Shown here: piece after piece, positions 1 through 64,000 of the stretch | How the letters are laid out: each line of letters starts with the position of its first letter | Position numbering within the stretch: position 1 is the stretch's first letter | DNA from: Polyangiaceae bacterium | GTDB taxonomy: Bacteria > Myxococcota_A > Polyangia > Polyangiales > Polyangiaceae | Direction: 5' to 3' | DNA length: 64,000 nucleotides | Assembly: GCA_020849655.1 (NCBI GenBank) | Contig: JADLFU010000008.1 | Span: 1-64,000 of the forward strand | Notes under the pieces: model-generated | The model's database searches: none | Seen by the model: only the letters and a program-made list of their open reading frames with translations | What the model was told of the DNA's origin: nothing | Made by a program: the position numbers and the translations under genes

Positions 1-695
1 ATCGCGCGGTCGATCCGCGGGCCGCGCGCGCGTCGCTCGCGCTGCTCGGCGCGGCGCCGGCGGCGTTCGTCGCGGTGGAGGCGGCGTCGGGGACGTGGCG
101 GGTGCACGCGGGCGAGCTGTTCCCGTACCGCCACCTGCCGGGGGTGCCGCTCGCCCCGACGCGGTGGCTGGCGGTCGAGTGGGCGCTCGCGCTCCTCTCG
201 GCCGCGCTCCTCGCGAGCGGGCGGCGCGTCGCGTGGGCGACGAGGCTCGCGGCGGCGGTCGCGTGCCTCTCCATCACGCAGCGGTACACGAACGGGCGCG
301 CGCTCCTCTGCATCGCGCTCGTCTCGCTCGCGCTCGCGCCGCCGGTCGAGGCCCGCTCGCCCGCGTTCGGCTTGTTGCGCGCGCAGCTGCTGCTCGTGTA
401 CGGGATGAGCGTCGTGCACAAGCTGCGAGAGGGGTTCCTCTCGTCGCCCGGCGTCGCGCGGCTGATGGGGCTCGATCCGTCCGTCGACGCCGCGGCGGGC
501 GCGCTCGTGCTCGCGGCGGAGGTGGCGACGCCCGCGGCGCTCGTGCTCGCGCCGCGCGCCGGGCTCGCGCTCGCCCTCGGGATGCACGCGGCGTTCACGG
601 TGTACCTGCCGTTCGTCGCGCCGTTCTCGCTCGTGTCGCTCGCGCTCGCGTGCCTCTTTGTCACGCCGCGCGGGGTTGCTACGACGAGCGCGTGA
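1..695 (+). CDS. HTTM-like multi-pass membrane protein (5' end outside window)
   Basis: The frame is open from base 3 with no stop, so the gene very likely starts upstream of the window; a GTG at 75 is possible but would give a short N-terminus. The visible ~230 residues form about six hydrophobic helices. They include the segment SITQRYTNGRALLCIA and a later segment LVYGMSVVHKLREG, which recall the HTTM domain related to vitamin K-dependent gamma-carboxylase. The family link is an impression from these patterns, not a search result. The stop overlaps the GTG start of the next lipoprotein gene by 4 bases, so the two are probably translated together. An inner-membrane location is expected; the substrate is unknown. 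Confidence 0.7.
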   Translation, partial: RAVDPRAARASLALLGAAPAAFVAVEAASGTWRVHAGELFPYRHLPGVPLAPTRWLAVEWALALLSAALLASGRRVAWATRLAAAVACLSITQRYTNGRALLCIALVSLALAPPVEARSPAFGLLRAQLLLVYGMSVVHKLREGFLSSPGVARLMGLDPSVDAAAGALVLAAEVATPAALVLAPRAGLALALGMHAAFTVYLPFVAPFSLVSLALACLFVTPRGVATTSA

Positions 696-1765
696 AGTCC
701 GTCGCCGCGGCCTCGATCTCGCTCCTCGTCGCGTGCGGCGGCGCCCGCGCGCCCACGCCGTCGCCTCGCCCGCTCGCGCCGGCTCCCGCCGCGCCCTCGC
801 CGCCCGCGCCGAGCGCGTCCGCGGATCTCGACCCCTCGTGGGAGCGCGTGACGCTCGTCTCGTTGCCGGAGAGCAAGCTGCCGCTCCCCGCCGAGGCGTC
901 GCCCTCCGCGCACGAGGTGCTCTGGGAGGACGACGGCTGCGGGCCGCAGGCGATCGCGGGCAGCGGGGAGGCGATGTTCGTGTTGTGTAGTCGCCAGGGC
1001 GAGGTGCTGCGCGTCGGCGCAGACAAGCAGGCGCGCGTCCTCTACCGGAACGAGGCCCCGCTGGCGTTCCAGGCGCTCGGCGGCGATCAGGTGTTCGTCG
1101 CGCAGGCGGGCGCGGGCGTGGTGCTGTCGTTCCCGCAGGCGGGCGGGCCGTTCCGCGTGCTCACGCGCGGCGTCGACGGGCCGCACGGCCTCGGGGCGGA
1201 CGGGCAGGCCGCGTACGTCGTCTCGCCGCAGCGCCTCGTGCGCGTGACCCGCGCGGGGGACGAGCGCGTGCTCGCCCACACGACCGCGACGGTGACGTCG
1301 CTCGTCGCGCGCGCGGGGGAGGTCGTGTTCGTCGACGCCTTGCCGGCGACCGCGATCGCGCCGTCGCGCTCGGTCGTGCTCCGCGTACAGGGCGCGGGGG
1401 CGCCGACGCTGGTCGCGGCGTTCGCGGAGCTGATCGATCGGCTGGCCGGCGACGATCAGGCGCTCTACGCGCACCTCGCGCAGCGAGACGAGCTCGTCCG
1501 GCTGCCTCGCGCGGGCGCGCCCACGATCCTCACGCGCACGCGCGGCGTCGCGTCGGGGCCGCTCTCGGACGGACGGCACGTGTACTGGCTCGAGACGGCG
1601 GGCGGCGCGCCCGCGGTGCTCCGCGCGAAGGCGACCGGCGGGCCAGCGGAGATCGCGCTGCAGCTCTCGCCGAACGACGCGCCCCAGCAGCTCGCGCTGA
1701 CCGACGCGCACGTGCTCGTGCTCCTCGTGACACCGAGCGCGCGCGTCGTGAGGGCGCCGAAGTGA
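692..1765 (+). CDS. Secreted lipoprotein with beta-propeller-like repeats
   Basis: I placed the start at the GTG at 692 because it gives a clean lipoprotein signal (VKSVAAASISLLVACGG, lipobox LVAC) and a GTGA overlap with the upstream stop. The product is 357 residues. After the lipidated Cys comes a Pro/Ala-rich tether of about 35 residues. The rest is made of repeated short strand patterns, such as GQAAYVVSPQRLVRVTRAGD and DGRHVYWLETAGG, of the kind seen in NHL/SMP-30-type beta-propellers that begin each blade with a DG-x-YW strand. No catalytic residues are recognisable. It is probably an outer-membrane-anchored periplasmic or surface protein. Its stop overlaps the next gene by 4 bases. 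Confidence 0.75.
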   Translation: MKSVAAASISLLVACGGARAPTPSPRPLAPAPAAPSPPAPSASADLDPSWERVTLVSLPESKLPLPAEASPSAHEVLWEDDGCGPQAIAGSGEAMFVLCSRQGEVLRVGADKQARVLYRNEAPLAFQALGGDQVFVAQAGAGVVLSFPQAGGPFRVLTRGVDGPHGLGADGQAAYVVSPQRLVRVTRAGDERVLAHTTATVTSLVARAGEVVFVDALPATAIAPSRSVVLRVQGAGAPTLVAAFAELIDRLAGDDQALYAHLAQRDELVRLPRAGAPTILTRTRGVASGPLSDGRHVYWLETAGGAPAVLRAKATGGPAEIALQLSPNDAPQQLALTDAHVLVLLVTPSARVVRAPK

Positions 1766-3243
1766 TCGCGCGGCGGCTCGCGGCGCTCGCCGTCATGACG
1801 ACGATCGTCGCGTGCGGCGGCGGCGCGGACGACGCGCCCGACGTGTCCGTCACGCCCGGCGCAGGCGGCGCGGGCGGCGCGGGCGCGGCAGGGATCGCGG
1901 GATCGAGCGGCGCCGCGGGCGTGACCAGCGCCGCGGGCGCGGCGGGTGGCGCGGCATCGAGCGGCGCCGCGGGCGGCGCGGGGGCGAGCGGCGCCGCGGG
2001 TGGCGCGGGCGCGAGCGGTGTCGCGGGTGCCGCGGGTGGCGCGGGCGCCAGCGGATCACCGGCGGCGACGCGCTATCCGATCGGGCAGGTCCACTCGCCG
2101 CTCTCCCCGTCCGTCGTCTCGCGCGCGAAGGCGACGCTCGCGAGCGGCTCGGGCAGGCCGACGGTGTTCGCGAAGATCGGCGCGTCGAACACGGTCGCGG
2201 CGGGCTTCGCGCGGTGCTTCGCGACGGGCGACGTCAAGCTCGGCGCGCACGCGGCGCTCGCGCCCGCCATCGCGCACTTCGGTCAGACGAAGGTCGACGC
2301 CGATCATGTGTCGTTCGACCGGGTGACGCTCGCGGCGACGGTCGGCTGGGGCGCGAAGAAGACGCTGGAGGGCTCGCCGTCGCCGATCGAGCAGGAGGTC
2401 GCCGCGATCGCGCCGGGGTTCGCGGTGCTCCTGCTCGGCACGAACGACACGTACGAGGCGGGCGTCGCGCCGTTCGACGCCAGCATGTCGGCCGTGCTCG
2501 ACGCGCTGCTCGCGCTCGGCGTCGTGCCCATCGTCACCACGCTCCCGCCCCGCCGGGACAGCGCGGCGGCGAGGGCGCTCGTGCCCGAGATGAACGCCAT
2601 CTTGCGGGCGCTCGCCGAGGAGCGGCAGGTGCCGCTCGTGGATCTCTTCTCGGTGCTCGATCCGATGCCGAACGGCGGGGTGGGCGCGGACGGCGTCCAT
2701 CTGCCAACCTACACGGACGCGGGCGCGCACGGGTGCTGGCTCGACGACGCGGGCCTGTCCGCGGGGATGAACCAGCGCAACCTGGTCACGCTCGAGGCGC
2801 TCGACAGGGTCCGCCGCGTCGTGGTCGGCGACGAGGCGCCCGAGCCGCCGTCGCCGCCGCTGGCGGGCGTGGGCACGCTGGCCGATCCGCTCGTCGTCGA
2901 CGCGCTGCCGTTCGCGCACCACGGCGACACCACCGGCGCGCCGTCCTCGCTGTCACTCTACTCTTGCGGCGCGCAGGACGAGGGCGGCGGTGAGCGCGTG
3001 TACCGCGTCACGCTCCCGGCGCCGGCGAGCCTGTCCATCCGCGTGTTCGACGACGCGACGACCGACGTCGATCTGCACGTGCTGTCGCAGCCCTCGGCGA
3101 GCGCGTGCGTGGCGCGGGACGATCGCGCGCTCGTCGTCGACGCGCCTGCCGGTGACACATTCGTCGTGGTCGACACGTTCCAGAAGGCCGGCGTACCGCA
3201 GGCCGGCCGTTACCGGCTCACCATCGTCGCAACCCAACCGTAA
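1762..3243 (+). CDS. SGNH-hydrolase-like lipoprotein with Gly/Ala-rich tether and C-terminal PPC domain
   Basis: The GTG start at 1762 overlaps the previous stop and opens a lipoprotein signal with lipobox TIVAC. Residues ~30-95 are a low-complexity Gly/Ala/Ser tether. The core has SGNH/GDSL features: a block I-like GAS (KIGASNTVAAGF) in place of the usual GDS, a block III GTND (VLLLGTND), and a block V-like D-G-V-H (GADGVHLPTY). The C-terminal ~125 residues resemble a pre-peptidase (PPC) beta-sandwich, with TTDVDLHVLS near its middle. The expected activity is ester or acyl hydrolysis on a surface glycan or lipid. The changed nucleophile block leaves the Ser in place. The substrate cannot be read from the sequence. 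Confidence 0.8.
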   Translation: MIARRLAALAVMTTIVACGGGADDAPDVSVTPGAGGAGGAGAAGIAGSSGAAGVTSAAGAAGGAASSGAAGGAGASGAAGGAGASGVAGAAGGAGASGSPAATRYPIGQVHSPLSPSVVSRAKATLASGSGRPTVFAKIGASNTVAAGFARCFATGDVKLGAHAALAPAIAHFGQTKVDADHVSFDRVTLAATVGWGAKKTLEGSPSPIEQEVAAIAPGFAVLLLGTNDTYEAGVAPFDASMSAVLDALLALGVVPIVTTLPPRRDSAAARALVPEMNAILRALAEERQVPLVDLFSVLDPMPNGGVGADGVHLPTYTDAGAHGCWLDDAGLSAGMNQRNLVTLEALDRVRRVVVGDEAPEPPSPPLAGVGTLADPLVVDALPFAHHGDTTGAPSSLSLYSCGAQDEGGGERVYRVTLPAPASLSIRVFDDATTDVDLHVLSQPSASACVARDDRALVVDAPAGDTFVVVDTFQKAGVPQAGRYRLTIVATQP

Positions 3244-3301
3244 CTTTCCACCGCTTGAGCCGCGTCACGCCGGCCCGTATGGTCAGCCCGGAGGTGTCGT
3301 G

Positions 3302-4708
3302 ATGAGCACGGTCCGCTGGCTGTCATTCTGGGCGCTCTCGACCGCGTGCGCGTGCGGCGCGGCGTCTTCGAAGTCGAACTTCGACGGCGGCGGCGCGGCG
3401 GGCGCGGGCGCGGGCGCGGCCTCGGCGGGGGGCGGCGCGGCGGGCGCCTCGCAGGGTGGCGCGAGCGCGGGCGGCGACGCGGGAGCGGCGGGCGCTTCGC
3501 AGGGCGGCGCGAGCGCGGGCGGCGACGCGGGCGCGAGCTCGCAAGGCGGCGCGAACGTGGGAGGACAGGCGGGCGCGAGCGCGGGCGGCGACGCAGGCGC
3601 GAGCGCAGCCGGGGCCGCGGGCACAGGCGGGGCCGCGGGCGACCCGTTCGGCAGCGCGGGCGCGGGCGCGAGCGCGGCCGGCGCGGCGGGCACGACCACG
3701 GGCGGCGCCGGCAAGGGCGGCGCGTGCGCGGGCGTCACGTCGAAGACGACGCCGAAGACGCTCCCCGTGGACGTCATCTTCGTCATCGACAACTCCGGCA
3801 GCATGAACGACGAGATCGACTTCATCCAGAGCAAGATGAACGCCTTCTCGAGCGCGATCGGCACCTCGGGGATCGACATCCACGTCGTGATGGTCTCGGC
3901 GCTGAAGGGCTGCTTGTTCGGCCCGCTGCAGGGGTGCAACCCCCTATTTTTGCAGGGATTTTGCCTGCCTGCGCCCTTCGGCAGCGGCAGCTGCCCCGCC
4001 GACGCGAACCCCCCCGCCTACACGCACCCCAACACCTACGTGAACAGCAACGACGGGATGAACGTCGTGATGAAGTCGTGGCCGCAGTGGAAGGACGCGC
4101 TGCGGATGGGGGCGAAGAAGACGATGGTGGTCGTGACGGACGACGACGTCACCGTCGCGCCGTACGCGGCGGACGGGTTCCCCAACGGCGAGGTCGGCGG
4201 CGCGGCGAAGTTCATCGCCGACTTCACGGCGCTCGATCCCGCGCTGCTGAAGGACTGGAAGATGGCGGGCATCTACGCCTTCACGAAGTGCGCGTCGGCC
4301 GCGGCGGAGGGCAAGGTGTGGCGCGAGGCCGTCAACCAGACCGGCGGCCTGCACGGCGATCTGTGCAAGCAGGATCTCCAGCCCATCCTCGATGACTTGC
4401 AGAAGGCGGTCGTCGTCGGCACGCAGATCGCTTGTCAGTGGAAGCTCCCGCCCCCTCCCCCGGGGCTGGCGCTCGATCCCAACCAGGTCAACGTCGTGTA
4501 CACGGACGGCGGCGGCGCCGACCATGAGGTGCTCTACGCGAAGGGCCCGGCCACCTGCTCGCCGGCGGGGGGCGGCTGGTACTTCGACGACGAGGTGAAC
4601 CCCACCACCGTCCTCGCGTGTCCGAGCACCTGCGCGACCATCCAGGCGGACCCGAAGGCGAGCGTCGCCGTGACCTTCGGCTGCGAGCGCAAGGGCGTGA
4701 AGAATTGA
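3302..4708 (+). CDS. VWA-domain lipoprotein with Gly/Ala tether
   Basis: A strong Shine-Dalgarno GGAGGT at 3290-3295 lies 6 bases before the ATG at 3302 and decides the start. The 468-residue product begins with a lipoprotein signal (lipobox STAC). A tether of about 120 residues, built of GASAGGDAG-type units, follows. The VWA domain opens with PVDVIFVIDNSGSMNDEI, whose DxSxS is the MIDAS metal-binding motif, and continues with VVMVSALKG and VVVTDDDVT strands. Myxobacterial VWA lipoproteins of this layout are thought to mediate surface adhesion or sensing; no function is established for this one. It is separated from the SGNH gene by 58 bases and may have its own promoter. Confidence 0.82.
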   Translation: MSTVRWLSFWALSTACACGAASSKSNFDGGGAAGAGAGAASAGGGAAGASQGGASAGGDAGAAGASQGGASAGGDAGASSQGGANVGGQAGASAGGDAGASAAGAAGTGGAAGDPFGSAGAGASAAGAAGTTTGGAGKGGACAGVTSKTTPKTLPVDVIFVIDNSGSMNDEIDFIQSKMNAFSSAIGTSGIDIHVVMVSALKGCLFGPLQGCNPLFLQGFCLPAPFGSGSCPADANPPAYTHPNTYVNSNDGMNVVMKSWPQWKDALRMGAKKTMVVVTDDDVTVAPYAADGFPNGEVGGAAKFIADFTALDPALLKDWKMAGIYAFTKCASAAAEGKVWREAVNQTGGLHGDLCKQDLQPILDDLQKAVVVGTQIACQWKLPPPPPGLALDPNQVNVVYTDGGGADHEVLYAKGPATCSPAGGGWYFDDEVNPTTVLACPSTCATIQADPKASVAVTFGCERKGVKN

Positions 4709-4742
4709 CGCCGCGCCGCCGGCGGCACGACGCTCTTGGGCG

Positions 4743-5351
4743 GTGAAGGTCGACGACAGCTACCGGGAGACCCACGCGCTCGCGGACGGCACGCGCGTGA
4801 CCTTGCGGCTGTTGCAGCCGAGCGACGCCGAGGATCTGCGCCGGGGCTTCCGGGCGCTGTCGCCGCGCTCGCGGTACCGGAGGTTCCTCTCCGAGGCGGC
4901 CGAGCTGACCGACGAGCAGGTGCGGTACCTGACCGAGACCGACGGCGTGAACCACGTCGCGATCGTGGCGACGACCGAGTCGCTGGACCTGAAGAGTGAG
5001 CTCGGCCTCGGCGTGGCGCGCTTCGTCCGGCTGCGCGACGCGCCGGAGGTCGCGGAGGCGGCGGTGACCGTCGTCGACGAGGCGCAGGGCCGGGGCATCG
5101 GGCGCCTGCTGCTCGCGCTGCTCGCCCGGGCGGCCCGAGAGCGCGGCGTGCGCACGCTGCGCGCCGAGGTGCTCGCGGCGAACCCGCCCGTGCGCGAGAT
5201 CCTGCGGGAGGTCGGCGCCGTCGTGCGCTCGGACGACGGGGTCACCCTGACGGCGGACGTCCCGCTCGCACCCGAGGCGGGGCACGACGAGAGCCCCGCG
5301 CGGAGGCTCCTGCGCGCCGTCGCCGCGTCGCTCGCGTCGCTCGGGAGATGA
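4743..5351 (+). CDS. GNAT-family N-acetyltransferase
   Basis: The 202-residue product shows the GNAT fold. An N-terminal LRLLQPSDAEDLRRGFRALS segment is followed by strands around residues 75-100 and an acetyl-CoA-binding loop DEAQGRGIGRLLLALL, with the Q/R-x-x-G-x-G/A signature as QGRGIG. The opening resembles the GNAT module found in bacterial protein acetyltransferases (Pat-like), but no cyclic-nucleotide or CoA-ligase domain is attached. The acceptor is unknown. The start is a GTG at 4743. It lies in the same direction as its neighbours, 34 bases after the VWA gene, with no clear functional link. Confidence 0.85.
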   Translation: MKVDDSYRETHALADGTRVTLRLLQPSDAEDLRRGFRALSPRSRYRRFLSEAAELTDEQVRYLTETDGVNHVAIVATTESLDLKSELGLGVARFVRLRDAPEVAEAAVTVVDEAQGRGIGRLLLALLARAARERGVRTLRAEVLAANPPVREILREVGAVVRSDDGVTLTADVPLAPEAGHDESPARRLLRAVAASLASLGR

Positions 5352-5403
5352 CGCGCGTCGTTGCCCGGCGCGCGCGCCTCGCGTACCTCCACGATGACAG
5401 GCG

Positions 5404-6141
5404 ATGCAGGTCGATCGACAGAGGCTGAAGGACGCGGCGCGCGTCGTCGGGCGCGCCGCCGCGACGATCGCGGTGCGGGTCGCCGCGTGGGGGGCGCTGG
5501 GCGCAGGGTTGGGTTTGTTCGCTGCGGGCGTCGAGCTCCTGTCGCCCCTGCTCGACGCGCCTCCGTCGTGGTGGTCGCTCGCGCGGCTCGTCGTGCTGGT
5601 CGTCTACCCGGTGGGCGGCGCGGTCCTCTTCGCGCACCTCGGGGTGGCGAGGGGGATCGGGCGGGTGCTCTTGTTTCACGCGGTGGACCAGGGGCTCGTG
5701 ATCGAGGTGCTCGACCGGCTGCTCGAGCTCGCGGGGCGCGCGGCCGGGAGGAGCGCGCGCCTGTCGGCGCTGGCGGATCGCGCCGAGGTGTTCGCCGCGG
5801 AGCTGCCGCTCGCCGACGCGGAGCGCGCGCTGAAACAGGCAGGCGACGAGTTCGTGCTGGGGAGCGACCTCGAGGGCGGCGGCGCGGGGCGCTGGGTGAT
5901 GCGGCGGCTGAAGCGCGCGCTCGTGCACGCGATCGAGCGGGTCACGCTCCGCGTCGTGCGGGCAGAGGAGGGTGGGGTGTCGCTCGAGCGCGTGCGGCGC
6001 CTGGCGCTCGAGCAGGCCGAGGCGGGCGTGCGCGACGCCATCCTCTCGACCATGAAGAAGCAGCTGCTGCTCGCCGCGGCGCTGCTCGCGCTGCTGGTCG
6101 CGACGGGCCCCCTCCTCGCCGCGGTGTTGCGGGCGAGATGA
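5404..6141 (+). CDS. Hypothetical inner-membrane protein with amphipathic middle
   Basis: This 245-residue protein is not recognised. It has two hydrophobic helices near residues 20-45 and 55-80, a long charged helical middle (residues ~95-220, rich in Arg, Glu and Leu), and a final hydrophobic helix (KKQLLLAAALLALLVATGPL). The layout suggests an inner-membrane protein with a cytoplasmic helical domain. Base composition and codon use match its neighbours. Its stop overlaps an ATG at 6138 that could serve as an alternative, longer start for the next lipoprotein, so coupling is possible. Confidence 0.65.
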   Translation: MQVDRQRLKDAARVVGRAAATIAVRVAAWGALGAGLGLFAAGVELLSPLLDAPPSWWSLARLVVLVVYPVGGAVLFAHLGVARGIGRVLLFHAVDQGLVIEVLDRLLELAGRAAGRSARLSALADRAEVFAAELPLADAERALKQAGDEFVLGSDLEGGGAGRWVMRRLKRALVHAIERVTLRVVRAEEGGVSLERVRRLALEQAEAGVRDAILSTMKKQLLLAAALLALLVATGPLLAAVLRAR

Positions 6142-6182
6142 GCGGGTCGCGCGCGGCCGTGAACCTGGTACACCCGCGCGGC

Positions 6183-7673
6183 ATGTCACGGCGCGCCTGG
6201 TTCTCCTGCTGGTGCGCCGTCGCCGCCCTGGCAGCGTGCGGCGGCGCCGACGCGCCCCCACCGAGCGCGGGCAGCGCTGGCGCGAGCGGGCGAGCGGCAG
6301 GACAGGCTGGCGCGTCCCAGGCTGGGCACGCAGGCTCACCACTGGCAGGGCACGCCGGCGCGTCACAGGCGGGCGCGTCGCAAGCGGGACAGGCGGGCGC
6401 GTCACAAGCAGGACAAGCGGGCGCATCACAGGCAGGGCAAGCGGGCGCGCCACAAGCGGGCCAGGCGGGCGCGCCACACGCGGGGCAAGCGGGCGCGTCA
6501 CAAGCCGGCCAAGCGGGGGCATCACAAGCGGGGCAAGCTGGCACGTCACAAGCGGGGCAAGGTGGCGCGTCACAAGCAGGACAGGCGGGCGCGTCACAAG
6601 CAGGACAGGCCGGGAGCGGAGGAGCGGCGGGCGGCCCGCCTTGCCCCGGACCGGACGAGCTCGGGGCCACCTCCGTCGCGCCGCTGCGCCTCTCGGAGAC
6701 GGGGCTGTACGCCGGGCTGCCCTCGAAGGTCATCCACGGTCGCGCGCGCCCTTTTCAGCCGAGGTACCCGCGGTGGGCGGACGGCGCGACGGCGCAGCGG
6801 TGGGCCTACGTGCCGGGGTGCCGGCAGATCGACACCAAGGATCAGGATCACTGGCGGTTCCCCGAGGGCACGCGGATGTGGGAGGAGATCTCGATCGCGG
6901 GCGTCCCCGTCGAGACGAGGTTCCTCCACCGGTTCGGGCCGGGCCCGGATGACTTCGTGTTCGCGGCCTACCTCTGGCGCGCCGACCAGTCGGGGGCCGA
7001 TCTCGCGGATCTGTTCGGTGTACAGGACGCCAACGGGACGGGGCACGACGTCCCGAGCGTCGCCCAGTGCGCCAGCTGCCACGGGAAGCTCAGCGAGCGC
7101 GTGCTCGGGTTCGGCGCCGTCCAGCTGAGCCACTCGCTGCCGGGGGAGACGCTCACGAGCCTGAGCCAGGCCGGACGGCTGACCGTCGCCCCGCCGCCCG
7201 CTGGGTTTGGCATCCCCGGCGGCGAGCCCGCGGTGGGGTACTTGCATGGCAACTGCGGCCACTGTCACAACGACACGGGCGTCGCCGTCTCGCTCCGGCT
7301 GCGCGCGCTGACGACCGCCAGCGCGCCGGGCGAGCTCGGCGCCGTCGCGACCACGGTGGGCAAGAAGCCCGCGTTCTTCGCGGTGACGGGCGTGACGGCG
7401 CTGGTGGAGCCTGGCGCGCCGGACGCGAGCGCCGTGTGGTACCGCCTGTCGCGCCGCAACGATCCCGCGATGCCGTGGGTGCAGATGCCGCCGCTCGGCA
7501 CCGCGCTCACCGATCCGGGCGCCGAGGTCGTTCGCGAGTGGATCCTGTCACTCGGCGGCGCGGGAGGATCCTCCGGGAGCAGCGGCGCGGGCGGCGCGAG
7601 CGGCGCCGGCGGGGGCGCGGGCGCGGGCGGGACCGCGGCGGGAGGGGGCGGGAGCGCGGGCGCGGGTGGGTGA
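6183..7673 (+). CDS. Diheme cytochrome-like lipoprotein with QAG-repeat tether
   Basis: I chose the ATG at 6183, since it starts a lipoprotein signal (MSRRAWFSCWCAVAALAACG, lipobox LAAC). An in-frame ATG at 6138 is the alternative. Residues ~35-145 are a tandem GASQAGQA tether. The folded part contains two CxxCH heme-attachment motifs, CASCH (near 7070) and CGHCH (near 7256), so covalent c-type heme binding at two sites is expected. A conserved-looking region (PRYPRWADGATAQRWAYVPG) precedes them. A Gly/Ser/Ala-rich tail closes the protein. The probable role is periplasmic or outer-membrane electron transfer; the partner is unknown. The last 8 bases overlap the dinB start. Confidence 0.75.
   Translation: MSRRAWFSCWCAVAALAACGGADAPPPSAGSAGASGRAAGQAGASQAGHAGSPLAGHAGASQAGASQAGQAGASQAGQAGASQAGQAGAPQAGQAGAPHAGQAGASQAGQAGASQAGQAGTSQAGQGGASQAGQAGASQAGQAGSGGAAGGPPCPGPDELGATSVAPLRLSETGLYAGLPSKVIHGRARPFQPRYPRWADGATAQRWAYVPGCRQIDTKDQDHWRFPEGTRMWEEISIAGVPVETRFLHRFGPGPDDFVFAAYLWRADQSGADLADLFGVQDANGTGHDVPSVAQCASCHGKLSERVLGFGAVQLSHSLPGETLTSLSQAGRLTVAPPPAGFGIPGGEPAVGYLHGNCGHCHNDTGVAVSLRLRALTTASAPGELGAVATTVGKKPAFFAVTGVTALVEPGAPDASAVWYRLSRRNDPAMPWVQMPPLGTALTDPGAEVVREWILSLGGAGGSSGSSGAGGASGAGGGAGAGGTAAGGGGSAGAGG
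6295..6625 (+). repeat. Tandem repeat coding for the QAG-rich lipoprotein tether
   Basis: About thirteen imperfect copies of a ~24-base unit (GGCGCGTCACAAGC plus a GGACAG-type tail) encode GASQAGQA. Units vary by synonymous and conservative changes (A/S/P/T at one position), which suggests expansion by slippage or recombination under coding constraint. The length is expected to vary between strains. Confidence 0.8.
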
Positions 7674-8835
7674 GCGGGTCGTGTTGCACGTCGACATGGA
7701 CGCGTTCTTCGCGTCGGTCGAGGTGCGTGATGATCCGTCACTCGCCGGTCGACCCGTGATCGTCGGCGGCGCGTCACGCCGCGGGGTCGTCGCGGCGGCG
7801 TCGTACGAGGCGCGCAGGTTCGGCGTGCGCTCCGCGATGAGCATGGTCGAGGCGCTCACGCGCTGCCCGCGTGCGGTCGTCGTGCCACCGCGCCACGCGC
7901 GCTACGCCGAGGTGAGCCGGCGCGTGTTCGAGGTGTTCCTCGGCTACACGCCGCTCGTCGAGGGGCTGAGCCTGGACGAGGCCTTCCTCGACGTCGGGGC
8001 GTCGCGCGCGCTCTTCGGCGGTGGCGTTGAGATCGCCGAGCGGATCCGCCGCGACATCCGCGCCGAGACGGGGCTGACGGCGTCCGCGGGCGTCGCGCGC
8101 TCGAAGTTCGTCGCGAAGATCGCGAGCGACATCAACAAACCTGACGGTATCACCGCCGTGCCGGAGGACGTCGCGCGCTTCCTCTCGCCGCTGCCGATCG
8201 AGCGGATGTGGGGGGTCGGGGCGAAGACGGCGCCGAAGCTCCACGCGCTCGGCCTGCGCACGTTCGGCGATCTGCAGCGCTGCGACCCCGCCACCCTCCA
8301 GCGGCGGCTGGGCGCGTGGGGCGCGCGGATCGCGGCGCTCTCACGCGGGGACGACGACCGGCCCGTCGTGCCCGATCGAGACGCGAAGAGCGTGGGATCG
8401 GAGGAGACGTTCGAGCTCGATCTCTCGGGCGCAGACGAGATCCTGGAGGCGCTCATCCCGCACGCGGAGCGCGTGGCGGCGCGGCTCCTCCGCGCCGGGC
8501 GGGCCGGCCGCACCGTCTCGCTGAAGCTGAAGCACCACGATCACCGGGTGATCTCCCGGCAGACGACGCTCGCCGAGGCGGCCTCTGACGCCGGGACGCT
8601 CATCGACGCGGCGCGGGCGATGCTCGCGCGGCTCTCGCTCGGGGGCGCGCGGTTCCGGCTGGTCGGGCTCTCGGTCTCGGAGCTCGCGGCGCCCGGCGAG
8701 CAGCCGGCGCTCTTCCCCGATGCGGGCAGGGCGCGCCGCCTCGAGGTCGAGCGCGCGCTGCTCGGCATCAACGAGAGGTTCGGTGACGGCGCCGTCTTTC
8801 GCGCCGGTGGGCGGCGTCCGCCCGAGCGCGGGTGA
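7666..8835 (+). CDS. dinB: DNA polymerase IV (Y-family translesion polymerase)
   Basis: The 389-residue length is normal for DinB. The palm carries the catalytic Asp in HVDMDAFFASVE (D10) and the acidic pair in LSLDEAFLDV (D104, E105). The fingers contain YEARRFGVRSAMS, and helix-hairpin-helix thumb residues WGVGAKTAPKL are present. The little-finger domain runs from about residue 240. The enzyme performs error-prone synthesis past DNA lesions, normally assisted by the beta clamp. The GTG start at 7666 overlaps the upstream lipoprotein gene by 8 bases and follows a GGAGGGGGCGGGAG stretch that can act as the ribosome-binding site. No LexA-type box is obvious nearby. Confidence 0.95.
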   Translation: MGERVVLHVDMDAFFASVEVRDDPSLAGRPVIVGGASRRGVVAAASYEARRFGVRSAMSMVEALTRCPRAVVVPPRHARYAEVSRRVFEVFLGYTPLVEGLSLDEAFLDVGASRALFGGGVEIAERIRRDIRAETGLTASAGVARSKFVAKIASDINKPDGITAVPEDVARFLSPLPIERMWGVGAKTAPKLHALGLRTFGDLQRCDPATLQRRLGAWGARIAALSRGDDDRPVVPDRDAKSVGSEETFELDLSGADEILEALIPHAERVAARLLRAGRAGRTVSLKLKHHDHRVISRQTTLAEAASDAGTLIDAARAMLARLSLGGARFRLVGLSVSELAAPGEQPALFPDAGRARRLEVERALLGINERFGDGAVFRAGGRRPPERG

Positions 8836-9447
8836 CTACGGGCCGCGTGGCGGCTCGGCGCCCGCGTCGCGCGCGACGAGCGCCACGCCCTCCGCGAGCC
8901 ACGCCGCGAGCGCGTCCGGATCGAGCGCGCGCAGCCGGAAGACGCGGGCGATCACCTCGTGGCGCGGGCCGCGCAGGACGACCTCGAGGCGCTCATCGCG
9001 CCGCACGACGTCGACGCTGACGATGCGGCGGGCGTCGAAGCGGCGCCGTCGCCGATCGCGGCCGAGCGCGCGCGTCGCGCAGACGACCTCACCGCCCTCG
9101 CTCGACGCGACGAACGCAGAGAGGGAATTCAGCCCGAGGCGCGCGATCAGCAGCCCCGCGACGACGAACGACAGCCCCGCGACGACGACCGCGACCAGCC
9201 CGAGCTCCGGCGCCCGCAGCGCGGCGGGGCGGCGCACACAGAGCTCCGAGAGGAGGATGCCGAGCCCGAGGGTCGCGCCCGCGCCGACCGCGGCGAACAC
9301 GTCCGGCTCCCGCGAGAACGCGAGCCCGAGCGGCGAGACGCGCGCGGCAGAGCCTGACGGCGCCCGCTCGGCGTGCGCGAGGAGCGCCGCCGCGAGCGCG
9401 TCGCGATCGCGCGCGACCGCCACCGGGAACCGCCGCTCGAGCTGCAA
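8836..9447 (-). CDS. Small membrane protein with PH-like C-terminus
   Basis: The frame ends in TAG at 8836. The start is uncertain: a TTG at 9447 (chosen), a GTG at 9423, or a CTG at 9483 that would overlap the hrpB stop in a CTGA. The ~203-residue product has two hydrophobic helices (GATLGLGILLSELC and LGLVAVVVAGLSFVVAG). A basic stretch then leads into strands such as IVSVDVVRRDERLEVVLRG, reminiscent of bacterial PH-like domains. The function is unknown. It is the last gene of the run that includes hrpB and the pseudouridine synthase, and it converges on dinB, with which it is end-to-end. Confidence 0.6.
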   Translation of the reverse strand: MQLERRFPVAVARDRDALAAALLAHAERAPSGSAARVSPLGLAFSREPDVFAAVGAGATLGLGILLSELCVRRPAALRAPELGLVAVVVAGLSFVVAGLLIARLGLNSLSAFVASSEGGEVVCATRALGRDRRRRRFDARRIVSVDVVRRDERLEVVLRGPRHEVIARVFRLRALDPDALAAWLAEGVALVARDAGAEPPRGP

Positions 9448-9479
9448 GACTCGCGCGCTACCACGCCGCGACGACAGCG

Positions 9480-11993
9480 TCAGCGCGCGGGGCGAGAGGG
9501 GTCTTCGGGCCAGTGGTGCTTCGGGTACTTGCGACCGAGCTCCTTGCGGAGGCTCGGCCAGTGGCGCTCCCAGAAGCCTGCGAGATCGCGCGTCACCTGC
9601 ACGGGTCGCTGGTTCGGCGCGAGCAAGTGCACGACGAGCAGCGCGCGCCCGCCCGCGATGGTGGGCGCCTCGCGCATGCCGAAGAAGTCCTGCATGCGGC
9701 TCGCGACGAAGGGCTCCTGCCCTGGCGCGTAGGTGATCTTCGCCTGCCGACCGCTCGGGAGCGTGAGCCGCGGCGGGGCCCACTCGCGCAGCTGCGCTCT
9801 CTGCTCGGGCGCGAGACGCTGCTCGATCTCGACCGCGAGATCGACCTCGCGCAGCTCCTCGAAGCTCGATCGACCGACGGCCGCCGCCGCGACGAGCGCC
9901 GAGACGCCGGCGGCGTCGACCGCGGGGAAGCCGGGATCGTGCGCGGCGACGAACGACAGCCGCGCGAGGAGCGACACCCAGGCGTCCTGGTCGCGGACGA
10001 ACGCGGAGAGCCCTCGCTTCTCGGCCATCGACGCGAGCAGCGCGCCGACGGCCACGGGATCTCCGCCGCGGCGCCGCACCTCGTCGATCGCGACGGCGTC
10101 GTACATCAGGCGCTCGACCGACTCGACGCGCTCGCGCGCGCCGTCCCACTCGAGGCCGGCCTCGTCGCGCAGACGCTCGGGGAACAGCTCGAGCAGCCAC
10201 TCGGAGAGGACCCGCGAGACGAGCCGCGCGAGCGGGCGCGCAGGATCGCCGTCGGCAGAGACGACCACCACGAGCGGCGCGTCGACGACCACGCTGTCGG
10301 CGGCCTGCGTGAGCGCGCCGCCCGACGACATCACGAGCGCGTCCCCCCCGGCGCGCTTGCGCGCGGCGACCCGATCGGGGAACCCCGCGAGCAACGCCAG
10401 GCCGAGCGCGTCGTCCTCGTCGAGCGGGGGCGCGTCCCCGGCGTCGCGGGGCAGCGCGCGCAGGAGCCGCTCGCACGCCCGCACGGCGGCGAGCGTCGCG
10501 GACGGGTCTCCGCCCGTCGCCTTGATCTGCGCGGCTGACAGCCGCTCTCGCGACGCGCGGAGCACGAGCTGGGCGCGCGGGGTGACGTCCGAGTCGCCGC
10601 GCTCCCCGTGCGCGCGCGGGCCTCGATCGAACCTCGCGCGTCCGTCGCCCAGCACGTCTCGCTCCGCGAGCGCCGCCGCCGCCGCCGCGCCGAGCAGCGG
10701 GTGCCCGCGCCGCGCCGCCTCGATCGCCGCTCTCCCGAGCCGGGGGTGCACCGGGAGCCGCAGCAGCTGACGACCGAGCGGCGTGAGGCGCCCATCGTCG
10801 AGCGCGCCGAGGCGCTCCAGGAGCTCCTGCGCGGCCCGCATCGACGGCTCGGGCGGCGCGTCGAGCCAGGCGAGATCGGCGGCCGAGACGCCGAGCTCCG
10901 CGAGCTGGAGCGCGAGCTCGCAGAGATCGGCGCGCGCGAGCTCGGGCGCGTCGTGCTCGGGCCGCCGCTCGAGGTCTCCCTTCGTGTACAGGCGCACGCA
11001 CACGCCCGCGCGCGTGCGCCCCGCGCGACCCGCGCGCTGCGCCGCCGACGCGCGGCTGATCTTGTCGATCTTCAGGGAGGAGAGCCCCGTCCACGGCGAG
11101 CACGACGCCGTCCGCGCGAGGCCCGAGTCGACGACCGCGGCGACGCCGTCGACGGTGACGCTCGACTCGGCGACGTTCGTCGAGAGGATGATCTTCGGCG
11201 CGCGGGAGGGCGCGAGCACGCGGTCTTGCTCGTCCGGCGTGAGGTCTCCGTGCAGGGGCATCACGACCGCGCCCACGTCGCGCGCGACAGGCTCGCACGC
11301 CGCCTGCGCCGCGCGGATCTCGCGCGCGCCCGGGAGGAACACGAGCGCGTGTCCGTCGAGCCCGTCGCGGAACAGCCCGCGCAGCGCGACGGCCACCTCC
11401 GTCGCCAGCGGGCGCGCGGGCGGCGCGTCCGCGTGCCGCACGTCGATCGCGAACGCGCGCCCCTCCGACCTCACGATCGGCGCCGACAGGTACGCGGCCA
11501 CCCGCCCGGCGTCGATCGTCGCGCTCATCGCCCCGACCAGCAGCTCCGGCCGCCTCGTCTCCGACAGCCGCCGCAGGAGCGCGAGCGCGACGTCGGCCTG
11601 CAGGTGCCGCTCGTGCACCTCGTCGACGAGCACGGCCGCGACGCCCGCGAGCGACGGGTCGCGCACCATCCAGCGCGTCAGCACGCCGTCGGTAACGAAT
11701 CTCACCTTCGTCGCGCGGCCCGTCCGATCGTCGAACCTCACCGTGTACCCGACGCGGCCCCCGAGCTCCTCGCCCAGCTCCTCGGCGACGCGGCGCGCGG
11801 CGAGGCGCGCGGCCAGGCGGCGAGGCTCGAGGACGACGATCTCCCCCTGGTCGCCGACGCCCGCGTCGAGCAGCGCGCGCGGCACGCGCGTCGTCTTGCC
11901 TGCGCCGGGGGGCGCAAGGAGCACGATCCGGCGAGCGCGGAGGAGCGTCTCCGTGATCTCGGGCAGCACGGCGTCGATCGGCAGCGGGATCAC
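9480..11993 (-). CDS. hrpB: ATP-dependent RNA helicase HrpB
   Basis: The start is the GTG at 11993 (VIPLPIDAVLPEITETLL), which overlaps the upstream stop in a GTGA. The open frame upstream is not coding. The 837-residue length fits HrpB. Motifs in order are a P-loop (PPGAGKTTRVP), PRRLAAR (Ia), DEVHERH (the DExH box), GAMSATID (motif III), then STNVAESSVTVDGV and QRAGRAGRT (motif VI), followed by the HA2 region and the HrpB-specific C-terminal domain ending around PKHHWPEDP. The enzyme is a 3'-5' DExH-family helicase of uncertain cellular substrate. It is translationally coupled to the pseudouridine synthase. Confidence 0.95.
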   Translation of the reverse strand: MIPLPIDAVLPEITETLLRARRIVLLAPPGAGKTTRVPRALLDAGVGDQGEIVVLEPRRLAARLAARRVAEELGEELGGRVGYTVRFDDRTGRATKVRFVTDGVLTRWMVRDPSLAGVAAVLVDEVHERHLQADVALALLRRLSETRRPELLVGAMSATIDAGRVAAYLSAPIVRSEGRAFAIDVRHADAPPARPLATEVAVALRGLFRDGLDGHALVFLPGAREIRAAQAACEPVARDVGAVVMPLHGDLTPDEQDRVLAPSRAPKIILSTNVAESSVTVDGVAAVVDSGLARTASCSPWTGLSSLKIDKISRASAAQRAGRAGRTRAGVCVRLYTKGDLERRPEHDAPELARADLCELALQLAELGVSAADLAWLDAPPEPSMRAAQELLERLGALDDGRLTPLGRQLLRLPVHPRLGRAAIEAARRGHPLLGAAAAAALAERDVLGDGRARFDRGPRAHGERGDSDVTPRAQLVLRASRERLSAAQIKATGGDPSATLAAVRACERLLRALPRDAGDAPPLDEDDALGLALLAGFPDRVAARKRAGGDALVMSSGGALTQAADSVVVDAPLVVVVSADGDPARPLARLVSRVLSEWLLELFPERLRDEAGLEWDGARERVESVERLMYDAVAIDEVRRRGGDPVAVGALLASMAEKRGLSAFVRDQDAWVSLLARLSFVAAHDPGFPAVDAAGVSALVAAAAVGRSSFEELREVDLAVEIEQRLAPEQRAQLREWAPPRLTLPSGRQAKITYAPGQEPFVASRMQDFFGMREAPTIAGGRALLVVHLLAPNQRPVQVTRDLAGFWERHWPSLRKELGRKYPKHHWPEDPSRPAR

Positions 11994-12661
11994 GCGAGCA
12001 GCCCCATCTCGCGCATCGGCGACGTGAGATCGTCCGGCACCGCGGCGACGCCCTCGACGCGCGCCCCGGTGACGGGGTTCACGAGCGAGAACGCGTGCGC
12101 GTGCAGCGCGAGCCTCGTGAGGCCGTAGCGCCGCGCGACCTCGCGGTTGAGATCGCCCCGGCCGTAGTTGGCGTCCCCGAGCAGCGGGTGCCCGAGGTGC
12201 TTCAGGTGCCTGCGGATCTGGTGGAGCCGGCCGGTCAGCGGCGCCACCTCGACGAGCGACACGGCGCGCGGCTCGCACGCGACCGTCGCGACGCGGCGCA
12301 CGACGGTGACGGAGTCGACGCGGGGGCCGTCAGGTTTGTTCGGGATGGCGTGGTCGATGGTCGCAGCGTCGGGCGGCTGCCCGCGGACGAGCGCGAGGTA
12401 GCGCTTGTCGAGCTCGCCGTTCGCCTGCGCGACCGAGAGGAGCCTCGCGCTCTCGCTGTCCCGCGCGAAGACGACGGCCCCGCTCGCGCCGCGGTCGAGG
12501 CGCTGGACCGGGTGGGCGGCGCGGCCCGCCGTCCGCGCGCGCACGAGATCGACGAGCGCGACGTCATCGTCGCCCCAGCCCCGGTGCACGAGCATCCCCG
12601 TGGGCTTGTCGACGACGAGCAGCTGCGCGTCCTCGTAGAGCGTCGTCAGGGTCGAGCTCAC
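11990..12661 (-). CDS. RluA-family pseudouridine synthase (TruC-like)
   Basis: The GTG at 12661 overlaps the stop of the large upstream gene by 4 bases and gives a 223-residue protein starting at the catalytic domain with no S4 domain. Key elements are VVDKPTGMLVH, the catalytic Asp in RLDRGASG (D56), and the C-terminal GRLHQIRRHLKHLGHPLLGD. The short length, the missing S4 domain and the opening TTLYEDAQLLVVDKP point to TruC, which modifies U65 in tRNA, rather than RluC or RluD. The exact substrate is an inference. It forms one translational unit with hrpB. Confidence 0.88.
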   Translation of the reverse strand: MSSTLTTLYEDAQLLVVDKPTGMLVHRGWGDDDVALVDLVRARTAGRAAHPVQRLDRGASGAVVFARDSESARLLSVAQANGELDKRYLALVRGQPPDAATIDHAIPNKPDGPRVDSVTVVRRVATVACEPRAVSLVEVAPLTGRLHQIRRHLKHLGHPLLGDANYGRGDLNREVARRYGLTRLALHAHAFSLVNPVTGARVEGVAAVPDDLTSPMREMGLLA

Positions 12662-15600
12662 CTCTGCGCCCGGACGAGCTGCGTGACCGGCGACGAGACG
12701 TTGCCCGCGCGGTCGCGGACGACGACGGTGACGGGCGCCTCGGCCGCGGGGAGCCGCACCGACACCTCGCGGCGCACGGGCCTCCACGATCCGCGCTGCC
12801 CGCCCACGTCGACACGCAGCGCCTCCAGCCCCGACGGGCGAGTCGACGTGTCCCGCAGCGGATCCTTGCCGTGGGGCGCGTCGCTGGCGTCGATCACGAG
12901 CCTCACATCCCTGCCTCGCGCCGATCGCACGGCGATCCCGTCGACGCGCGGCAGGTCGGCGTCGCGCCCCACGCGCGCGCAGCGCGGCGACGACCACGCG
13001 GACGTCGAGCCTCGACACGCGTCCGTCGTGCGCGCGGAGGCGCAGACGAGCGTGCCCGCGCGGGCCGGGCACCGCACGGCGAGGCTCCCGTCAGAAGCTC
13101 TTCGTGGCGCGCAGGCGGCCGTCACGAAGCGCCCCGACGCGCTCGCGGCCACCCGCACCTCGAGCGAGAGGCCCTCCCTCGCGCGCACGGGCGCGCCCAC
13201 CGCGACGTGGTCTGCGCCGGCGACGACGCGCACGGGGAGCGCGACCGCGCGGTCGTCCGCGGCGTCCGTCGGCGAGCGCCCCGCGGCCAGCTCCGAGGCG
13301 TCCGACTCGCCGCCGCCGTCGCTGTCGCCGCGCAGCGGGAGCGTCCCCAGGCGGCGCTCGGTCGCGTTGTCGAGGCCGTCGCCGTCGGGGTCTTCGCGCG
13401 CGTCGTCGCGCGAGGCGTCCGTCCCGTGCGCGCGCTCCCACGCGTCGGGCAGGCCGTCGCGATCGCGATCGGGCGGAGGATCGAGCGCGACGGCGACGCG
13501 CGCCGATCTCGAGAACGTGCGCTCGGCCCCGCCCTGCGCGTCGATCTCGACGCGGTAGACGCCTGGAGCGGCGGTGTCGACGATCGTCGCGGCGTACACG
13601 CCGTCGCCCGCGGCGCCGTCCCCGTGCGCGCCGTCGTCGAGCAGCGAGAGCCGCCTCGCCTCGCCGCCGGGCGTGCGCACCACCGCGGCGAGCTCGGCGC
13701 CGAGGACCGGGCCGTCGTCGACGAGCGCGGCGACCACGCGCACGGGCGCGCCGGCGTGGCGCGCGGCCTCGAACGGCGAGCGCCCATCGGTGGGCGGCGC
13801 GGGGACGCCGTCGACGTCGACGTGCACGAACATCGCGCCCGGGGCGCGCGCCGTGACGTCGACCAGCACCGGGCCCTTCGTCGACGCGTGACCGACGAGG
13901 CGGAGCGCGCCCGCGAGCGCGCCCTCGACGCGAAAGATCGCGCGGCGCGGATCGCGCTCGGACGCGGCCCATCGCCGACCGCGCGCATCCTCGAGCGTGA
14001 GATCCTCGAGGCCGCCCGCGCCCGCGAGGACGGTGACGGTCACGTCCCGCGTGCCGGGCGGGAGCGCGGGCAGCGCGACCTCGGCGAGCGACGGCGCCAC
14101 CCGGGAGAAGACGCGCTCACGCCCGGACGCCGCCGCCACGCCGCCGAGCACGGCCTCGCCGATCTGCGCGACCGCGGCCGGCAGCTCCGCGGTGAGCGTG
14201 AGCCCGTCCGCGTACGAGAACACCCCGCGGCAGACGTCGGCCATCTTGCGGAGCGGCCCGGCGTCCGCGTCCTGCCCGACCGCCACCGTCGAGACGCGCG
14301 GCACGAGGTACGTCGCGCCGCCCGCGGAGCGGAACTGCGCTCGCTGCGTCCACCCCAGCATCCCCGACGTCCCCGTCGTCCAGGGCAGGTTGTCGGGCCC
14401 GAGATCCTCGAGATCGAACGCGCCGTCGGGCAGCGACGTCCCGTCCGAGTAGCCTGCGTACGGCGGGTGCAGCGTGTAGCGCTCGATCTCGTAGCCGGAG
14501 TTGCTGCGCCCGTCGGAGACGACGAGCATCGCGAGCGCGGGATCGCTCCCCTTCTGCTCGTCGTACCCCGCCTCGACCAGCGCCGACGCCGCCTCGAGCG
14601 CGCCGTCCCCGACCGACGTCCACCCGAGGGCGCGCACGCCGTCGAGGGCGCGGGCGAGCTCGGGGCGACTCGCGGCGTCGACGACGCGCACCGGGGAGAT
14701 CGTCTGCGCGTCGTGGTTGAACGTCACGAGCCCGAGCTCGTCGCCGTCGCGGAGCCCGTCGAGGACAGCCCTCGCGGCCACCTTCGTCGCGGCGAGCTTG
14801 GCGCCGTCGCCGTCGTCCATGCTCCCGCTGCGGTCGAGCACGAGCATGGTGACGCGCTTCGGCGCCGCGGCGCGCGCGACGAGCGCCGCCTCCGACGACG
14901 CGCGCAGCGCCTCGCCCGCCCGCGTGGTCGCGCGCACCTCGACGCTCAGGGTCGCGCCGGGCGGCGGGTACAGCTCGGCGGGCAGCGTGCCGACGAGCCA
15001 CAGCGTCCCGCGCGACACCTCGACCGCCCGGTACGCGTCGCGCGGCACGACGCACTCGCCGCCGGCCGCGCAGCCGGGCACGCGGAGCTCGACGGCGCTC
15101 GTGCGCAGGCGCGCGGGCTCGTTCTGCTCGTCGCGCGCCGACAGCGCGACCCGGAAGGGCCGCCGTCCGGTCGACGGGTGCCCGACATCCGTCGCGACCG
15201 CGCGCGTGGGCTCGAGCAGCGACAGCGACGCCTTGGCCCTGCCCACTCTCCACCCGAACAGCGCGTCCGACGGCTTCGTGTTGCTGACGACGGCCAGCAC
15301 CTCGGCGACCTCGGGCGTCACCGGCACGTCGACGACGTAGTCGCCCGCGGGGCCGGGACGACACTGTTGTTGCGGCGCCGGCAGCGGGCCCGAGACGGCC
15401 TCCCGGCACGATGGCAACAGCGACGGCGTGCCGGCGCGGTCGACAGTGAACACCCGCAGCCGGAGCGGCGCGTCGCCCGACGGGGACACCCGGAGCGTGA
15501 GGCCCGCGCTGCCGGGCGCCGGGATGGCCGACAGGTACGCCGCGCCGTGGCCGTGCACGAGCGCCGGGGCGCCGCTCGCGAAGCCTCCGTCGGGCGGCAG

Positions 15601-17514
15601 CGGCCTCGGCGGCGCCACCTTGCAGCGCGCCCGTGGCCCCGTGCACGCCTCGTGCGAGTCGAGCTCCCGCCGCGCCCTCGGCAGCTGGTCGGGGCCCGCC
15701 GCGCGCAGATCGGGCGGCACAGGGAAGGGCTTGCGCTCGTGCATCGGCGCGGCCGGCGGCCCCCACCCCGGGACGAGCGGCGCCTGGGCGCCGGCGTTCA
15801 TGTCACCGATCCAGTCGATCGACCACCGGGGATCGACGTCGCGGTAGTCCTTCAACAGGAGCGTGGTGTGCAGGTCGAGCAGGACGTTCTCGAGATCCCG
15901 GCCCAGGTGCTCGACGAGCACGCCGCGAAACGCGCCCTCGAACGGGGGCTCATCGGGGTGCGTGGCGATCGCCTGCAGCAGCGGGCCGAGCAGATCCGCG
16001 CCCTCGTCCGCGCGCCGCGACGGGTGCCCGAGCGGCAGCGACCGGTCTGCCTGGAGCAGCGACGCCTTGCCGGACGGGTGCCCGCTCGCCGGCCCGGGCG
16101 CGATGGGGAGCGCGAACTGTTCCATGGCGTACCGCCACGCGACGGCGGTCGTGTAGGGCAGATCGAGGATGTCGGCGCTCGGCGCGTCGAGCCAGAGGTG
16201 GGCGGCCGAGCCCTGCTGGCCGAGCATCCCCGGTGACACACACTTGCGCGTGGTGACGCCGCCGTAGCCGTCGAGGCACACATGCGCCTGGAGAGCGGTG
16301 GGCACCGCCTCGGAGACGCCCACAGCATGAAAACCTGGTGGATCGACGCCCCGCTCGACCACGGACTGGCGCAGGTACGCGTCCTGGAGCTTGTGGCTGA
16401 GCTCGTGGATCGTGAGCGACACCACCGCGCCCGCCTCGCTCGACAGCGGCGCGAGCGCGGTCGGGGGGAAGATGCTGGTGTTCAGCGCGACGCCTCCGTG
16501 GGTGCCCTGCCCGCCCGCCTCGATGGGGGAGAGGAAGATGCGCGAGGGACAGTGTCCCTCGACCGGTGACGAGCACGCGCCGCCGTCCGCGCCGTTGACC
16601 CACGCCGGCGGAGAGGGCGCGGCCCGCGCGACGCCGATCTCTCGCTGCCACACGTCGAACTCGGAGGCGCGATCGACCAGGAACCGCGCGTGCAGCGGGT
16701 TCACACAGTGGCTGTGCGCGTGGTACGGCGCCCCGCCCGGGCCAATGGCCTTGGCGCCGTCGACGCACGGATCCTGCGCGACGCAAGAGGCCGGGTTGCG
16801 CGGATCGCGGCAGAGGAGCGGCATCGGGCCGGGGAACGGCCACAGCGGGCGGTGCTCGACGCCGTACGCGAGGTAGTGACCGTCGCCGCTCCGCGCGAGC
16901 CGCCGGGGCAGCGCGCAGAACCCGCCCTCGACGACGAAGGCCGGCGCGAAGTTGCCGGCGTCCGTGAGGCTCGGCCCGAGCGGTTCACTGTTGACACGGA
17001 GCACATAGAAAGACCCGGCGGTGGACGGATCGTCCCAGTCGTTGCGCGGATCGACCGGGAGCAGCTCCGTCCCGAACCGCGCGCCCGAGCCCGTGGAGGG
17101 CAGCAAGCGCTCGGCGAGCTCGGCCGGCGTCGTCACCGGCGGGTAGGTCGAGAGGCGCAGCACCGGCGGCGTGACGGAGTCGTCGTACAGCACCCACGGC
17201 TCGTCGGTCGTGCCGTGGCCGGGGCACTTGATCACGCCCCCCCGCGCGAGGCACACCTCGATGCGGTGGGTGTCGGCGACGACGTCCCCGCGGGGCTTCG
17301 CGTCGTCCTCCGCGTGGGTGAAGAGATCGTAGTGGAGCGCGATGGAGCGTCGCAGCGGCACGTTCCCCGAGCCGTTCTTCGGGACGTCGTCCCAGTCGAG
17401 GTAGTCGAGCGGGCGACAAGAGGCGACGCGCGGGCGGATGGGCGCGGCGAGGGTCGACGACGCCCACGCGAGCGCCCCGAGGGCGAGGGAGACGGCGGCT
17501 CGCGCGCGCATCAC
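12658..17514 (-). CDS. Large secreted CLCA-like protein: HExxH protease-like domain, VWA domain, TSP3-like calcium repeats
   Basis: The 1618-residue protein begins with a signal peptide (MMRARAAVSLALGALAWASS). A Cys-containing N-terminal region carries HELSH at residues 370-374, matching the HExxH zinc-protease motif. Around residues 885-1060 there is a VWA domain with an intact MIDAS (VLDRSGSMDD). A beta-sandwich region follows, containing LLDDGAHGDGAAGDGVY, a pattern seen before the FnIII domain of CLCA proteins. Around residues 1335-1400 there are thrombospondin type 3-like Ca-binding repeats (DRDRDGLPDAWE and EDPDGDGLDNATE). The order protease, VWA, sandwich matches eukaryotic CLCA. The role (adhesion, proteolysis or self-cleavage) is inferred. 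It heads the minus-strand operon with 4-base coupling. Confidence 0.8.
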   Translation of the reverse strand: MMRARAAVSLALGALAWASSTLAAPIRPRVASCRPLDYLDWDDVPKNGSGNVPLRRSIALHYDLFTHAEDDAKPRGDVVADTHRIEVCLARGGVIKCPGHGTTDEPWVLYDDSVTPPVLRLSTYPPVTTPAELAERLLPSTGSGARFGTELLPVDPRNDWDDPSTAGSFYVLRVNSEPLGPSLTDAGNFAPAFVVEGGFCALPRRLARSGDGHYLAYGVEHRPLWPFPGPMPLLCRDPRNPASCVAQDPCVDGAKAIGPGGAPYHAHSHCVNPLHARFLVDRASEFDVWQREIGVARAAPSPPAWVNGADGGACSSPVEGHCPSRIFLSPIEAGGQGTHGGVALNTSIFPPTALAPLSSEAGAVVSLTIHELSHKLQDAYLRQSVVERGVDPPGFHAVGVSEAVPTALQAHVCLDGYGGVTTRKCVSPGMLGQQGSAAHLWLDAPSADILDLPYTTAVAWRYAMEQFALPIAPGPASGHPSGKASLLQADRSLPLGHPSRRADEGADLLGPLLQAIATHPDEPPFEGAFRGVLVEHLGRDLENVLLDLHTTLLLKDYRDVDPRWSIDWIGDMNAGAQAPLVPGWGPPAAPMHERKPFPVPPDLRAAGPDQLPRARRELDSHEACTGPRARCKVAPPRPLPPDGGFASGAPALVHGHGAAYLSAIPAPGSAGLTLRVSPSGDAPLRLRVFTVDRAGTPSLLPSCREAVSGPLPAPQQQCRPGPAGDYVVDVPVTPEVAEVLAVVSNTKPSDALFGWRVGRAKASLSLLEPTRAVATDVGHPSTGRRPFRVALSARDEQNEPARLRTSAVELRVPGCAAGGECVVPRDAYRAVEVSRGTLWLVGTLPAELYPPPGATLSVEVRATTRAGEALRASSEAALVARAAAPKRVTMLVLDRSGSMDDGDGAKLAATKVAARAVLDGLRDGDELGLVTFNHDAQTISPVRVVDAASRPELARALDGVRALGWTSVGDGALEAASALVEAGYDEQKGSDPALAMLVVSDGRSNSGYEIERYTLHPPYAGYSDGTSLPDGAFDLEDLGPDNLPWTTGTSGMLGWTQRAQFRSAGGATYLVPRVSTVAVGQDADAGPLRKMADVCRGVFSYADGLTLTAELPAAVAQIGEAVLGGVAAASGRERVFSRVAPSLAEVALPALPPGTRDVTVTVLAGAGGLEDLTLEDARGRRWAASERDPRRAIFRVEGALAGALRLVGHASTKGPVLVDVTARAPGAMFVHVDVDGVPAPPTDGRSPFEAARHAGAPVRVVAALVDDGPVLGAELAAVVRTPGGEARRLSLLDDGAHGDGAAGDGVYAATIVDTAAPGVYRVEIDAQGGAERTFSRSARVAVALDPPPDRDRDGLPDAWERAHGTDASRDDAREDPDGDGLDNATERRLGTLPLRGDSDGGGESDASELAAGRSPTDAADDRAVALPVRVVAGADHVAVGAPVRAREGLSLEVRVAASASGRFVTAACAPRRASDGSLAVRCPARAGTLVCASARTTDACRGSTSAWSSPRCARVGRDADLPRVDGIAVRSARGRDVRLVIDASDAPHGKDPLRDTSTRPSGLEALRVDVGGQRGSWRPVRREVSVRLPAAEAPVTVVVRDRAGNVSSPVTQLVRAQR

Positions 17515-17590
17515 CGCGCTCTATCGCGACGCGCGCGGGCGCCGTCAACGTGAGCGGCGCGCCTCGTCTCGCTGGTACCCTCGCGCCGAC

Positions 17591-19531
17591 ATGCCCAGAG
17601 AGGCCTCGTCCGCCGCCCGAGCTCGCTCGCCCAACCTGGTCCTGTGGGCCACGTTCTCGCTGACGTCGCTCGCGGTCGGCGGGTATTTCCTCGCGCAGGC
17701 GCACACGCGCCTCGGCGTCGACGCGGCGCTCGGGGCGGCGTCGCTCGTCGCGCGGACGGCGAGCTTCGTCCTCTTCGGCCTGCTCGCGGAGGGGGTCTTG
17801 CTGCGCGGTCGCGGGGGGTATCTCACGCAGACGCCCGCGCGGCGGGTCGTCGTGCACGCGAGCTCGGCCGCGCTGTTGCTCGCGTCGGTCGCGCTGGTGG
17901 TCGACGCGTCGGTGTTCGCGTTCGCGAGCTACCACCTGACGACGGCGCTCCGCATCCTGTTCTCCGACGGGCCGGCGGGCGCCGCGCGCGTGGTCGAGGC
18001 CGCGGGCCTCCCGCTCTCGACGGTCCTCGGCGCGGGCGTGGGGCTCGTGATCGCGCTCCTCGCGGCGGGCGGCGTCTCGCGGATCACGCGGGGCTGGAGC
18101 GCGCGGCGCCCGGTGCCGGTGCCGCGACGGACGGCGCTCGTCGGGCTCGGGTTCGCGTTCTCCGCGGTCGCCCTGCTCGACGCCGCCGGCGCGCGGGTGC
18201 GCGATCCTTACATCTGGGAGCGAGAGGTGGAGAGCGTGCCCCTGGCGTTCTCGCTCGCGCGCCCGCCCGCGGAGCTCGCGTCGTTCGCGGTGAAGGTCGA
18301 CCGCCCCGACGCGTCTCGCCAGCGGAGGGCGGCGGAGGCGCTGGCGCGCCGGGGCGCGCTCCCGGACGTGTACCTCGTCATCGTCGAGTCGCTGCGCAGT
18401 GACATCGTGACGCCGGAGATCATGCCCAACTTCGCGGCGTTCTCCCGCGACGCCTGGACGTTCTCGCACGCCCAGACCACCGGCAACGTCACACACTACT
18501 CCTGGTATGGGTTGTTGTGTGGTGACTACCCCGTCCACTTCGACGGCGCGAAGCGGGCGCCGGGGGGCGGCTCGGTGGCGCTGTCGGCGCTGCGGGCGCT
18601 CGGGTACCGCACGCGGCTGTTCGCGACGCCGGACACCGCCTACCAGCGCCTCGACAGCGTGGTGTTCGGGGCGGGCGGGGCCCTGCTCGACGACAAGTAC
18701 CACCCGAGCGCGCCGCTCGCGGCAGAGCGCGACCGCGCCGTCGTCCGCGAGGTGGCGCGCGTCATCGCGGAGGAGCCCGCGGGCGGGAAGCTCAACCTCA
18801 TCGCGCTCGACTCGACCCACTTCGACTACGCCTGGGGCGAGGGGTTCCGGCCGCCGTTCACGCCCTACGCGGCGACGGCGTCGATCGGCCGGAGCTACGC
18901 GAGGGACGCGCGCGCCCGCGCGGCCCTGTTCAACCGCTACAAGAGCTCCGCCGCGTGGATGGACCAGCTCCTCGGGCAGCTGTTCGACGCCCTGCGCGCA
19001 GCGGGCAAGCTCGACGGGGCCATCGTCATCGTGACGGGGGATCACGGCGAGGCGTTCTGGGAGCACGGGTCCGGCTCCCACGGCAGCGATCTCGGGCGGG
19101 AGCAGCTCGAGATCGGCTTCGCGATGCGGCTGCCGGGGCACGCGGCGCGGCGCGACGACGCGGTCTTCTCGCTGCTCGACGTGATGCCAACGATCCTGAC
19201 GCACGTCGGAGTGGACGCGGCGCCGCTCCTGCCGGGCGTCGCCGCGCAGCGCCGGGTGCGAGAGGGCGGGATGGCGCCGCGCGCGGCGCTGACGTTCCAG
19301 GGGTGGAGCACGCGCGCCTTCCGGTTCGCGATGACGCGCGGAGACCGGCGGCTGCTGTTCGAGCTCGACGCGCCCGATCCTGGGGTCGCGCGGCGGCTGA
19401 CGCTGAAGGACGTGACCGATCTCGACAGCAACTCGCTCGTCATCGGCGCCGGCGCCGCGCCCGCCGAGTACCAGCGGGTCGTGCGAGAGCTTCCCCGCGT
19501 GCTCGACGAGCTGCCCTTCTTGCAGCTGTAG
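17591..19531 (+). CDS. Membrane-anchored sulfatase/LTA-synthase-fold phosphoglycerol transferase-like protein
   Basis: The ATG at 17591 gives 646 residues. The N-terminal ~200 residues hold about five transmembrane helices. The C-terminal domain has alkaline-phosphatase/sulfatase-fold signatures: YLVIVESLRSD, with the Ser acceptor or metal-binding region, TTGNVTHYSWYGLLCGDYP, and IVTGDHGEAFWEHGSGSH, with metal-binding Asp and His. This domain order is shared with lipoteichoic-acid synthases and with OpgB- and EptA-type enzymes. In a Gram-negative envelope it may transfer a phospho-group to a periplasmic glycan or lipid A; the substrate is not readable. The gene diverges from the CLCA-like gene with only 76 bases between starts, so promoters must overlap there. 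Confidence 0.82.
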   Translation: MPREASSAARARSPNLVLWATFSLTSLAVGGYFLAQAHTRLGVDAALGAASLVARTASFVLFGLLAEGVLLRGRGGYLTQTPARRVVVHASSAALLLASVALVVDASVFAFASYHLTTALRILFSDGPAGAARVVEAAGLPLSTVLGAGVGLVIALLAAGGVSRITRGWSARRPVPVPRRTALVGLGFAFSAVALLDAAGARVRDPYIWEREVESVPLAFSLARPPAELASFAVKVDRPDASRQRRAAEALARRGALPDVYLVIVESLRSDIVTPEIMPNFAAFSRDAWTFSHAQTTGNVTHYSWYGLLCGDYPVHFDGAKRAPGGGSVALSALRALGYRTRLFATPDTAYQRLDSVVFGAGGALLDDKYHPSAPLAAERDRAVVREVARVIAEEPAGGKLNLIALDSTHFDYAWGEGFRPPFTPYAATASIGRSYARDARARAALFNRYKSSAAWMDQLLGQLFDALRAAGKLDGAIVIVTGDHGEAFWEHGSGSHGSDLGREQLEIGFAMRLPGHAARRDDAVFSLLDVMPTILTHVGVDAAPLLPGVAAQRRVREGGMAPRAALTFQGWSTRAFRFAMTRGDRRLLFELDAPDPGVARRLTLKDVTDLDSNSLVIGAGAAPAEYQRVVRELPRVLDELPFLQL

Positions 19532-19610
19532 GCCTGCCGACCTCGCGCGGCTCCGAGCGCGGGTTCAGCCGCAGATTGGCCCGGGCCCGACTGGCGCCTA
19601 TCCTCGCCGG

Positions 19611-22052
19611 GTGCTCCCGTGGGTCGAGTCGCTCCCGCTGCCCGTCGCGACGCTCGTCACGAAGGCCGAGCTCGCGAAGTCCCCGCGCGACCGGCACGAC
19701 CACGCGTTCTGGGCGTGGGATCTGTCGGTGCGCTTGCGCTACTTCTCGGGCGGGTTTCGCCCCATCGCGGAGCGCCCGTCGCTCGGCCAGTGGGTGCGGG
19801 AGCAGGTGTGGTCGCGCGCCGCCTCGCTCACCGATCCTTCGCTCGCGGCGGTCGCGCGCCTGTTCGCGCAGCTCGCCCAGCGCGATCTGCCGCCCGGGCC
19901 TGTCTCTCCGTCGCGCCTCGTGGAGTGGCTGGCGGCGTACCGCAACGAGGTCATCGGGCACTCGACGCCGCGCTCGCACGCGTTCTGCCGGGAGGCCGCG
20001 GAGAGGCTGTTGGCAGGCCTCGGGGCCGCGTGGCAAGCGGGCGTGTTCCTCCCGCCCGACGCGCGCCTGATCGTGAAGGACGTGACGGACGACGGGCGCC
20101 CGCGCGCGCTGTCGCTCATGGGCCCCGTGCCGCGCGCCCTCGAGGCGGTCGACGACGAGCTGCGCGACGGGCACGTGTACCTCGTGCGGCCCGGGGAGCG
20201 GCCCGTCTCGCTGTATCCCGCGCTCCTGTTTCGCGAGGAGGGGCCGAGGCCGACGCTGTGGTTCTACGACGGAGGGGAGCACCGCCGCGCGGCCTACCGC
20301 GACTTCGACGGCAGCGGCGGGGCCTCACGCCTCGACGACGTGGTGACGCACACGCCGACGCCGGGAGCGCCCGCGCCCGCGCCGCCGAGCGGCGACGCGC
20401 GGGAGGGCTACGAGATCCTCGGGGTGCTCGGCGAGGGGGGCATGGGGATCGTGCAGCTCGCGCGGTCCCGCGTCCTCGGGGGGTTGGTCGCGCTGAAGCG
20501 CGTCCGCCCGCTCGCGGACGAGGGGCCGCGGACCCGGCGGAGGTTCCTGAAGGAGGTGGACACCCTGCGCGCGTGCGCGCACCCGAACGTGGTCCGCCTC
20601 GTCGACTCGGGCGCCGACGACGGAGGCAGCTACCTCGCGATGGAGTTCGTGGAGGGTCCGAGCCTCGCGCAGCTCGCGGCGCACGCGCCGCAGTCGAGCT
20701 CGTTCGCCACTGGGATCCGCGCGGCGTGGCTGCGGGTGCGCGCGGGCAACCCGGCGCTCGAGCGGCACACGGCGCCGATGGAGGCTCCCGAGGCGTCTTC
20801 GGAGCCGCGCTGGAGGGGCGCCGTCCAGGCGCTCATCACGTGCGCGAACGCGCTCGGCGACCTGCACGACAAGGGTGTGCTGCACCGGGATCTCTCCCCC
20901 GGAAACATCCTGATCGTCGCCGCCGACGGGCGCGTCGTGCTGGCCGATTTCGGGCTCGCGACGCGCGACGAGGACGACGCCGGGACGACCACCTCGCACG
21001 CGCTCGGGACGAGACAGTACGCCGCGCCCGAGCGGCAGCTGGGGGCCCCCGCGAGCGCCCGAGCCGACCAGTACTCGCTGGTCGCGAGCTTCCTCGAAGT
21101 GTTGTGTGATCCGGCGACGCTGGCGGAGCATCGCCTGCGGGGCCTCGAGACGCTGTCACTGCGCGCGAGCTGTCCGGGGATGCCCGTCCATGTCGAGGCC
21201 GCCCTCCTGCGGGCGCTCGCGCGTGATCCGGGCCGGCGCCACGAGGACGCCCGAGCGCTCGCGGCCGCGTGTGGCAGCGCTGGCCCCGCGCCGGCGGCCG
21301 CGGCGCTCGTGACTGGCGTCGGCTCGCCGGCCGAGCCGCCACCCGTGCGCTCGGGATGGCCTGCGCGGCGCGCCCTGGGGCTCGCGGGAGCGGTCGTCGC
21401 GCTCACCGGTCTGGTGGCGTGGCGGCTGGCGGGCGGGCCCGAGCCCTCGAAGCTCGCGAAGGAGGACGAGGGCCTGCGAGACACCCGGCAAGGGTGGGAC
21501 TGGTCGGACCGGTGCTTCACCCACCTGAAGGCCGATCGGCTCGCGAACGCGCAGGCCGCGTGCGAGCGAGGGCTGGAGATCGCGCCGTTCGACCCCCCTG
21601 ACGCGCGGAGGGCGTGGGCGAGGCCATCGTTGTACTACAACCTGGGACTCATCGCGATGAAGCGCGGCGAGCTCGCCACGGCGCGTCGACAGCTCGCGAT
21701 GTCACTGAGCCGGCGGCCCAACGACGAGGTGCAAGCGAAGCTCGCCGAGGCCTGTCGCCCCGACGGGCTCACGCTCGGGGAGGGTGAGGTGGTCCGGGTC
21801 GTCTCGTGGGACCGCGATCAGACGGGCGGCACGGTGCGCGAGGGGCCGAGCACGCGGACGGCCCAGCTCGCCGTCCTGCAGCTGGGGACGTGCCTCGTGA
21901 CCGGGGAGATCAGGCGCGTCTCGGAGACCGAGCGCTGGTTGCAGGTCAGGTACCGCGCCGCCGGCGGGGGGCTCGGGAGCGGGTGGATGCACGAGATCGT
22001 GCTGGCGCCGCGGCCGTCGATGACAGGAGAGGTGGGCGCCGCCCGCAAGTGA
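19611..22052 (+). CDS. Receptor-like Ser/Thr protein kinase with HEPN-like N-terminal domain, TM helix and C-terminal TPR/SH3-like region
   Basis: The 813-residue protein has a ~260-residue helical N-terminal domain containing R111-N-E-V-I-G-H117, an Rx5H pattern. A complete kinase domain follows: glycine loop LGEGGMG (273-279), VALK with K296, catalytic HRDLSPGN (D427, N432), DFG at 446-448, and AAPERQ at 471-476. The HRDLSPGN form replaces the usual K after HRDL with S, a variant seen in other kinases. One TM helix spans ~587-606. The extracytoplasmic part has TPR-like helices and a final ~80-residue region with YRAAGGGLGSGWMHEI, possibly SH3-like. It sits beside the CARF/HEPN genes, so a defence link is possible but unproven. 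Confidence 0.85.
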   Translation: MLPWVESLPLPVATLVTKAELAKSPRDRHDHAFWAWDLSVRLRYFSGGFRPIAERPSLGQWVREQVWSRAASLTDPSLAAVARLFAQLAQRDLPPGPVSPSRLVEWLAAYRNEVIGHSTPRSHAFCREAAERLLAGLGAAWQAGVFLPPDARLIVKDVTDDGRPRALSLMGPVPRALEAVDDELRDGHVYLVRPGERPVSLYPALLFREEGPRPTLWFYDGGEHRRAAYRDFDGSGGASRLDDVVTHTPTPGAPAPAPPSGDAREGYEILGVLGEGGMGIVQLARSRVLGGLVALKRVRPLADEGPRTRRRFLKEVDTLRACAHPNVVRLVDSGADDGGSYLAMEFVEGPSLAQLAAHAPQSSSFATGIRAAWLRVRAGNPALERHTAPMEAPEASSEPRWRGAVQALITCANALGDLHDKGVLHRDLSPGNILIVAADGRVVLADFGLATRDEDDAGTTTSHALGTRQYAAPERQLGAPASARADQYSLVASFLEVLCDPATLAEHRLRGLETLSLRASCPGMPVHVEAALLRALARDPGRRHEDARALAAACGSAGPAPAAAALVTGVGSPAEPPPVRSGWPARRALGLAGAVVALTGLVAWRLAGGPEPSKLAKEDEGLRDTRQGWDWSDRCFTHLKADRLANAQAACERGLEIAPFDPPDARRAWARPSLYYNLGLIAMKRGELATARRQLAMSLSRRPNDEVQAKLAEACRPDGLTLGEGEVVRVVSWDRDQTGGTVREGPSTRTAQLAVLQLGTCLVTGEIRRVSETERWLQVRYRAAGGGLGSGWMHEIVLAPRPSMTGEVGAARK

Positions 22053-22085
22053 CGGGCGCGGTGGGCGCGGCCGACCCCACGTGCA

Positions 22086-23168
22086 TCACAGGTGCGCTCC
22101 CAGCCGGTCGAACACGAACACCTCGCCCTCGTAGTGTCCGAAGAACCGCCACGCCGCCCCGTCGCGCCACGCGTAGAGCTCGTGGGTGCTCCCGGGCACT
22201 GGATTGCCCGCCAAGGCCTTGAACGGTCGCGCCGCCGGTAGCTGCTTCTTCTTGTCGTGGTGGGCGCAAAAATCGTCGAGCGCGCGGTTCACGTCGGCCT
22301 TCCTGGCGGTCTCGAGGGATCGAAACACACGCTTCACGGGCTCACTGACACGGACACGAGCCGAGAGCGGCTCGCAGAGCTCGTCGGCGAAGAGCGCCTC
22401 GCGGTGCACCCTCCACGCGGTCTCCCCCAGCTCGCTCATGAGCACACTGTCACTGACCTGAAAGAGCAGCACCTCGGGGATCCCCGCCGCCTGCTCCGCG
22501 CTCACCTCGTAGTTCATGGCCAGGCGCCTGAACACGTCGAGGTGCGCCGTGAGCGCCTGAGATTCATTCGCGTGGATCGGGAGGCGGGGGATCTCCATCA
22601 GCTCCGCGGAGCCCTCGAACAGGAACACGCAACGGTCGGCCGACAGCATCCCCACGGTCTGCAGGAAACCGTTCAGAGACTTGAAGCCACCCGTGAGGTT
22701 GAAGACGACGAACGCTCCTTGGTCTCGGTAGCCTTCCACGGTGTCGTCGAGCGTTCGCTTCAGGTCGACCACCGCCGCGCGGAAGGACCCGAGATCGCTC
22801 GTGCGGAGCCCAGGCGCGGTCACCTTGGTCGCCCCGCCGAGCGCGTCGCCGACGATCTCCGCGGTGGCTTCACCGACCGCCGTGTCCGTGTACACGAGCA
22901 CATGAAACACCGGTCCAGGCGCGTAGTTCTTCGAGAGCACGGCGTCGATGCCGTTGATCTCGGCGGTCATCCGGCGCCTCGTGGGCTCGTCGGCCCCGGC
23001 GAGCGTCTGGCGGCGGGCGGAGACGAGCGCGGCCAGCCGGCGAGCATCGTCGCCGTCGAGGTTGCGCCGGTTGGTGATGCTGGTCAGCCACCTGCGATCC
23101 TCGTCGGTCGCGCCGTTGGTCAGCAGGCTGGTCCCACAGGTGGAGACGATGAGGAGCTCCGTGGGCAT
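22086..23168 (-). CDS. CARF-domain CRISPR ancillary effector (APE2256-like) with RelE-like C-terminus
   Basis: The ATG at 23168 is chosen because LLIVSTCGTSLLTNG then begins at once, as in this family. A GAGG lies 6 bases upstream, and the preceding stop is 2 bases away. Residues 1-~200 show CARF features: strand 1 ending in STCGTS, VFHVLVYTDT, and the ligand-loop FNLTGGFKSLNGFL. This pattern is known from the Csm6-related APE2256 family, which binds cyclic oligoadenylate. Residues ~280-360 (FKALAGNPVPGSTHELYAW then WRFFGHYEGEVFVFDRLG) read like a RelE/ParE toxin fold, which would make it a Cami1-type CARF-RelE mRNA interferase. No HEPN motif is present. The RelE assignment is an inference from pattern. 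Confidence 0.75.
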   Translation of the reverse strand: MPTELLIVSTCGTSLLTNGATDEDRRWLTSITNRRNLDGDDARRLAALVSARRQTLAGADEPTRRRMTAEINGIDAVLSKNYAPGPVFHVLVYTDTAVGEATAEIVGDALGGATKVTAPGLRTSDLGSFRAAVVDLKRTLDDTVEGYRDQGAFVVFNLTGGFKSLNGFLQTVGMLSADRCVFLFEGSAELMEIPRLPIHANESQALTAHLDVFRRLAMNYEVSAEQAAGIPEVLLFQVSDSVLMSELGETAWRVHREALFADELCEPLSARVRVSEPVKRVFRSLETARKADVNRALDDFCAHHDKKKQLPAARPFKALAGNPVPGSTHELYAWRDGAAWRFFGHYEGEVFVFDRLGAHL

Positions 23169-23170
23169 GG

Positions 23171-24068
23171 TCAGCCTCGGGTCGTTCGGTACGGGCGCCA
23201 CTGGTGAAAGCGAAACGAACGCGTGACCCGCACCGAGCCGTCTGCGAGGTCCTCGGAGAGCACCTGGCGCGCTCCGGCGGGCGCGAAGCAGGCGATCCCC
23301 TGGCCCTCGAGGCGATGCACGAGCTGCGCGGTGAGGACCGGCTCGCCGAACACTCCCGCCGCGGTGGGGCGCTGGACGAGCGCTCGGGCCGCGAGCTGGT
23401 CCGCGAGCTTCTCGACCTCCCGGGTCGAGAGCTCAGGACCGACCGTCGGCATGCCTCCGTCGGGGTCCTCGACCTCGCCGATGATCGCCGCCGCCTCCCG
23501 CTGGTGCGTGGGCCAGGTGGCGACGGGATGATTCGACAGGTTGATGAACTTCGGGGTGGGCGCCGCGGGCGCCACGATGACGCCGTCCCACTCGGCGACC
23601 AACTTCCCCAGCTCTTCTACACAGCGAGCGACCTTCTCTCGAAGGTCCTTCGCCGTGAGGTTGTTGGCGTTCATGCCCGCGTGCTGGATGTAGTTGCGAG
23701 CCTGGGCGATCTCCGACGCCAACCTGCTCTCCCGCGAACCGTCACGCAGGTCCTGCAGGCGGCCGAGCTCGCGGTCTGCGCGGGCGCGCGCCGCTCCGTC
23801 GACGAACTTGCCCTCCTCTCCGAAGGCCTGCCCGCAGGCCCAGCTCCCCGAGGCACGCTCGCAGCGACTTGCGCAGGGGATCGACCGTCGCCGCGCGCTC
23901 GTCGCCTCGGGGTGGAAAATCGGGCGTGTTCTCGGCGAGAATGGCCTCGAGCTGTGCTTCGCACAGCACCCTGCCGTCGAGGCCCCCGGCGCCGCAGCGC
24001 ACTGCGCGGAGGTCGATCTTCGCGCCGAGCGCGCGCTCGTACTCGGCGAGCGCGTCGGCGCGGTTCAT
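23171..24068 (-). pseudogene. HEPN-motif protein with Rossmann-like C-terminal domain, interrupted by an apparent 1-base frameshift
   Basis: A coding-like frame starts at ATG 24068 (MNRADALAEYERALGAK) and runs to about 23825. It continues in the +1 frame as GKFVDGAARARADRELGRLQ down to the TGA at 23171. Dropping one T of GGCCTT at 23823-23824 joins them into ~298 residues. The downstream frame alone would give 183 residues from 23722. It contains RNYIQHAG, an RX4H HEPN ribonuclease motif. The C-terminal ~130 residues (FINLSNHPVATW through GEPVLTAQLVHRLEGQGIAC to FHQWRPY) look like a small Rossmann-like domain that I cannot name. Just 2 bases separate it from the CARF gene, so both belong to one operon. 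The frameshift may be real or a sequencing error. Confidence 0.6.
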
Positions 24069-24462
24069 CCGCCGGGCTCGCGCACGCACCGGCGCAGAGG
24101 CGACATGCGACGTGCTGTGAAACGCTGGACGACGCACCGCCGCCGCGTCGTCACCGGGCTCGGTGCCGCTGTCGAGTTCGCCCAGCCGAAGGGCGGTGGA
24201 AGCTGCGCCGCGCTCGGCGGAGCGCTCGCCACCGGCGCAATCCCCCAGCGGAGGGCGCTTCAGCGCTGGCCGAAGACTGATCCACTTCCGCCCGCCGGCG
24301 AGATCCACCTACCCCGCCGCCGAAGCGCGGCAGCGCCGAGGTCGTGGTCCACGTCTCCGCGCCCCTCTGCCCGCCGAGTCCGACGTGGCTCTTCTCCCCC
24401 TGCTTCCGCCTTCTCCCTCGTTCACTTCCGCGGAGCGGGCGCCGAGCGAGGAGCGTGCCGGA

Positions 24463-24760
24463 CTACCTCTGGGAGGAGCGCAGCGAACGGCGGATGAGGC
24501 CGTGAGGCGTGGCGGGGTCGACGAGCTCGGGTCGTGCGACGGGCCGGTCTCTGCGGTCCATCGCGGGGCACGGCGGGCAACGACAGGACCTGGAAGCGGG
24601 CGCCGTCGAAGGCGATCAGGGTCGTCCTTGGCGGGCAGGCCGTTGCGTGCGTCGACAGGCGTCGGGGTCGAGCTCGAGCAAGGCGCAGATCTTGTCGTAC
24701 GAGCAGAAGTTGACGACCGTGGTCGCACGCGGTCGGGTTGTTACGTCTTGTGCGCATCCT
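24463..24760 (-). pseudogene. Decayed small gene, unidentified
   Basis: Good codon use jumps among all three minus-strand frames in order: VVNFCSYDKICALLELDPDA, then VDARNGLPAKDD, then TLIAFDGARFQVLSLPAVP, then RPELVDPATPHGLIRRSLRS with a TAG at 24463. Joined by small indels this would be a protein of about 90-100 residues. I do not recognise it. The surrounding stretch from 24069 to 24824 has no intact gene, and I see nothing else convincing in it. It may be a remnant of the same CARF/HEPN operon. Confidence 0.35.
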
Positions 24761-24824
24761 CGCGCGCGGCAACACCATGAGCTCCCGCCAGTCCGTACAC
24801 ACGACGGTCCGCGCCGCGCCGAGG

Positions 24825-25202
24825 TCATCGGAGCCGGTACAACCGCGCGAGAAGCCAGGTAAACACGTTGAGTCTTCCCGTGTGGTTCGTGTGTGCGACG
24901 GCCCCCTGGGTGAGCGCGAGCGCCCACACACCGGCGAGCGCGAGGTAGGGGATCACGGGCAACGACCGCGCCCAGGGCCAGAGCAGGGTCGAAAGCACCA
25001 GCGACGCCACGAGGGCGGCGAACGTGCCCCACAGCACGGGCTCGGCGCCGAACCGATCCATCAGGGCCCTTGCGCGGGGGTTCTGCTCCCCTCCGTGGCC
25101 ACCGTGCTCCGCAATTTTCGTCGCGGTCGTACGGCAATCGAGGTACTTCGTCACGACGGCGAGCAGGGAGCAAACGAGCCACACGAGGTCGAGGAGGGTC
25201 AT
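24825..25202 (-). CDS. Small integral membrane protein, unknown
   Basis: The ATG at 25202 gives 125 residues beginning directly with a hydrophobic helix (LLDLVWLVCSLLAVV). Two or three more helices follow (VLWGTFAALVASLVLSTLLW and IPYLALAGVWALALTQG). Between helices 1 and 2 lies a His/Arg/Glu-rich loop (KIAEHGGHGGEQNPRARAL). The frame is open upstream to 25304, but that part lacks coding character. It is not recognised. It sits inside the CRISPR-linked island and diverges from the oxygenase gene; small membrane proteins are common partners of CARF and toxin genes, but there is no direct evidence here. Confidence 0.6.
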   Translation of the reverse strand: MTLLDLVWLVCSLLAVVTKYLDCRTTATKIAEHGGHGGEQNPRARALMDRFGAEPVLWGTFAALVASLVLSTLLWPWARSLPVIPYLALAGVWALALTQGAVAHTNHTGRLNVFTWLLARLYRLR

Positions 25203-25348
25203 GGTTTGGGGGCCCCCGGGCGAACCTACCGGTGTGGCGCAAGCAGATCGAGAAGCGATCACAGGCTCCGCGTTTCGGTCCTGGATTTCCGTCGCGCTCG
25301 ACACGCCGTCGTTGCCGGAAGCGTTGGGTCGACGTAGCGTGCGCCGCG

Positions 25349-26719
25349 ATGAGCCAGAGAGACGTTCCCGCCGCGCATGGAGAGCCCGACCCGGGCACCC
25401 TCAGCGCGCTCGCGAACGCCGTCCGCGGCATCAGCTCGCCCTTTGCGTGCGGCGGCTCGGTGCTCGTGCGGAAGCCACCGGACATCCGGGTCCGGGGCGG
25501 CCACCTGTTCTCGGTGACACCCGCGAAGAACGGGCACGACCAGGAACGGCTCAACGAGCGACTGCACGCGTGCTGCGCGCCCGCGAAGTTCGGCGCGGGC
25601 CGGGCGACGCGCTACGACCGATCCGTCCGCGAGGCAGTGCAGCTCGACGCGGCGGGAGGCGCCTTCGACGTCACGTTCAACCCGGCGAAGGCGGGAATCC
25701 TCGACGAGGTGCGCCGGGCGCTTGCGCCCTCCGACGAAGGCTCGATCACCGCCGAGCTGCACGCGCTGAATCTCTACGCGAGGGACGGCCACTTCGTCCC
25801 CCACAAGGATACGCCGCGCGGCGGCGGGATGATGGGCTCGTTGGTCGTCTGTCTACCGTCCCACTTCTACGGCGGGGCGCTCGTCGCGATGCACCACGGC
25901 GCCGACGTCGTCTTCGACTGGGGCCGAGAGATCCAGGCCGATCCTGATCCGCGACGGATCAGGTGGGCGGCGTTCTTCGGCGATGTCGATCACACGATCG
26001 AACGCGTCGACTGGGGCAGTCGCGTCACGCTGACCTATGTGCTGCGGCGGGGGCCCGGGGCTGTCGCCGAGGTCCAGCAGGGCGACGAGCCGGCGCGGCT
26101 GAAGGGCGAGCTGGCCAAGGCGCTGGCGTCGAAGACGTTTCTTCCCAAGGGCGGGACGTTGGCGTTCCCGTGCTTCCACATGTACAGCCAGGACGCTCGA
26201 TGGCAAAAGCGGGTGAGTCCGATCACCGCGCGCAACGCCTCGACACTGAAGGGGCGCGACCTCGCGATCGCCCGCGCCGCGCTGTCGCTCGGGCTCGACG
26301 TGACGCTACACCCGTACCTCGTCGAAAGCTGCGCGGACGAGGCGTGGGAGCTGAAGCGATTTCCGACCGACGCCGAGCTCGCGCACTTCGATCATCGGAT
26401 GAGTCCGGACATCATGGAGGAAGTGCTGCCCCTCGCGGCGAACCGTGGGGCGAGCCCGGTGTGGGTGGTACCTCCGCCGGAGTTCAACCGAACTCCGCAT
26501 CGGTATCGGCAGGACGCCGACGGCATCAGCCCGATTCAGCCCGGATTGCCCGCGCTCCAACTCGTGGCCGGCTGCGAGTACAGCGCAACGGGCTACTTCG
26601 GCAACGAGGGGGGGGACACGGACTTCTACGTGTACGCGGCGTTGCACGTCGAGGTTCCGGGTTGGACGGCACGCAACGCGATGACACGGTCGGCCAAAGC
26701 TGGCCGATCGAGAGGCTGA
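25349..26719 (+). CDS. 2-oxoglutarate/Fe(II)-dependent oxygenase (prolyl-hydroxylase-like)
   Basis: The ATG at 25349 gives 456 residues. The jelly-roll core shows HFVPHKDT (H152, D154 as the HxD iron ligands), DHTIERVDWGSRVTLTYVL with distal H215, and R225 as the likely 2-oxoglutarate-binding Arg. This is the P4H-type Fe(II) dioxygenase pattern. About 230 further residues of unknown fold follow, containing PVWVVPPPEFNR and ATGYFGNEGGDTDFYVYAAL. The substrate is unknown, with protein side-chain or nucleic-acid hydroxylation both possible. The last ~12 residues (RSAKAGRSRG) border an IS-like repeat and may not be original. It lies in the accessory island without a clear operon partner. Confidence 0.8.
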   Translation: MSQRDVPAAHGEPDPGTLSALANAVRGISSPFACGGSVLVRKPPDIRVRGGHLFSVTPAKNGHDQERLNERLHACCAPAKFGAGRATRYDRSVREAVQLDAAGGAFDVTFNPAKAGILDEVRRALAPSDEGSITAELHALNLYARDGHFVPHKDTPRGGGMMGSLVVCLPSHFYGGALVAMHHGADVVFDWGREIQADPDPRRIRWAAFFGDVDHTIERVDWGSRVTLTYVLRRGPGAVAEVQQGDEPARLKGELAKALASKTFLPKGGTLAFPCFHMYSQDARWQKRVSPITARNASTLKGRDLAIARAALSLGLDVTLHPYLVESCADEAWELKRFPTDAELAHFDHRMSPDIMEEVLPLAANRGASPVWVVPPPEFNRTPHRYRQDADGISPIQPGLPALQLVAGCEYSATGYFGNEGGDTDFYVYAALHVEVPGWTARNAMTRSAKAGRSRG

Positions 26720-28059
26720 TGAGTTTCCCCGATGACCGTCCTGCGCGCACCGGCGCATCGTGAACACCGACTCCGGCGCATCGTGAACACCGACTCCGGC
26801 GCATCGTGAACACCCCCCGGCGCCGGTCGCCGGGCCAGCGATCGCGACGCTCTCGGGTCTCCCGACGGCCCCCCGCGTACGCGGGGGGCACGGCCACGGA
26901 GAGACTGGAGATGCACGTACTCAGGGAGATTTTCAGGCAGAAGTGGACGCTCGGGCGGAGCCACCGGGAAGGTGGTCGACGCGCTCGGTGTGAGCATCGG
27001 GAAGATCTCGGTCGGGGAGCCTGCCTTTCGCAGCCCACCCCTGTTTCGCACAATATGTCGAGGAGGAGGTGTCTCAATCCCCTCATCGGGGAGCCTGCCT
27101 TTCGCAGTCCCGTCCAGGCCAAGAAGACCGTGCAGACCCTCCCCGCGTCTCAATCCCCTCATCGGGGAGCCTGCTTTCGCAGCAGCGAATTTACCGCGAC
27201 ACGGTACCCTGACGGGTGCGCAGGTCTCATTCAACCACGTCCCCTTGGTCGGAGTGTGCCTCCTGGCGAGCCCGTTCACCTGGCCCGGGCGTCGGGTCTT
27301 CGAGTACTCACCCAGCCTCTTGAACACAGGCTCCATCGCCCTCTCGTGTCCATCGTCCGCGACCGCGCGCGCCCACGCTGTCAGGTAGGCGACCCACGTC
27401 TGGCGACCCGCGTGGTCCATGCGATCCCAGCGATGCCAGCCGCCCTCGCCCGCCGCCTCGATCAGTCGCTCGACATCGTCGACCAGGTGGTCCGAAGGGC
27501 GCCCCAGGTGGTGCAAGAGCGTCTGCAGGGCGTCGACGTCGCGACGCGGGCGAGGCGGCGCGGGCTCGGCACGCCGCTCGCGACCAGCCGCGAGTTGCCG
27601 CGCGACCTCCTCGACGCTCAGCTGGGTCGCCGCGCCCTCCGCGCGCGTCGCCGCCGCGACGCCGGCGACCGTGTCGTCACCGCGCGCGATCGGCGCTGCC
27701 TCGGGCAGCCGCGGCTCGTCCGCGGCCTCGGCGATCGTGCACGCCGTGTGCGCCGCGGTGCTCTGGCCGACCGGGACGGCCAGGGCGCGAATACCCTGCC
27801 CGCCCTGCTCCCGGTGGACCATGAGCGCCAGCGTCGCGACGACGATCGCTGCTCGCGTCCTCTGTTCGTCGAGGCGGTCGAGCGCCTGCCGCAGCTCCGC
27901 GAAGCTCTCGGGCCGGTGCGCTGCGTCGGCGAGGGCCGCCGCGAGCTCGCAGTCCCATCGGTCCAGCTCGACCAGAGCCTCCTCGAGGCGGGCCAGCGTA
28001 CCGTCGGGGCCGGTCTCGCGGGGGAGGGTCATCGTGACGGGAGTATAGAGGATGGTCAT
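26626..28059 (-). CDS. Array-proximal protein of unknown function whose frame reads through the CRISPR array
   Basis: The frame starts at ATG 28059 (or ATG 28032, MTLPRETGPDGTL). Residues ~10-285 are coding-like: a helical region with LARLEEALVELDRWDCELAAA, a Pro/Arg linker, then a compact domain with GGWHRWDRMDHAGRQTWVAYLTAWARAVADD. No stop occurs before the array, so the formal frame continues through all three repeats to 26626 (477 residues). Residues beyond ~290 have no coding character. The original C-terminus was probably lost when the array or a rearrangement arrived, or the stop has mutated. It diverges from the four-gene operon that starts at 28158. I do not recognise the family. Confidence 0.5.
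   Translation of the reverse strand: MTILYTPVTMTLPRETGPDGTLARLEEALVELDRWDCELAAALADAAHRPESFAELRQALDRLDEQRTRAAIVVATLALMVHREQGGQGIRALAVPVGQSTAAHTACTIAEAADEPRLPEAAPIARGDDTVAGVAAATRAEGAATQLSVEEVARQLAAGRERRAEPAPPRPRRDVDALQTLLHHLGRPSDHLVDDVERLIEAAGEGGWHRWDRMDHAGRQTWVAYLTAWARAVADDGHERAMEPVFKRLGEYSKTRRPGQVNGLARRHTPTKGTWLNETCAPVRVPCRGKFAAAKAGSPMRGLRRGEGLHGLLGLDGTAKGRLPDEGIETPPPRHIVRNRGGLRKAGSPTEIFPMLTPSASTTFPVAPPERPLLPENLPEYVHLQSLRGRAPRVRGGPSGDPRASRSLARRPAPGGVHDAPESVFTMRRSRCSRCAGARRTVIGETHQPLDRPALADRVIALRAVQPGTSTCNAAYT
26751..26814. repeat. Three 23-bp direct repeats, resembling IS21-family multiple terminal repeats
   Basis: Units begin at 26751, 26774 and 26797 and share CGGCGCATCGTGAACACC plus a 5-base GACTC linker; the third is cut short. 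Read on the minus strand each contains GTGTTCACGATGCGCCGG. Repeated TGTTCACGA-type ends are known from IS21-family elements, whose termini carry several short repeats. No istA or istB gene is present, so this would be a solo remnant end. The family assignment is from memory of the motif. Confidence 0.5.
26869..26888. repeat. Perfect 20-bp palindrome
   Basis: CCCCCCGCGTACGCGGGGGG is a perfect inverted repeat about 108 bases from the CRISPR array. Its hairpin and flanks (CGG before, CACGG after) resemble a type I-E CRISPR repeat, but it is single-copy and has no spacer neighbours. It could equally be a terminator stem or a protein-binding site. Apart from this palindrome and the 23-bp repeats, I see nothing in 26720-26996. 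Confidence 0.4.
26997..27182 (-). CRISPR. Mini CRISPR array: three repeats, two spacers
   Basis: Repeats occupy 27147-27182 (36 nt), 27071-27107 (37 nt) and a degenerate copy at 26997-27033. On the minus strand they begin CTGCGAAAGGCAGGCTCC and end GATGAGGGGATTGAGAC, with a CCCC-GATGA-GGGG hairpin. This 3' end, of the GATTGAGAC type, is common in type III and some type I arrays. Spacers are 39 nt (27108-27146) and 37 nt (27034-27070). The degenerate copy has lost its 3' half on the minus strand, as expected for the leader-distal end. Transcription should therefore run right to left, with the leader above 27183. No cas1, cas2, cas6 or cas10 is in the window. Confidence 0.85.
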
Positions 28060-28157
28060 TGACCGGACCGACGCGCCGCGGACGACCGATCTGACACCGA
28101 GCGCGCTCCTCGCGCGCGCTCGACAGCCCCGCCCGTCTCCCTTAGCCTCCGACCTCC

Positions 28158-29246
28158 GTGCCCTCCCCGCCCAGCATCTGGCAGGTCTTTCTCGACGAAT
28201 CGGGAGACTTCTCGCGCGACGATGGCACTGTCGTGGTCGCCGGCTGGGCGTGCCACGCGGACGACTCGCCCGGTCTGAGAGCCGTTCTGCGCAGGGCGCT
28301 CGACGCCGCGTACCCCGGCCAGGCGTACCCGCCGCACGCGGCGGACCTGAACCTCACAGCGGGGTACGCCACGGCTCGCGCCCTCGCGGGCGACGGCTCG
28401 CCCGTCATCCTGCGCGCCATCGGGGCGCTCACCCAGGATTCCGAGGTCGGGGCGGCCTTCGCTGCGGCCCTCGCGAAGCGCACGTTGCCCCGGTACGAGC
28501 TCCTGAGGCTCGCGACCCACCGCCTGCTGGTGCACGAACCCGCCCTGGCGAGCGCCGTCGACAAGCGGTCGAGGGCCGCCGCGCGGAGGGCGCTCTCCGT
28601 CCTCTCCGGCGCGCCGAGAGACCAGTGCTTCCTGCTCGGCGCGGTCGACCGAGGGGAGGGCCGGGAGGGCCCCGAGACAGAGGATCGCTACCTCGCGCTC
28701 CTCGAGGTGCTCCTGGAGCGCGTGTTCGGATTGTTGCGCCACACGGACGCCCGAGCGGAGGTGTGGGTGCACACCGAGGGGCGTCACGTCACCGACGGGG
28801 CGCTGGCCCGCATGCCCATGATGAGCCGCCACGTCGCGGCGCGGATCCGCCGGGCGGAGCGGTTTCCGTTGTTGCCTCCGATCCCGGGTTCGGTGGACGC
28901 GCGAGTGCGCATGATCCCCCACCGCCCCTCCCACCACAAGGCGACCTGTCACCCCGGGGTCGCGCTGGCCGATCTCATCGCCAACCGATGTCATAGGGCG
29001 CTGCGTCGTGCCCCCACCTGCCAGTGGCGAGCCCTGGCCGACCAGCTCGACCAGGCGGTCCTGCCACCGTCCAGCACTGCCATGCGCGCCACCGGGAGGC
29101 AGCTGCCCTCGGTCGCCGCCGCGGGGCCGGCGCGACGCGCCATCCTTCGAGCGTTCGCGAACGAGCCCGGCCCTCCGCTCGGCGGCGTCGGCTGGGAGAC
29201 CGACCAGGCAACTGCCTGGATCTCCGCTGCGGAGTCCTTGCGATGA
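28158..29246 (+). CDS. DUF3800-like protein with RNase H-like fold signature
   Basis: The 362-residue product starts with QVFLDESGDFSRDDGTVVVAGW, closely matching the DESGD opening of DUF3800 (D13, E14, D17 in an RNase H-like fold). It ends its core with HPGVALADLIANRCHRAL, the counterpart of the family's late Q/V-x-x-ADL-I motif carrying another acidic residue. DUF3800 proteins are often found near phage-defence and mobile genes and are suspected nucleases; their activity is mostly untested. It is the first gene of a tightly coupled operon (ATGA overlap with the next gene) and diverges from the array-proximal gene. Confidence 0.7.
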   Translation: MPSPPSIWQVFLDESGDFSRDDGTVVVAGWACHADDSPGLRAVLRRALDAAYPGQAYPPHAADLNLTAGYATARALAGDGSPVILRAIGALTQDSEVGAAFAAALAKRTLPRYELLRLATHRLLVHEPALASAVDKRSRAAARRALSVLSGAPRDQCFLLGAVDRGEGREGPETEDRYLALLEVLLERVFGLLRHTDARAEVWVHTEGRHVTDGALARMPMMSRHVAARIRRAERFPLLPPIPGSVDARVRMIPHRPSHHKATCHPGVALADLIANRCHRALRRAPTCQWRALADQLDQAVLPPSSTAMRATGRQLPSVAAAGPARRAILRAFANEPGPPLGGVGWETDQATAWISAAESLR

Positions 29247-30196
29247 GGCTCGTGACGGCGCTCGACGCCATCCGACACCACCAGGCGCGCCACGTGCACT
29301 GGCAGTGCGTCCAGGACCGCCTGAAGCAGATGCGGTCCGCCACCGAAGACAGGCTCCAGCAGGTCTTGATGATGCTCCACTCCAAGGCCGGCACGGGCAA
29401 GGATCCCCTCTCGGTTTGTCTCGCGTCTCTGGACCTGGAAGGCGAGGGCTGGGCCGTCGAAGACGCCTCCCCCGAGCTGACGTCCGACCAGCGCGCGAGG
29501 CACGAGCACCTGGAGCGCAAGGTGACAGCCTACCTCGGCACGTGCCTCCGGAACAGGGCCACGAGCGAGGGCAGGCGGGCCTCGCGTGGAGATCACGACG
29601 TCGCCGAGGCCGCGGGCGCTATCGATCCCGCCCCCGACCTCGGGCAGGTGCTGGAACCGTTGCGCGCCTGCGTTCGCGCGGGGCTCGAGCGCCGCGCCTA
29701 CCGGGGCATGGAGACGTGGCTCACGAGGTTCGACGAGCTCGTCCGGGCCAAGGGCGGTGATATGTCCATGGCGTCGATCACCATGCGGCGCCTCGTCGCG
29801 GACGACCCCACCTTCGAGCCGGTCGGCGCGCTCGCTGCGCCCCTGCTCGCCGAGTCGTCGCCCCGGCCGCTCCGCGAGGCGGCGCGGCTGCTCGATCCGG
29901 TCGCGCTCGAGACATGGCTCCGGACAGCGACCAGCGAGGAAGGTCCGCATCGGGCACAGGCCGAGGCGCTGCTGGCTCGGATCGGCGAGGCCCTGCGGTG
30001 CGACGCCGGCAAGAAGGCCCGGCAGCGCGTCGACGCCGAGCACACGCGGCTGAGGAAGCTCATCCTCGAGACCGCGGCCTCGCAGCGCCGCGCCGGCGAG
30101 ATCGACGCCTCCACGGAGGCAGACCTGCGGAGGATGGTGACCGACCTCCTCTGTCAGAGACGCCCGCGTGCCAGCGTCAAGGGGACGGATCGATGA
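29243..30196 (+). CDS. Unknown protein with weak sigma-70 region 2 resemblance
   Basis: The ATG at 29243 overlaps the previous stop (ATGA), giving 317 residues, mostly helical. Residues ~35-50 (EDRLQQVLMMLHSKAG) and ~93-108 (VTAYLGTCLRNRATSEGRR) recall the two helices of ECF sigma region 2, where Y-L-x-x-x-L-R-N-x-A is typical. No clear region 4 follows; the C-terminal half has a basic Arg-rich helix (RQRVDAEHTRLRKLI). The sigma reading is a weak inference; a generic nucleic-acid-binding helical protein is equally possible. It is the second gene in the operon and is coupled on both sides. Confidence 0.55.
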   Translation: MRLVTALDAIRHHQARHVHWQCVQDRLKQMRSATEDRLQQVLMMLHSKAGTGKDPLSVCLASLDLEGEGWAVEDASPELTSDQRARHEHLERKVTAYLGTCLRNRATSEGRRASRGDHDVAEAAGAIDPAPDLGQVLEPLRACVRAGLERRAYRGMETWLTRFDELVRAKGGDMSMASITMRRLVADDPTFEPVGALAAPLLAESSPRPLREAARLLDPVALETWLRTATSEEGPHRAQAEALLARIGEALRCDAGKKARQRVDAEHTRLRKLILETAASQRRAGEIDASTEADLRRMVTDLLCQRRPRASVKGTDR

Positions 30197-31242
30197 GCAG
30201 CGCGAGCTTCTGGGCAGATGACCTCGGCGTCGGCGAGGCCGAGCTGGGGCCGGTCGAGACACACGTCGCGCCGCGACCGGCGGTCGCCGCCGGGCTCGCG
30301 GTCGGAGATCGTGCCGTGCTCGGGGTGACCCCCGCGGCGATCGCGCGCGCCCTCGACGGGAAGCCGGAGTTCGCCAGGGTGCCCTCACCCGCGGCGACGG
30401 CGCTCGACCTCACGTGGTGGAACCCACGGGTGGGCGTGCTCGTCGTCGAGGGCCAGGACGCGCTCGTCGCCTCGTCGGGCGACGTCGTCGTGCTCGACGA
30501 TGACCGCGTCGTGCTCGCCTGGGGACGCGGAGACGCCGCCGTCCGCGTGCGGTCGTGCGATCAAGACTTCGTCCTCCGCGTCAGTGACGGGACGCTCTCC
30601 TCCTGTCGCCTGGCGCGGGTGCAAACCGCGCCGCCCGCGTGGCTCACCGCGCCGCGCGAGCTCGCCCCCGAGCCTCCCGATCCCGCGATCGCAGCGCCAC
30701 GGCTCGACGTGATGGTTGCGGGAAGCGTGGTCCCCGACTGGCTGCCCGGTCGGTTCGCCCGCCTGGCAGACTCCGGCGTCCCCGGGTTGGTCGCCGCGGC
30801 CGTGGGGATGGTGCTTCGGTTTCACTTGCCGGCCTCTTTCGACCCCTCGTCCTCCGGGCCGACCTCGACGACCCTCCGCGCGCGCGCCTTCGCCGCTGCG
30901 CTGGAGGAGCCCGTCGTCGACGCGCTCGTGACGTGGGCGCTCGACGAGGTCGGCGACCTGGAGGACATGTTGTCATTGTTCGATCAGCACCCGGCCGAGG
31001 GCGACGAGCTCGGGTCGCTCGCCAGCGGGTTCGTGAGGAGGCGCGACGAGCTCCAGTCGCTCTCCGGGCTGCTCGCGCTGATCGGGCGAGGTCGCGCGCT
31101 CGACCACCGGCTCGGGGAGCTCGACGACGAGTCCCTCGCGCGGTACGAGCACTTCCTGCTGCACGTCGCGCCCGACGACCACCTCGACGAGGTGGCCTGG
31201 CGGGAGCCCGACGCGTGGTGGGGGCGCCTGTCGTGCGACTGA
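30193..31242 (+). CDS. Unknown acidic protein, third gene of the operon
   Basis: The ATG at 30193 overlaps the previous stop (ATGA). The 349-residue protein has no signal peptide or TM segment. The N-terminal ~155 residues have a beta-rich look (VLVVEGQDALVASSGDVVVLDDDRVVLAWG), possibly a small beta-barrel. The remainder is helical and Asp/Glu-rich (GDLEDMLSLFDQHPAEGDEL). It ends in EPDAWWGRLSCD. I recognise no family. Its place between the sigma-like and Lon-like genes, with overlaps on both sides, suggests a fixed-stoichiometry partner such as an inhibitor, adaptor or sensor. Confidence 0.6.
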   Translation: MSSASFWADDLGVGEAELGPVETHVAPRPAVAAGLAVGDRAVLGVTPAAIARALDGKPEFARVPSPAATALDLTWWNPRVGVLVVEGQDALVASSGDVVVLDDDRVVLAWGRGDAAVRVRSCDQDFVLRVSDGTLSSCRLARVQTAPPAWLTAPRELAPEPPDPAIAAPRLDVMVAGSVVPDWLPGRFARLADSGVPGLVAAAVGMVLRFHLPASFDPSSSGPTSTTLRARAFAAALEEPVVDALVTWALDEVGDLEDMLSLFDQHPAEGDELGSLASGFVRRRDELQSLSGLLALIGRGRALDHRLGELDDESLARYEHFLLHVAPDDHLDEVAWREPDAWWGRLSCD

Positions 31243-32927
31243 CCGAGCTCGGGACGCTGGCCGAGCACAACCCGCGCGCCCGCAGACTCCTCGCGAGGCT
31301 CCGCGAGGCGCCTTGGTGCCACTCAGCCGCGCCTGCCCGCGTGGGAGAGGTGCTGCTCGTCTCCGTGCAGGACGGCGCGCCGCCTCGTGACGAGCTGTGG
31401 GTGCTCCGGCCCGCGGGCGACGGGACGCCGCTCTCTGACACCTCCTCGCGCGAGCTGACCGCGCTCCGGGACGTGGCGGCGCGCGACGTGCCGCTGCTCC
31501 TGTGCCCGCGCGAGCTGTGGCGACGCCGCGAGTGGAGCGCGACGCTGCTGTACTCGCCCCCGGAGGCCGGCGGCCGAACGGACCACCTCGATGGGCGATC
31601 CTACGGCCTCGCGATGGTGCTGGCCCACGCCTCCCTGCTCGTCGGCGTGGCCGCGCCGCCTGACGTCATCGGCTGCGCGGCGGTCGACCCGGACGGCACG
31701 CTGGGCCGCGTCGACGGCCTCGCGCGCAAGCTGCAGGTCGTCGCGGACATCGCTGTCGAGGTGCACCGAGTGTTCGTCGCGTCCGAGCAGGCCGCCGAGG
31801 CGCGGCACCACTTGTCACGGATCGCGGGCGGCGACGGGGTCGAGGTGGTCCCGTGCGGCACGGCCCGCGAGGCGCTCGCCATCGCGTTCCCTGCCGGCGT
31901 CCTCGACGTCGGAGCCGACACCGCAGGCGACCTGTTTCGTCTCGCGCTCGACGGCGCTCCGAAGCTGCTTGGCTGGCAGGCCGTCGTGCGGGCCGCCGAG
32001 GCCGTCCTCCGCGGCGCTGACGTCGAGCAGCGTCGGCAGGCGTCGATCGCCCTCGCGATCGCCGCGCGGCACACGGGAGCGAGCAGCCTGCTGGAGCTCC
32101 CCGTGGACATCGCGCCGCTCCCGCGCCCGCTGCGCCTCCGCCTGGCGGCGCACGCGCTGCAGTCCGCTTCGGATGGGTACCTGGAGCATCTGCCGGACCG
32201 GATGGAGCTTGCCCGAGGGCTGCTCGCGTCGCCGGGCGAGCGTCACGAGGAGGACCTCGCGCTCCTGGGCGCCCTCGGGCGGGCGCACGCCTCGCTCGGA
32301 CAGTGGGACGACGCGAGAGACGCGCTGACCGACGCGCTCGACGGTTGGCACCAGCTTCACCGCGAGGAGGGCTCGAGCTACGCGCTGTCGGAGTACCTCC
32401 GTGTCCTCGGCATCCAGCGAGACTCGGCCTCCCTCCGCGCCGTCGCTCCGCGGTACGTCGACCGCCTCCTGCTCGACCCGCGCGCCCGCGACGACAGTGT
32501 GGCGTTCGTGAGATACAACCAGGCGCGCGCGTGGCTGCTGTGCGGGGAGCCTGCGAGGGCGCTCGGCCTGCTCACCGACCGGCTCGTGACCAGCGTCCTG
32601 GTCGATGGGATGCGGATGCGCGAGCCGCTCCTCTGGACGGCGCGCGCCCTCGCCGCCCTCGGCGAGACCGAGGGAGCGGAGGGCGTCCACGCGCTCCTCG
32701 AAGAGCTGCGCCCCGGCTGCGAGGAGGACGCCCGCGTCCGCACGATGGCGCGTCTCGCGCGCGCCCTGCGGCGCGGAGAGGACCATCGCCCGCACCTCGT
32801 CGCCCTCGTCGACGAGGCGCGCGACCGGGAGAGCTGGGCGCAGTTTCGCCGCATCGCCGGCCTCGTCCCGCCCGCGGACGCGAGCGCCACGGTCGCGCAG
32901 CGCCTCCTCGACGAGGCTCGCGACTGA
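31233..32927 (+). CDS. Lon/S16-like domain protein with C-terminal helical (TPR-like) repeats
   Basis: I chose the GTG at 31233 (VRLTELGTLAEHNPR), which overlaps the previous gene by 10 bases behind a G-rich stretch; a GTG at 31218 or a CTG at 31239 is possible. The product is 564 residues. Residues ~118-185 match the S16 protease core: LDGRSYGLAMVLAHASLLVGV aligns with Lon DGPSAGIAMV, putting Ser at 123, and GTLGRVDGLARKLQVV aligns with Lon GxVxxIGGLKEK. The Lon catalytic Lys position appears to be Ala, with Lys two residues later (K166). No AAA+ domain is present. Residues ~240-560 form TPR-like helical pairs. It may be a peptidase or a non-catalytic S16 scaffold. Confidence 0.65.
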   Translation: MRLTELGTLAEHNPRARRLLARLREAPWCHSAAPARVGEVLLVSVQDGAPPRDELWVLRPAGDGTPLSDTSSRELTALRDVAARDVPLLLCPRELWRRREWSATLLYSPPEAGGRTDHLDGRSYGLAMVLAHASLLVGVAAPPDVIGCAAVDPDGTLGRVDGLARKLQVVADIAVEVHRVFVASEQAAEARHHLSRIAGGDGVEVVPCGTAREALAIAFPAGVLDVGADTAGDLFRLALDGAPKLLGWQAVVRAAEAVLRGADVEQRRQASIALAIAARHTGASSLLELPVDIAPLPRPLRLRLAAHALQSASDGYLEHLPDRMELARGLLASPGERHEEDLALLGALGRAHASLGQWDDARDALTDALDGWHQLHREEGSSYALSEYLRVLGIQRDSASLRAVAPRYVDRLLLDPRARDDSVAFVRYNQARAWLLCGEPARALGLLTDRLVTSVLVDGMRMREPLLWTARALAALGETEGAEGVHALLEELRPGCEEDARVRTMARLARALRRGEDHRPHLVALVDEARDRESWAQFRRIAGLVPPADASATVAQRLLDEARD

Positions 32928-33008
32928 AGCAAGCCCTGTCCCTTCGCTGGCGGCCCCACCACAACTGACTGCGCAACGCCCCTCGGCGCCGAGCGCGCTA
33001 CGTCGAGC

Positions 33009-33743
33009 TCAGCCCCCGAGCCCGGTGGCGTGGACCATGACGTTCGCGCCCCGCACCTCGACCGAGACGTCGACGATCCGCCGCCTGTCGTCGGGGAACC
33101 GCGCGAGCTTCGAGGCGGCGATCTCTCGAACGAGCTGCGACGCCTCCTCGAGCGGGCAACCGCGGGCTTCGCTGAGCTCGGCGGCGAGGTCGTGGAGGTC
33201 CTCCTCGCTGCCGAGCGTCGCGTTCCACACCTCGGCGCCGAAGGCCAACCCGCCGCTGAACTCCTCCAGCTCGTGCCTCGCCGGGGGAAAGGGCACGTGG
33301 GGCTTCATCACCTCCAACAACGCGTCGGAGAGGCGCCCGCTCCTGCTCCCCGTCGCGACGCCGCGGAGCTCGCCAGATCTTGCGTCGAATTCGGCACGCA
33401 CGCTGTAGCCGAGCGCCCGCGCCTCCTGCGCCCGCGCCTCGATGCGCTGCTGCTCGCGCGCCGCGGAGCGGGCCGCGCGAGCACCGCGCCGCGCCTCCTG
33501 CTCCTCGCGCCGCACCACCTCGATCGACGCGACGCTGACCGGGGCGCTCCGACCGAAACGCTGCCGGTAGAGCGCCTCGACGATCCCCGGGATCGCCGAG
33601 ACATCGTGGCTCTTGTTCCCGAGCCGCCTGGGGTTCATCCCGAGCTCGCGGGCCATCTGTACCTGCGCATCCGTGAGCCCAAACTTCGAGCGCGCGGCGA
33701 TCCAGTCCTGCACGCTTGGTCGCACCCGCTCGCGCCTCGCCAT
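33009..33743 (-). CDS. Two-domain protein with putative DNA-binding N-terminus
   Basis: The ATG at 33743 starts MARRERVRPSVQDWIAARSK, followed by FGLTDAQVQMARELGMNPRRLG. This opening is shared with a family of small bacterial proteins and looks like a helix-turn-helix. A Glu/Arg-rich coiled-coil follows (residues ~75-115). A second domain of ~110 residues has SGGLAFGAEVWNATLGSEEDL and a C-terminal strand IVDVSVEVRGANVMVHATG. The total is 244 residues. The function is unknown; a regulator or plasmid/phage-type accessory protein is plausible. It converges on the four-gene operon and closes the accessory island before ssrA. Confidence 0.65.
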   Translation of the reverse strand: MARRERVRPSVQDWIAARSKFGLTDAQVQMARELGMNPRRLGNKSHDVSAIPGIVEALYRQRFGRSAPVSVASIEVVRREEQEARRGARAARSAAREQQRIEARAQEARALGYSVRAEFDARSGELRGVATGSRSGRLSDALLEVMKPHVPFPPARHELEEFSGGLAFGAEVWNATLGSEEDLHDLAAELSEARGCPLEEASQLVREIAASKLARFPDDRRRIVDVSVEVRGANVMVHATGLGG

Positions 33744-33803
33744 CCTCAAGGCTCCTACGCCAACCAACTCCCAGAGCAAAGCGCTCACCTCGGCATCCAG
33801 GTC

Positions 33804-33966
33804 ACGAACGGCAGCGAAGCGCGCCGCGCTCGCCCCCAGAGCGCACCCAATCACGAACGGCAGCGAAGCGCGCCGCGAAGGCAGCCACGCACGCCGCGAA
33901 CGGCAGCGAAGCACGCCGCGAACGGCAGCGAAGCGCGCCGCGAACGGCAGCGAAGCGCGCCGCGCT
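33804..33966. repeat. Five copies of a 22-bp repeat, three in tandem
   Basis: GCGAACGGCAGCGAAGCGCGCC and close variants start near 33804, 33852, 33896, 33918 and 33940; the last three are exact head-to-tail copies apart from one base. Spacing of the first two is irregular. The whole gap 33744-34155 has no gene that I can support. Only this repeat cluster stands out, followed by an A/C-rich stretch (ACACACCCCACACACCCC-like near 33990). The repeat resembles dispersed REP-like sequence rather than CRISPR, because there are no spacers. Confidence 0.7.
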
Positions 33967-34155
33967 CTCCGCACCATCCGCCCCAACACACCCCACACAC
34001 CCCTCCCCCGCCCCCGTCCTGGTGCACACGGGTCGCGATGATCGTGGTCGAGGTCGAGCGAGGTCGGGCGTGCGGTCGCGCGGAGCGGGCTGGTAAGCCC
34101 GCGAGCACGCCGCACCCCGACGTCGCGAAGACATCGGCCGCGAGCGCGCGACCCG

Positions 34156-34517
34156 TGGAGGCGCTGGGAATCGAACCCAGGTCCGAGAGCCCGTCGCCCA
34201 TGCGTCTACGTGCGTAGTCCGCGAACAGTCTCACCTCGCTCGCGCCCACGGACGGGCCCTCGCGAGGTCAGCGCCTCAGTCGTCTCACCCCGCGCGTGAA
34301 GCGCGCCGCGCGGGGCCAGCCAGATCGGTTACGCCCCTCTAGCGAGCTCTGGCAGGCTCGGGAGAGGGACGTTCACGCAGGGGCTCTAAGGCCGCGAGCG
34401 CGAAGGGAACCGCGTTGTCGTTCGCAGTTGGGTGTTCCTGGTTGGGATTTACGAGCAGGCCAGGATACTCGGCACGCGACATGGGTCCCGGTGCCCCCGT
34501 CGAAGCCGATCGCCCCC
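34156..34517 (-). ncRNA. ssrA: Transfer-messenger RNA
   Basis: The 5' end GGGGGCGATCGGCTTCGACG matches the tmRNA start consensus, and the 3' end carries a T-arm GGTTCGATTCC and the acceptor strand CGCCTCC plus discriminator A. GGGGGCG pairs with CGCCTCC (one G-U). CCA is not encoded. The ~362-nt length is normal for one-piece tmRNA. The tag reading frame from 34425 encodes ANDNAVPFALAA (down to 34390), the expected ANDN...ALAA form. The next codon is TTA, not a stop, and the frame stays open for 18 more codons (ending ...EPARAR). One extra T in GGCCTTAG would explain this. tmRNA rescues stalled ribosomes with SmpB, which is not in this window. Confidence 0.93.
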
Positions 34518-34637
34518 GGAAGACTGAGACACATGCGCGACTGTCGTCGCGCATTTTCAAAGAACAGCCACGGCAGCCTAGGTCGTCGCGCGCCGCCGCG
34601 CAAGCCCGCGCTCGGCTGGACGCACCTTTCGTTCGAC

Positions 34638-36800
34638 TCAGAACTCCCCGACCAGGTTGAACCGCGGCCCGTGGAACACGTCGGTCGTGCCGAAGTCGAC
34701 GATGTGCGTCGAGCCGGGCGTCGCGCCGTTCGACGACGCGGACGCCCCGCTCTCGCCCTCCGTCTGCGCGTAGATCAGCTCCGCGCGGTAGAGCGCCTCG
34801 CCCGAGACCTTCAGGCGGCTCTTGGGGTTCGAGAACCGGTAGCGCGCGCCGAGGCCGAGCGTCGCGTTCGCCGCCCTCGCGGACTTCTCCCGGAGCTCCT
34901 GGCGCGCGCCGTCGGAGAGGCGCGTGTCCTGGTCGACGGTCTGCGCGCTCGGTCGGTTGCGCCGCATGTAGAACGACGTCGGGCCCACGCCGACGTACAC
35001 GCCGAGATCGAGGAACCACCCGAACGCGTCGGACGGCGGGCTCGCCGCGCGGATCGTCGCCCCGGCGAGGTAGTACTTCGAGGTGATGAGCTGCGGCGCC
35101 GACTCGTTGAAGTAGCGGTACGTCTTCGTCTCGGCGTTGGGCGGGTCGGTCGACTCGAGCTCGTAGAGCACGCGGGGCAGCGCGTACTCGTAGTACTTCC
35201 CGCCGACGGTGAGCTCCTCGATGTAGTACTTGCTCGCGCTCTCGCCCATCAGGAACGCGAGATCGTAGCCGACGTCGATCTGCCGAAACTGCAGCTGCAG
35301 CGGGGCCTCGACGGGTCGCCCGGCGGCGTCGGTGACGGTGCCGCCCTCGGTGCCGTCCGGGTTGAAGCCGACGTAGCTCACCTTGCCCGCGGTGAAGTTG
35401 GCGACGCGCACGCTCGTCTTCACGCCGAGCAGCCCGAGCCCGAGATCGAGCGCGTCCGACGCCGCGCCGGTCGCGCCGACCTGCTGCGCGAACGAGCCCT
35501 GGTTGTCGACGGAGCCGCCGCTCGAGACGCCGCGGTCGGTCTTCACGCCGAGCGAGAGGTTCCCCGCGTTCGGGAGCTTGATGTAGTCGAACCCGACGTC
35601 GAGCCGCGCCGCGAGCAGCATGATGGGCTTCACGTCGTACTTCAGGCCGCGGAGGCGACCGCGGTAGTCCTTGATCTCCTTCGCCTGCTGGCCGCTCTCT
35701 CGCTGCTTGTTGGGATCGTACTGGTTCGAGACCGTCGAGAAGATGAAGGCCTCGCCGCCCGCGCGGAGGTTGACGCGGAACGAGTCCTTCGTGACGCCGA
35801 CGACCTGATCGACGACGCTCTCCTTCAGCTCGAACCCGGGCGTCTGCTCGAGCTCCTGCCGATCGATGCGCGCGAGCGCGCGGGTCATCGCCTCGAGCAC
35901 CTTCGTCTGGCGCACCATGCGCGAGCGCGCGGCCTCCACGTGCGCGGGGAGCTCGGCGAGCTTCGCCGCGCCCGTCCCCGCCTCGCTCGCGCGCCGACCG
36001 CCGCCGCCCTTCACGAGGTCGCGCGTCGCGCGGACGGCCTGCACGAGCACGACGGGCACGATCGCGAGCGCCTCGAGGGTCGCGCGGTACGCCACGGAGA
36101 CCGCGCGCGTCAGCTCCTTCGCCTGCTTCGGGCTGCCGCGCGTCGCGCCGTCGAGCGCGCGCAGATCCTTGTTCAACGCCTCCTCCGCGGCGTCGAGCTC
36201 CTCCTTGGCGGCGCCCCTCGCCTCGCGCGCGACCTTCACCGAGTCGGGCTCGCTGCTCGCGACGGGGCTGGGGTTCCCCCGGGGGAAGGCGCGCGCGTAC
36301 GCCTGCTCGAACGCGTCGTCGGCCTCCAGGTACGCCTTGATCTTCTGGCCGTGGGCCTCCCAGTGCGCGCCGAGCTCGGGGGCGCCCGACAGCTCACCCA
36401 TCGCCTCCAGCAGCGACGCGTACTTGCCCTTCTCCGGCGCGGTCGACAGCGCGTGCTCGAGGTGCGCGCGGTACACCTTCGCGACCGGCACCTCGAACGC
36501 GACGTCGTCGTACGGGGGCCGCGCGCGCAGCTCGGCCTTCTGCCGCGCGAACTCCGCCGCCGACGGCGCGAGGCCCGCCACCCACGCGTCGCCCGGCGTG
36601 TACGGGGTCGAGAGGAGCAGCTTGTCGACGAGCGCCGTCAGCGCGTCGAGATCCTCCGCGCGATCGGCCGCGACGGCGAGGTTCGGCTCCTCGTAGAGGA
36701 AGGCGCGCGTCGCCCTCACGTTCTGTGTGTAGCCCGCGCACCCGGTGAGCGAGGCGAGCGCGAGGGCGAGCAGGATCGAGGCGGGGGCGCAGCGGCGCAT
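34638..36800 (-). CDS. Outer-membrane lipoprotein with helical N-terminal half and beta-barrel-like C-terminus
   Basis: The 720-residue protein starts with a lipoprotein signal (ILLALALASLTGCAG). Residues ~40-300 are charged helices (PDSVKVAREARGAAKEELDA and similar). From ~310 the pattern becomes alternating aromatic/polar strands (AGKVSYVGFNPDG, KYYEYALPRVLYELE, LGLGARYRFSNPKSRL), ending in a C-terminal Phe (RFNLVGEF), as in many outer-membrane barrels. I do not recognise the family. It is likely a surface-exposed outer-membrane protein. It is convergent with nothing nearby and is followed by 120 bases before the tmRNA 5' end. Confidence 0.7.
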   Translation of the reverse strand: MRRCAPASILLALALASLTGCAGYTQNVRATRAFLYEEPNLAVAADRAEDLDALTALVDKLLLSTPYTPGDAWVAGLAPSAAEFARQKAELRARPPYDDVAFEVPVAKVYRAHLEHALSTAPEKGKYASLLEAMGELSGAPELGAHWEAHGQKIKAYLEADDAFEQAYARAFPRGNPSPVASSEPDSVKVAREARGAAKEELDAAEEALNKDLRALDGATRGSPKQAKELTRAVSVAYRATLEALAIVPVVLVQAVRATRDLVKGGGGRRASEAGTGAAKLAELPAHVEAARSRMVRQTKVLEAMTRALARIDRQELEQTPGFELKESVVDQVVGVTKDSFRVNLRAGGEAFIFSTVSNQYDPNKQRESGQQAKEIKDYRGRLRGLKYDVKPIMLLAARLDVGFDYIKLPNAGNLSLGVKTDRGVSSGGSVDNQGSFAQQVGATGAASDALDLGLGLLGVKTSVRVANFTAGKVSYVGFNPDGTEGGTVTDAAGRPVEAPLQLQFRQIDVGYDLAFLMGESASKYYIEELTVGGKYYEYALPRVLYELESTDPPNAETKTYRYFNESAPQLITSKYYLAGATIRAASPPSDAFGWFLDLGVYVGVGPTSFYMRRNRPSAQTVDQDTRLSDGARQELREKSARAANATLGLGARYRFSNPKSRLKVSGEALYRAELIYAQTEGESGASASSNGATPGSTHIVDFGTTDVFHGPRFNLVGEF

Positions 36801-36857
36801 CCCCGCACGGTACGTCGCCGTCGAGCGGCCGCGCGTGAAATTTGAGTGGACGGTCGC

Positions 36858-37814
36858 TCAGCGGCGCCTCGGGCGCGCGGGGCGCCGCGCCTTCTGGGTC
36901 TTCGACTGCGCCTCCGCGTACGCGCGCCGCTGGCGGGCGAGCTCGAGCCACGGATCGTCCGACGTCGCGCGCGCCTCGAACTCTGCCCACATCGCCGCGG
37001 CCGTCTCCCAGCGCTCGCGTCGGTGCTCCGGCAGCTCGCTCGCGCGCGCCTGCGCCGCCGCCCGGAGCGCGTGGTACCAGCTGCGCTCGTAGTCCGGCAC
37101 GAAGAACACGTTGGGCCCGTCGAAGGCAGACAGCACGGGATCGTCGATCGCGAGCGCGCGCCCCGCCTCCGCGAGCGCCGCCGACAGATCGCCCGTGCGG
37201 TCCAGCGTGAGCGCGAGCCCCCAGCGCGCGAGCGGCTCGTCGACGACGAGGATCGCCTCGCGGTAGTCGTCGATCGCGAGCGCGAGCTTGCCGAGCTTCA
37301 TGTTCGTCTCGGCGCGGTTCGAGAGAGCGATCTGCCGCGCGCGCGGGTGCAGCTGCCGCTCGAGGTACAGATCGTACATCTCGATCTCGCGCTCCGGTTT
37401 CCGCGTGCGCGCGAAGGCGAACGCGAGATCGAGGTAGGCGCCCGTCGCCTGCGGGTGGTCGGGGTGCCGCGCGACCGCGGGCGCGAGGACGCGGATGGTC
37501 GCGCCGTCGTCGTCGAGCTCATGCAGGACGCGCCCGAGCAGGAACGTGAGCGCGGGCTCGGGCGACGACTCCGCGCCCATCGTCGTCAGCGTCTGCCGGA
37601 GCGACTGGAGGAGATCGCGCCGCAGCCGCCGCTGGGTCGGCGTGCGCCCGTCGAAGCCCTCGATCTGATCGAGCATCCGCCGCGCGGTCGCCAGATCGGC
37701 CGCGCGCTTCTCTCCGGCCGGATCTCGCGCGTCGTCCCACCGGTCACGCGCCAGCGCCGGGCCCGTGAGGAATGATAGCATCAGGATCGACGGGGCGAGG
37801 CGGCGCGCGCGCAC
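36858..37814 (-). CDS. Secreted TPR-repeat protein
   Basis: The 318-residue product has a signal peptide (SILMLSFLTGPALA). Tetratricopeptide-like helical pairs follow: LTFLLGRVLHELDDDGATIRV, QATGAYLDLAFAFAR, ALSNRAETNMKLGKLALAIDDY and ARWGLALTLDRTGDLSAALAE. The last 50 residues are Arg/Ala-rich (KTQKARRPARPRRR). The protein probably acts as a periplasmic scaffold. It lies upstream of the outer-membrane lipoprotein gene on the same strand with 57 bases between, so the pair may be co-transcribed and work together. Confidence 0.75.
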   Translation of the reverse strand: MRARRLAPSILMLSFLTGPALARDRWDDARDPAGEKRAADLATARRMLDQIEGFDGRTPTQRRLRRDLLQSLRQTLTTMGAESSPEPALTFLLGRVLHELDDDGATIRVLAPAVARHPDHPQATGAYLDLAFAFARTRKPEREIEMYDLYLERQLHPRARQIALSNRAETNMKLGKLALAIDDYREAILVVDEPLARWGLALTLDRTGDLSAALAEAGRALAIDDPVLSAFDGPNVFFVPDYERSWYHALRAAAQARASELPEHRRERWETAAAMWAEFEARATSDDPWLELARQRRAYAEAQSKTQKARRPARPRRR

Positions 37815-37950
37815 GGGGCCAGGAAGATGCCACGGCGCGCGCGTGGGCGGCGCCGCGCGACGCCGGTCGAGAGGTTCTTTTCTGCTTCGCCGAGAAGGGT
37901 GTTAGAAAGCTCGCGCCGCGCCGACCAGGGAGCCGCGGCACCGAGGATCG

Positions 37951-40215
37951 ATGCGCTCCACGCCCCACACGCTCATCACGTTGCTCGTCTCCGGCGCCAC
38001 GCTGTCGCTGTCCGCGCCCGCCTTCGCTCAGCAGCCCGGCTGGGGCGCGCCCCCCGCGGGTGGCGCCGCGCCGCCCCCTGCCGCGCAGCCCGCCCAGCAG
38101 CCCGCCCAGCCCGGGTGGGGCTTCTCGGCCAGCACGGCGTCGGGGTTCCAGAGCAGCGCCCCCGCGACGCCTCCGCCGCCCGAGGACGACTACGCCGTCC
38201 GCCGCGCCGAGCTGCACCAGGGCACGACGCTCGGCGGGTCCACCGGTCTCATGCGCGTCGCCTCGGCGCAGAGCGCGCCCGTCGGCACGTTCCGCCTGCA
38301 GGCGATGTGGGACTACTCCTCCGCGTCCAGCTTCCTCTGCAACGACAGGAGCGTCTGCGCGTCGCAGAAGAGCGACAAGTTCTCGCGCTTCGGCACGAAC
38401 TTCACCGGCTCGGCGACGGTCGCGAGGTTCCTCGAGACGTACGCGGGCGTGCGCAGCTACGCGACGTCCAACGACCAGGGCAAGCCCGAGCTGCTGCAGG
38501 TGCTCGGCGACATGACCCTGGGCCTCAAGTTCTTCCAGCCCGCGGAGCGCTACCGCGCGCTCAGCTTCGCCGGCGACGCGCAGCTGCTCCTCCTGAACGG
38601 CTCGGGCAGCGTCGGGCTCAACTCCGGCAGCACGAGCTTCCGCCTCCGCGGCAACGCGACGGTCGATCTGCGCCAGCCCGGCGGCCAGGGCGCGCCGCTG
38701 CTCATCCACCTCAACGCCGGGTACAAGTTCGACAACTCCGGCAAGATCGTCAACGACGCCGAGGCGCGGCGCGGCAGGCCCGTCGAGCGCATCGAGCGCT
38801 TCGGCCTCGGCATCAACCGCGTCGACTTCGCGGAGCTGGGCATCGCCTTCCAGGGCGTGTTCGCCGGCGGCGAGACGATCAAGCACCTCCAGCCGTTCCT
38901 CGAGTACACGATCGACGTCCCTGTCAACCGCCAGGGCTACAAGTGCAACCCGCAGAAGACCTCGTCCGAGGATCTCTGCCTCGGCAAGCAGACGGGCGGC
39001 GACAAGTTCAAGGTCTCGCCGTCCCGCCTGACGGCCGGCCTCCGCTTCAACACCTTCATGCCGGGCATCATGTTCACCGTCGCCGGCGATCTCGGCACGA
39101 GCGGCACGAGCCGCTTCATCGAGGAGGTGTCGCCGCAGACCCCGTGGACCTTGTGGTTCGGCGCCGGGTTCGCGTTCGACGCCGAGGAGCGCCCGCCGGT
39201 CGTCAAGGTGCAGGAGGTCCAGAAGATCGTGCAGTCGGCGCCGCCGCCCTCGCTGGTCGCGAAGGGCACGGTGCACGAGACGGGCAAGACGGAGGGCGTC
39301 GCCGGCGCCGTCGTCACGTACCAGGGCCGCGATCTGACCGGCATGGTGACCGACGCCGGCGGCAGGTTCACCACGTCGAACCTCGAGCCCGGCACCTACA
39401 CCTTCGCGGTGAAGGCCGACGGCTACAAGGACGGCACGTGCACGGTGACGATCGCGGCCCCCGCGCCCGCGAGCGACCCGCTGCCGCCCGGCCAGATGCC
39501 GCCGATGGGCACGCCGCCCGCGCCGCTCGGCCAGGTGGTGAGCCCCGTCGACTGCGCGCTCGAGGCGCTGCCGAAGGTCGGGCACCTGCTCGGCCAGGTG
39601 GTGCAGGGCGAGGGCGCCGGAGGCGTGGGCGGCGCGGACGTCACGCTGGTCGACGCGGCCGGCAAGGAGCGCACGACGAAGGCCGACAGCAACGGCAACT
39701 ACCGGTTCGACTCGGTGGCGCCCGGCCCCGTGAAGCTCCACGCGACGCACCCCGACTACCTGGGCGGCCGCGGCGAGGGCACCGTCGAGCCTCGCAAGGA
39801 CAACCGCGTCGTCGTCTCGATGAACAAGCGCCCGAAGACGTCGAGCATCGTCGTCGGCAAGCGCGAGATCATCATCCGCCAGCAGGTGCGGTTCGAGCGC
39901 GACAGCGCGAAGATCCTGAGCGACTCGAGCGTGCTCTTGATGGAGATCGCCGACGCCCTCCAGAAGCACCCCGAGATCAAGCTCGTCGAGATCCAGGGGC
40001 ACACCGACAACTCTGGTACCGCGCAGCACAACAAGGATCTCAGCGAGCAGCGCGCCGCGGCCGTGAAGGACCGCCTGGTGTCGCTCGGGGTCTCGTCGAG
40101 CCGCCTCACGTCGAAGGGCTTTGGCGCCGAGCGCCCCATCGTCCCGAACGTCACGGAGGGCAACCGCGCGCGCAACCGCCGCGTCGCCCTGGTCATCCTC
40201 CAGTCTGACAAGTGA
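37951..40215 (+). CDS. OmpA-family outer-membrane protein with two carboxypeptidase-regulatory-like domains
   Basis: The 754-residue protein has a signal peptide ending SAPAFAQQ, a Pro/Ala/Gln linker, and a barrel-like region (residues ~75-410, alternating strands). Two Ig-like CarboxypepD_reg domains follow: VAGAVVTYQGRDLTGMVTDA...GTYTFAVKADGY and VGGADVTLVDAAGKERTTKA...HATHPDYL. The C-terminal OmpA domain carries the peptidoglycan-binding pattern IQGHTDNSGTAQHNKDLSEQ RAAAVKDRL, then ARNRRVALVI. It should tether the outer membrane to peptidoglycan. Translation is coupled (GTGA) to the following lipoprotein gene. Confidence 0.88.
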   Translation: MRSTPHTLITLLVSGATLSLSAPAFAQQPGWGAPPAGGAAPPPAAQPAQQPAQPGWGFSASTASGFQSSAPATPPPPEDDYAVRRAELHQGTTLGGSTGLMRVASAQSAPVGTFRLQAMWDYSSASSFLCNDRSVCASQKSDKFSRFGTNFTGSATVARFLETYAGVRSYATSNDQGKPELLQVLGDMTLGLKFFQPAERYRALSFAGDAQLLLLNGSGSVGLNSGSTSFRLRGNATVDLRQPGGQGAPLLIHLNAGYKFDNSGKIVNDAEARRGRPVERIERFGLGINRVDFAELGIAFQGVFAGGETIKHLQPFLEYTIDVPVNRQGYKCNPQKTSSEDLCLGKQTGGDKFKVSPSRLTAGLRFNTFMPGIMFTVAGDLGTSGTSRFIEEVSPQTPWTLWFGAGFAFDAEERPPVVKVQEVQKIVQSAPPPSLVAKGTVHETGKTEGVAGAVVTYQGRDLTGMVTDAGGRFTTSNLEPGTYTFAVKADGYKDGTCTVTIAAPAPASDPLPPGQMPPMGTPPAPLGQVVSPVDCALEALPKVGHLLGQVVQGEGAGGVGGADVTLVDAAGKERTTKADSNGNYRFDSVAPGPVKLHATHPDYLGGRGEGTVEPRKDNRVVVSMNKRPKTSSIVVGKREIIIRQQVRFERDSAKILSDSSVLLMEIADALQKHPEIKLVEIQGHTDNSGTAQHNKDLSEQRAAAVKDRLVSLGVSSSRLTSKGFGAERPIVPNVTEGNRARNRRVALVILQSDK

Positions 40216-40988
40216 CGACGGGCGCTGTCCCCGCGCGGAGGGCGTGGCCGATGGCCGCGCTCTTCGCGCTTTGTGGCTGCGCGCACGATCCACCGCAGGC
40301 CCCGGCGCCGTCCGCGAGCGTCGCCGGGACGCCCGCGAGCGTCACCGCGCCGGCGGCCTCTGCCCACGCGCCGGCCGCCGCGGGCTCGCAGGCGGCGGCG
40401 CCCGCTGACCCCTCTGCGGCGCCCCCCGCGTCGTCGGCGGCGCCCCCCGACCCGGCCCCCCCCGACCCCTCGCTCGTCGCGGCGAAGCACGACAAGCCCG
40501 CGGGCGACCCGGAGGAGGGAGACGCGCCGGCCGAGGTCGACCCGAAGAACAAGGCGAAGCCTCCGCTCTCCTCGAAGCACCTGACGTCCGCCGCGCGCGC
40601 GCTGTTCCGGGCCGTGAAGGAGGACGAGCCGGGCGTGGCCAAGGGGTTCTTCTTCCCGCGGGAGCCGTTCCTGCCGCTGAAGGACATCAAGAACCCCGGC
40701 AAGTACTGGGATCAGCTCTACCGCGTGTACGAGCGGGACATCCATGAGCTGCACAAGCGCCGCGCGAAGGACTGGGACGACGCGGAGTTCGGCTCGTTCG
40801 AGCTCGGCTCGGCGCCCACGTGGGTGAAGCCCGGCGAGGAGGCCAACAAGATCGGCTACTACCGGACCTTCAACGGCAAGCTCCGGTACAAGGCGCGCGG
40901 CAAGGAGCGGGTGCTCGAGGTGAAGACCATCATCTCGTGGAACCACCGCTGGTACATCACGCACCTCCTGCCGTTCAAGAAGAAGTAG
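40212..40988 (+). CDS. Lipoprotein of unknown function, coupled to the OmpA-family gene
   Basis: The GTG at 40212 overlaps the OmpA-family stop in GTGA. An ATG at 40251 would give a shorter signal. The lipobox is ALCGC. A ~95-residue Ala/Pro/Ser tether leads to a ~150-residue domain rich in Lys and Trp (KYWDQLYRVYERDIHELHKR, then VLEVKTIISWNHRWYITHLLPF). No family is recognised. The tight coupling suggests that it partners the OmpA-like protein in the outer membrane. Confidence 0.7.
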   Translation: MTTGAVPARRAWPMAALFALCGCAHDPPQAPAPSASVAGTPASVTAPAASAHAPAAAGSQAAAPADPSAAPPASSAAPPDPAPPDPSLVAAKHDKPAGDPEEGDAPAEVDPKNKAKPPLSSKHLTSAARALFRAVKEDEPGVAKGFFFPREPFLPLKDIKNPGKYWDQLYRVYERDIHELHKRRAKDWDDAEFGSFELGSAPTWVKPGEEANKIGYYRTFNGKLRYKARGKERVLEVKTIISWNHRWYITHLLPFKKK

Positions 40989-41022
40989 CCGCGGCCGCTG
41001 GCCCCTCGGCGGTCCGGCGGCG

Positions 41023-41065
41023 TTGACATATACCCGTTGCGTTATATTCGAATCGTGTTATATAT
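41023..41065 (+). promoter_or_regulatory. Probable sigma-70 promoter and operator of the ArsR-type gene
   Basis: TTGACA at 41023-41028 is followed after 16 bases by TATTCG, and a second AT-rich box TTATATATC lies at 41058-41066. The stretch is strikingly AT-rich for this genome and contains a repeated GTTATAT (41041 and 41057), suitable as a repressor site. It lies directly before the ArsR-type start at 41072, so autoregulation is likely. Confidence 0.6.
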
Positions 41066-41071
41066 CTGTCC

Positions 41072-41419
41072 ATGATCGCCGGCCAGCCCCTCGACGCGAC
41101 GTTGCAGGCGCTCGCAGACCCGACCCGCCGGGCCATCCTGGCGCGCCTGGCCGAGGGCGAGGCGACGGTGGGAGAGCTCGCGCGCCCGTTCTCGATCTCG
41201 CAGCCGGCGATCTCGCGCCACGTCAAGGTGCTCCTCGAGGCGGGCCTGATCTCGCAGTCGGTCGACGGCGCGCGCCGCCCGTGCCGCCTGGCGCGCGGCG
41301 GCCTCGACGATCTCGACGCCTACCTCTCGACCCTGCGCGCTGCGCTCGACGCGAGCTACCAGCGGCTCGACCGACTCCTCGCACCACGAACCCAGAAGAA
41401 GGGACGAGAACAGCCATGA
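41072..41419 (+). CDS. ArsR-family winged-helix transcriptional regulator
   Basis: The 115-residue product has the ArsR/SmtB fold. LQALADPTRRAILARLAEGEATVGEL is followed by the recognition helix SQPAISRHVKVLLEAGLI and the wing segment VDGARRPCRL. There are no ArsR-type Cys metal ligands (no CxC in helix 3), so it belongs to the metal-independent group commonly paired with SRPBCC/AHSA1 proteins. Translation is coupled through ATGA to the AHSA1 gene. It probably represses its own operon from the AT-rich site upstream. Confidence 0.9.
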   Translation: MIAGQPLDATLQALADPTRRAILARLAEGEATVGELARPFSISQPAISRHVKVLLEAGLISQSVDGARRPCRLARGGLDDLDAYLSTLRAALDASYQRLDRLLAPRTQKKGREQP

Positions 41420-41895
41420 GCCACATGACTTTGACAACCGAAGGAGACTGTGAAGTCGTCGTCAGGCGCAGGTTCGCCGCCAGCCCCCAGGAGGTGTACG
41501 ACGCGCACCTCGACCCCGAGCTCATCCCGCAGTGGATGACGGGGCCGGACGGCTGGACGATGCCCGTCTGCCGCAACGACGGGCGGGTCGGCGGCCAGCT
41601 CCGCTATGAGTGGGCGGGGCCGGAGGGTCAGGGGTTTCACTTGACGGGTGAGCTGCTCGTGCTCGAGCCGGGCCGCCGCATCGTCCACGTGGAGCGCATG
41701 TTCCTCCCCGATCCGACGCCCGACAACCGCGTCGAGACGATCTTCGTGCCCGACGGCGAGGGCACCCTGATGACGATGCGCATGACGCTGCCCGACCCGG
41801 AGACACGCCGCGCGATGCTCGCCAGCGGCATGGAGCACGGGATGGAAGCCGGCTACGTGCGGCTCGAGGACCGGCTCGCGGGGCGGCGCGGGTGA
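41416..41895 (+). CDS. SRPBCC (AHSA1-type) domain protein
   Basis: The ATG at 41416 overlaps the regulator's stop. The 159-residue product is a full START-like helix-grip fold: VVVRRRFAASPQEVYDAHLDPELIPQWM, GGQLRYEWAGPEGQGFHLTGEL, and the C-terminal helix RAMLASGMEHGMEAGYVRLEDRL. AHSA1-like proteins bind hydrophobic ligands in a deep pocket; the ligand is unknown. The ArsR + AHSA1 (+ DUF1801) arrangement is common in bacteria and supports one co-regulated unit. Confidence 0.88.
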   Translation: MSHMTLTTEGDCEVVVRRRFAASPQEVYDAHLDPELIPQWMTGPDGWTMPVCRNDGRVGGQLRYEWAGPEGQGFHLTGELLVLEPGRRIVHVERMFLPDPTPDNRVETIFVPDGEGTLMTMRMTLPDPETRRAMLASGMEHGMEAGYVRLEDRLAGRRG

Positions 41896-42377
41896 GCGGC
41901 GCACCCGGCGAGGACATCGAGGCCTACAACGCCTCGCAGCCGGCGCCCGCACGCGCCCTCTGCCGCCTGCTCGCGGAGCGGATCGCCGCGGGGCTGCGGG
42001 GCGCGGAGGGCAGTGTGGCACGGCGGGCCGGTGTGGTTCCTCGATGGCAACCCCATCGTCGGCTACTGGGTGAGGAAGCGCCACGTGCAGCTGTTGTTCT
42101 GGAGCGGCCGTCCTTCGACGAGCCGGGCCTCTCGCCCGAGGGGACCTTCAACATGTATTTCGGGGTCCCTTCGTCGCGCGCGCCGGATTCCTTGCGTCCT
42201 TCGGCCGCTTTGGGTGAAACCGTGCTGTTCAAGGCCGCCGAGCTGCGCCTCACCGCCGTCGACCAGCTATCACTTACCGACCTCGGTCGCTGGCTGGGCA
42301 AGGCGAAGCGGATCCAGTGGGACTACAAGCACCTCGTCAAGCGAAGAGGCGCGCTCGAGAAGATCGGCGACTGGTAG
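41892..42377 (+). pseudogene. DUF1801-type (YdeI-like) gene, frameshifted and interrupted by an 81-bp insertion
   Basis: A GTG at 41892 overlaps the AHSA1 stop and starts EDIEAYNASQPAPARALCRLL. The expected middle, VWHGGPVWFLDGNPIVGYW and VRKRHVQLLFWSGR, is present only in another frame (42010-42105). Apparent losses of 2 bases near 42012 and 1 base near 42107 explain this and restore the frame. The tail FKAAELRLTAVDQLSL to WDYKHLVKRRG is normal for the family. Between GTF and KAAEL sits an 81-base insertion with a 5-base duplication. A 161-residue frame survives by chance because the indels sum to 3 and the insertion is a multiple of 3. Confidence 0.75.
42152..42227 (+). mobile_element. 76-bp MITE-like insertion flanked by TTCAA duplications
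   Basis: The insert begins CATGTATTTCGGGGTCCC and ends GGGTGAAACCGTGCTG. It is bounded by TTCAA at 42147-42151 and 42228-42232. Removing the insert and one TTCAA restores the conserved GTFKAAEL of the DUF1801 gene, which fixes the boundaries. The same sequence, about four-fifths identical by eye, recurs in reverse orientation within 63440-63512. It has no coding capacity of its own and would need a transposase in trans. Terminal inverted repeats are weak in this copy. Confidence 0.7.
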
Positions 42378-42415
42378 CGCACGCTGCACACACTCCGCAA
42401 GCGCCCCCCGCGCCC

Positions 42416-42502
42416 CCACTCTCCGCGAGGGGCGCCCCGCCGCGCGCCCGCTCTCCGCCACTCTCCGCGAGGGGCGCCCCGCGCCCCGCCGCGCGCCCGC
42501 TC
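42416..42502. repeat. Two head-to-tail ~42-bp GC-rich repeats
   Basis: CCACTCTCCGCGAGGGGCGC begins units at 42416 and 42458; the second carries a few extra bases (CGCCC). Each unit holds the inverted pair GGGGCGCCCC. The gap 42378-42680 contains only this and further low-complexity CT/GC sequence; I see no gene in it. Confidence 0.7.
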
Positions 42503-42680
42503 TCTCCCCACCCTCTCCGCTCTCTCCCGCGCCGCGCTGCGTGAGCCGCGGCGCGCCGAGTGGGCGGGAGGGGCGGGAGAGCGAGCGAGGTCGGGCTTCG
42601 CCGCGCGCAGGCGTGCTCAGGCACGCCGAGCACGCGAAGCCCGAGATCGCGAAGCTATCGCGCCCCTACCGCCCGCTCGG

Positions 42681-42751
42681 CTCCGGTGCGTGGATTCGAA
42701 CCACGATAGGAGGATTCAAAGTCCTCAGTCCTGCCTTTGGACGACACCGGA
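42681..42751 (-). tRNA. tRNA-Gln (anticodon TTG)
   Basis: The 71-nt cloverleaf reads as follows. The acceptor TCCGGTG pairs with CACCGGA. The D-arm is GTCC/GGAC with loop AAAGGCA. The anticodon arm is GAGGA-CTTTGAA-TCCTC, giving anticodon TTG. The variable region is CTAT. The T-arm is CGTGG-TTCGAAT-CCACG. The discriminator is G, as in bacterial tRNA-Gln. The CCA end is not encoded. It lies 18 bases downstream of the DTW-domain gene on the same strand, so it may be processed from the same transcript. Confidence 0.93.
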
Positions 42752-42769
42752 ATGGAGGCGCGCTCTCTA

Positions 42770-44008
42770 TCACGTCGCGACGCCGGCGAGCGCGCGCTCG
42801 CGCAGCCAGCGCGCCGTCGCCACCGACAGCGCGAGGCGCTGCTCCGCGCGGCGCATCCCCTCGATCCGCGGCGCCTCGAAGCCCGCCGCCCCGGGGACGT
42901 CGACCACGTGCCCCACCTTGCGCCCGAGCGCGACGGTCGTCACGCGCCGCAGATCGATCAGCGCCTCCGGCAGCGCGACGCCGCACGCCCTGGCGCGCCC
43001 GAGCGCGTAGAACCCCCACGCCGCGACCACGTCGTCGGCGCGGAAGAACCCGGCGAGCCGCGCGGCGAGCTGCTGGGGGCTGGCGCCGGCGAGCAGCTCC
43101 GCCTCCGGGATCCCCGTGTGCCGCGCGGTCAGCGGCGCGAGCGCGTGCGTCGGGCGGACGACCATCCCGACGCGTTCGCCAGTCGCGACGCGCTCGGCGA
43201 CGAACGAGACGAGCTCGTCGGGCGACTCCGTGAGGCCGCGGTAGGGCCACGCGTTCGCGTCCCCGGCGACGCAGACGAGCCGGTCCCACACGTCCGCGAT
43301 CTCGGCGATCGCGCGCGGCACGCGGCGGGTCCTCTTCGCGTGGCGCGACGCGCGCACCTCGTGCTTGAACCTCACCTGCGCGTCGATCAGCGCGTCGAAC
43401 GGCGCGAGCATCGCCGAGAAGCGCTCGTCGTCGTCGAGCACGGAGAGCACGTGCGCGATCGCCTCGATCGTCGAGACGCACTCGGCCGACGGCTCCTTGC
43501 GGATGCGATAGCGGCTCGGCGCGGCGGGCGTGAAGGCCACGCGCGGGAGCGCCGCGAGACCGGGGTTCCGCGAGAGGAGCTTCTGCGCCTGCCACCACGT
43601 CCCGTCGACCACGAACAACGTGCGCGCCTGGCCGCGCAGCGCCTCGACCGGCGTCGCGTCGTCGCTCGGGAAGAGCAGGCAGGCGTCCGGGCGCGCGGCG
43701 AGCTCCTGCACCTCTCGGTCGTCGTCGAAGGTCACGCCGACGTGCCGCGTCGCCCCCTCGACCGAGAGCGCCGCGAGGCGCGCCGTGCCGATCGCGACGA
43801 ACTCCTCACGCGGGTGCTGCAGCAAGACGAGGCGGCTGCGCGTGGGCAGCCGCGGGATGAGCGCGCACAGGCAGAAGGCCTCGGGCCGAAAGCACCGATA
43901 ACAGCGCGCGCGCGTGGGCTGGCTCGCCTCGGGCCTCACCCGCCGAGCCGCTAGCCGACGCCGTGCCGCGCGTCGACTCCCCTTGCGCAGACGGACGAAA
44001 TGTGTCAC
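42770..44008 (-). CDS. DTW-domain protein, probable tRNA-uridine aminocarboxypropyltransferase, with extra C-terminal domain
   Basis: The GTG at 44008 opens a 412-residue protein. Residues ~35-215 are the DTW domain: a Cys cluster (RCYRCFRPEAFCLC), LVLLQHPREEFVAIGTARLA, LLFPSDDATPVEAL, LFVVDGTWWQAQKLL (the DTW motif appears as DGTW), and RYRIRKEPSAECVSTIEAIA. DTW/TapT-type enzymes add acp3 to U47 of tRNAs. About 195 further residues are not part of the usual short family members. The adjacent tRNA-Gln is suggestive of context but not evidence of substrate. Confidence 0.82.
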   Translation of the reverse strand: MTHFVRLRKGSRRAARRRLAARRVRPEASQPTRARCYRCFRPEAFCLCALIPRLPTRSRLVLLQHPREEFVAIGTARLAALSVEGATRHVGVTFDDDREVQELAARPDACLLFPSDDATPVEALRGQARTLFVVDGTWWQAQKLLSRNPGLAALPRVAFTPAAPSRYRIRKEPSAECVSTIEAIAHVLSVLDDDERFSAMLAPFDALIDAQVRFKHEVRASRHAKRTRRVPRAIAEIADVWDRLVCVAGDANAWPYRGLTESPDELVSFVAERVATGERVGMVVRPTHALAPLTARHTGIPEAELLAGASPQQLAARLAGFFRADDVVAAWGFYALGRARACGVALPEALIDLRRVTTVALGRKVGHVVDVPGAAGFEAPRIEGMRRAEQRLALSVATARWLRERALAGVAT

Positions 44009-44018
44009 CTAATCTCCC

Positions 44019-44351
44019 GTGGGGCCCCACCTGAGACTCCTGCTGCGCCTGCTCGTCGCGTGCGCGCTGGTGTTCGGGGTGGGCACGTCAGCGCCTCGGG
44101 CGCAGGCGCGCGGGGTGGACGGAGTCCTCGGCTGGAGCGCGGCGCGCGCGGTCGTCGACCACGTCGCCGCGCGTCCCCCGCGAGACCCGCACCGCGCCAC
44201 GCCAGGCGACGCGGTCTCCGGTCTTCCGCCCGCGCCAGTGGCGTTGCCGGCGCGCGTCTCGGCCACATGGGAGCTGGGCGCGCCGACGGGTGAGGAGAGG
44301 CGGTCCGAGCGCCGCGCGAGCGCCGCGGTCGCGCGTGGGCCCCCAGCCTGA
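44019..44351 (+). CDS. Small secreted protein, hypothetical
   Basis: The GTG at 44019 gives 110 residues with a signal-like N-terminus (LRLLLRLLVACALVFGVGTSAPRAQA) and a disordered Ala/Arg/Pro-rich remainder. Only 10 bases separate it from the divergent DTW gene start. Support is limited to the signal peptide and frame; no family is recognised, and it could be a spurious frame in GC-rich DNA. Confidence 0.4.
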   Translation: MGPHLRLLLRLLVACALVFGVGTSAPRAQARGVDGVLGWSAARAVVDHVAARPPRDPHRATPGDAVSGLPPAPVALPARVSATWELGAPTGEERRSERRASAAVARGPPA

Positions 44352-44420
44352 GCGGCAGCTCCTCCGCTCGGCCCGCGCCGCGTCGACGGCGCACCCACCT
44401 ACAAGTTTTTTGGAGTCCTC

Positions 44421-44695
44421 ATGAACCAGGAGTCTCAGGCGATCGTGTCCGCGCCGTCGTCGTCCCTCATCCTCCCTCCCGCCGCGCCCCCGGTCGGCCG
44501 CGCCCCCGCGTCGCGCGCCGCCGGCTACGGGAGCACGCTCGTCGGCGTGCTGTGCCTGATGGCCGCGGCGCACGGCCTCTCGGAGGAGGTCGCCAGCGCG
44601 AACATGGCGGGCGGTTACATCGCGCTCGGCGGCGCGGCGTTCTTCTTCGTCACCGGGTTCCGCCTCTTGCGGGAGCGCACCGTCCAAGCACCCTG

Positions 44696-44696
<1 letters not shown>
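44421..44696 (+). CDS. Small two-helix membrane protein upstream of the antiporter
   Basis: The ATG at 44421 is preceded by GGAG at about 8 bases and by a TTTTTT run. The 91-residue product has two TM helices (GSTLVGVLCLMAAAHGL and GGYIALGGAAFFFVTGFRLL) after a Pro/Ala-rich head. The stop and the next start share the TGATG overlap, so it is translationally coupled to the KefB-type antiporter and may be an accessory subunit. Confidence 0.65.
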
Positions 44697-48055
<3,359 letters not shown>

Positions 48056-48496
48056 CGGCTGCCGTGCGACGCAGGGCCGGTGACGCCGTAGAACGCGACG
48101 AGCATCGCGACGAGCGCCGCGGCCCACCACGGAGACGCGTCGTACCGGGCCCGGTCGCGCGGGACGGGCGCGCGGCTGGGGGCGTTCTCCGTCTCGTACG
48201 TGCGCAGCGTGGAGAGCGCGCGCTCGACCTCGAGGGTCGCGACGCGCACGCCGAACGCGCCGTCGGGCAGCCGCACGACGTCGGCGTCGAGACCGACCGA
48301 CGAGAGCACGAAGCGCCACTCGTCCGCCTTGCGCGCCGAAGGCGTCGGCGCGATCACCGACAGCGGGTGGGTCGAGGGCGGAGCGGGCACGAGCCGGGGG
48401 CTCGCGAGGGGGGCGGCGAGCAAGGTCGACCCAAGCTGAGGACGCGCCGCGCCGTTGTCAACGCGCGCGGTCGGAGCTGGTAGAGGCCCCCGACGC

Positions 48497-49993
48497 GTGG
48501 AGCCCCGGCGCCCCCTCGATCTGCCGCTCGTCGCGCTGTCGCTCGCGCTCTCGCTCGCGATCCTCGCGTCGCCGCTGCTCCCCGCGATCGATCTGCCCGA
48601 GCACGTCGCGCTCGCCGTGCAGCTGCGGCGGCTGTGGGACGGAGATCCGGGCGCGTCCGCGCTCTACGCGACGAACGTGTGGAGCGACAACGGCGGCCTG
48701 CACGTCGCGGTCGCGGCGCTGTCGTACGTGATGCCGGCGCCGATGGCGACGAGGGCGCTGCTCGCCCTGCATCCGCCGCTGCTAGCGCTCGGGGTCTCGC
48801 GCGTGCTCGCGGCCACCGGCGCGCCCGCCTGGCGCGCGCGCCTGGTCGTGACGACGGTGTTCGGCTTCTCGTTCGCGTGGGGGTTCGCGAACTTCGTGCT
48901 CGGCACCGCGGTCGCGTGGAACCTCCTCGCGTCGCTGCTCCTGCAGCTCGAGCGGCCCACGTGGCGGCGCGCAGCGGGGCTCGCCGCCCTCTCTGCGCTG
49001 CTCGGCCTCGTGCACGTGATGGCGACGCTCCTCCTCTGCGTGACCGCGCTCGCCGTGGGCCTCGAGCACCTCGCGCGTCACGGCGTGAGGCGCGCGCCCG
49101 CCGTCGCGCTCGCGGGGGCGCCGCTGTGGGTCGGACCCGTGTGGGATTTGTTGGTCACGCGCGCGCACCTCGCCCACGCGCCCGCGTCGTACACCTCGCC
49201 CGCGGCGGCGCCCGAGTTCGGCCCGCTCCGCAAGCTCGGCATGCTCGGCGCGCACGTCTCCGGCGCGTGGGGCAGCTACGCGGACACGGCGATCGCGTGG
49301 GTCGTGCTCGGGGGCGTCGGCGCGCTCGTCGCGTGGCGCTGGCGCGGGGTGAAGCTCTGGGCGCCGCTCCTCGTCGCCGCGCTCGGGTACTGGCTCGTGC
49401 CGCCGGTGTTCTTGAACACGCACCTCGTGTTCCAGCGGCTCGCGTGCTGGATCGTGCTCGGCCTGCTGGTCGCCTGGCCCGACGCGCCGCCCCGGTGGGA
49501 GGCGCGCCTGCCGGCCTGGTCGAGCGCGCTCTCGGCGCTGTCGGTCGCGACGGCGCTCGCGCACCTCGTGTGGTTCGCGGCGGAGACGCGCCCCGCGCTC
49601 GCCCTCGCGCGCCAGGCCCCGCCCTCTGCGCGCGTGACCGGCGTGATCGAGCGCGCGAGGACGTCGTCGGTGCGGGTGGCCGCCCTCGCGCACGCGGCCG
49701 CGCTGCTCGTGCCGGAGGGCGCGCTCGACGAGGCGTTCTCGTTCGGGAGGTTCCTCAGCATGCCGGTCACGTACCGGCCGGGCGCCACCGTCGCGCCGCC
49801 GACCCCGACGTGGGAGCACGGCGTGGGCGCGTACCAGCCCGAGAGCGCGCTCGCGCGGCGCTTCCCGTTCGTCGTCGTGCGGCTCCGCGACGCGAGGGAG
49901 CCGACCGAGAGCGCCGTCGCGCGGATCTTCCGCGAGCGCGAGGTGAAGGTGCTCGCGCGAGAGGAGGACTGGCTGCTGGTCGACGCGCGCTAG
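48497..49993 (+). CDS. Polytopic membrane protein, unknown (glycosyltransferase-like topology)
   Basis: I chose the GTG at 48497 (VEPRRPLDLPLVALSLALS); the frame is open to a TTG at 48455. The 498-residue product has about ten TM helices and a short soluble C-terminal region (RLRDAREPTESAVARIFRER). The first periplasmic loop, PAIDLPEHVALAVQLRRLWD, has an Asp/Glu pair placed as in GT-C type glycosyltransferases, but I cannot confirm this. It ends on a CTAG that also provides the stop of the convergent flippase gene. Confidence 0.65.
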   Translation: MEPRRPLDLPLVALSLALSLAILASPLLPAIDLPEHVALAVQLRRLWDGDPGASALYATNVWSDNGGLHVAVAALSYVMPAPMATRALLALHPPLLALGVSRVLAATGAPAWRARLVVTTVFGFSFAWGFANFVLGTAVAWNLLASLLLQLERPTWRRAAGLAALSALLGLVHVMATLLLCVTALAVGLEHLARHGVRRAPAVALAGAPLWVGPVWDLLVTRAHLAHAPASYTSPAAAPEFGPLRKLGMLGAHVSGAWGSYADTAIAWVVLGGVGALVAWRWRGVKLWAPLLVAALGYWLVPPVFLNTHLVFQRLACWIVLGLLVAWPDAPPRWEARLPAWSSALSALSVATALAHLVWFAAETRPALALARQAPPSARVTGVIERARTSSVRVAALAHAAALLVPEGALDEAFSFGRFLSMPVTYRPGATVAPPTPTWEHGVGAYQPESALARRFPFVVVRLRDAREPTESAVARIFREREVKVLAREEDWLLVDAR

Positions 49994-51531
49994 CGACGCC
50001 GCCGCGCGACGCGCAGGACGAGCTCCAGATCGGCGCGGCCGAGCTCGCGCGTCACGACGAGCGCCGCGAGGTAGGCCGCGCCCACGATCGCCGCGAGCGC
50101 GAGCGCGACGATCTTGCCCTGCCACCCGAGCGCCGCGGGGATCGCGCCCGCGAGGCCGCCCGCTAGGAGCACCCGCGCGAGCGTCCACGGCGAGACCAGC
50201 GCGCCCGCCACCCGCCAGACCGCGACGGCGCCCGAGGCGGCGGCGACGAGCAGCGCGGCGGACGTCGCCCAGGCGGCGCGCTCGGCGAGCGCCGCGCCCT
50301 GCCCTGCGCCAGGGACGATCGCCCAGCTCGCGGCCACGACGAGGCCCGTCGCGACGGCGTTGAGCGCCATCGACCAGCGCTCGCGGTGCAGGCTCGACAG
50401 CACCGTCGCGAACACCCCGTAGAGCGCGAACGCGCCCTGTCCGAGCGCGAGCACGCGCAGGCAGCGCCCGCCCGGCTCGGCGATCTCCGGCTTGAACGCG
50501 AGGGACAGGAGGAGCGGACCGAGCCCCGCGATGACGGCCACCATCGCGCCGCCGATCACGAGCGACAGCCGCAGGCCCGTGCGCACGTACGTCTTGACCG
50601 CCTCGGCGTCGCCGTCCGCGTGCGCCCGCGCGAGCAGCGGGAAGAGGATGAACGTCACGCTGAGGAGCAGCTGGTACGGCAGGAACGCGAACAGCTGGCA
50701 CGCCCGGTACACGCCGACGGTGCGGTCGGCGGCGAGCGCCGCCTCGACCCCGAGGAGACCGTCGGCCGCGGCGCGCTCCGACGCGAAGTAGCGGAGCAGC
50801 GTGATGTCGCTCTGCATCAGCATGTTGAGGAAGAGCTGCGCGAGCGCGAGCGGCCAGAGCAGCCGCAAGTACTCGGACAGCGCCGGCCCGCCGGGCCCTC
50901 GTCGCCCGAGCCCCGCGACCGCCGCGGCGATCGGGACGATCGAGAGCGCGGCGAGCGCGAACCCCGAGACGGCGCCGAGCGGCGCCGCGCCCGAGGACGC
51001 GAAGAGGTACGCGCCGCCGAGCATCGTCACGGTGCGCAGCGTCGCGTACCCGACGTCGAGCGCGGCCTGCGCGAGGAACCGCCGGCGGCCGTTCAGCGCG
51101 CCGACGAGCGGCGTGTACAGGCAGTACCCGAACACGATGAGCGCGGCGACGCGCGCGTGGGCGGCCACGTGCGGCGCGCCCGACGCCCGCGCGACCATCG
51201 GCGCGAACACGGCGAAGAGGCCCGCGATCGGCAGCGCGAGCGCGGCGTGGATCGACAGCGTCCGCCGCTGCGCGCCGTCGAGCTCACCGGAGCTCGCCTC
51301 CGCGACGGTGCGGCTCGTGCCCTGGATGCTGGACGAGATGACGACGTTGTCGGCGACGTTCGCGATCGCCATCACGCTCGAGTACGCGCCGTAGCCGTCC
51401 GCGCCGAGCAGCCGGCCGAGCAGCGTCTGCTGCACGAACCCGATGAGGATGAAGTACGCCTTCGCGCCCGCGATCGCGAGCCCCCCGCGGCCTGCGCTCG
51501 CCGGGGCGTCACCGGGCTTGTCGTCGCTCAT
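49990..51531 (-). CDS. Polysaccharide/oligosaccharide flippase (MOP superfamily)
   Basis: The ATG at 51531 gives 513 residues with about 14 TM helices, the normal count for Wzx/MurJ-like exporters. The opening GRGGLAIAGAKAYFILIGFVQQ and GRLLGADGYGAYSSVMAIAN match the first helices of polysaccharide biosynthesis flippases. It should move a lipid-linked glycan across the inner membrane. No glycosyltransferase cluster surrounds it. The open frame upstream of 51531 lacks coding character and overlaps the divergent lipoprotein promoter region. Confidence 0.82.
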   Translation of the reverse strand: MSDDKPGDAPASAGRGGLAIAGAKAYFILIGFVQQTLLGRLLGADGYGAYSSVMAIANVADNVVISSSIQGTSRTVAEASSGELDGAQRRTLSIHAALALPIAGLFAVFAPMVARASGAPHVAAHARVAALIVFGYCLYTPLVGALNGRRRFLAQAALDVGYATLRTVTMLGGAYLFASSGAAPLGAVSGFALAALSIVPIAAAVAGLGRRGPGGPALSEYLRLLWPLALAQLFLNMLMQSDITLLRYFASERAAADGLLGVEAALAADRTVGVYRACQLFAFLPYQLLLSVTFILFPLLARAHADGDAEAVKTYVRTGLRLSLVIGGAMVAVIAGLGPLLLSLAFKPEIAEPGGRCLRVLALGQGAFALYGVFATVLSSLHRERWSMALNAVATGLVVAASWAIVPGAGQGAALAERAAWATSAALLVAAASGAVAVWRVAGALVSPWTLARVLLAGGLAGAIPAALGWQGKIVALALAAIVGAAYLAALVVTRELGRADLELVLRVARRRR

Positions 51532-51627
51532 CCGGCGCTCCGATACCCGAAACCGTCCCCTCGGGGAAACTGTCCGACGTCGCGCGGAGGTAGCGACGCC
51601 CCCGCGACGTCCCGCTATCCTGCCCCC

Positions 51628-53841
51628 GTGCGCCTGCTTCGTCCCTCGCTCGCCCTCTCGCTCGTCTCGCTGTCCCTGTCCGCCGTCGCTTGCGGGTTCT
51701 CCACGGAGGGCACCGCCGCCGACGGTGACGCGCTCTCGGGCCACGCCGGCTTCGTCGGCGGCACCTCCGGCGCGGGCGGCAAGGCCCAGGGCGGGCAAGC
51801 AGGCAAGGCCCAGGGGGGCGCCGGTCAGGCGCAGGGTGGCAAGGCCCAGGCAGGAGGCGGTCAGGCACAGGGAGGAGGCGGCCAGACGCAAGGAGGCGGC
51901 GGTCAGGCGCAGGGCGGCAAGGCCCAGGGAGGAGGCGGGGCGAGCGGCCAGGGCGGCGCGGGCAAGGCGGGCGCAGGCGGCACCGCCGGCAAGGACTGCA
52001 CCACGAGCGCACAGTGCGACGACGGCTCTCCGTGCACCTCGGACACCTGCGTCGCGGGGCACTGCAGCAACCAGCCCTACCTCAACCCGTCATGCTCCGA
52101 CGGCAACGCGTGCAACGGCAAGGAGCTCTGCGACGTCTCCGGCCAGTGCCTGAAGGGCACGCCGATCGCCACCTCCGACAACCAGCCGTGCACGGTCGAC
52201 GTGTGCGATCCGGCGACCGGGATCGTCACGCACACCCCCGTCGACCTCGACGACGGCAACCCCTGCACCGCCGACGCGTGCGATCCGGCCACCGGCAAGA
52301 TCACCCACGTCTCGATCGTCGACGACAAGAACGCCTGCACCGCCGACACCTGCGTGCCCGTGATCGGCCCCGTGCACACCGCGATCAACCCCGGCGACGG
52401 GAACCCCTGCACCATCGACACGTGCGATCCGAAGACGGGCGTCGCCAACACCGCCATCCCGAACTGCCTCGGCTGCCAGACGGACGCGGACTGCGACGAC
52501 GGCAACCGCTGCCACACGCACGTCTGCGATCCGGTGAAGAAGACCTGCACCATCGCCGACAAGCCCCTCGGCGCGGCGTGCGACGACAACACGGTGTGCA
52601 ACGGCGCCGAGAAGTGCGACGCGAAGGGCACGTGCAAGGTGGGGACGCCGCTGAAGATCGACGACGGCGACGCGTGCACCGCCGACAGCTGCCACCCGGT
52701 CGACGGCGTGCGCCACGTCGCCGTGCCCGTCGACGACGGCAACGCGTGCACGGCCGACGCGTGCGACAAGGTCCTCGGCGTCACGCACACGGTCCTGTCG
52801 ATCGACGACGGCAACAGCTGCACCGCCGACTCGTGCAGCAACCCGGGGGGCATCAAGCACGACCCCATTCCCGGCTGCGCGGGCTGCACCGGCGCCGGCG
52901 ACTGCGCCGACAAGGTGTGCAACACCAAGGCCTGCGTCACGAAGCAGTGCGTCTACACCCCCGTCGCCGACGGCGCGTCGTGCGCCGACGGGACAGTGTG
53001 CAACGGCGCGGAGAAGTGCCAGGCCGGCGCCTGCAAGCCGGGTGCGCCGCCCGCGGTCGACGACGCCAACAAGTGCACGGTCGACACCTGCGACCCCGTC
53101 ACGGGCGTCAAGCACACGCCCGTCGCGCTGGACGATCAGGACGTGTGCACGACGGACGCCTGCACCCCGGCGGGCGGGGTGACGCACACGCCGGTCTCGG
53201 TCGACGACGGCGACGCGTGCACGACCGACGCCTGCCACCCCACCAGCGGGCCGAGCCACACGCCCGTCGTCATCACCGACAACGATCCTTGCACCACCGA
53301 CGCCTGCGACCCGGCGACCGGCGCCATCACGCACCTCGCGATCTCGGGCTGCAAGGCCTGCAGCGCGGCCAGCGACTGCGAGGACGACAACCCGTGCACC
53401 ACCGACAGCTGCGAGGGCACCGGCACCTGCTTGAACGCCCCGGTCACGGTGAGCACCGCCTGCGACGACGGCGACGCGTGCACGACGGGCGAGGCGTGCA
53501 CGATGGCGGGGCTGTGCGCGGGCGGCGCGCCCGTCGTGTGCGCCGAGCCGAAGTGTGATGCTGGCGGCCTCATCACCGAGCAGTGCGGCAAGACGACGGG
53601 CTGCGTGGCGTCCACCACCTCCTGCGACACGCTGGCGTGCAACTCCACGGCCTCGCCGCAGGCGTGCTTGCTCGCGTGCACGGTCGACACCGACGCCGAG
53701 TGCGCGGACCCCGCCTCCCAGTGGTGCCAGGACGGCGTCACTTGCATCGCCAAGGGCGGGGTGGGCGCCAGCTGCACCAAGGCCATCGAGTGCACGAGCG
53801 GCCAGTGCGACCTCGGTTCGACGCCGTCCGTGTGCCTCTGA
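51628..53841 (+). CDS. Cys-rich repeat surface lipoprotein
   Basis: The GTG at 51628 opens a lipoprotein signal (LSLVSLSLSAVACG). A ~90-residue GGGQAQGGKAQ-type tether follows. From residue ~120 to ~640 there are about fifteen 20-25-residue repeats with the core DDGNPCTADACDPATG, interspersed with VCNGAEKC variants, and a more divergent Cys-rich tail. Each repeat supplies two Cys, probably disulphide-bonded, with Asp-rich turns that may bind Ca2+. This repeat type is frequent in myxobacterial surface proteins. An adhesion or matrix role is inferred. Confidence 0.82.
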   Translation: MRLLRPSLALSLVSLSLSAVACGFSTEGTAADGDALSGHAGFVGGTSGAGGKAQGGQAGKAQGGAGQAQGGKAQAGGGQAQGGGGQTQGGGGQAQGGKAQGGGGASGQGGAGKAGAGGTAGKDCTTSAQCDDGSPCTSDTCVAGHCSNQPYLNPSCSDGNACNGKELCDVSGQCLKGTPIATSDNQPCTVDVCDPATGIVTHTPVDLDDGNPCTADACDPATGKITHVSIVDDKNACTADTCVPVIGPVHTAINPGDGNPCTIDTCDPKTGVANTAIPNCLGCQTDADCDDGNRCHTHVCDPVKKTCTIADKPLGAACDDNTVCNGAEKCDAKGTCKVGTPLKIDDGDACTADSCHPVDGVRHVAVPVDDGNACTADACDKVLGVTHTVLSIDDGNSCTADSCSNPGGIKHDPIPGCAGCTGAGDCADKVCNTKACVTKQCVYTPVADGASCADGTVCNGAEKCQAGACKPGAPPAVDDANKCTVDTCDPVTGVKHTPVALDDQDVCTTDACTPAGGVTHTPVSVDDGDACTTDACHPTSGPSHTPVVITDNDPCTTDACDPATGAITHLAISGCKACSAASDCEDDNPCTTDSCEGTGTCLNAPVTVSTACDDGDACTTGEACTMAGLCAGGAPVVCAEPKCDAGGLITEQCGKTTGCVASTTSCDTLACNSTASPQACLLACTVDTDAECADPASQWCQDGVTCIAKGGVGASCTKAIECTSGQCDLGSTPSVCL

Positions 53842-53844
53842 GCG

Positions 53845-54735
53845 GTGCGCCTCTCGCAGCTCCCGCCGCCTCGACCTGGAGAGCTCCTCGTCGTCGTCGG
53901 CCCGACGGCGTCGGGCAAGAGCGCGCTCGCGGTGGAGCTCGCCCTGCTCCACGACGCCGAGATCGTCGGCGCCGACAGCGTGCAGGTGTACCGGCGGTTC
54001 GACAGGGGCAGCGGCAAGCCGGGCGTCGAGGAGCTGTCGCGCGTCCGGCACCACCTCATCGACGTCGCGGACGCGAAGGCGCCGCTCGACGCCGCCGCGT
54101 TCGTCGCGCTCGCGGACGCGGCCATCGCCGACGCGCGCGGGCGCGGCAAGGCCGTCGTCGTCTGCGGCGGCAGCTTCCTCTGGGTGCGCGCGCTCCTCTT
54201 CGGCCTCGCGGACGGGCTGCCGCGCGATCAGGCCGTCCGCGAGCGGCACGAGGAGGAGGCGCGCCTGGACGGGCGCGAGGCGCTCCACGCGCGCCTGCGG
54301 GAGGTCGATCCGGCCGCGGCGGCGCGCCTTCACCCGAACGATCTCCTGCGCGTCTCGCGCGCCCTCGAGGTGTTCGAGCTGACCGGCCGGACGCTCAGCG
54401 ACGCGCAGGCCGCGCACGGGTTCACGACCGCGCGCCACGCGCACAGGCTGGTCGCGCTCGGGCGCGCGCGGGCCGAGCTCGAGCGGCGCATCTCGGAGCG
54501 CACGCGGGGGTTCCTCGCGAGCGGGCTCGTCGAGGAGGTGCGCGCGCTCGTCTCGGACGGCTATGGTGACACCCGCGCGATGGGCTCCGTGGGGTACCGG
54601 CAGGTGAAGCAGCACGTCGACGGCGCGCTCCCGGCCGAGGCGCTCGCCGACGAGATCGATCGGGCGACGCGCGTGTTCGTCCGGCGGCAGCGCACGTGGC
54701 TCCGGGACGAGCAGGTGACCTTGGTCGAGCCATGA
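53845..54735 (+). CDS. miaA: tRNA dimethylallyltransferase
   Basis: The 296-residue length is normal. Signatures are the P-loop GPTASGKS (residues 19-26), ADSVQVYRRFDRGSGKPG (catalytic and substrate region, with the usual IGTAKP-type segment varied), VRHHLIDVADAK, VVVCGGSFLWVRALLFGL and YGDTRAMGSVGYRQV. The enzyme adds a dimethylallyl group to N6 of A37 in UNN-reading tRNAs, the first step of ms2i6A synthesis. The GTG at 53845 follows the lipoprotein stop by 3 bases. The stop overlaps the lipase start (ATGA). Confidence 0.93.
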   Translation: MRLSQLPPPRPGELLVVVGPTASGKSALAVELALLHDAEIVGADSVQVYRRFDRGSGKPGVEELSRVRHHLIDVADAKAPLDAAAFVALADAAIADARGRGKAVVVCGGSFLWVRALLFGLADGLPRDQAVRERHEEEARLDGREALHARLREVDPAAAARLHPNDLLRVSRALEVFELTGRTLSDAQAAHGFTTARHAHRLVALGRARAELERRISERTRGFLASGLVEEVRALVSDGYGDTRAMGSVGYRQVKQHVDGALPAEALADEIDRATRVFVRRQRTWLRDEQVTLVEP

Positions 54736-56576
54736 CGCCGCGCTCGCTCGTCGCCGCGCTCGGGTGCGTCGTGTCGTGCGGGGGCGCAGCAGCAGAGCCC
54801 CCCGCGACGAGCGCGGGCGGCGCCGCAGGATCGAGCGGCGCGAGCGCGGGTGGAGCCGCGAGCGGGGGCGCGGCCGGTGCTGGCGCGGCCGGTGCTGGCG
54901 CAGCCGGTGCCGGGGCGGCCGGGGCGGGCGCAGCCGCTGGCGGCGCGGGAGGCGCGGCCGCGGGCGGCGCTGCTGCGGGAGGATCGGCGGGCAGCCCAGC
55001 GTCGCCCGGCAAGGACGCGCTCTCCCCTGATTTTCGCGCGTGGCTCGACGGCCACGGCTACGCGGCAGAGGACTTCGCGCGTGACGCGCTGCCCGGCGGC
55101 GCGTTCGGGGGCTGCGACGTCGGCGGCGCTCCGACGCGCGAGCCCGTGGTGCTCGTGCACGGCAACTCCGATCGCGCGCTCGGCGGGCCCGCGCACGGCT
55201 TCACCGCGACCCGGGATCACCTGCTCCTGCACGGGTATCGACCGTGCGAGCTGTACGCGACGACGTGGGGCCCGGCCGACGCGTCGCAGGCTTCGTCGCA
55301 GGACCACGCGCGCGCCACGGTGCTGCGCGTCCGCAGGTTCGTCGAGGCGGTGCTCGGCTACACCGGCGCGGCGCGCGTCGACGTCATCGCCCACTCGATG
55401 GGCGTCACGCTCGCGCGCCTCGCGATCCAGGGCGGTCCCGCCGCCGACGCGGCCGGGGCGTACGAGGTCGGCCCCGGGCTCGGCGCGCGCGTCGACGCGT
55501 TCATCGGGATCGCGGGCGCGAACCGGGGCCTGACCGCGTGCTTCTCGAGCTCGTCGCTGCCGACCTGCGGCAAGATCGCCGGGCTCTACCCGGGCGCGCT
55601 GGTCGGCGTCGCGGTCACCGGGCGCTCGAAGCTGCTCGACACGCTCGACGCCTCGCCGCACGACGAGGGCGCGCGCGTGCACTCCATCTGGTCGCCCGAC
55701 GACGAGCTCATCGGGTTCGGCGGCGTGGTGTGGGGGCAGCCGACGTCGCGCATCCCCGCAGCGGACGCGGACCACCAGCTGCCGGGCCTCGGGCACCTCG
55801 CGCTGAAGGACGAGACCGTCGAGCTGCAGCGCGCGCTGCTCGAGCCGTAACGCGATCGAGAGGCCGCCGTCGGCGATCTTCGCGCCGCACGTGCCGCACT
55901 CCTCGGGCACGTGATCCTTGTGGTACGTCTCGCCGCACGACAGGCAGAGGCGCGCGTCCTCCTCGTACGTGATCGGCGCGCCGCTCTCCTTGCAGCGGCG
56001 GCCCGCGATCTGCGGCGGCGGCACCTCGACCACCTCGCCCGCGCCGCTCGGCGGCTCGCCGATCTGGCGCCGCTCGGCCTCCGTGAGCTTCACCACGTCC
56101 TCGACCCGCGAGAGCGCCTCGTCCAGGATCCACGGCGCGGCGGCCGGGTGGTCCTCGACGCGCAGCTTGATCTCGGTGTTCTTCGCGGCGACGGTGAGCA
56201 CGCCCGCCGCGAGCGAGATCTTCTTCACGTCGCACCAGTAGATGCGGCGCGCGGCGCCCGTCGCGTCGAGCTCGGCCACGCCGCCGTCGCCGACGCCGAT
56301 CTCGCGCGGCGTCTCGGGGAACGTGAGCACGAGCGCGGCAAGGATGAGCGCGCCCGCGCCGAGGATGTACGAGCCATGCGGCATCGGGCCGTCGGCGGTC
56401 GCGATGATCTGCTGACGAAACTGCGCGTACACGCCCGCGCCGAGCACCAGCGCCCCCACCGCGCCCGCGCCGAGGAACAGCTTGCGGCGACCCGTCATCA
56501 CGGGCGCGAACCAGCGCTCCTGACGGACGGCGGCGGCCTTCTTCTTCTTCTTCTTCTTCTTCTCGGGCTCGCTCAT
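54561..56576 (-). CDS. Membrane-associated zinc-ribbon protein; credible to ~55846, frame open far beyond
   Basis: The ATG at 56576 gives a Lys-rich head (eight consecutive Lys), two TM helices (KLFLGAGAVGALVLGAGVY and YILGAGALILAALVLTF), a ~100-residue domain with RIYWCDVKKISLAAGVLTV, and a C-terminal four-Cys zinc ribbon (LCLSCGETYHKDHVPEECGTCG). These ~243 residues look real. The frame then crosses the lipase stop (TTA on this strand) and stays open to 54561 antisense to the lipase and the end of miaA; that part (~428 codons) is not credible. It diverges from the MMPL transporter gene 91 bases away. Confidence 0.55.
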   Translation of the reverse strand: MSEPEKKKKKKKKAAAVRQERWFAPVMTGRRKLFLGAGAVGALVLGAGVYAQFRQQIIATADGPMPHGSYILGAGALILAALVLTFPETPREIGVGDGGVAELDATGAARRIYWCDVKKISLAAGVLTVAAKNTEIKLRVEDHPAAAPWILDEALSRVEDVVKLTEAERRQIGEPPSGAGEVVEVPPPQIAGRRCKESGAPITYEEDARLCLSCGETYHKDHVPEECGTCGAKIADGGLSIALRLEQRALQLDGLVLQREVPEARQLVVRVRCGDARRRLPPHHAAEPDELVVGRPDGVHARALVVRRGVERVEQLRAPGDRDADQRARVEPGDLAAGRQRRAREARGQAPVRARDPDERVDARAEPGADLVRPGRVGGGTALDREARERDAHRVGDDVDARRAGVAEHRLDEPADAQHRGARVVLRRSLRRVGRAPRRRVQLARSIPVQEQVIPGRGEAVRGPAERAIGVAVHEHHGLARRSAADVAAPERAAGQRVTREVLCRVAVAVEPRAKIRGERVLAGRRWAARRSSRSSAARGRASRAASGCARPGRPGTGCASTGRASTGRAPARGSTRARAARSCGAARARRGGLCCCAPARHDAPERGDERARRHGSTKVTCSSRSHVRCRRTNTRVARSISSASASAGSAPSTCCFTCRYPTEPIARVSP
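54732..55850 (+). CDS. Secreted lipase (alpha/beta hydrolase) lipoprotein with Gly/Ala tether
   Basis: The ATG at 54732 overlaps the miaA stop and opens a lipoprotein signal (AALGCVVSCGG). The tether of ~65 residues is AGAAGAG-like. The catalytic domain has VVLVHGNSDRALGG (oxyanion-hole HG), the nucleophile elbow VIAHSMGVTLA (AHSMG, as in A-x-S-x-G lipases), a Asp in SIWSPDDELIGFG and a late His in LPGLGHLALKDE. This is the arrangement of the small Lipase_2-type triacylglycerol lipases. The four Cys of the core (CDVG, CELYA, CFSS, CGK) could form disulphides. Confidence 0.85.
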   Translation: MTPRSLVAALGCVVSCGGAAAEPPATSAGGAAGSSGASAGGAASGGAAGAGAAGAGAAGAGAAGAGAAAGGAGGAAAGGAAAGGSAGSPASPGKDALSPDFRAWLDGHGYAAEDFARDALPGGAFGGCDVGGAPTREPVVLVHGNSDRALGGPAHGFTATRDHLLLHGYRPCELYATTWGPADASQASSQDHARATVLRVRRFVEAVLGYTGAARVDVIAHSMGVTLARLAIQGGPAADAAGAYEVGPGLGARVDAFIGIAGANRGLTACFSSSSLPTCGKIAGLYPGALVGVAVTGRSKLLDTLDASPHDEGARVHSIWSPDDELIGFGGVVWGQPTSRIPAADADHQLPGLGHLALKDETVELQRALLEP

Positions 56577-56667
56577 CGTGTCGCTCGCCCGTCTATCACG
56601 GCCAGGACGCGCCGCGTGTCGCGAACTTGGCCGCCGCGCGCCCGTGGTAGGCGTCCCGGCCGCGCCC

Positions 56668-59229
56668 ATGCACGAGTCCGAGAAGCGCCTGCCGAGGTTC
56701 CTGCACGCCCTCGGGCTGCTCCAGTTTCGCCGCCCATGGCTGCTCATCGCCGTCGCCCTCGTCTCGCTCGTCCCCGCCGCGTGGGCCGCGAGCGGCCTGA
56801 CGTACAAGGAGGACTTCGCCGAGCTGTTGCCCGACAACAAGCCGAGCGTGATCGAGGCGCGCCGCGTCTCGCAGCACCTCGCCGGCGACCGCACGCTCAC
56901 CGTGGTCGCCACCACGAAGACCCGCAACGACAAGGCGCTGCAGGGCTTCGTCGACGCGCTCGTGCCGCACCTGACGGCGCTCGGCCCCGACTGGGTCGGC
57001 CGCGTCGACTCCGGCGTCAGCGCGACCAAGCAGTTCTTCGAGGACAACAAGCTCCTCTACGCGAAGACGGAGGATCTCCAGAAGGCCCACGACGAGATCC
57101 TCGAGCGCTACGACTACGAGGTCGCGAAGGCGCAGGGGCAGCTGCTCGACGACAGCGATCCGCCTCCGCCCATCACCGCCAAGTCGATCAAGCGGCGCCT
57201 GCGGGGCGAGAAGGACGCGGCCGGCAACGAGCAGCGCCACGACGACGCGCCCGCCGGCAAGGACGCGCCCCCGGGCAAGGACGCGCCCGCCGACAAGTAC
57301 CCCAACGGCTACTACCAGAACCAGGACGGCACCCTCATCGCCGTGCTCGTGCGCACGAGCGTCTCCGGCACGAAGCGCACCGAGGAGCTGAAGGCGCGCG
57401 TCGCCGAGGCCGTCGCCGCGACGCACCCCGAGCGCTTCGCCCCGGACCTCGAGGTCCACTACACCGGCGGCGTCATCACCGGCGCCGAGGAGTACAACGC
57501 CATCATCCGCGATCTCTCCGAGGTCGGCGCGGCGGGCGTCATCGGCGTCCTCCTGTCGGTGTTCCTGTTCTTCCTGCGGGTGCGCGTCGTGTTCACGATG
57601 GGGGCGACGCTGCTCGTCGGGCTGCTGTGGACGTTCGGCCTCACGCGCTTCACGATCGGCTACCTCAACAGCGCGACCGGGTTCCTCGTCAGCATCATCG
57701 CGGGCAACGGCATCAACTACGCCATCATGTACATGGCGCGGTACATCGAGGCGCGCCGCGACGACGGCCTCGGCGTACAGGACGCCATCCTGCGCGCGCA
57801 CCGCGACTCGTGGATCCCGACGCTCGCGTCGAGCGCGACGGCGATGCTCGCCTACGGGTCGCTCGCGCTCACCGATTTCCGTGGGTTCAAGCACTTCGGC
57901 GTCATCGGCGGCTACGGGATGATCCTCTGCTGGATCGTCACCTACCTCTTCACCCCGGCCATCCTCGCCGCCTCCGAGCGCGTGGTGCCCTCGTTCAAGG
58001 GCGAGGGGAAGCAGGCGACCAAGCAGCGCGGGTACTACGGCGTCGTCTTCGAGAAGCTCGCGTACGCCGCGCCGCGCACGCTGGTGGCCGCGGGTGCGGC
58101 CATGACGCTCGCGAGCCTCGCCCTGTCGGTGCAGTACTTCCGCGCCGACCCGATGGAGTACGACATGCGGAACGTCCGCAACGAGCGCACGACGAAGACC
58201 TCGGCGGGCGTGCTCTCGCAGCGGGTCGACGAGGTCGTCGGGCGGCTCGGGCAGGACGGCCTCGCCATCCTCGCGGACCGCGTCGATCAGGTGCCGCTCC
58301 TCGAGGCCGAGCTCGAGCGCCGACGCGCCGCCGCCCCGAAGGACGCGAAGCCGTTCGAGAAGGTCGTCACGATCTACTCGCTCCTGCCGACCGACCAGGC
58401 GAAGAAGGCGACGCTCATCAACGAGATCCGCGACCGCATCCTCCGCGCGAAGCGCCGCGACTGGATCTCGGCGAAGGACTGGGCCGAGCTCGAGCCCAAC
58501 CTCCCGAAGGACGCGGTCAAGCCGCTCGGCATCGTCGATCTGCCGGAGCAGGTCGCGCGCTCGTTCACCGAGAAGGACGGCACGCGCGGCCGCATCGTCT
58601 ACATCGTGCCCGCCGAGCACGAGAGCGTGTGGGACGCGAAGTACCTCATCCGCTGGGCCGCGAGCTTCCGCACGACGAAGCTGCCCAGCGGGGAGATCAT
58701 CCAGGGCTCGGGGCAGAGCGTGATCTTCGCCGACATGATCCAGACGATCGGCGAGGACGCACCCAAGGCGATCGTCGCGTGCTCCCTCGGGTCGATCCTG
58801 ATCATCCTCGTCGCGTTCCGCGGGCACGTGCACTCGCTCGGGGTCTTCGTGCCCTGGCTGATCGGCATCGCGGGGCTCGTCGCCTTCCTCCAGCTGAAGG
58901 GCATCAAACTGAACTTTCTCAACTTCGTCGCGCTGCCCATCACGATCGGGATCGGGGCGGAGTACGCGCACAACCTGATGCAGCGCTACCGCGTCGAGGG
59001 CCCGGAGAACCTCCACCGGGTCATCACCGAGACGGGCGGCGCGGTCGTGCTCTGCTCGCTCACCACCGCGATCGGGTACCTCGCGCTGCTGCTCTCCATC
59101 AACCGCGGCATCGTGAGCTTCGGCCTCGCGGCGGCGGCGGGCGAGGTGACCTGCGTGGTCGCGGCGGTGCTGCTCCTGCCGGCGTTCCTCGTGTGGCGCG
59201 CGGGCGCGACCCGCCCGCCGGAAAGATGA
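56668..59229 (+). CDS. MMPL/RND-superfamily transporter
   Basis: I chose the ATG at 56668 (MHESEKRLPRFLHALG), just before the first TM helix. The 853-residue protein has the two-fold RND layout. TM1 is followed by a large periplasmic loop (residues ~50-300, beginning TYKEDFAELLPDNKPS), then TM2-6 (GVIGVLLSVFLFFLRVRVVF, GFLVSIIAGNGINYAIMYMA). A second loop and TM7-12 complete it (FVALPITIGIGAEYAHNLMQRY). GNGINYAIMYMARY and GIGAEYAHNLMQRY are the MMPL-type TM4/TM10 motifs. It is probably a lipid or hopanoid exporter of the HpnN-like group driven by protons; the substrate is an inference. Confidence 0.85.
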   Translation: MHESEKRLPRFLHALGLLQFRRPWLLIAVALVSLVPAAWAASGLTYKEDFAELLPDNKPSVIEARRVSQHLAGDRTLTVVATTKTRNDKALQGFVDALVPHLTALGPDWVGRVDSGVSATKQFFEDNKLLYAKTEDLQKAHDEILERYDYEVAKAQGQLLDDSDPPPPITAKSIKRRLRGEKDAAGNEQRHDDAPAGKDAPPGKDAPADKYPNGYYQNQDGTLIAVLVRTSVSGTKRTEELKARVAEAVAATHPERFAPDLEVHYTGGVITGAEEYNAIIRDLSEVGAAGVIGVLLSVFLFFLRVRVVFTMGATLLVGLLWTFGLTRFTIGYLNSATGFLVSIIAGNGINYAIMYMARYIEARRDDGLGVQDAILRAHRDSWIPTLASSATAMLAYGSLALTDFRGFKHFGVIGGYGMILCWIVTYLFTPAILAASERVVPSFKGEGKQATKQRGYYGVVFEKLAYAAPRTLVAAGAAMTLASLALSVQYFRADPMEYDMRNVRNERTTKTSAGVLSQRVDEVVGRLGQDGLAILADRVDQVPLLEAELERRRAAAPKDAKPFEKVVTIYSLLPTDQAKKATLINEIRDRILRAKRRDWISAKDWAELEPNLPKDAVKPLGIVDLPEQVARSFTEKDGTRGRIVYIVPAEHESVWDAKYLIRWAASFRTTKLPSGEIIQGSGQSVIFADMIQTIGEDAPKAIVACSLGSILIILVAFRGHVHSLGVFVPWLIGIAGLVAFLQLKGIKLNFLNFVALPITIGIGAEYAHNLMQRYRVEGPENLHRVITETGGAVVLCSLTTAIGYLALLLSINRGIVSFGLAAAAGEVTCVVAAVLLLPAFLVWRAGATRPPER

Positions 59230-59242
59230 TAGGTTTCGCGCC

Positions 59243-59728
59243 GTGCTGACCGCCATCCTCCTCGACGACGCCGCGTGGACCCAGGTGGGCGAGGCCCGCC
59301 ACCAGGAGTGGCGCCTCGCCATCCGCGAGATCCTCGACGAGCACGTGTTCCGCGTCGACCACGACCGCTGGCTGCTGCGCCTCTCGTGGACCGACGCCGC
59401 GCTCTCGGTGCGCTGCGAGTCGCCCGGCGCCGGCGTTTTCGCCGAGGTCTCGGTGCCGCGTGGCGAGCTCGATCCGCTCGTCCGCGACTACGCGGAGATC
59501 TGCCGCGAGCTGTCCACGCTCGACGCGGGCCCCGTCGACACGAAGAAGCTGACGGTGCTCGACCAGGCGAAGCGCGACGCGCACGACACCGCCGGCAAGC
59601 TGCTCGCGCGTCACCTCGACGCCGTCGGCCCGACGCACGACACCGCGCGCAAGCTGTTCACGCTGCTGGTCGTCCTCTGGGTCGACACCACGCAGCTCAG
59701 CATCCTCCTCCGCCCCCACGGGGTCTGA
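59243..59728 (+). CDS. UPF0262 family protein
   Basis: The 161-residue product matches this uncharacterised family by its order of features: ILLDDAAWTQVGEARHQEW, a LVRDYAEICREL segment, AKRDAHDTAGKLLARHL and the C-terminal HDTARKLFTLLVVLWVD. The family is best known from alphaproteobacteria, so its presence here is of mild interest. No function is established. The GTG start lies 13 bases after the transporter stop, so the two are probably co-transcribed. Confidence 0.75.
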   Translation: MLTAILLDDAAWTQVGEARHQEWRLAIREILDEHVFRVDHDRWLLRLSWTDAALSVRCESPGAGVFAEVSVPRGELDPLVRDYAEICRELSTLDAGPVDTKKLTVLDQAKRDAHDTAGKLLARHLDAVGPTHDTARKLFTLLVVLWVDTTQLSILLRPHGV

Positions 59729-59770
59729 CCCGCGCCGCATCCCGCGGACGGGCGCGCTGGCGGGGTTCGC

Positions 59771-60140
59771 GTGCTCGCCGTACTTGTGTACGGCGGCGCG
59801 CGACGCCCGCCGCCTGCGCATCCCGCCGCGGGCGCGGACGCGGGTCAGACGCGGCGACGATCCGGGGGGCGGACGATCGGGGGCGGACGTGGGTCGGCGG
59901 CGACGATCGGGGGGCGCGCGCAGCCGTACTTGTGTACGGCTGCGCGCGACGAACCCCGCCATCGCATCCCGCCGCGGGCGCGGACGCGGGTCAGACGCGG
60001 CGACGCTCCGGGGCGCGGACGATCGGGGGGCGGACGTGGGTCAGACGGGGCGACGATCGGGGGGCGAGCGCAGCCGTGCTCGTGTACGGCTGCGCGCGGC
60101 GAACCCCGCGAGCGTGGACGATCGGGGGGCGGACGGGGCG
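59771..60140. repeat. ~150-bp tandem repeats, each carrying a strong hairpin
   Basis: The inverted repeat GCCGTAC-TTGT-GTACGGC occurs at 59777-59794 and 59923-59940, and a variant (GCCGTGC-TCGT-GTACGGC) at 60073-60090, a period of 146-150 bases. In the second copy the stem extends to 15 pairs (CGCGCGCAGCCGTAC). Between hairpins the copies share CCGCCGCGGGCGCGGACGCG and GACGATCGGGGGGCGGAC. The whole gap 59729-60163 is made of this. It separates the UPF0262 gene from the convergent ABC-F gene. A bidirectional terminator, a structured RNA or a repeat expansion are all possible. Confidence 0.7.
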
Positions 60141-60163
60141 GACAGGATCAGCGGCGGCGGCGA

Positions 60164-61663
60164 TCAGATCACCCTGCCTCGCTCGACGCGCAGGGTGCGA
60201 TTGGTGAGCTTCGCTGCGAACGCGTCGTCGTGGGTCACGAGCACGATCGCGCCCGGGTACGCGGCGAGCGCCGCCTCCAGCCGCTCGATGCTCGGGAGGT
60301 CGAGGTGGTTCGTCGGCTCGTCGAGCACGAGCGCCCACACTTGCCGCGAGAGCGCCTCGGCCAGGAGGAGCTTGCGAGCCTCGCCGGGCGAGAGGTGCGC
60401 GGCCTCGGCGCAGAGGACACGCCCGGGCTCGCTCCCCAGCGCGGCGAAGATCGAGAGCACGCGCCCCGCCTCCTCCGCCGACAGCGCGCGCAGCCGCGAG
60501 AGAGAGCGCGCGCGATCGTCCTCGGTCAGCTCCTGCGGGAGGAACAGCGCGCGGTCCAGGCAGCGGCTCGACCCGACGAGGGCGTCGAGCAGCGTGGTCT
60601 TCCCCGCGCCGTTCGGCCCGGCGATGCGCACCCGATCGTCGCGCCCGACGGTGACGCGGACGTCACGGAGCACGGCGCGCTCCCCGCGCAGCAGCGACCG
60701 CTCGTCCACGTGGAACAGCACCGGCGAGCGCGCCCGCTCGAACCCGGCGAACACGCGCCCGCCGAGGGTCGGATCGCGCTCGACGACGGGCACCTCCTCC
60801 CTCGCGCGCGCGAGCACGGTCTTCGCCACAGCGGCGATCCGCCCCGCCTTCGAGGCGCCCCACGACGCCCTCGTGCTCGCGAGGGCGCCGCGCGCGTCGC
60901 TGTCATGCTTGCTCTTCATGCGACGCCCCGCGCTGACGCTCCTGGCCGCCGCCGCCTGGGCGCGGCGCGCGGCGTCGAGCTGCGCCTCGTGAGCTCGCAC
61001 GCGCTCGCGGGCCTCGGCGTGCGCGCGGAGCTCCTCGGCGCGCGCGCGCTCCCAGAGCGCCTTCGCGTCGGAGTAGCGCCCCGGCCACTCTGTGAGCGCG
61101 CGCCGATGCAGGCGCAGCGTCGAGCTGGAGAGCGCGTCCAGGAGCGCGCGATCGTGCGAGACGATCACGCCGAGCCCCGTGAAGCGACGCAGCGCCGCGA
61201 GGAGGCTGTCGCGCGCGGCCGCGTCGAGGTGGTTCGTCGGCTCGTCGAGCAAGAGGACGTCCGGCTCACGCGCGAGCGCGGCGCCCACCTGCCACCGCTT
61301 GCGCTCCCCCGGCGACAGCGTCGCCCAGCGGCCGATGGCGCCGGCGTCGAGCGCCAGGCGTCCCCGCAGCTCGGCCGCGAGGCTGTCGTCGCGCGAGGCC
61401 AGCGCGTCGACGTCGGGGCCGCGGCGGTCGACGGTCTGTCGACAGTGGATCACGAGCGCGTCCGGTGGTGAGCGCGTGACCGCGCCCTCGTCGGGCGGGA
61501 GCTCGCCGGCCAGCACGGAGAGCAGCGTCGATTTCCCGGCGCCGTTCGCGCCGACGAGGCCGTGGAAGCCCCCGTCGAGCGTCAGGGACACATCTTCAAA
61601 GAGGGGCGCAGCGGCCGCCCACGCGGCGCTGACGCCGCGCAATCGCAGCACAGTCATGTTCAC
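60164..61663 (-). CDS. ABC-F family ATPase
   Basis: The 499-residue protein has two fused ABC ATPase domains and no TM segments. Domain 1 has Walker A GANGAGKST, signature LSPGERKRWQ and Walker B VLLLDEPTNHLD. Domain 2 has GPNGAGKTTLLDAL, signature LSPGEARKLL and LVLDEPTNHLDL. The linker between them (residues ~205-285) is a charged Arg/Ala/Glu-rich helical pair, the P-site tRNA interaction motif region of ABC-F proteins. These bind the ribosomal E site and act in translation or antibiotic protection; which role applies here is not evident. The start may be the second Met at 61657. Confidence 0.9.
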   Translation of the reverse strand: MNMTVLRLRGVSAAWAAAAPLFEDVSLTLDGGFHGLVGANGAGKSTLLSVLAGELPPDEGAVTRSPPDALVIHCRQTVDRRGPDVDALASRDDSLAAELRGRLALDAGAIGRWATLSPGERKRWQVGAALAREPDVLLLDEPTNHLDAAARDSLLAALRRFTGLGVIVSHDRALLDALSSSTLRLHRRALTEWPGRYSDAKALWERARAEELRAHAEARERVRAHEAQLDAARRAQAAAARSVSAGRRMKSKHDSDARGALASTRASWGASKAGRIAAVAKTVLARAREEVPVVERDPTLGGRVFAGFERARSPVLFHVDERSLLRGERAVLRDVRVTVGRDDRVRIAGPNGAGKTTLLDALVGSSRCLDRALFLPQELTEDDRARSLSRLRALSAEEAGRVLSIFAALGSEPGRVLCAEAAHLSPGEARKLLLAEALSRQVWALVLDEPTNHLDLPSIERLEAALAAYPGAIVLVTHDDAFAAKLTNRTLRVERGRVI

Positions 61664-61866
61664 TCCAGACCCAGGCGCGGGGCGCGCGCGGTGACACTCG
61701 AGAGGACGTCGTCCTCGTGGCGATCGGGGTCGGGTGAATCAGGTCATGCCCACGCTGGCGGCCAGCGCGGTGCCCCGTCTACCACACCCGCTCGAGGAGC
61801 GCACGACGGTGAGGTGGGGCGCGCCGCGCTTGCGGACCGGCCTCGCGGGGTGGCACCCTCGGGGTC

Positions 61867-63297
61867 ATGCGCGCGTTCGCTTGCTTCGCCTCCCTGATCA
61901 CCCTCATCGCCTGTGGAGCGCCCACCGACCAGGCGTCCACCCCCGCGGGGGCCGCCGTCGCGTGCGAGGGAGACACCAGCCTGCTCGGGGGCAAGCCGTG
62001 CGCCAACGAGGGGGAGGGCTGCCGGAGGTGCTCTCACCCGCCGAACGGCTTCCGACTCGTCTGCCAGGACGGGACATGGTCGCGGACGTCGTTGGACGGG
62101 TTCTGTGACGATGGCATGCCGCCTCCGTCGAAGGGGGGCGCCGGCGGCGGCCAGGGTGGCAGCGGGGGCAAGAGCGGAGGAGGCGGCCTGGGGGGTGTCG
62201 CTGGCGAGGGTGGCAGCGGGGGCAAGAGCGGAGGCGGCGGCCTGGGGGGTGTCGCTGGCAACGCTGGCAGCGCTGGCGACGCTGGCGGGGGCGGAGACGG
62301 AGGTGGTGGCGGCTTCACTGGCAACGCTGGCAGCGCAGGCAGCGGCGGCAACAGTGTGGGCGGAGGGTCCGGGGGCGTCGCGGGAGGCGGCGTCGCGGGA
62401 GGCGCTGGTGGATCGTCTGGCGGCGGTGGGGGCCCGGCGGGCAGCGGCGGCGCCGCGGGCAAGGGGGCGTCGCTCCCTGGCGGACCGCGGGCGACGTGGC
62501 TGTGGGGCTCGGCCGTGGTGAAATCCCCCGCGGGGCGCGCGGCGTTCTTCGCGTTCGCGGGCTCCCATGACGTCACCGGCGTGTACGCGGAGGCGCAGTC
62601 GCTCATCCCCGAGGCGCCCGGCGAGCTCGGGTCCTTCGTCGCCGAGGCGGGCGCGCGCGGCATCGAGGTCGAGCTCCTGTTCGGCTACGAGATCTGGGCG
62701 CGGGCGAGCGAGCACGCGAAGGCCGTCGCCATCGCGCAGAGCGCGGTCGCGTTCTCGGCGGGGCTGTCGGGCGCCCGGCCGGTCGGGCTGCACTTCGACG
62801 TCGAGCCGCACCAGCTCGCCGAGTGGAAGGCCGGCGGCGCGAGCGAGGCCCAGATCGCGTCGGAGTTCGTCGATCTGCTGGAGAAGCTGCGCCAGGTGAC
62901 GGCGGGCACCGGCCTGCGGCTGAGCGTGGACATCCCGTTCTGGTACGACGGCCGGCCGCTCACGCGAGGGGGGACGACGAGGCCGCTCAGCGAGTGGGTC
63001 GCCGACAGCGTCGACCGGATCGTGCTGATGGACTACCGCGACGCCGCGGCCGGCTCGGACGGCATCGTCGCGCACGCCGCGGACGAGATCGCGTACGCGT
63101 CCTCGATCGGCAAGCAGGTGGTGATCGGCGTCGAGACCCAGTGCGGCCTCGACCCGCCGAAGATCACCTTCTGCGAGGAGGGCGCCGCGGCGCTCGACGC
63201 CGCGCTCGCGGAGACGGTCGCGGCGCAGGTGGGCAAGGGCGGCTTCGCCGGCGTGGCGGTGCACGACTACGAGGCGTACTCGGCCCTGAAGCCCTGA
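61867..63297 (+). CDS. Lipoprotein with Gly-rich tether and TIM-barrel-like glycosidase-type domain
   Basis: The 476-residue protein starts with a lipoprotein signal (CFASLITLIACG). A small Cys-rich module follows (CEGDTSLLGGKPCANEGEGC...CQDG). Residues ~85-205 are a GGSGGKSGGGGLGGVAG tether. The C-terminal ~270 residues read as alternating strands and helices of a (beta/alpha)8 barrel: ATWLWGSAVV, GIEVELLFGYEIW, VGLHFDVEPHQLAEW, LRLSVDIPFWYD, DRIVLMDYRD and KQVVIGVETQCGL. The acidic residues at strand ends (FDVEPH, MDYRD, VETQ) are placed as in glycoside hydrolases of the GH18/TIM-barrel type. The substrate is unknown. Confidence 0.78.
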   Translation: MRAFACFASLITLIACGAPTDQASTPAGAAVACEGDTSLLGGKPCANEGEGCRRCSHPPNGFRLVCQDGTWSRTSLDGFCDDGMPPPSKGGAGGGQGGSGGKSGGGGLGGVAGEGGSGGKSGGGGLGGVAGNAGSAGDAGGGGDGGGGGFTGNAGSAGSGGNSVGGGSGGVAGGGVAGGAGGSSGGGGGPAGSGGAAGKGASLPGGPRATWLWGSAVVKSPAGRAAFFAFAGSHDVTGVYAEAQSLIPEAPGELGSFVAEAGARGIEVELLFGYEIWARASEHAKAVAIAQSAVAFSAGLSGARPVGLHFDVEPHQLAEWKAGGASEAQIASEFVDLLEKLRQVTAGTGLRLSVDIPFWYDGRPLTRGGTTRPLSEWVADSVDRIVLMDYRDAAAGSDGIVAHAADEIAYASSIGKQVVIGVETQCGLDPPKITFCEEGAAALDAALAETVAAQVGKGGFAGVAVHDYEAYSALKP

Positions 63298-63337
63298 GCG
63301 CGCCGGGCCACGCCAGGCGGCGGCGAGTGGTGCTCAG

Positions 63338-63512
63338 CATGGATTTCGGGAGCCCAGACCGCGAGTGCCGAAGTCCGAAGCGGAATTTCGAGCCGGATGG
63401 GGCTGGAGCCGCGCGCAGGCCTGGCCGTGCCACGTCGAGCACGGCTTCACCCGAGGCGGCCGGTGGACGCGAGGAGTCCGGCGCAGGCGACGAAGGGCCC
63501 CCGAAAACCATG
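63338..63512 (-). mobile_element. 175-bp MITE-like element, second copy of the 42152 family
   Basis: The ends are inverted repeats: CATGGATTTCGGGAGCCC at the left and, reversed, CATGGTTTTCGGGGGCCC at the right (16 of 18 bases match). Flanks CTCAG (63333-63337) and CTAAG (63513-63517) look like a 5-bp duplication with one mismatch. About 70 bases at the right end, read on the minus strand, match the insertion at 42152-42227, including CCCTTCGTCGC, GCGCCGGA and GGGTGAA. No transposase is encoded. Apart from this element I see nothing in the gap 63298-63532. Confidence 0.7.
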
Positions 63513-63532
63513 CTAAGAGTCGGGGCTCGCCC

Positions 63533-64000
63533 ATGCCTGCGCCCCCTCCGCTCCCGGGGAGCCCCCCCGATCCCTCGCCCATCGACAAGGCGATCGCGCT
63601 CGCAGCGCGGGGCGAGCGTGACGCCGCGCTCGGCGCGGTGACGTCGTACGTCGAGTCCGATCCCGCGTCGCCGACCGGCCTCGTCTTGCTCGGGCGCCTG
63701 CTGTCGGAGCTGGGGCAAGAGGCAGAGGCGAAGCTGGCGCTGGCGACCGCCGCCACCCGCGCGATCGACGCCGGCCTCTTCGCGCTCGCGGTCGTCGCCG
63801 CGTCGTCGCACAAGCGCCTCGATCCTTCGGCGACGCCGCACGCCGAGATCGCGCGCGCGTTCGCGAAGGGCTCGCGGCGCTACACCGAGGGCCAGGCGCC
63901 TCCCCCGCGGATGCGCAGCGTCGCGCCGCCTGCGCCGGCGGCGGGCGGCGTCGAGCGCGCGGGCAAGGCCGTCGCCGCGGCCGCGCGAGCGCTCGAGGAG
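63533..64000 (+). CDS. TPR-like protein, 3' part beyond the window
   Basis: An ATG at 63533 opens a frame with no stop to the window end (156 codons visible). After a Pro-rich head, helices DKAIALAARGERDAALGAVTSY, SPTGLVLLGRLLSELGQEA and AKLALATAATRAIDAGLFAL have TPR-like spacing, followed by a Pro/Ala linker. Codon use is strongly coding-like. The remaining domains are not visible, so the function is open; TPR heads of this kind often precede cyclic-nucleotide-binding or regulatory domains in myxobacteria, which is only a guess here. Confidence 0.7.
   Translation, partial: MPAPPPLPGSPPDPSPIDKAIALAARGERDAALGAVTSYVESDPASPTGLVLLGRLLSELGQEAEAKLALATAATRAIDAGLFALAVVAASSHKRLDPSATPHAEIARAFAKGSRRYTEGQAPPPRMRSVAPPAPAAGGVERAGKAVAAAARALEE

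Follow-up and report, generated by a model that had tools for sequence, protein, structure and literature searches.

A conserved four-gene unit with a Lon-type protease and a sigma-like protein linked to type III CRISPR loci: a probable tripwire of the Calp kind

What might be accomplished by a DUF3800-like protein, a sigma-like protein, a protein of unassigned family and a Lon-type protease fused to TPR-like repeats, whose genes are packed together next to CRISPR repeats? This question is raised by positions 28158-32927 of a 64,000-nucleotide stretch of DNA (hereafter, the window) from a Polyangiaceae bacterium (GCA_020849655.1, contig JADLFU010000008.1, positions 1 to 64,000, forward strand), in which all four corresponding ORFs were found on the + strand: g1 (28158..29246, 362 aa), g2 (29243..30196, 317 aa), g3 (30193..31242, 349 aa) and g4 (31215..32927). 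The initial annotation described overlaps at every junction (ATGA, ATGA and 10 bases); the 4-base overlaps at g1/g2 and g2/g3 stood, and the third one was revised. In most family members the g4 gene overlaps g3 by 14-31 bp, and in several the protein begins with "MVG"; together with an in-frame GTG at 31215 in the window (yielding "MVGAPVVRL"), this puts the third overlap at probably 28 bp instead of 10, with g4 probably starting at this GTG rather than at 31233 as noted earlier. A divergent gene upstream of g1 (27170-28059, - strand) is without a homolog near other modules and was excluded from the unit.

Profiles were needed to follow these genes into other genomes, since single-sequence searches returned either the query itself (g2 protein P0002, among 284 genomes) or nothing (g4 protein P0004, among plasmids). 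A neighborhood check of 48 loci collected around g3 revealed g1-g2-g3-g4 in the same order in 26 of them, as well as g2 adjoining g3 in 43 and a protease adjoining in 42 (counting Lon-TPR, SAVED-Lon, CARF-Lon and S8 subtilase), bearing out the initial proposal that the four families belong together. The same gene order is kept at ~20-35% protein identity across two phyla, Myxococcota and Planctomycetota, which is far beyond chance; g1-g4 is a real, repeatedly conserved unit. By genome, g3 is present in 34 of 284 Myxococcota, the g2-g3 pair in ~12% of those sampled, and g1 homologs in 18/284; a pattern-limited search of viral contigs returned no relative of g1 or g4. No description of the four-gene unit was found in the literature searched.

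The S16 (Lon-type) resemblance of g4 holds in profile searches. Its protease domain (31335..31892, + strand) matches the Lon P-domain (PDB 1rr9, E 7e-13), Pfam Lon_C is matched by 6 of 11 family members (best 5e-7), and the catalytic Ser-Lys dyad (S123 and K166 in P0004 numbering, codons at 31599..31601 and 31728..31730, + strand) is invariant in 16/16 Lon-TPR relatives. The TPR-like C-terminal repeats (31920..32924, + strand) are weak in the single sequence (Pfam TPR_12 3.7e-4) and recurrent across the family, with TPR matches in several members.

The sigma likeness of g2, also claimed at the outset, appears at the profile level, the window's own protein being too divergent for a match alone. 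Comparison of the g2 family profile with ECF sigma factors (hhalign) gave E 2.7e-8 over 158 columns covering both regions (E 4.4e-8 in a further comparison), and PDB SigE was matched at E 1.2e-6, with the PDB matches resting on region 2; one family member matches Sigma70_r2 at 1e-4. The layout comprises a region-2-like segment (aa ~15-117) and a region-4-like "H..R.R..L" helix (aa ~258-285), region 4 being degenerate. The predicted g2 structure is of low confidence (pLDDT 65), and its match to sigma70 domain 2 (Z 3.5) was not counted as evidence. No shared promoter motif or dyad was found upstream of 21 modules.

For g3, sequence and profile searches of Pfam and PDB gave no match, and fold searches gave weak helical-bundle matches alone (best Z 6.2); its N-terminal half is beta-rich, and its C-terminal half is helical, ending in a conserved "AWWG" motif. 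A role for this protein is suggested by comparison with CalpL-CalpT-CalpS of Sulfurihydrogenibium, where CalpL cleaves the anti-sigma CalpT bound to CalpS (PMC11417357). In both systems an S16 Ser-Lys protease, an ECF-like sigma and a third protein are found together near type III CRISPR, g2 occupying the CalpS-like and g3 the CalpT-like position. By this analogy of position g3 is a candidate anti-sigma factor and protease substrate; no similarity to CalpT was detected in the sequence and fold searches just described. The window unit differs in having an extra DUF3800 gene and in the TPR region of g4, where CalpL carries a cA4-binding C-terminal SAVED domain.

The analogy with CalpL-CalpT-CalpS, raised in the initial annotation, is strongly supported by one decisive clue, the exchange of proteases in the g4 slot. 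In L056, a contig from Myxococcota, homologs of g1-g2-g3 precede a CalpL-type SAVED-Lon instead of TPR-Lon (PDB 7qda, E 1.5e-47; PADLOC CRISPR-Lon, 8.6e-77), this being the only variant with SAVED, and in another contig (L142) they directly precede a CARF-Lon (PADLOC, 1.7e-37). Two further loci (L128 and L140) have the order S8 subtilase-g2-g3, showing that the g2-g3 pair recurs in the company of different proteases; at least four kinds are combined with it, a CalpL relative among them. The CARF-Lon proteins, predicted type III effectors whose partners were left unassigned in PMC9704534, share the Lon domain with the window's g4, which has TPRs and no CARF. A homologous sigma gene behind the CARF-Lon of L160 was considered and set aside as not statistically supported (E 0.019). 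The PADLOC CRISPR-Lon family gave no match in 284 Myxococcota genomes, a result that does not imply absence because the controls were silent too.

The reading that we favor, and consider reasonably probable, is that g1-g4 forms a Calp-like module for regulated proteolysis linked to type III CRISPR, in which g3 would inhibit g2 and be cut by g4. The g2 protein would be an alternative (ECF-like) sigma factor, kept in check by its partner and inhibitor g3; upon sensing of infection the S16 Ser-Lys protease of g4 would be switched on and would cut g3, and the freed g2 would turn on defense genes. The TPR region would stand in for the nucleotide sensor, which is SAVED in CalpL and CARF in CARF-Lon, and g1 would be either the module's own nuclease effector or its first target gene. 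The unit is probably a tripwire, apparently a new version of a CRISPR alarm pathway discovered only recently. Points against this reading are the failure to match g3 to any known structure, the degenerate region 4 of g2, the lack of a shared promoter motif and the many copies away from CRISPR genes.

The linkage to type III-B CRISPR is statistically clear, though not present in every copy: Cas10, RAMP or Cas1 genes are found no more than 10 kb away from 5 of 23 copies (expected 0.17; P ~1e-6; ~30-fold excess), and about twelve copies have type III neighbors. In one locus (G160:C96) a Cas10-like gene starts 37 bp after g4 and is accompanied by RAMPs on the same strand; Cmr/Csx1/CARF-RelE neighbors occur in others, and the identified effector neighbors of the unit are multi-subunit Cmr/Cas10. 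Both this excess and the contiguous Cas10, as well as the capacity of the g4 slot to hold CalpL or CARF-Lon (cA4-type sensors), argue against a myxobacterial sigma/anti-sigma/protease cassette for general stress or cell regulation that merely gathers in defense islands without CRISPR-specific input. We regard such a cassette as quite unlikely, even though more than half of the copies are without CRISPR genes nearby, S8 protease takes the place of Lon in two loci, and some g2-g3 pairs lie in conserved non-defense neighborhoods (among them part of the four pairs without a recognized protease alongside). A genome with two copies of the unit (G241) gave no Cas10, RAMP or Cas1 match, and none of these was found in the window's own assembly. 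The III-B CRISPR of the myxobacterium M. xanthus is controlled by an ECF sigma/anti-sigma pair (Bernal-Bernal 2018, as cited in PMC11237760), a possible parallel to g2-g3.

In the window itself, what was initially reported as an adjacent CRISPR array amounts to a remnant, with about three repeats (CTCAATCCCCTCATCGGGGAGCCTGCC...) placed 74-76 bp apart (27012..27180, + strand). The type III CRISPR genes of the window are a CARF-RelE effector gene of the Cami1 type (22089..23201, - strand; Pfam Cas_APE2256, 2.4e-22; PADLOC CARF_RelE, 2.1e-92) and, upstream of it, a Csx20-like gene (23189..23548, - strand; PADLOC Csx20, E 1.4e-19), whose family includes cA4 ring nucleases (PMC12409355).

What, then, would trigger the protease? 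TPRs usually bind proteins, and for this reason the likeliest trigger would be a protein partner that docks directly, either an activated Cmr complex or some other protein, as in Craspase; binding of cA4 would be less likely. The converse possibility of a nucleotide-activated module, with the TPR region of g4 or the beta domain of g3 serving as an unrecognized cyclic-oligoadenylate sensor that responds to cA4 as CalpL does, appears unlikely to us. It would accord with SAVED-Lon (L056) and CARF-Lon (L142) serving homologous g1-g2-g3 genes, and with the cA4-type genes (Csx20 and CARF-RelE) carried by the window and several other loci; it has to contend with the protein-binding habit of TPRs, with modules in genomes without detected Cas10, and with g1-g4 of the window, where, in line with the initial description, Pfam, NCBIfam and PADLOC (beyond the Lon part) matched no SAVED or CARF domain.

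Docking is paralleled in type III-E Craspase (Cas7-11/gRAMP, TPR-CHAT Csx29, Csx30, Csx31, CASP-sigma), where Csx29 TPR-CHAT cleaves the sigma inhibitor Csx30 (PMC10028731). In that system the cut follows recognition of the target RNA. A TPR-bearing protease, a predicted sigma, unassigned protein(s) and a type III CRISPR neighborhood are common to both, with no CARF or SAVED within the unit; the differences are an S16 (Lon) protease in the window vs. CHAT, and type III-B Cmr/Cas10 neighbors vs. Cas7-11, and g3 has no found similarity to Csx30. Craspase and CalpL-CalpT-CalpS are the two protease-to-sigma CRISPR cascades found in the literature searched. We tentatively put forward a more specific version of the favored reading, which we consider possible yet short of probable: TPR-Lon would dock on the activated type III-B (Cmr/Cas10) RNP without a second messenger, cleave g3 as a new anti-sigma family, and start a sigma-directed antiviral regulon with the DUF3800 nuclease, while the g2-g3 core would act as a plug-in for TPR-Lon, SAVED-Lon, CARF-Lon or S8 subtilase, making this a third class of CRISPR protease cascade.

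The part played by g1 is a separate matter. Its DUF3800-like assignment was sustained in the motif and not in the Pfam score: the window's g1 reaches 13.6 bits against DUF3800 (PF12686; gathering cut-off, 21 bits), the best of its relatives E 0.029, and the DESG motif is invariant in the family together with H60, Y178, R188 and D272. Motif and position suggest a divergent DUF3800 member, and g1 is a predicted RNase H-fold nuclease. An alternative built on this prediction is that g4 cuts g3 or g1 so that the DUF3800 nuclease, or else a fragment of g3, is set free as a toxin, with g2 regulating its own operon only. The invariant acidic/His set is typical of a nuclease, g1 adjoins g2-g3-g4 in most loci, and DUF3800 proteins are described as putative nucleases in connection with Cas12a2 and VI-F loci (PMC10910872, PMC12669027). 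Nevertheless, we find this alternative doubtful: the known Calp and Csx29 systems target sigma inhibitors, and g1 is the less constant part, missing in 17 of 48 loci, truncated ones included, vs. g2-g3 together in 43. DUF3800 and TPR modules are CRISPR-linked there as here, but the TPR-DUF3800 of Cas12a2 loci is one protein with a class 2 effector, whereas in the present unit each has a gene of its own, alongside a sigma and a Lon protease.

Read as a regulated-proteolysis module, the unit allows the targets of CARF-Lon and TPR-Lon proteins to be predicted in a way that can be tested, adds g3 to the candidate anti-sigma families as a new one, and shows DUF3800 proteins as members of type III-B loci; a TPR-Lon that responds directly to the Cmr complex would be a Ser-Lys protease triggered by RNA and, as such, of interest for sensing. 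Counting against the favored reading, g4 is also found without g2-g3, beside a DruE-type helicase; the ~1700 aa neighbor of g4 in L152, L153 and L156, considered as Cas7-11 and rejected, belongs to the DEAD/MZB helicases of this type.

The co-occurrence of the four gene families in other genomes, named by the initial annotation as a check on its candidate system, is borne out by the 48 collected g3 loci (some of them cut by contig ends): g1-g2-g3-g4 stand in this order in 26/48, g2 adjoins g3 in 43/48 and a protease gene is present in 42/48. Homologs of the window g1 protein (P0001) were found in 18/284 Myxococcota genomes, its own genome counted, and at most of these sites a g2-like protein lies between g1 and g3, followed by g4, as in the window. 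Matches to the g3 profile extend to 34/284 Myxococcota genomes and to 4/216 genomes from the phylum of the collected genome G286, and a scan of genome contigs yielded 16 loci, two of them (L051, L053) from Planctomycetota with all four genes. As protein identities between the module relatives and the window are only ~20–35%, the gene order is selected rather than recent. Individual copies vary: g4 is divergent at locus L048, and at L030 (G248:C222) an in-frame TAG within g4 (codon at 10857) reflects either a decayed copy or a sequence error.

The window's assembly (G000; high-GC, 307 contigs, 97% complete, with relatives in Myxococcota) carries the four ORFs on the + strand: g1 at 28158-29246, g2 at 29243-30196, g3 at 30193-31242 and g4 ending at 32927. 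The overlap described earlier for every junction stands at g1/g2 and g2/g3 (4 bases each); the g4 start at 31233 is possible, and an in-frame GTG at 31215 fits better, given that g4/g3 overlaps among family members are mostly 14–31 bp and that several g4 relatives start with MVG.

The S16/Lon resemblance of g4 held in profile comparison with the E. coli Lon protease domain (7e-13), Pfam Lon_C being matched by 6/11 g4 relatives (best 5.3e-7), and the dyad residues Ser123 and Lys166 (P0004 numbering) are invariant in 16/16 Lon-TPR proteins. TPR matches recur C-terminal to the Lon part in the window g4 and its relatives, and neither a CARF nor a SAVED match was found in g4, in agreement with the annotated absence of these domains from the operon. 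At L152:2696-9299, L153:5878-12575 and L156:11585-18402, where g2-g3 are absent, the Lon-TPR protease is paired with a DruE-type (Druantia) DEAD/MZB helicase of ~1700 aa; these contigs carry a CRISPR array or type III genes.

As a single sequence, the window g2 had no match in the domain search; the sigma resemblance is supported by its family profile, which matched ECF sigma factors in PDB (SigE 1.2e-6, SigL 9e-6) and a profile of the ECF sigma factors that the window genome itself encodes (hhalign over 158 columns, E 2.7e-8; 4.4e-8 with the window g2 included in the alignment; 0.52 for g3 as control). Protein g1 is DUF3800-like by motif, with DESG and D272 invariant and a score below the Pfam DUF3800 cut-off; DUF3800 is already known from Cas12a2 and VI-F loci (PMC10910872, PMC12669027). 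No family assignment was found for g3, whose AlphaFold model (pLDDT 76; N-terminal part beta-rich, C-terminal part helical) gave no informative match in the fold search.

Comparison of loci shows that the g4 slot is exchangeable, a constant g2-g3 pair being combined with different sensor-proteases. Homologous g1-g2-g3 genes are followed at L056 by a CalpL relative, a SAVED-Lon protein (PDB 7qda 1.5e-47; PADLOC 8.6e-77), the g3 there (hhalign E 1.2e-7) carrying a C-terminal extension, and at L142 (g2 9.1e-6, g3 2.8e-9) by a CARF-Lon protein (1.7e-37) whose catalytic Ser is not placeable with confidence; at the orthologous loci L128:7312-10201 and L140:8043-11068, an S8 subtilase lies upstream of the g2-g3 pair. 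In the literature covered, CARF-Lon is known solely as a predicted effector with its target unassigned (PMC9704534). At L160 (G184:C95), a further CARF-Lon with S16-like motifs lies beside an array of three repeats and a Cmr/Cas10 operon; the gene that follows this CARF-Lon shows a faint, not significant likeness to sigma (E 0.019).

A link to type III CRISPR is apparent in a count restricted to Cas10, RAMP and Cas1 matches: such a gene lies within 10 kb of 5/23 module copies, vs. an expectation of 0.17, given how many of these genes the module genomes have and where they lie (Poisson P ~1e-6), a figure that defence-island clustering would likewise inflate and that therefore establishes linkage rather than mechanism. 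On G160:C96, g1-g2-g3-g4 are followed on one strand, after a 37 bp gap, by Cas10-like and RAMP genes; on G081:C67, CARF-HEPN, Cmr2, Cmr3, Cmr1, Cmr6 and CARF-RelE lie downstream of g4 and a 16-repeat array beyond g3; at L051/L059 the module precedes Cas6, Csx1, Cas10-like, RAMPs, PrimPol and Cas1. Other neighbours are Cmr6 (L044), Csx1-Csx20 (L030), Csx20/Csx1/CARF-RelE (L038), Cas10 (G234), PrimPol/Cas1/array (G011) and Csx1-Csx20, Cmr6 and PrimPol (L134). At least half of the module copies are without a type III CRISPR neighbour.

Slot exchange of this kind would be expected of a set comprising a regulated protease, a sigma factor and the inhibitor of that factor. We propose that g2 is probably held by g3, that g4, switched on via its TPR region, would cut g3, and that the freed g2 would steer RNA polymerase to defence genes, with g1 as a putative nuclease effector or output; of this model, what has been observed is the order of the genes, the homologies, an intact dyad, exchange of the slot and linkage to CRISPR. 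TPRs are usually protein-binding and neither CARF nor SAVED was matched in g4; for this reason, direct docking onto Cmr or some other protein is favoured as the putative trigger ahead of cA4 binding. The g2-g3 pair with an exchangeable protease matches both CalpL-CalpT-CalpS (PMC11417357) and the Csx29-Csx30-CASP-sigma cascade of type III-E Craspase (PMC10028731), and the CalpL relative at L056 and CARF-Lon at L142 strengthen the Calp analogy drawn initially. The module is classed as a Calp/CASP variant and kept apart from CalpL-T-S proper, since g4 lacks the SAVED domain found in CalpL and g3 is not tied to CalpT. No description of the four-gene unit was found in the open-access literature covered, and a published survey may list it without a name.

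Around the window module, the CARF genes annotated nearby are represented by a CARF-RelE (Cami1) gene beside a Csx20-like gene (22089-23548, - strand). Several module genomes, the window's own assembly among them, gave zero Cas10, RAMP or Cas1 matches; for the window pair, either contigs carrying such genes are absent from the assembly or the two genes form an orphan signalling unit. The annotated CRISPR array beside the operon is present as a remnant of about three repeats. A gene divergent from g1 (296-aa frame, 27170-28059, - strand) extends into this remnant and has no homolog in Pfam, PADLOC or other module neighbourhoods. Between a 2OG-oxygenase-like gene and the CRISPR remnant, the 23-nt CCGGCGCATCGTGAACACCGACT occurs in three tandem copies (26750-26818), and downstream of the module (33798-33983) overlapping GC-rich direct repeats are arranged around CGCGAACGGCAGCGAAGCGCGC.

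Follow-up and report, generated by a model that had tools for sequence, protein, structure and literature searches.

The window, a 64,000-nucleotide stretch (G000:C8:1-64000, from a genome assembly of 6.56 Mb in 307 contigs that is 96.9% complete), contains a DUF1801-type gene on the plus strand (41892-42377). Comparison with an ortholog showed that this gene is interrupted by an element and carries two more frame changes. The window sequence reads TTCAA at 42147-42151, followed by a 76-bp insert at 42152-42227 and a second TTCAA at 42228-42232, all on the plus strand. Alignment to the family consensus identified the insert as a shortened palindromic element, consisting of consensus positions 1-75 plus a final G; it is 94.7% identical to the consensus over the left 75 bp and lacks approximately 98 bp of the right half. 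Excision of the 76 bp together with one TTCAA gives ..SPEGTFKAAELRL.., which reads EGTFKAAEL, and the insertion and duplication proposed in an earlier interpretation of this DNA (hereafter the sequence-only reading) were thus exact to the base. The ortholog in another genus (genome G009, locus L124) reads ..LPEGTFQASHVFY.. (EGTFQASHV) and contains neither the insert nor the 27 codons that it adds to the window gene.

The host gene itself is probably dead or misassembled, judging from its reading frames. Its VWHGGPVWF..LLFWSG stretch lies in a different frame from both ends, and these two further frame changes imply either a pseudogene or errors in the assembly. The sequence-only reading placed the insertion in a conserved gene; the G009 ortholog supports the DUF1801-type assignment, but the gene is not otherwise intact. 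The ortholog matched Pfam DUF1801 (PF08818) with an E-value of 2.3e-5 and 25.2 bits, just below the cut-off of 27.2, and the window ORF itself had no Pfam match. The insert plus one target copy amounts to 81 bp and is in frame, which, given the two other frame changes, is incidental rather than a sign of a working protein. A tRNA gene lies near the interrupted gene on the minus strand (42681-42751) and was the sole match in an Rfam search of 41000-64000.

The insert belongs to a family of 174/175-bp elements, each a long imperfect palindrome over its full length (CATGGRTTTCGGG..CCCGAAAYCCATG) with CATG termini. Local alignment located a second, full-length copy of 175 bp in an intergenic region of the window (63338-63512, minus strand), with 84% identity to the first over the shared 75 bp. 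Its target copies, read on the plus strand, are CTCAG (63333-63337) and CTAAG (63513-63517), both listed with the element on the minus strand; the related copy announced by the sequence-only reading therefore exists, but the two sides of its 5-bp duplication match at only four of five positions. A homology search of the own genome returned 40 scored matches among 244 candidates, and the terminus pattern matched 84 times, compared with 0 for a reversed-pattern control. Among 30 full-length own-genome alignments, 15 were 174 bp and nine were 175 bp, with identities to the consensus of 82-99% (median, 94%). For the own genome, the count of distinct insertions reaches at least 43. It is based on 25 copies with both flanks, 14 left-only ends, and 18 right-only ends; in some cases, a left and a right end may stem from a single insertion. 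Many of its contigs terminate within the element. The palindrome folds as DNA with -55.6 kcal/mol (z = -6.8), and none of 200 shuffled sequences folded as well.

Shortened copies include the window copy, locus L103, which keeps approximately the right half, and remnants of 22-45 bp with a terminus and a target still in place. Leftovers of approximately 12-22 bp, adjoining target-like CTCAG, CTGAG, or TTCAA, were seen near position 3594 of L076, 3448 of L078, and 3553 of L085; by their sequence, they look like internal palindrome deletions.

Mobility of the family was evident from comparison with a sister species of the same genus (G001). The query comprised the first 2484 of 4644 bases and thereby 14 of the 26 sites; clear empty sites with continuous sequence were found and aligned for L037, L056, L058, L061, L090, L032, and L107. 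A further empty site, for L027, had short flanks; candidates for L054 and L040 were ambiguous, and L052 was matched by one flank only. Two of the clear empty sites lie in genes (L037, EEP-type nuclease; L061, YgiQ-like) and three at gene starts (L056, SbcD-like; L090, ArsA-like; L107, DUF4920 lipoprotein-like). The names SbcD and YgiQ are presumptive assignments from sequence; Pfam identified a calcineurin-like phosphoesterase in the former and radical SAM domains in the latter. The copy inside the YgiQ-like gene (L061:1501-1675) adds 180 bp and leaves the frame open, and Pfam Radical_SAM_N matched this gene as two stretches.

The distribution of the family was narrow. G001 has few copies of its own, mostly divergent, and a DNA search of 97 relatives detected the family in these two genomes only, besides one 38-bp noise match. 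Across the class (317 members), terminus matches numbered 84 in the own genome, seven in the sister species, and 0-3, a number not exceeding noise, in each of the 315 others. Among GTDB species genomes, a set from which near relatives may be absent, the internal element pattern retrieved no records and the terminus pattern six, all unrelated. With dozens of further copies, an ortholog that lacks the 27 codons, 5-bp duplications, and empty sites in the sister species, the proposal of a small mobile repeat family is supported.

Target copies are mostly YTSAR (C/T-T-G/C-A-G/A). In 28 full-length copies, including that at 63333-63517 of the window, the flanking 5-bp sequences formed perfect direct repeats in 15 cases and matched at four or more of five positions in 24, and no pair formed inverted repeats. 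Re-pairing of left and right flanks (20,000 rounds) gave a mean of 5.0 perfect pairs and a maximum of 12, as against the 15 observed. The first target base differed between the two copies in six of the 28, and the right copy had C in all six. Plain 5-bp duplication does not predict this C, and the bias therefore counts against it; the constant C may be either part of the element or corrected through hairpin pairing.

These mismatches raise the possibility, which we regard as real but doubtful, that only TSA, 3 bp, is truly duplicated, as in IS5-type elements, and that the neighbouring G..C bases belong to the element. IS5-type targets are TNA, with a 3-bp duplication. Besides the six cases with C, L058 is consistent with such an arrangement, its target in the sister species being ATGAG and its right copy CTGAG. 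Against it, the copies agree at all five positions in L034 (CTGAA/CTGAA) and L053 (ATGAA/ATGAA), and profile searches for the IS5-type families PF13340, PF13586, and PF13359 gave no match in either of two genomes.

To relate the insertions to genes, we used 25 of the 30 full-length alignments from the own genome; the other five lay at contig ends or had a short flank and were set aside. Gene calls were made on reconstructed empty sites with a codon-usage script trained on the window rather than with a standard gene finder. Eleven of these insertions lie on a stop codon, seven are intergenic, one overlaps a start, and six are in called genes, although the L095 copy and one of the two L070 copies, called intragenic, are better read as gene starts. 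In each of the eleven, the TGA stop of the flanking gene occupies target bases 2-4, and the duplication preserves it. Control CTSAG sites (n = 140) fell on stops in 13 cases, in intergenic regions in 28, and in genes in 99; these and the other control sites come from approximately 273 kb of own-genome sequence chosen for carrying elements (masked), a small and non-random sample. A direct frame test found a stop within the target in 11 of 25 insertions versus 14 of 132 CTSAG controls (p = 2e-4), and a stop combined with an in-frame start of the next gene at the terminal ATG of the element in six of 25 versus none of 132 (p = 9e-6). Insertions were also depleted inside genes (6/25 versus 99/140; p = 1.4e-5).

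Pfam matches supported eight of nine ORFs beginning at the ATG of the element and seven of ten upstream genes; the ninth ORF, at L043, had no Pfam match. The eight comprise a calcineurin-like phosphoesterase, an ABC-2 permease, a glycerol-3-phosphate acyltransferase, a protein kinase, an HD-domain protein, an endonuclease III-type protein, an ArsA-type ATPase, and a DUF4920 protein. Where the target is ATGAG, the original start, ATG AG., becomes ATG CTG AG. and is still in frame.

Such a pattern could arise if the element actively targets gene ends, namely stops or ATGA overlaps of stop and start, instead of being left there by selection, an explanation that we consider unlikely. The eleven insertions on stops point in this direction, as do the ratio of stop to other non-coding positions (11:8 versus 119:463 for all TSA sites; p = 5e-4 to approximately 0.001) and the frequency of a stop with an in-frame start (6/25 versus 28 of 3484 TSA sites). 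However, against CTSAG sites, a closer match to the real target, the ratio is 11:8 versus 13:28 (p = 0.05), and it becomes 11:10 versus 13:28 (p = 0.10) when the two start-edge copies are moved; copies also occur inside genes (L037, L061, L007, and the window). Because intragenic insertions are depleted and the stop excess over non-coding sites is weak (p = 0.05-0.10), we favour the survival of harmless insertions as a simpler cause of the stop-codon pattern.

Taken as a whole, the family is very probably a nonautonomous DNA transposon, or MITE, confined to one genus. The element is shorter than 500 bp, has terminal inverted repeats, is flanked by target duplications with corresponding empty sites, and is multicopy; at 174/175 bp, it is too short to encode a transposase. 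That it might instead be a structural repeat of the REP/ERIC kind, maintained because it serves the host and not transposed as a unit, is highly improbable. The hairpin is strong and conserved, and both sides had changed in six of 49 pairs in a pairing test, as such a repeat would suggest, but the copies have direct duplications, empty sites with a single target copy were found, the covariation term was +0.19, and the family is limited to one genus. This covariation term gives no support to a conserved RNA structure despite the six double changes. REP/BIME elements are defined as lacking target duplication, and the direct target duplications set the family apart from this class. IS630-type MITEs such as RUP and Correia, with a TA target, were rejected in view of the YTSAR target. 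Least probable of all is a Rickettsia-type palindromic element adapted to in-frame positions inside proteins: the 81-bp addition in the window and the 180-bp addition to the YgiQ-like radical SAM gene keep the frame, but most full copies are 174 bp ((174 + 5) mod 3 = 2), only six of 25 lie in called genes, and the window gene is shifted in frame at two further places. Active frame preservation is ruled out by the element lengths.

For the MITE, we propose that a transposase, which may be lost or missing from the assembly, recognised the CATGGATTTCGGG termini, that the cut termini would have been joined to a short palindromic target, and that repair would then have created the duplication. Persisting copies would mostly be insertions that broke nothing, a frequent safe site being a gene junction with a TGA stop inside the target. 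At such a junction, the duplication would leave the stop with the upstream gene, while the terminal ATG and the right target copy would lie in frame with the downstream gene; to judge from the sequence, the ATG of the element would serve as its start codon. The right half of the window copy may have been deleted later, as is expected for long palindromes.

The sequence-only reading had looked to a full-length element with matching termini and a transposase, and the assembly searches found none. The 85 terminus matches with at most one mismatch in the own genome did not include two that were spaced like transposon ends and had matching targets; there was likewise no autonomous pair among 40 loci (L068-L107), nor, at up to two mismatches, among the matches listed of 194. 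A further 46 loci (L171-L216, comprising 30 class-wide terminus matches, six GTDB records, and ten fetched stretches) contained no convergent pair with matching target copies at transposon length. Transposase profile searches covered PF01609 in addition to the three IS5-type families; PF01609 had five matches in the two genomes (L108-L112), three of them above the cut-off, and no element-like termini were present near these loci. The missing partner is weak evidence because the fragmented assembly breaks inside these repeats. At L112 (G000:C186), positions 796-3231 on the minus strand contain an ORF of 811 aa whose match to DDE_Tnp_1 is weak and falls short of the cut-off; by its sequence, it looks like a large transposase-like protein.

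We tentatively suggest, as a less than even prospect, that the ends and the target of the transposon suit operon junctions and that the hairpin, with a start codon at its base, may throttle downstream translation. If so, the TGA-centred target would double the stop and the CATG termini would replace the lost start codon, allowing entry into overlapping ATGA pairs, even co-transcribed ones, with neither gene broken. The family offers a concrete and testable case of a mobile element entering packed operons harmlessly, the stop being kept by duplication and the start supplied by the element end. If the start codons at the hairpin foot are used, a set of genes has shifted its translation start via one element family. 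Since the sister species has empty sites, the genus-specific MITE burst is also datable.

Compared with known systems, the element shares with bacterial MITEs, such as the 178-235-bp Chunjie of Geobacter uraniireducens, its short length, terminal inverted repeats, direct repeats, many copies, absence of a transposase gene, mostly extragenic location, and shortened copies, as far as these are described in the portion of PMC10969869 consulted. The same portion describes bacterial MITEs as typically AT-rich, whereas the present element is GC-rich, palindromic throughout, and flanked by a YTSAR target, has no related autonomous IS found, and often lies at stop/start junctions (PMC10969869). QMITE2 of Coxiella, reported mainly from 3' untranslated regions, is similar in its size of approximately 190 bp, its proximity to gene ends, and its numerous shortened copies; stop and start rebuilding is not mentioned for it in that portion, a comparison by description only (PMC10969869). 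RUP, an IS630-type element, and Correia elements resemble the family in size, hairpin, and copy number but have a TA target instead of the 5-bp YTSAR, according to the part of PMC2229807 consulted. In the literature searched by title and abstract start, neither a myxobacterial MITE nor an element that restores both a stop and a start codon was described. Rickettsia palindromic elements are likewise palindromic, approximately 150 bp long, and at times in frame in proteins, whereas the present element is mostly extragenic and usually not frame-preserving.

One arrangement of copies stands apart. L070 (G000:C11) carries two full copies, at 2850-3023 and 5857-6029, in opposite orientation and approximately 2.8 kb apart, and this pair could act as a composite unit.
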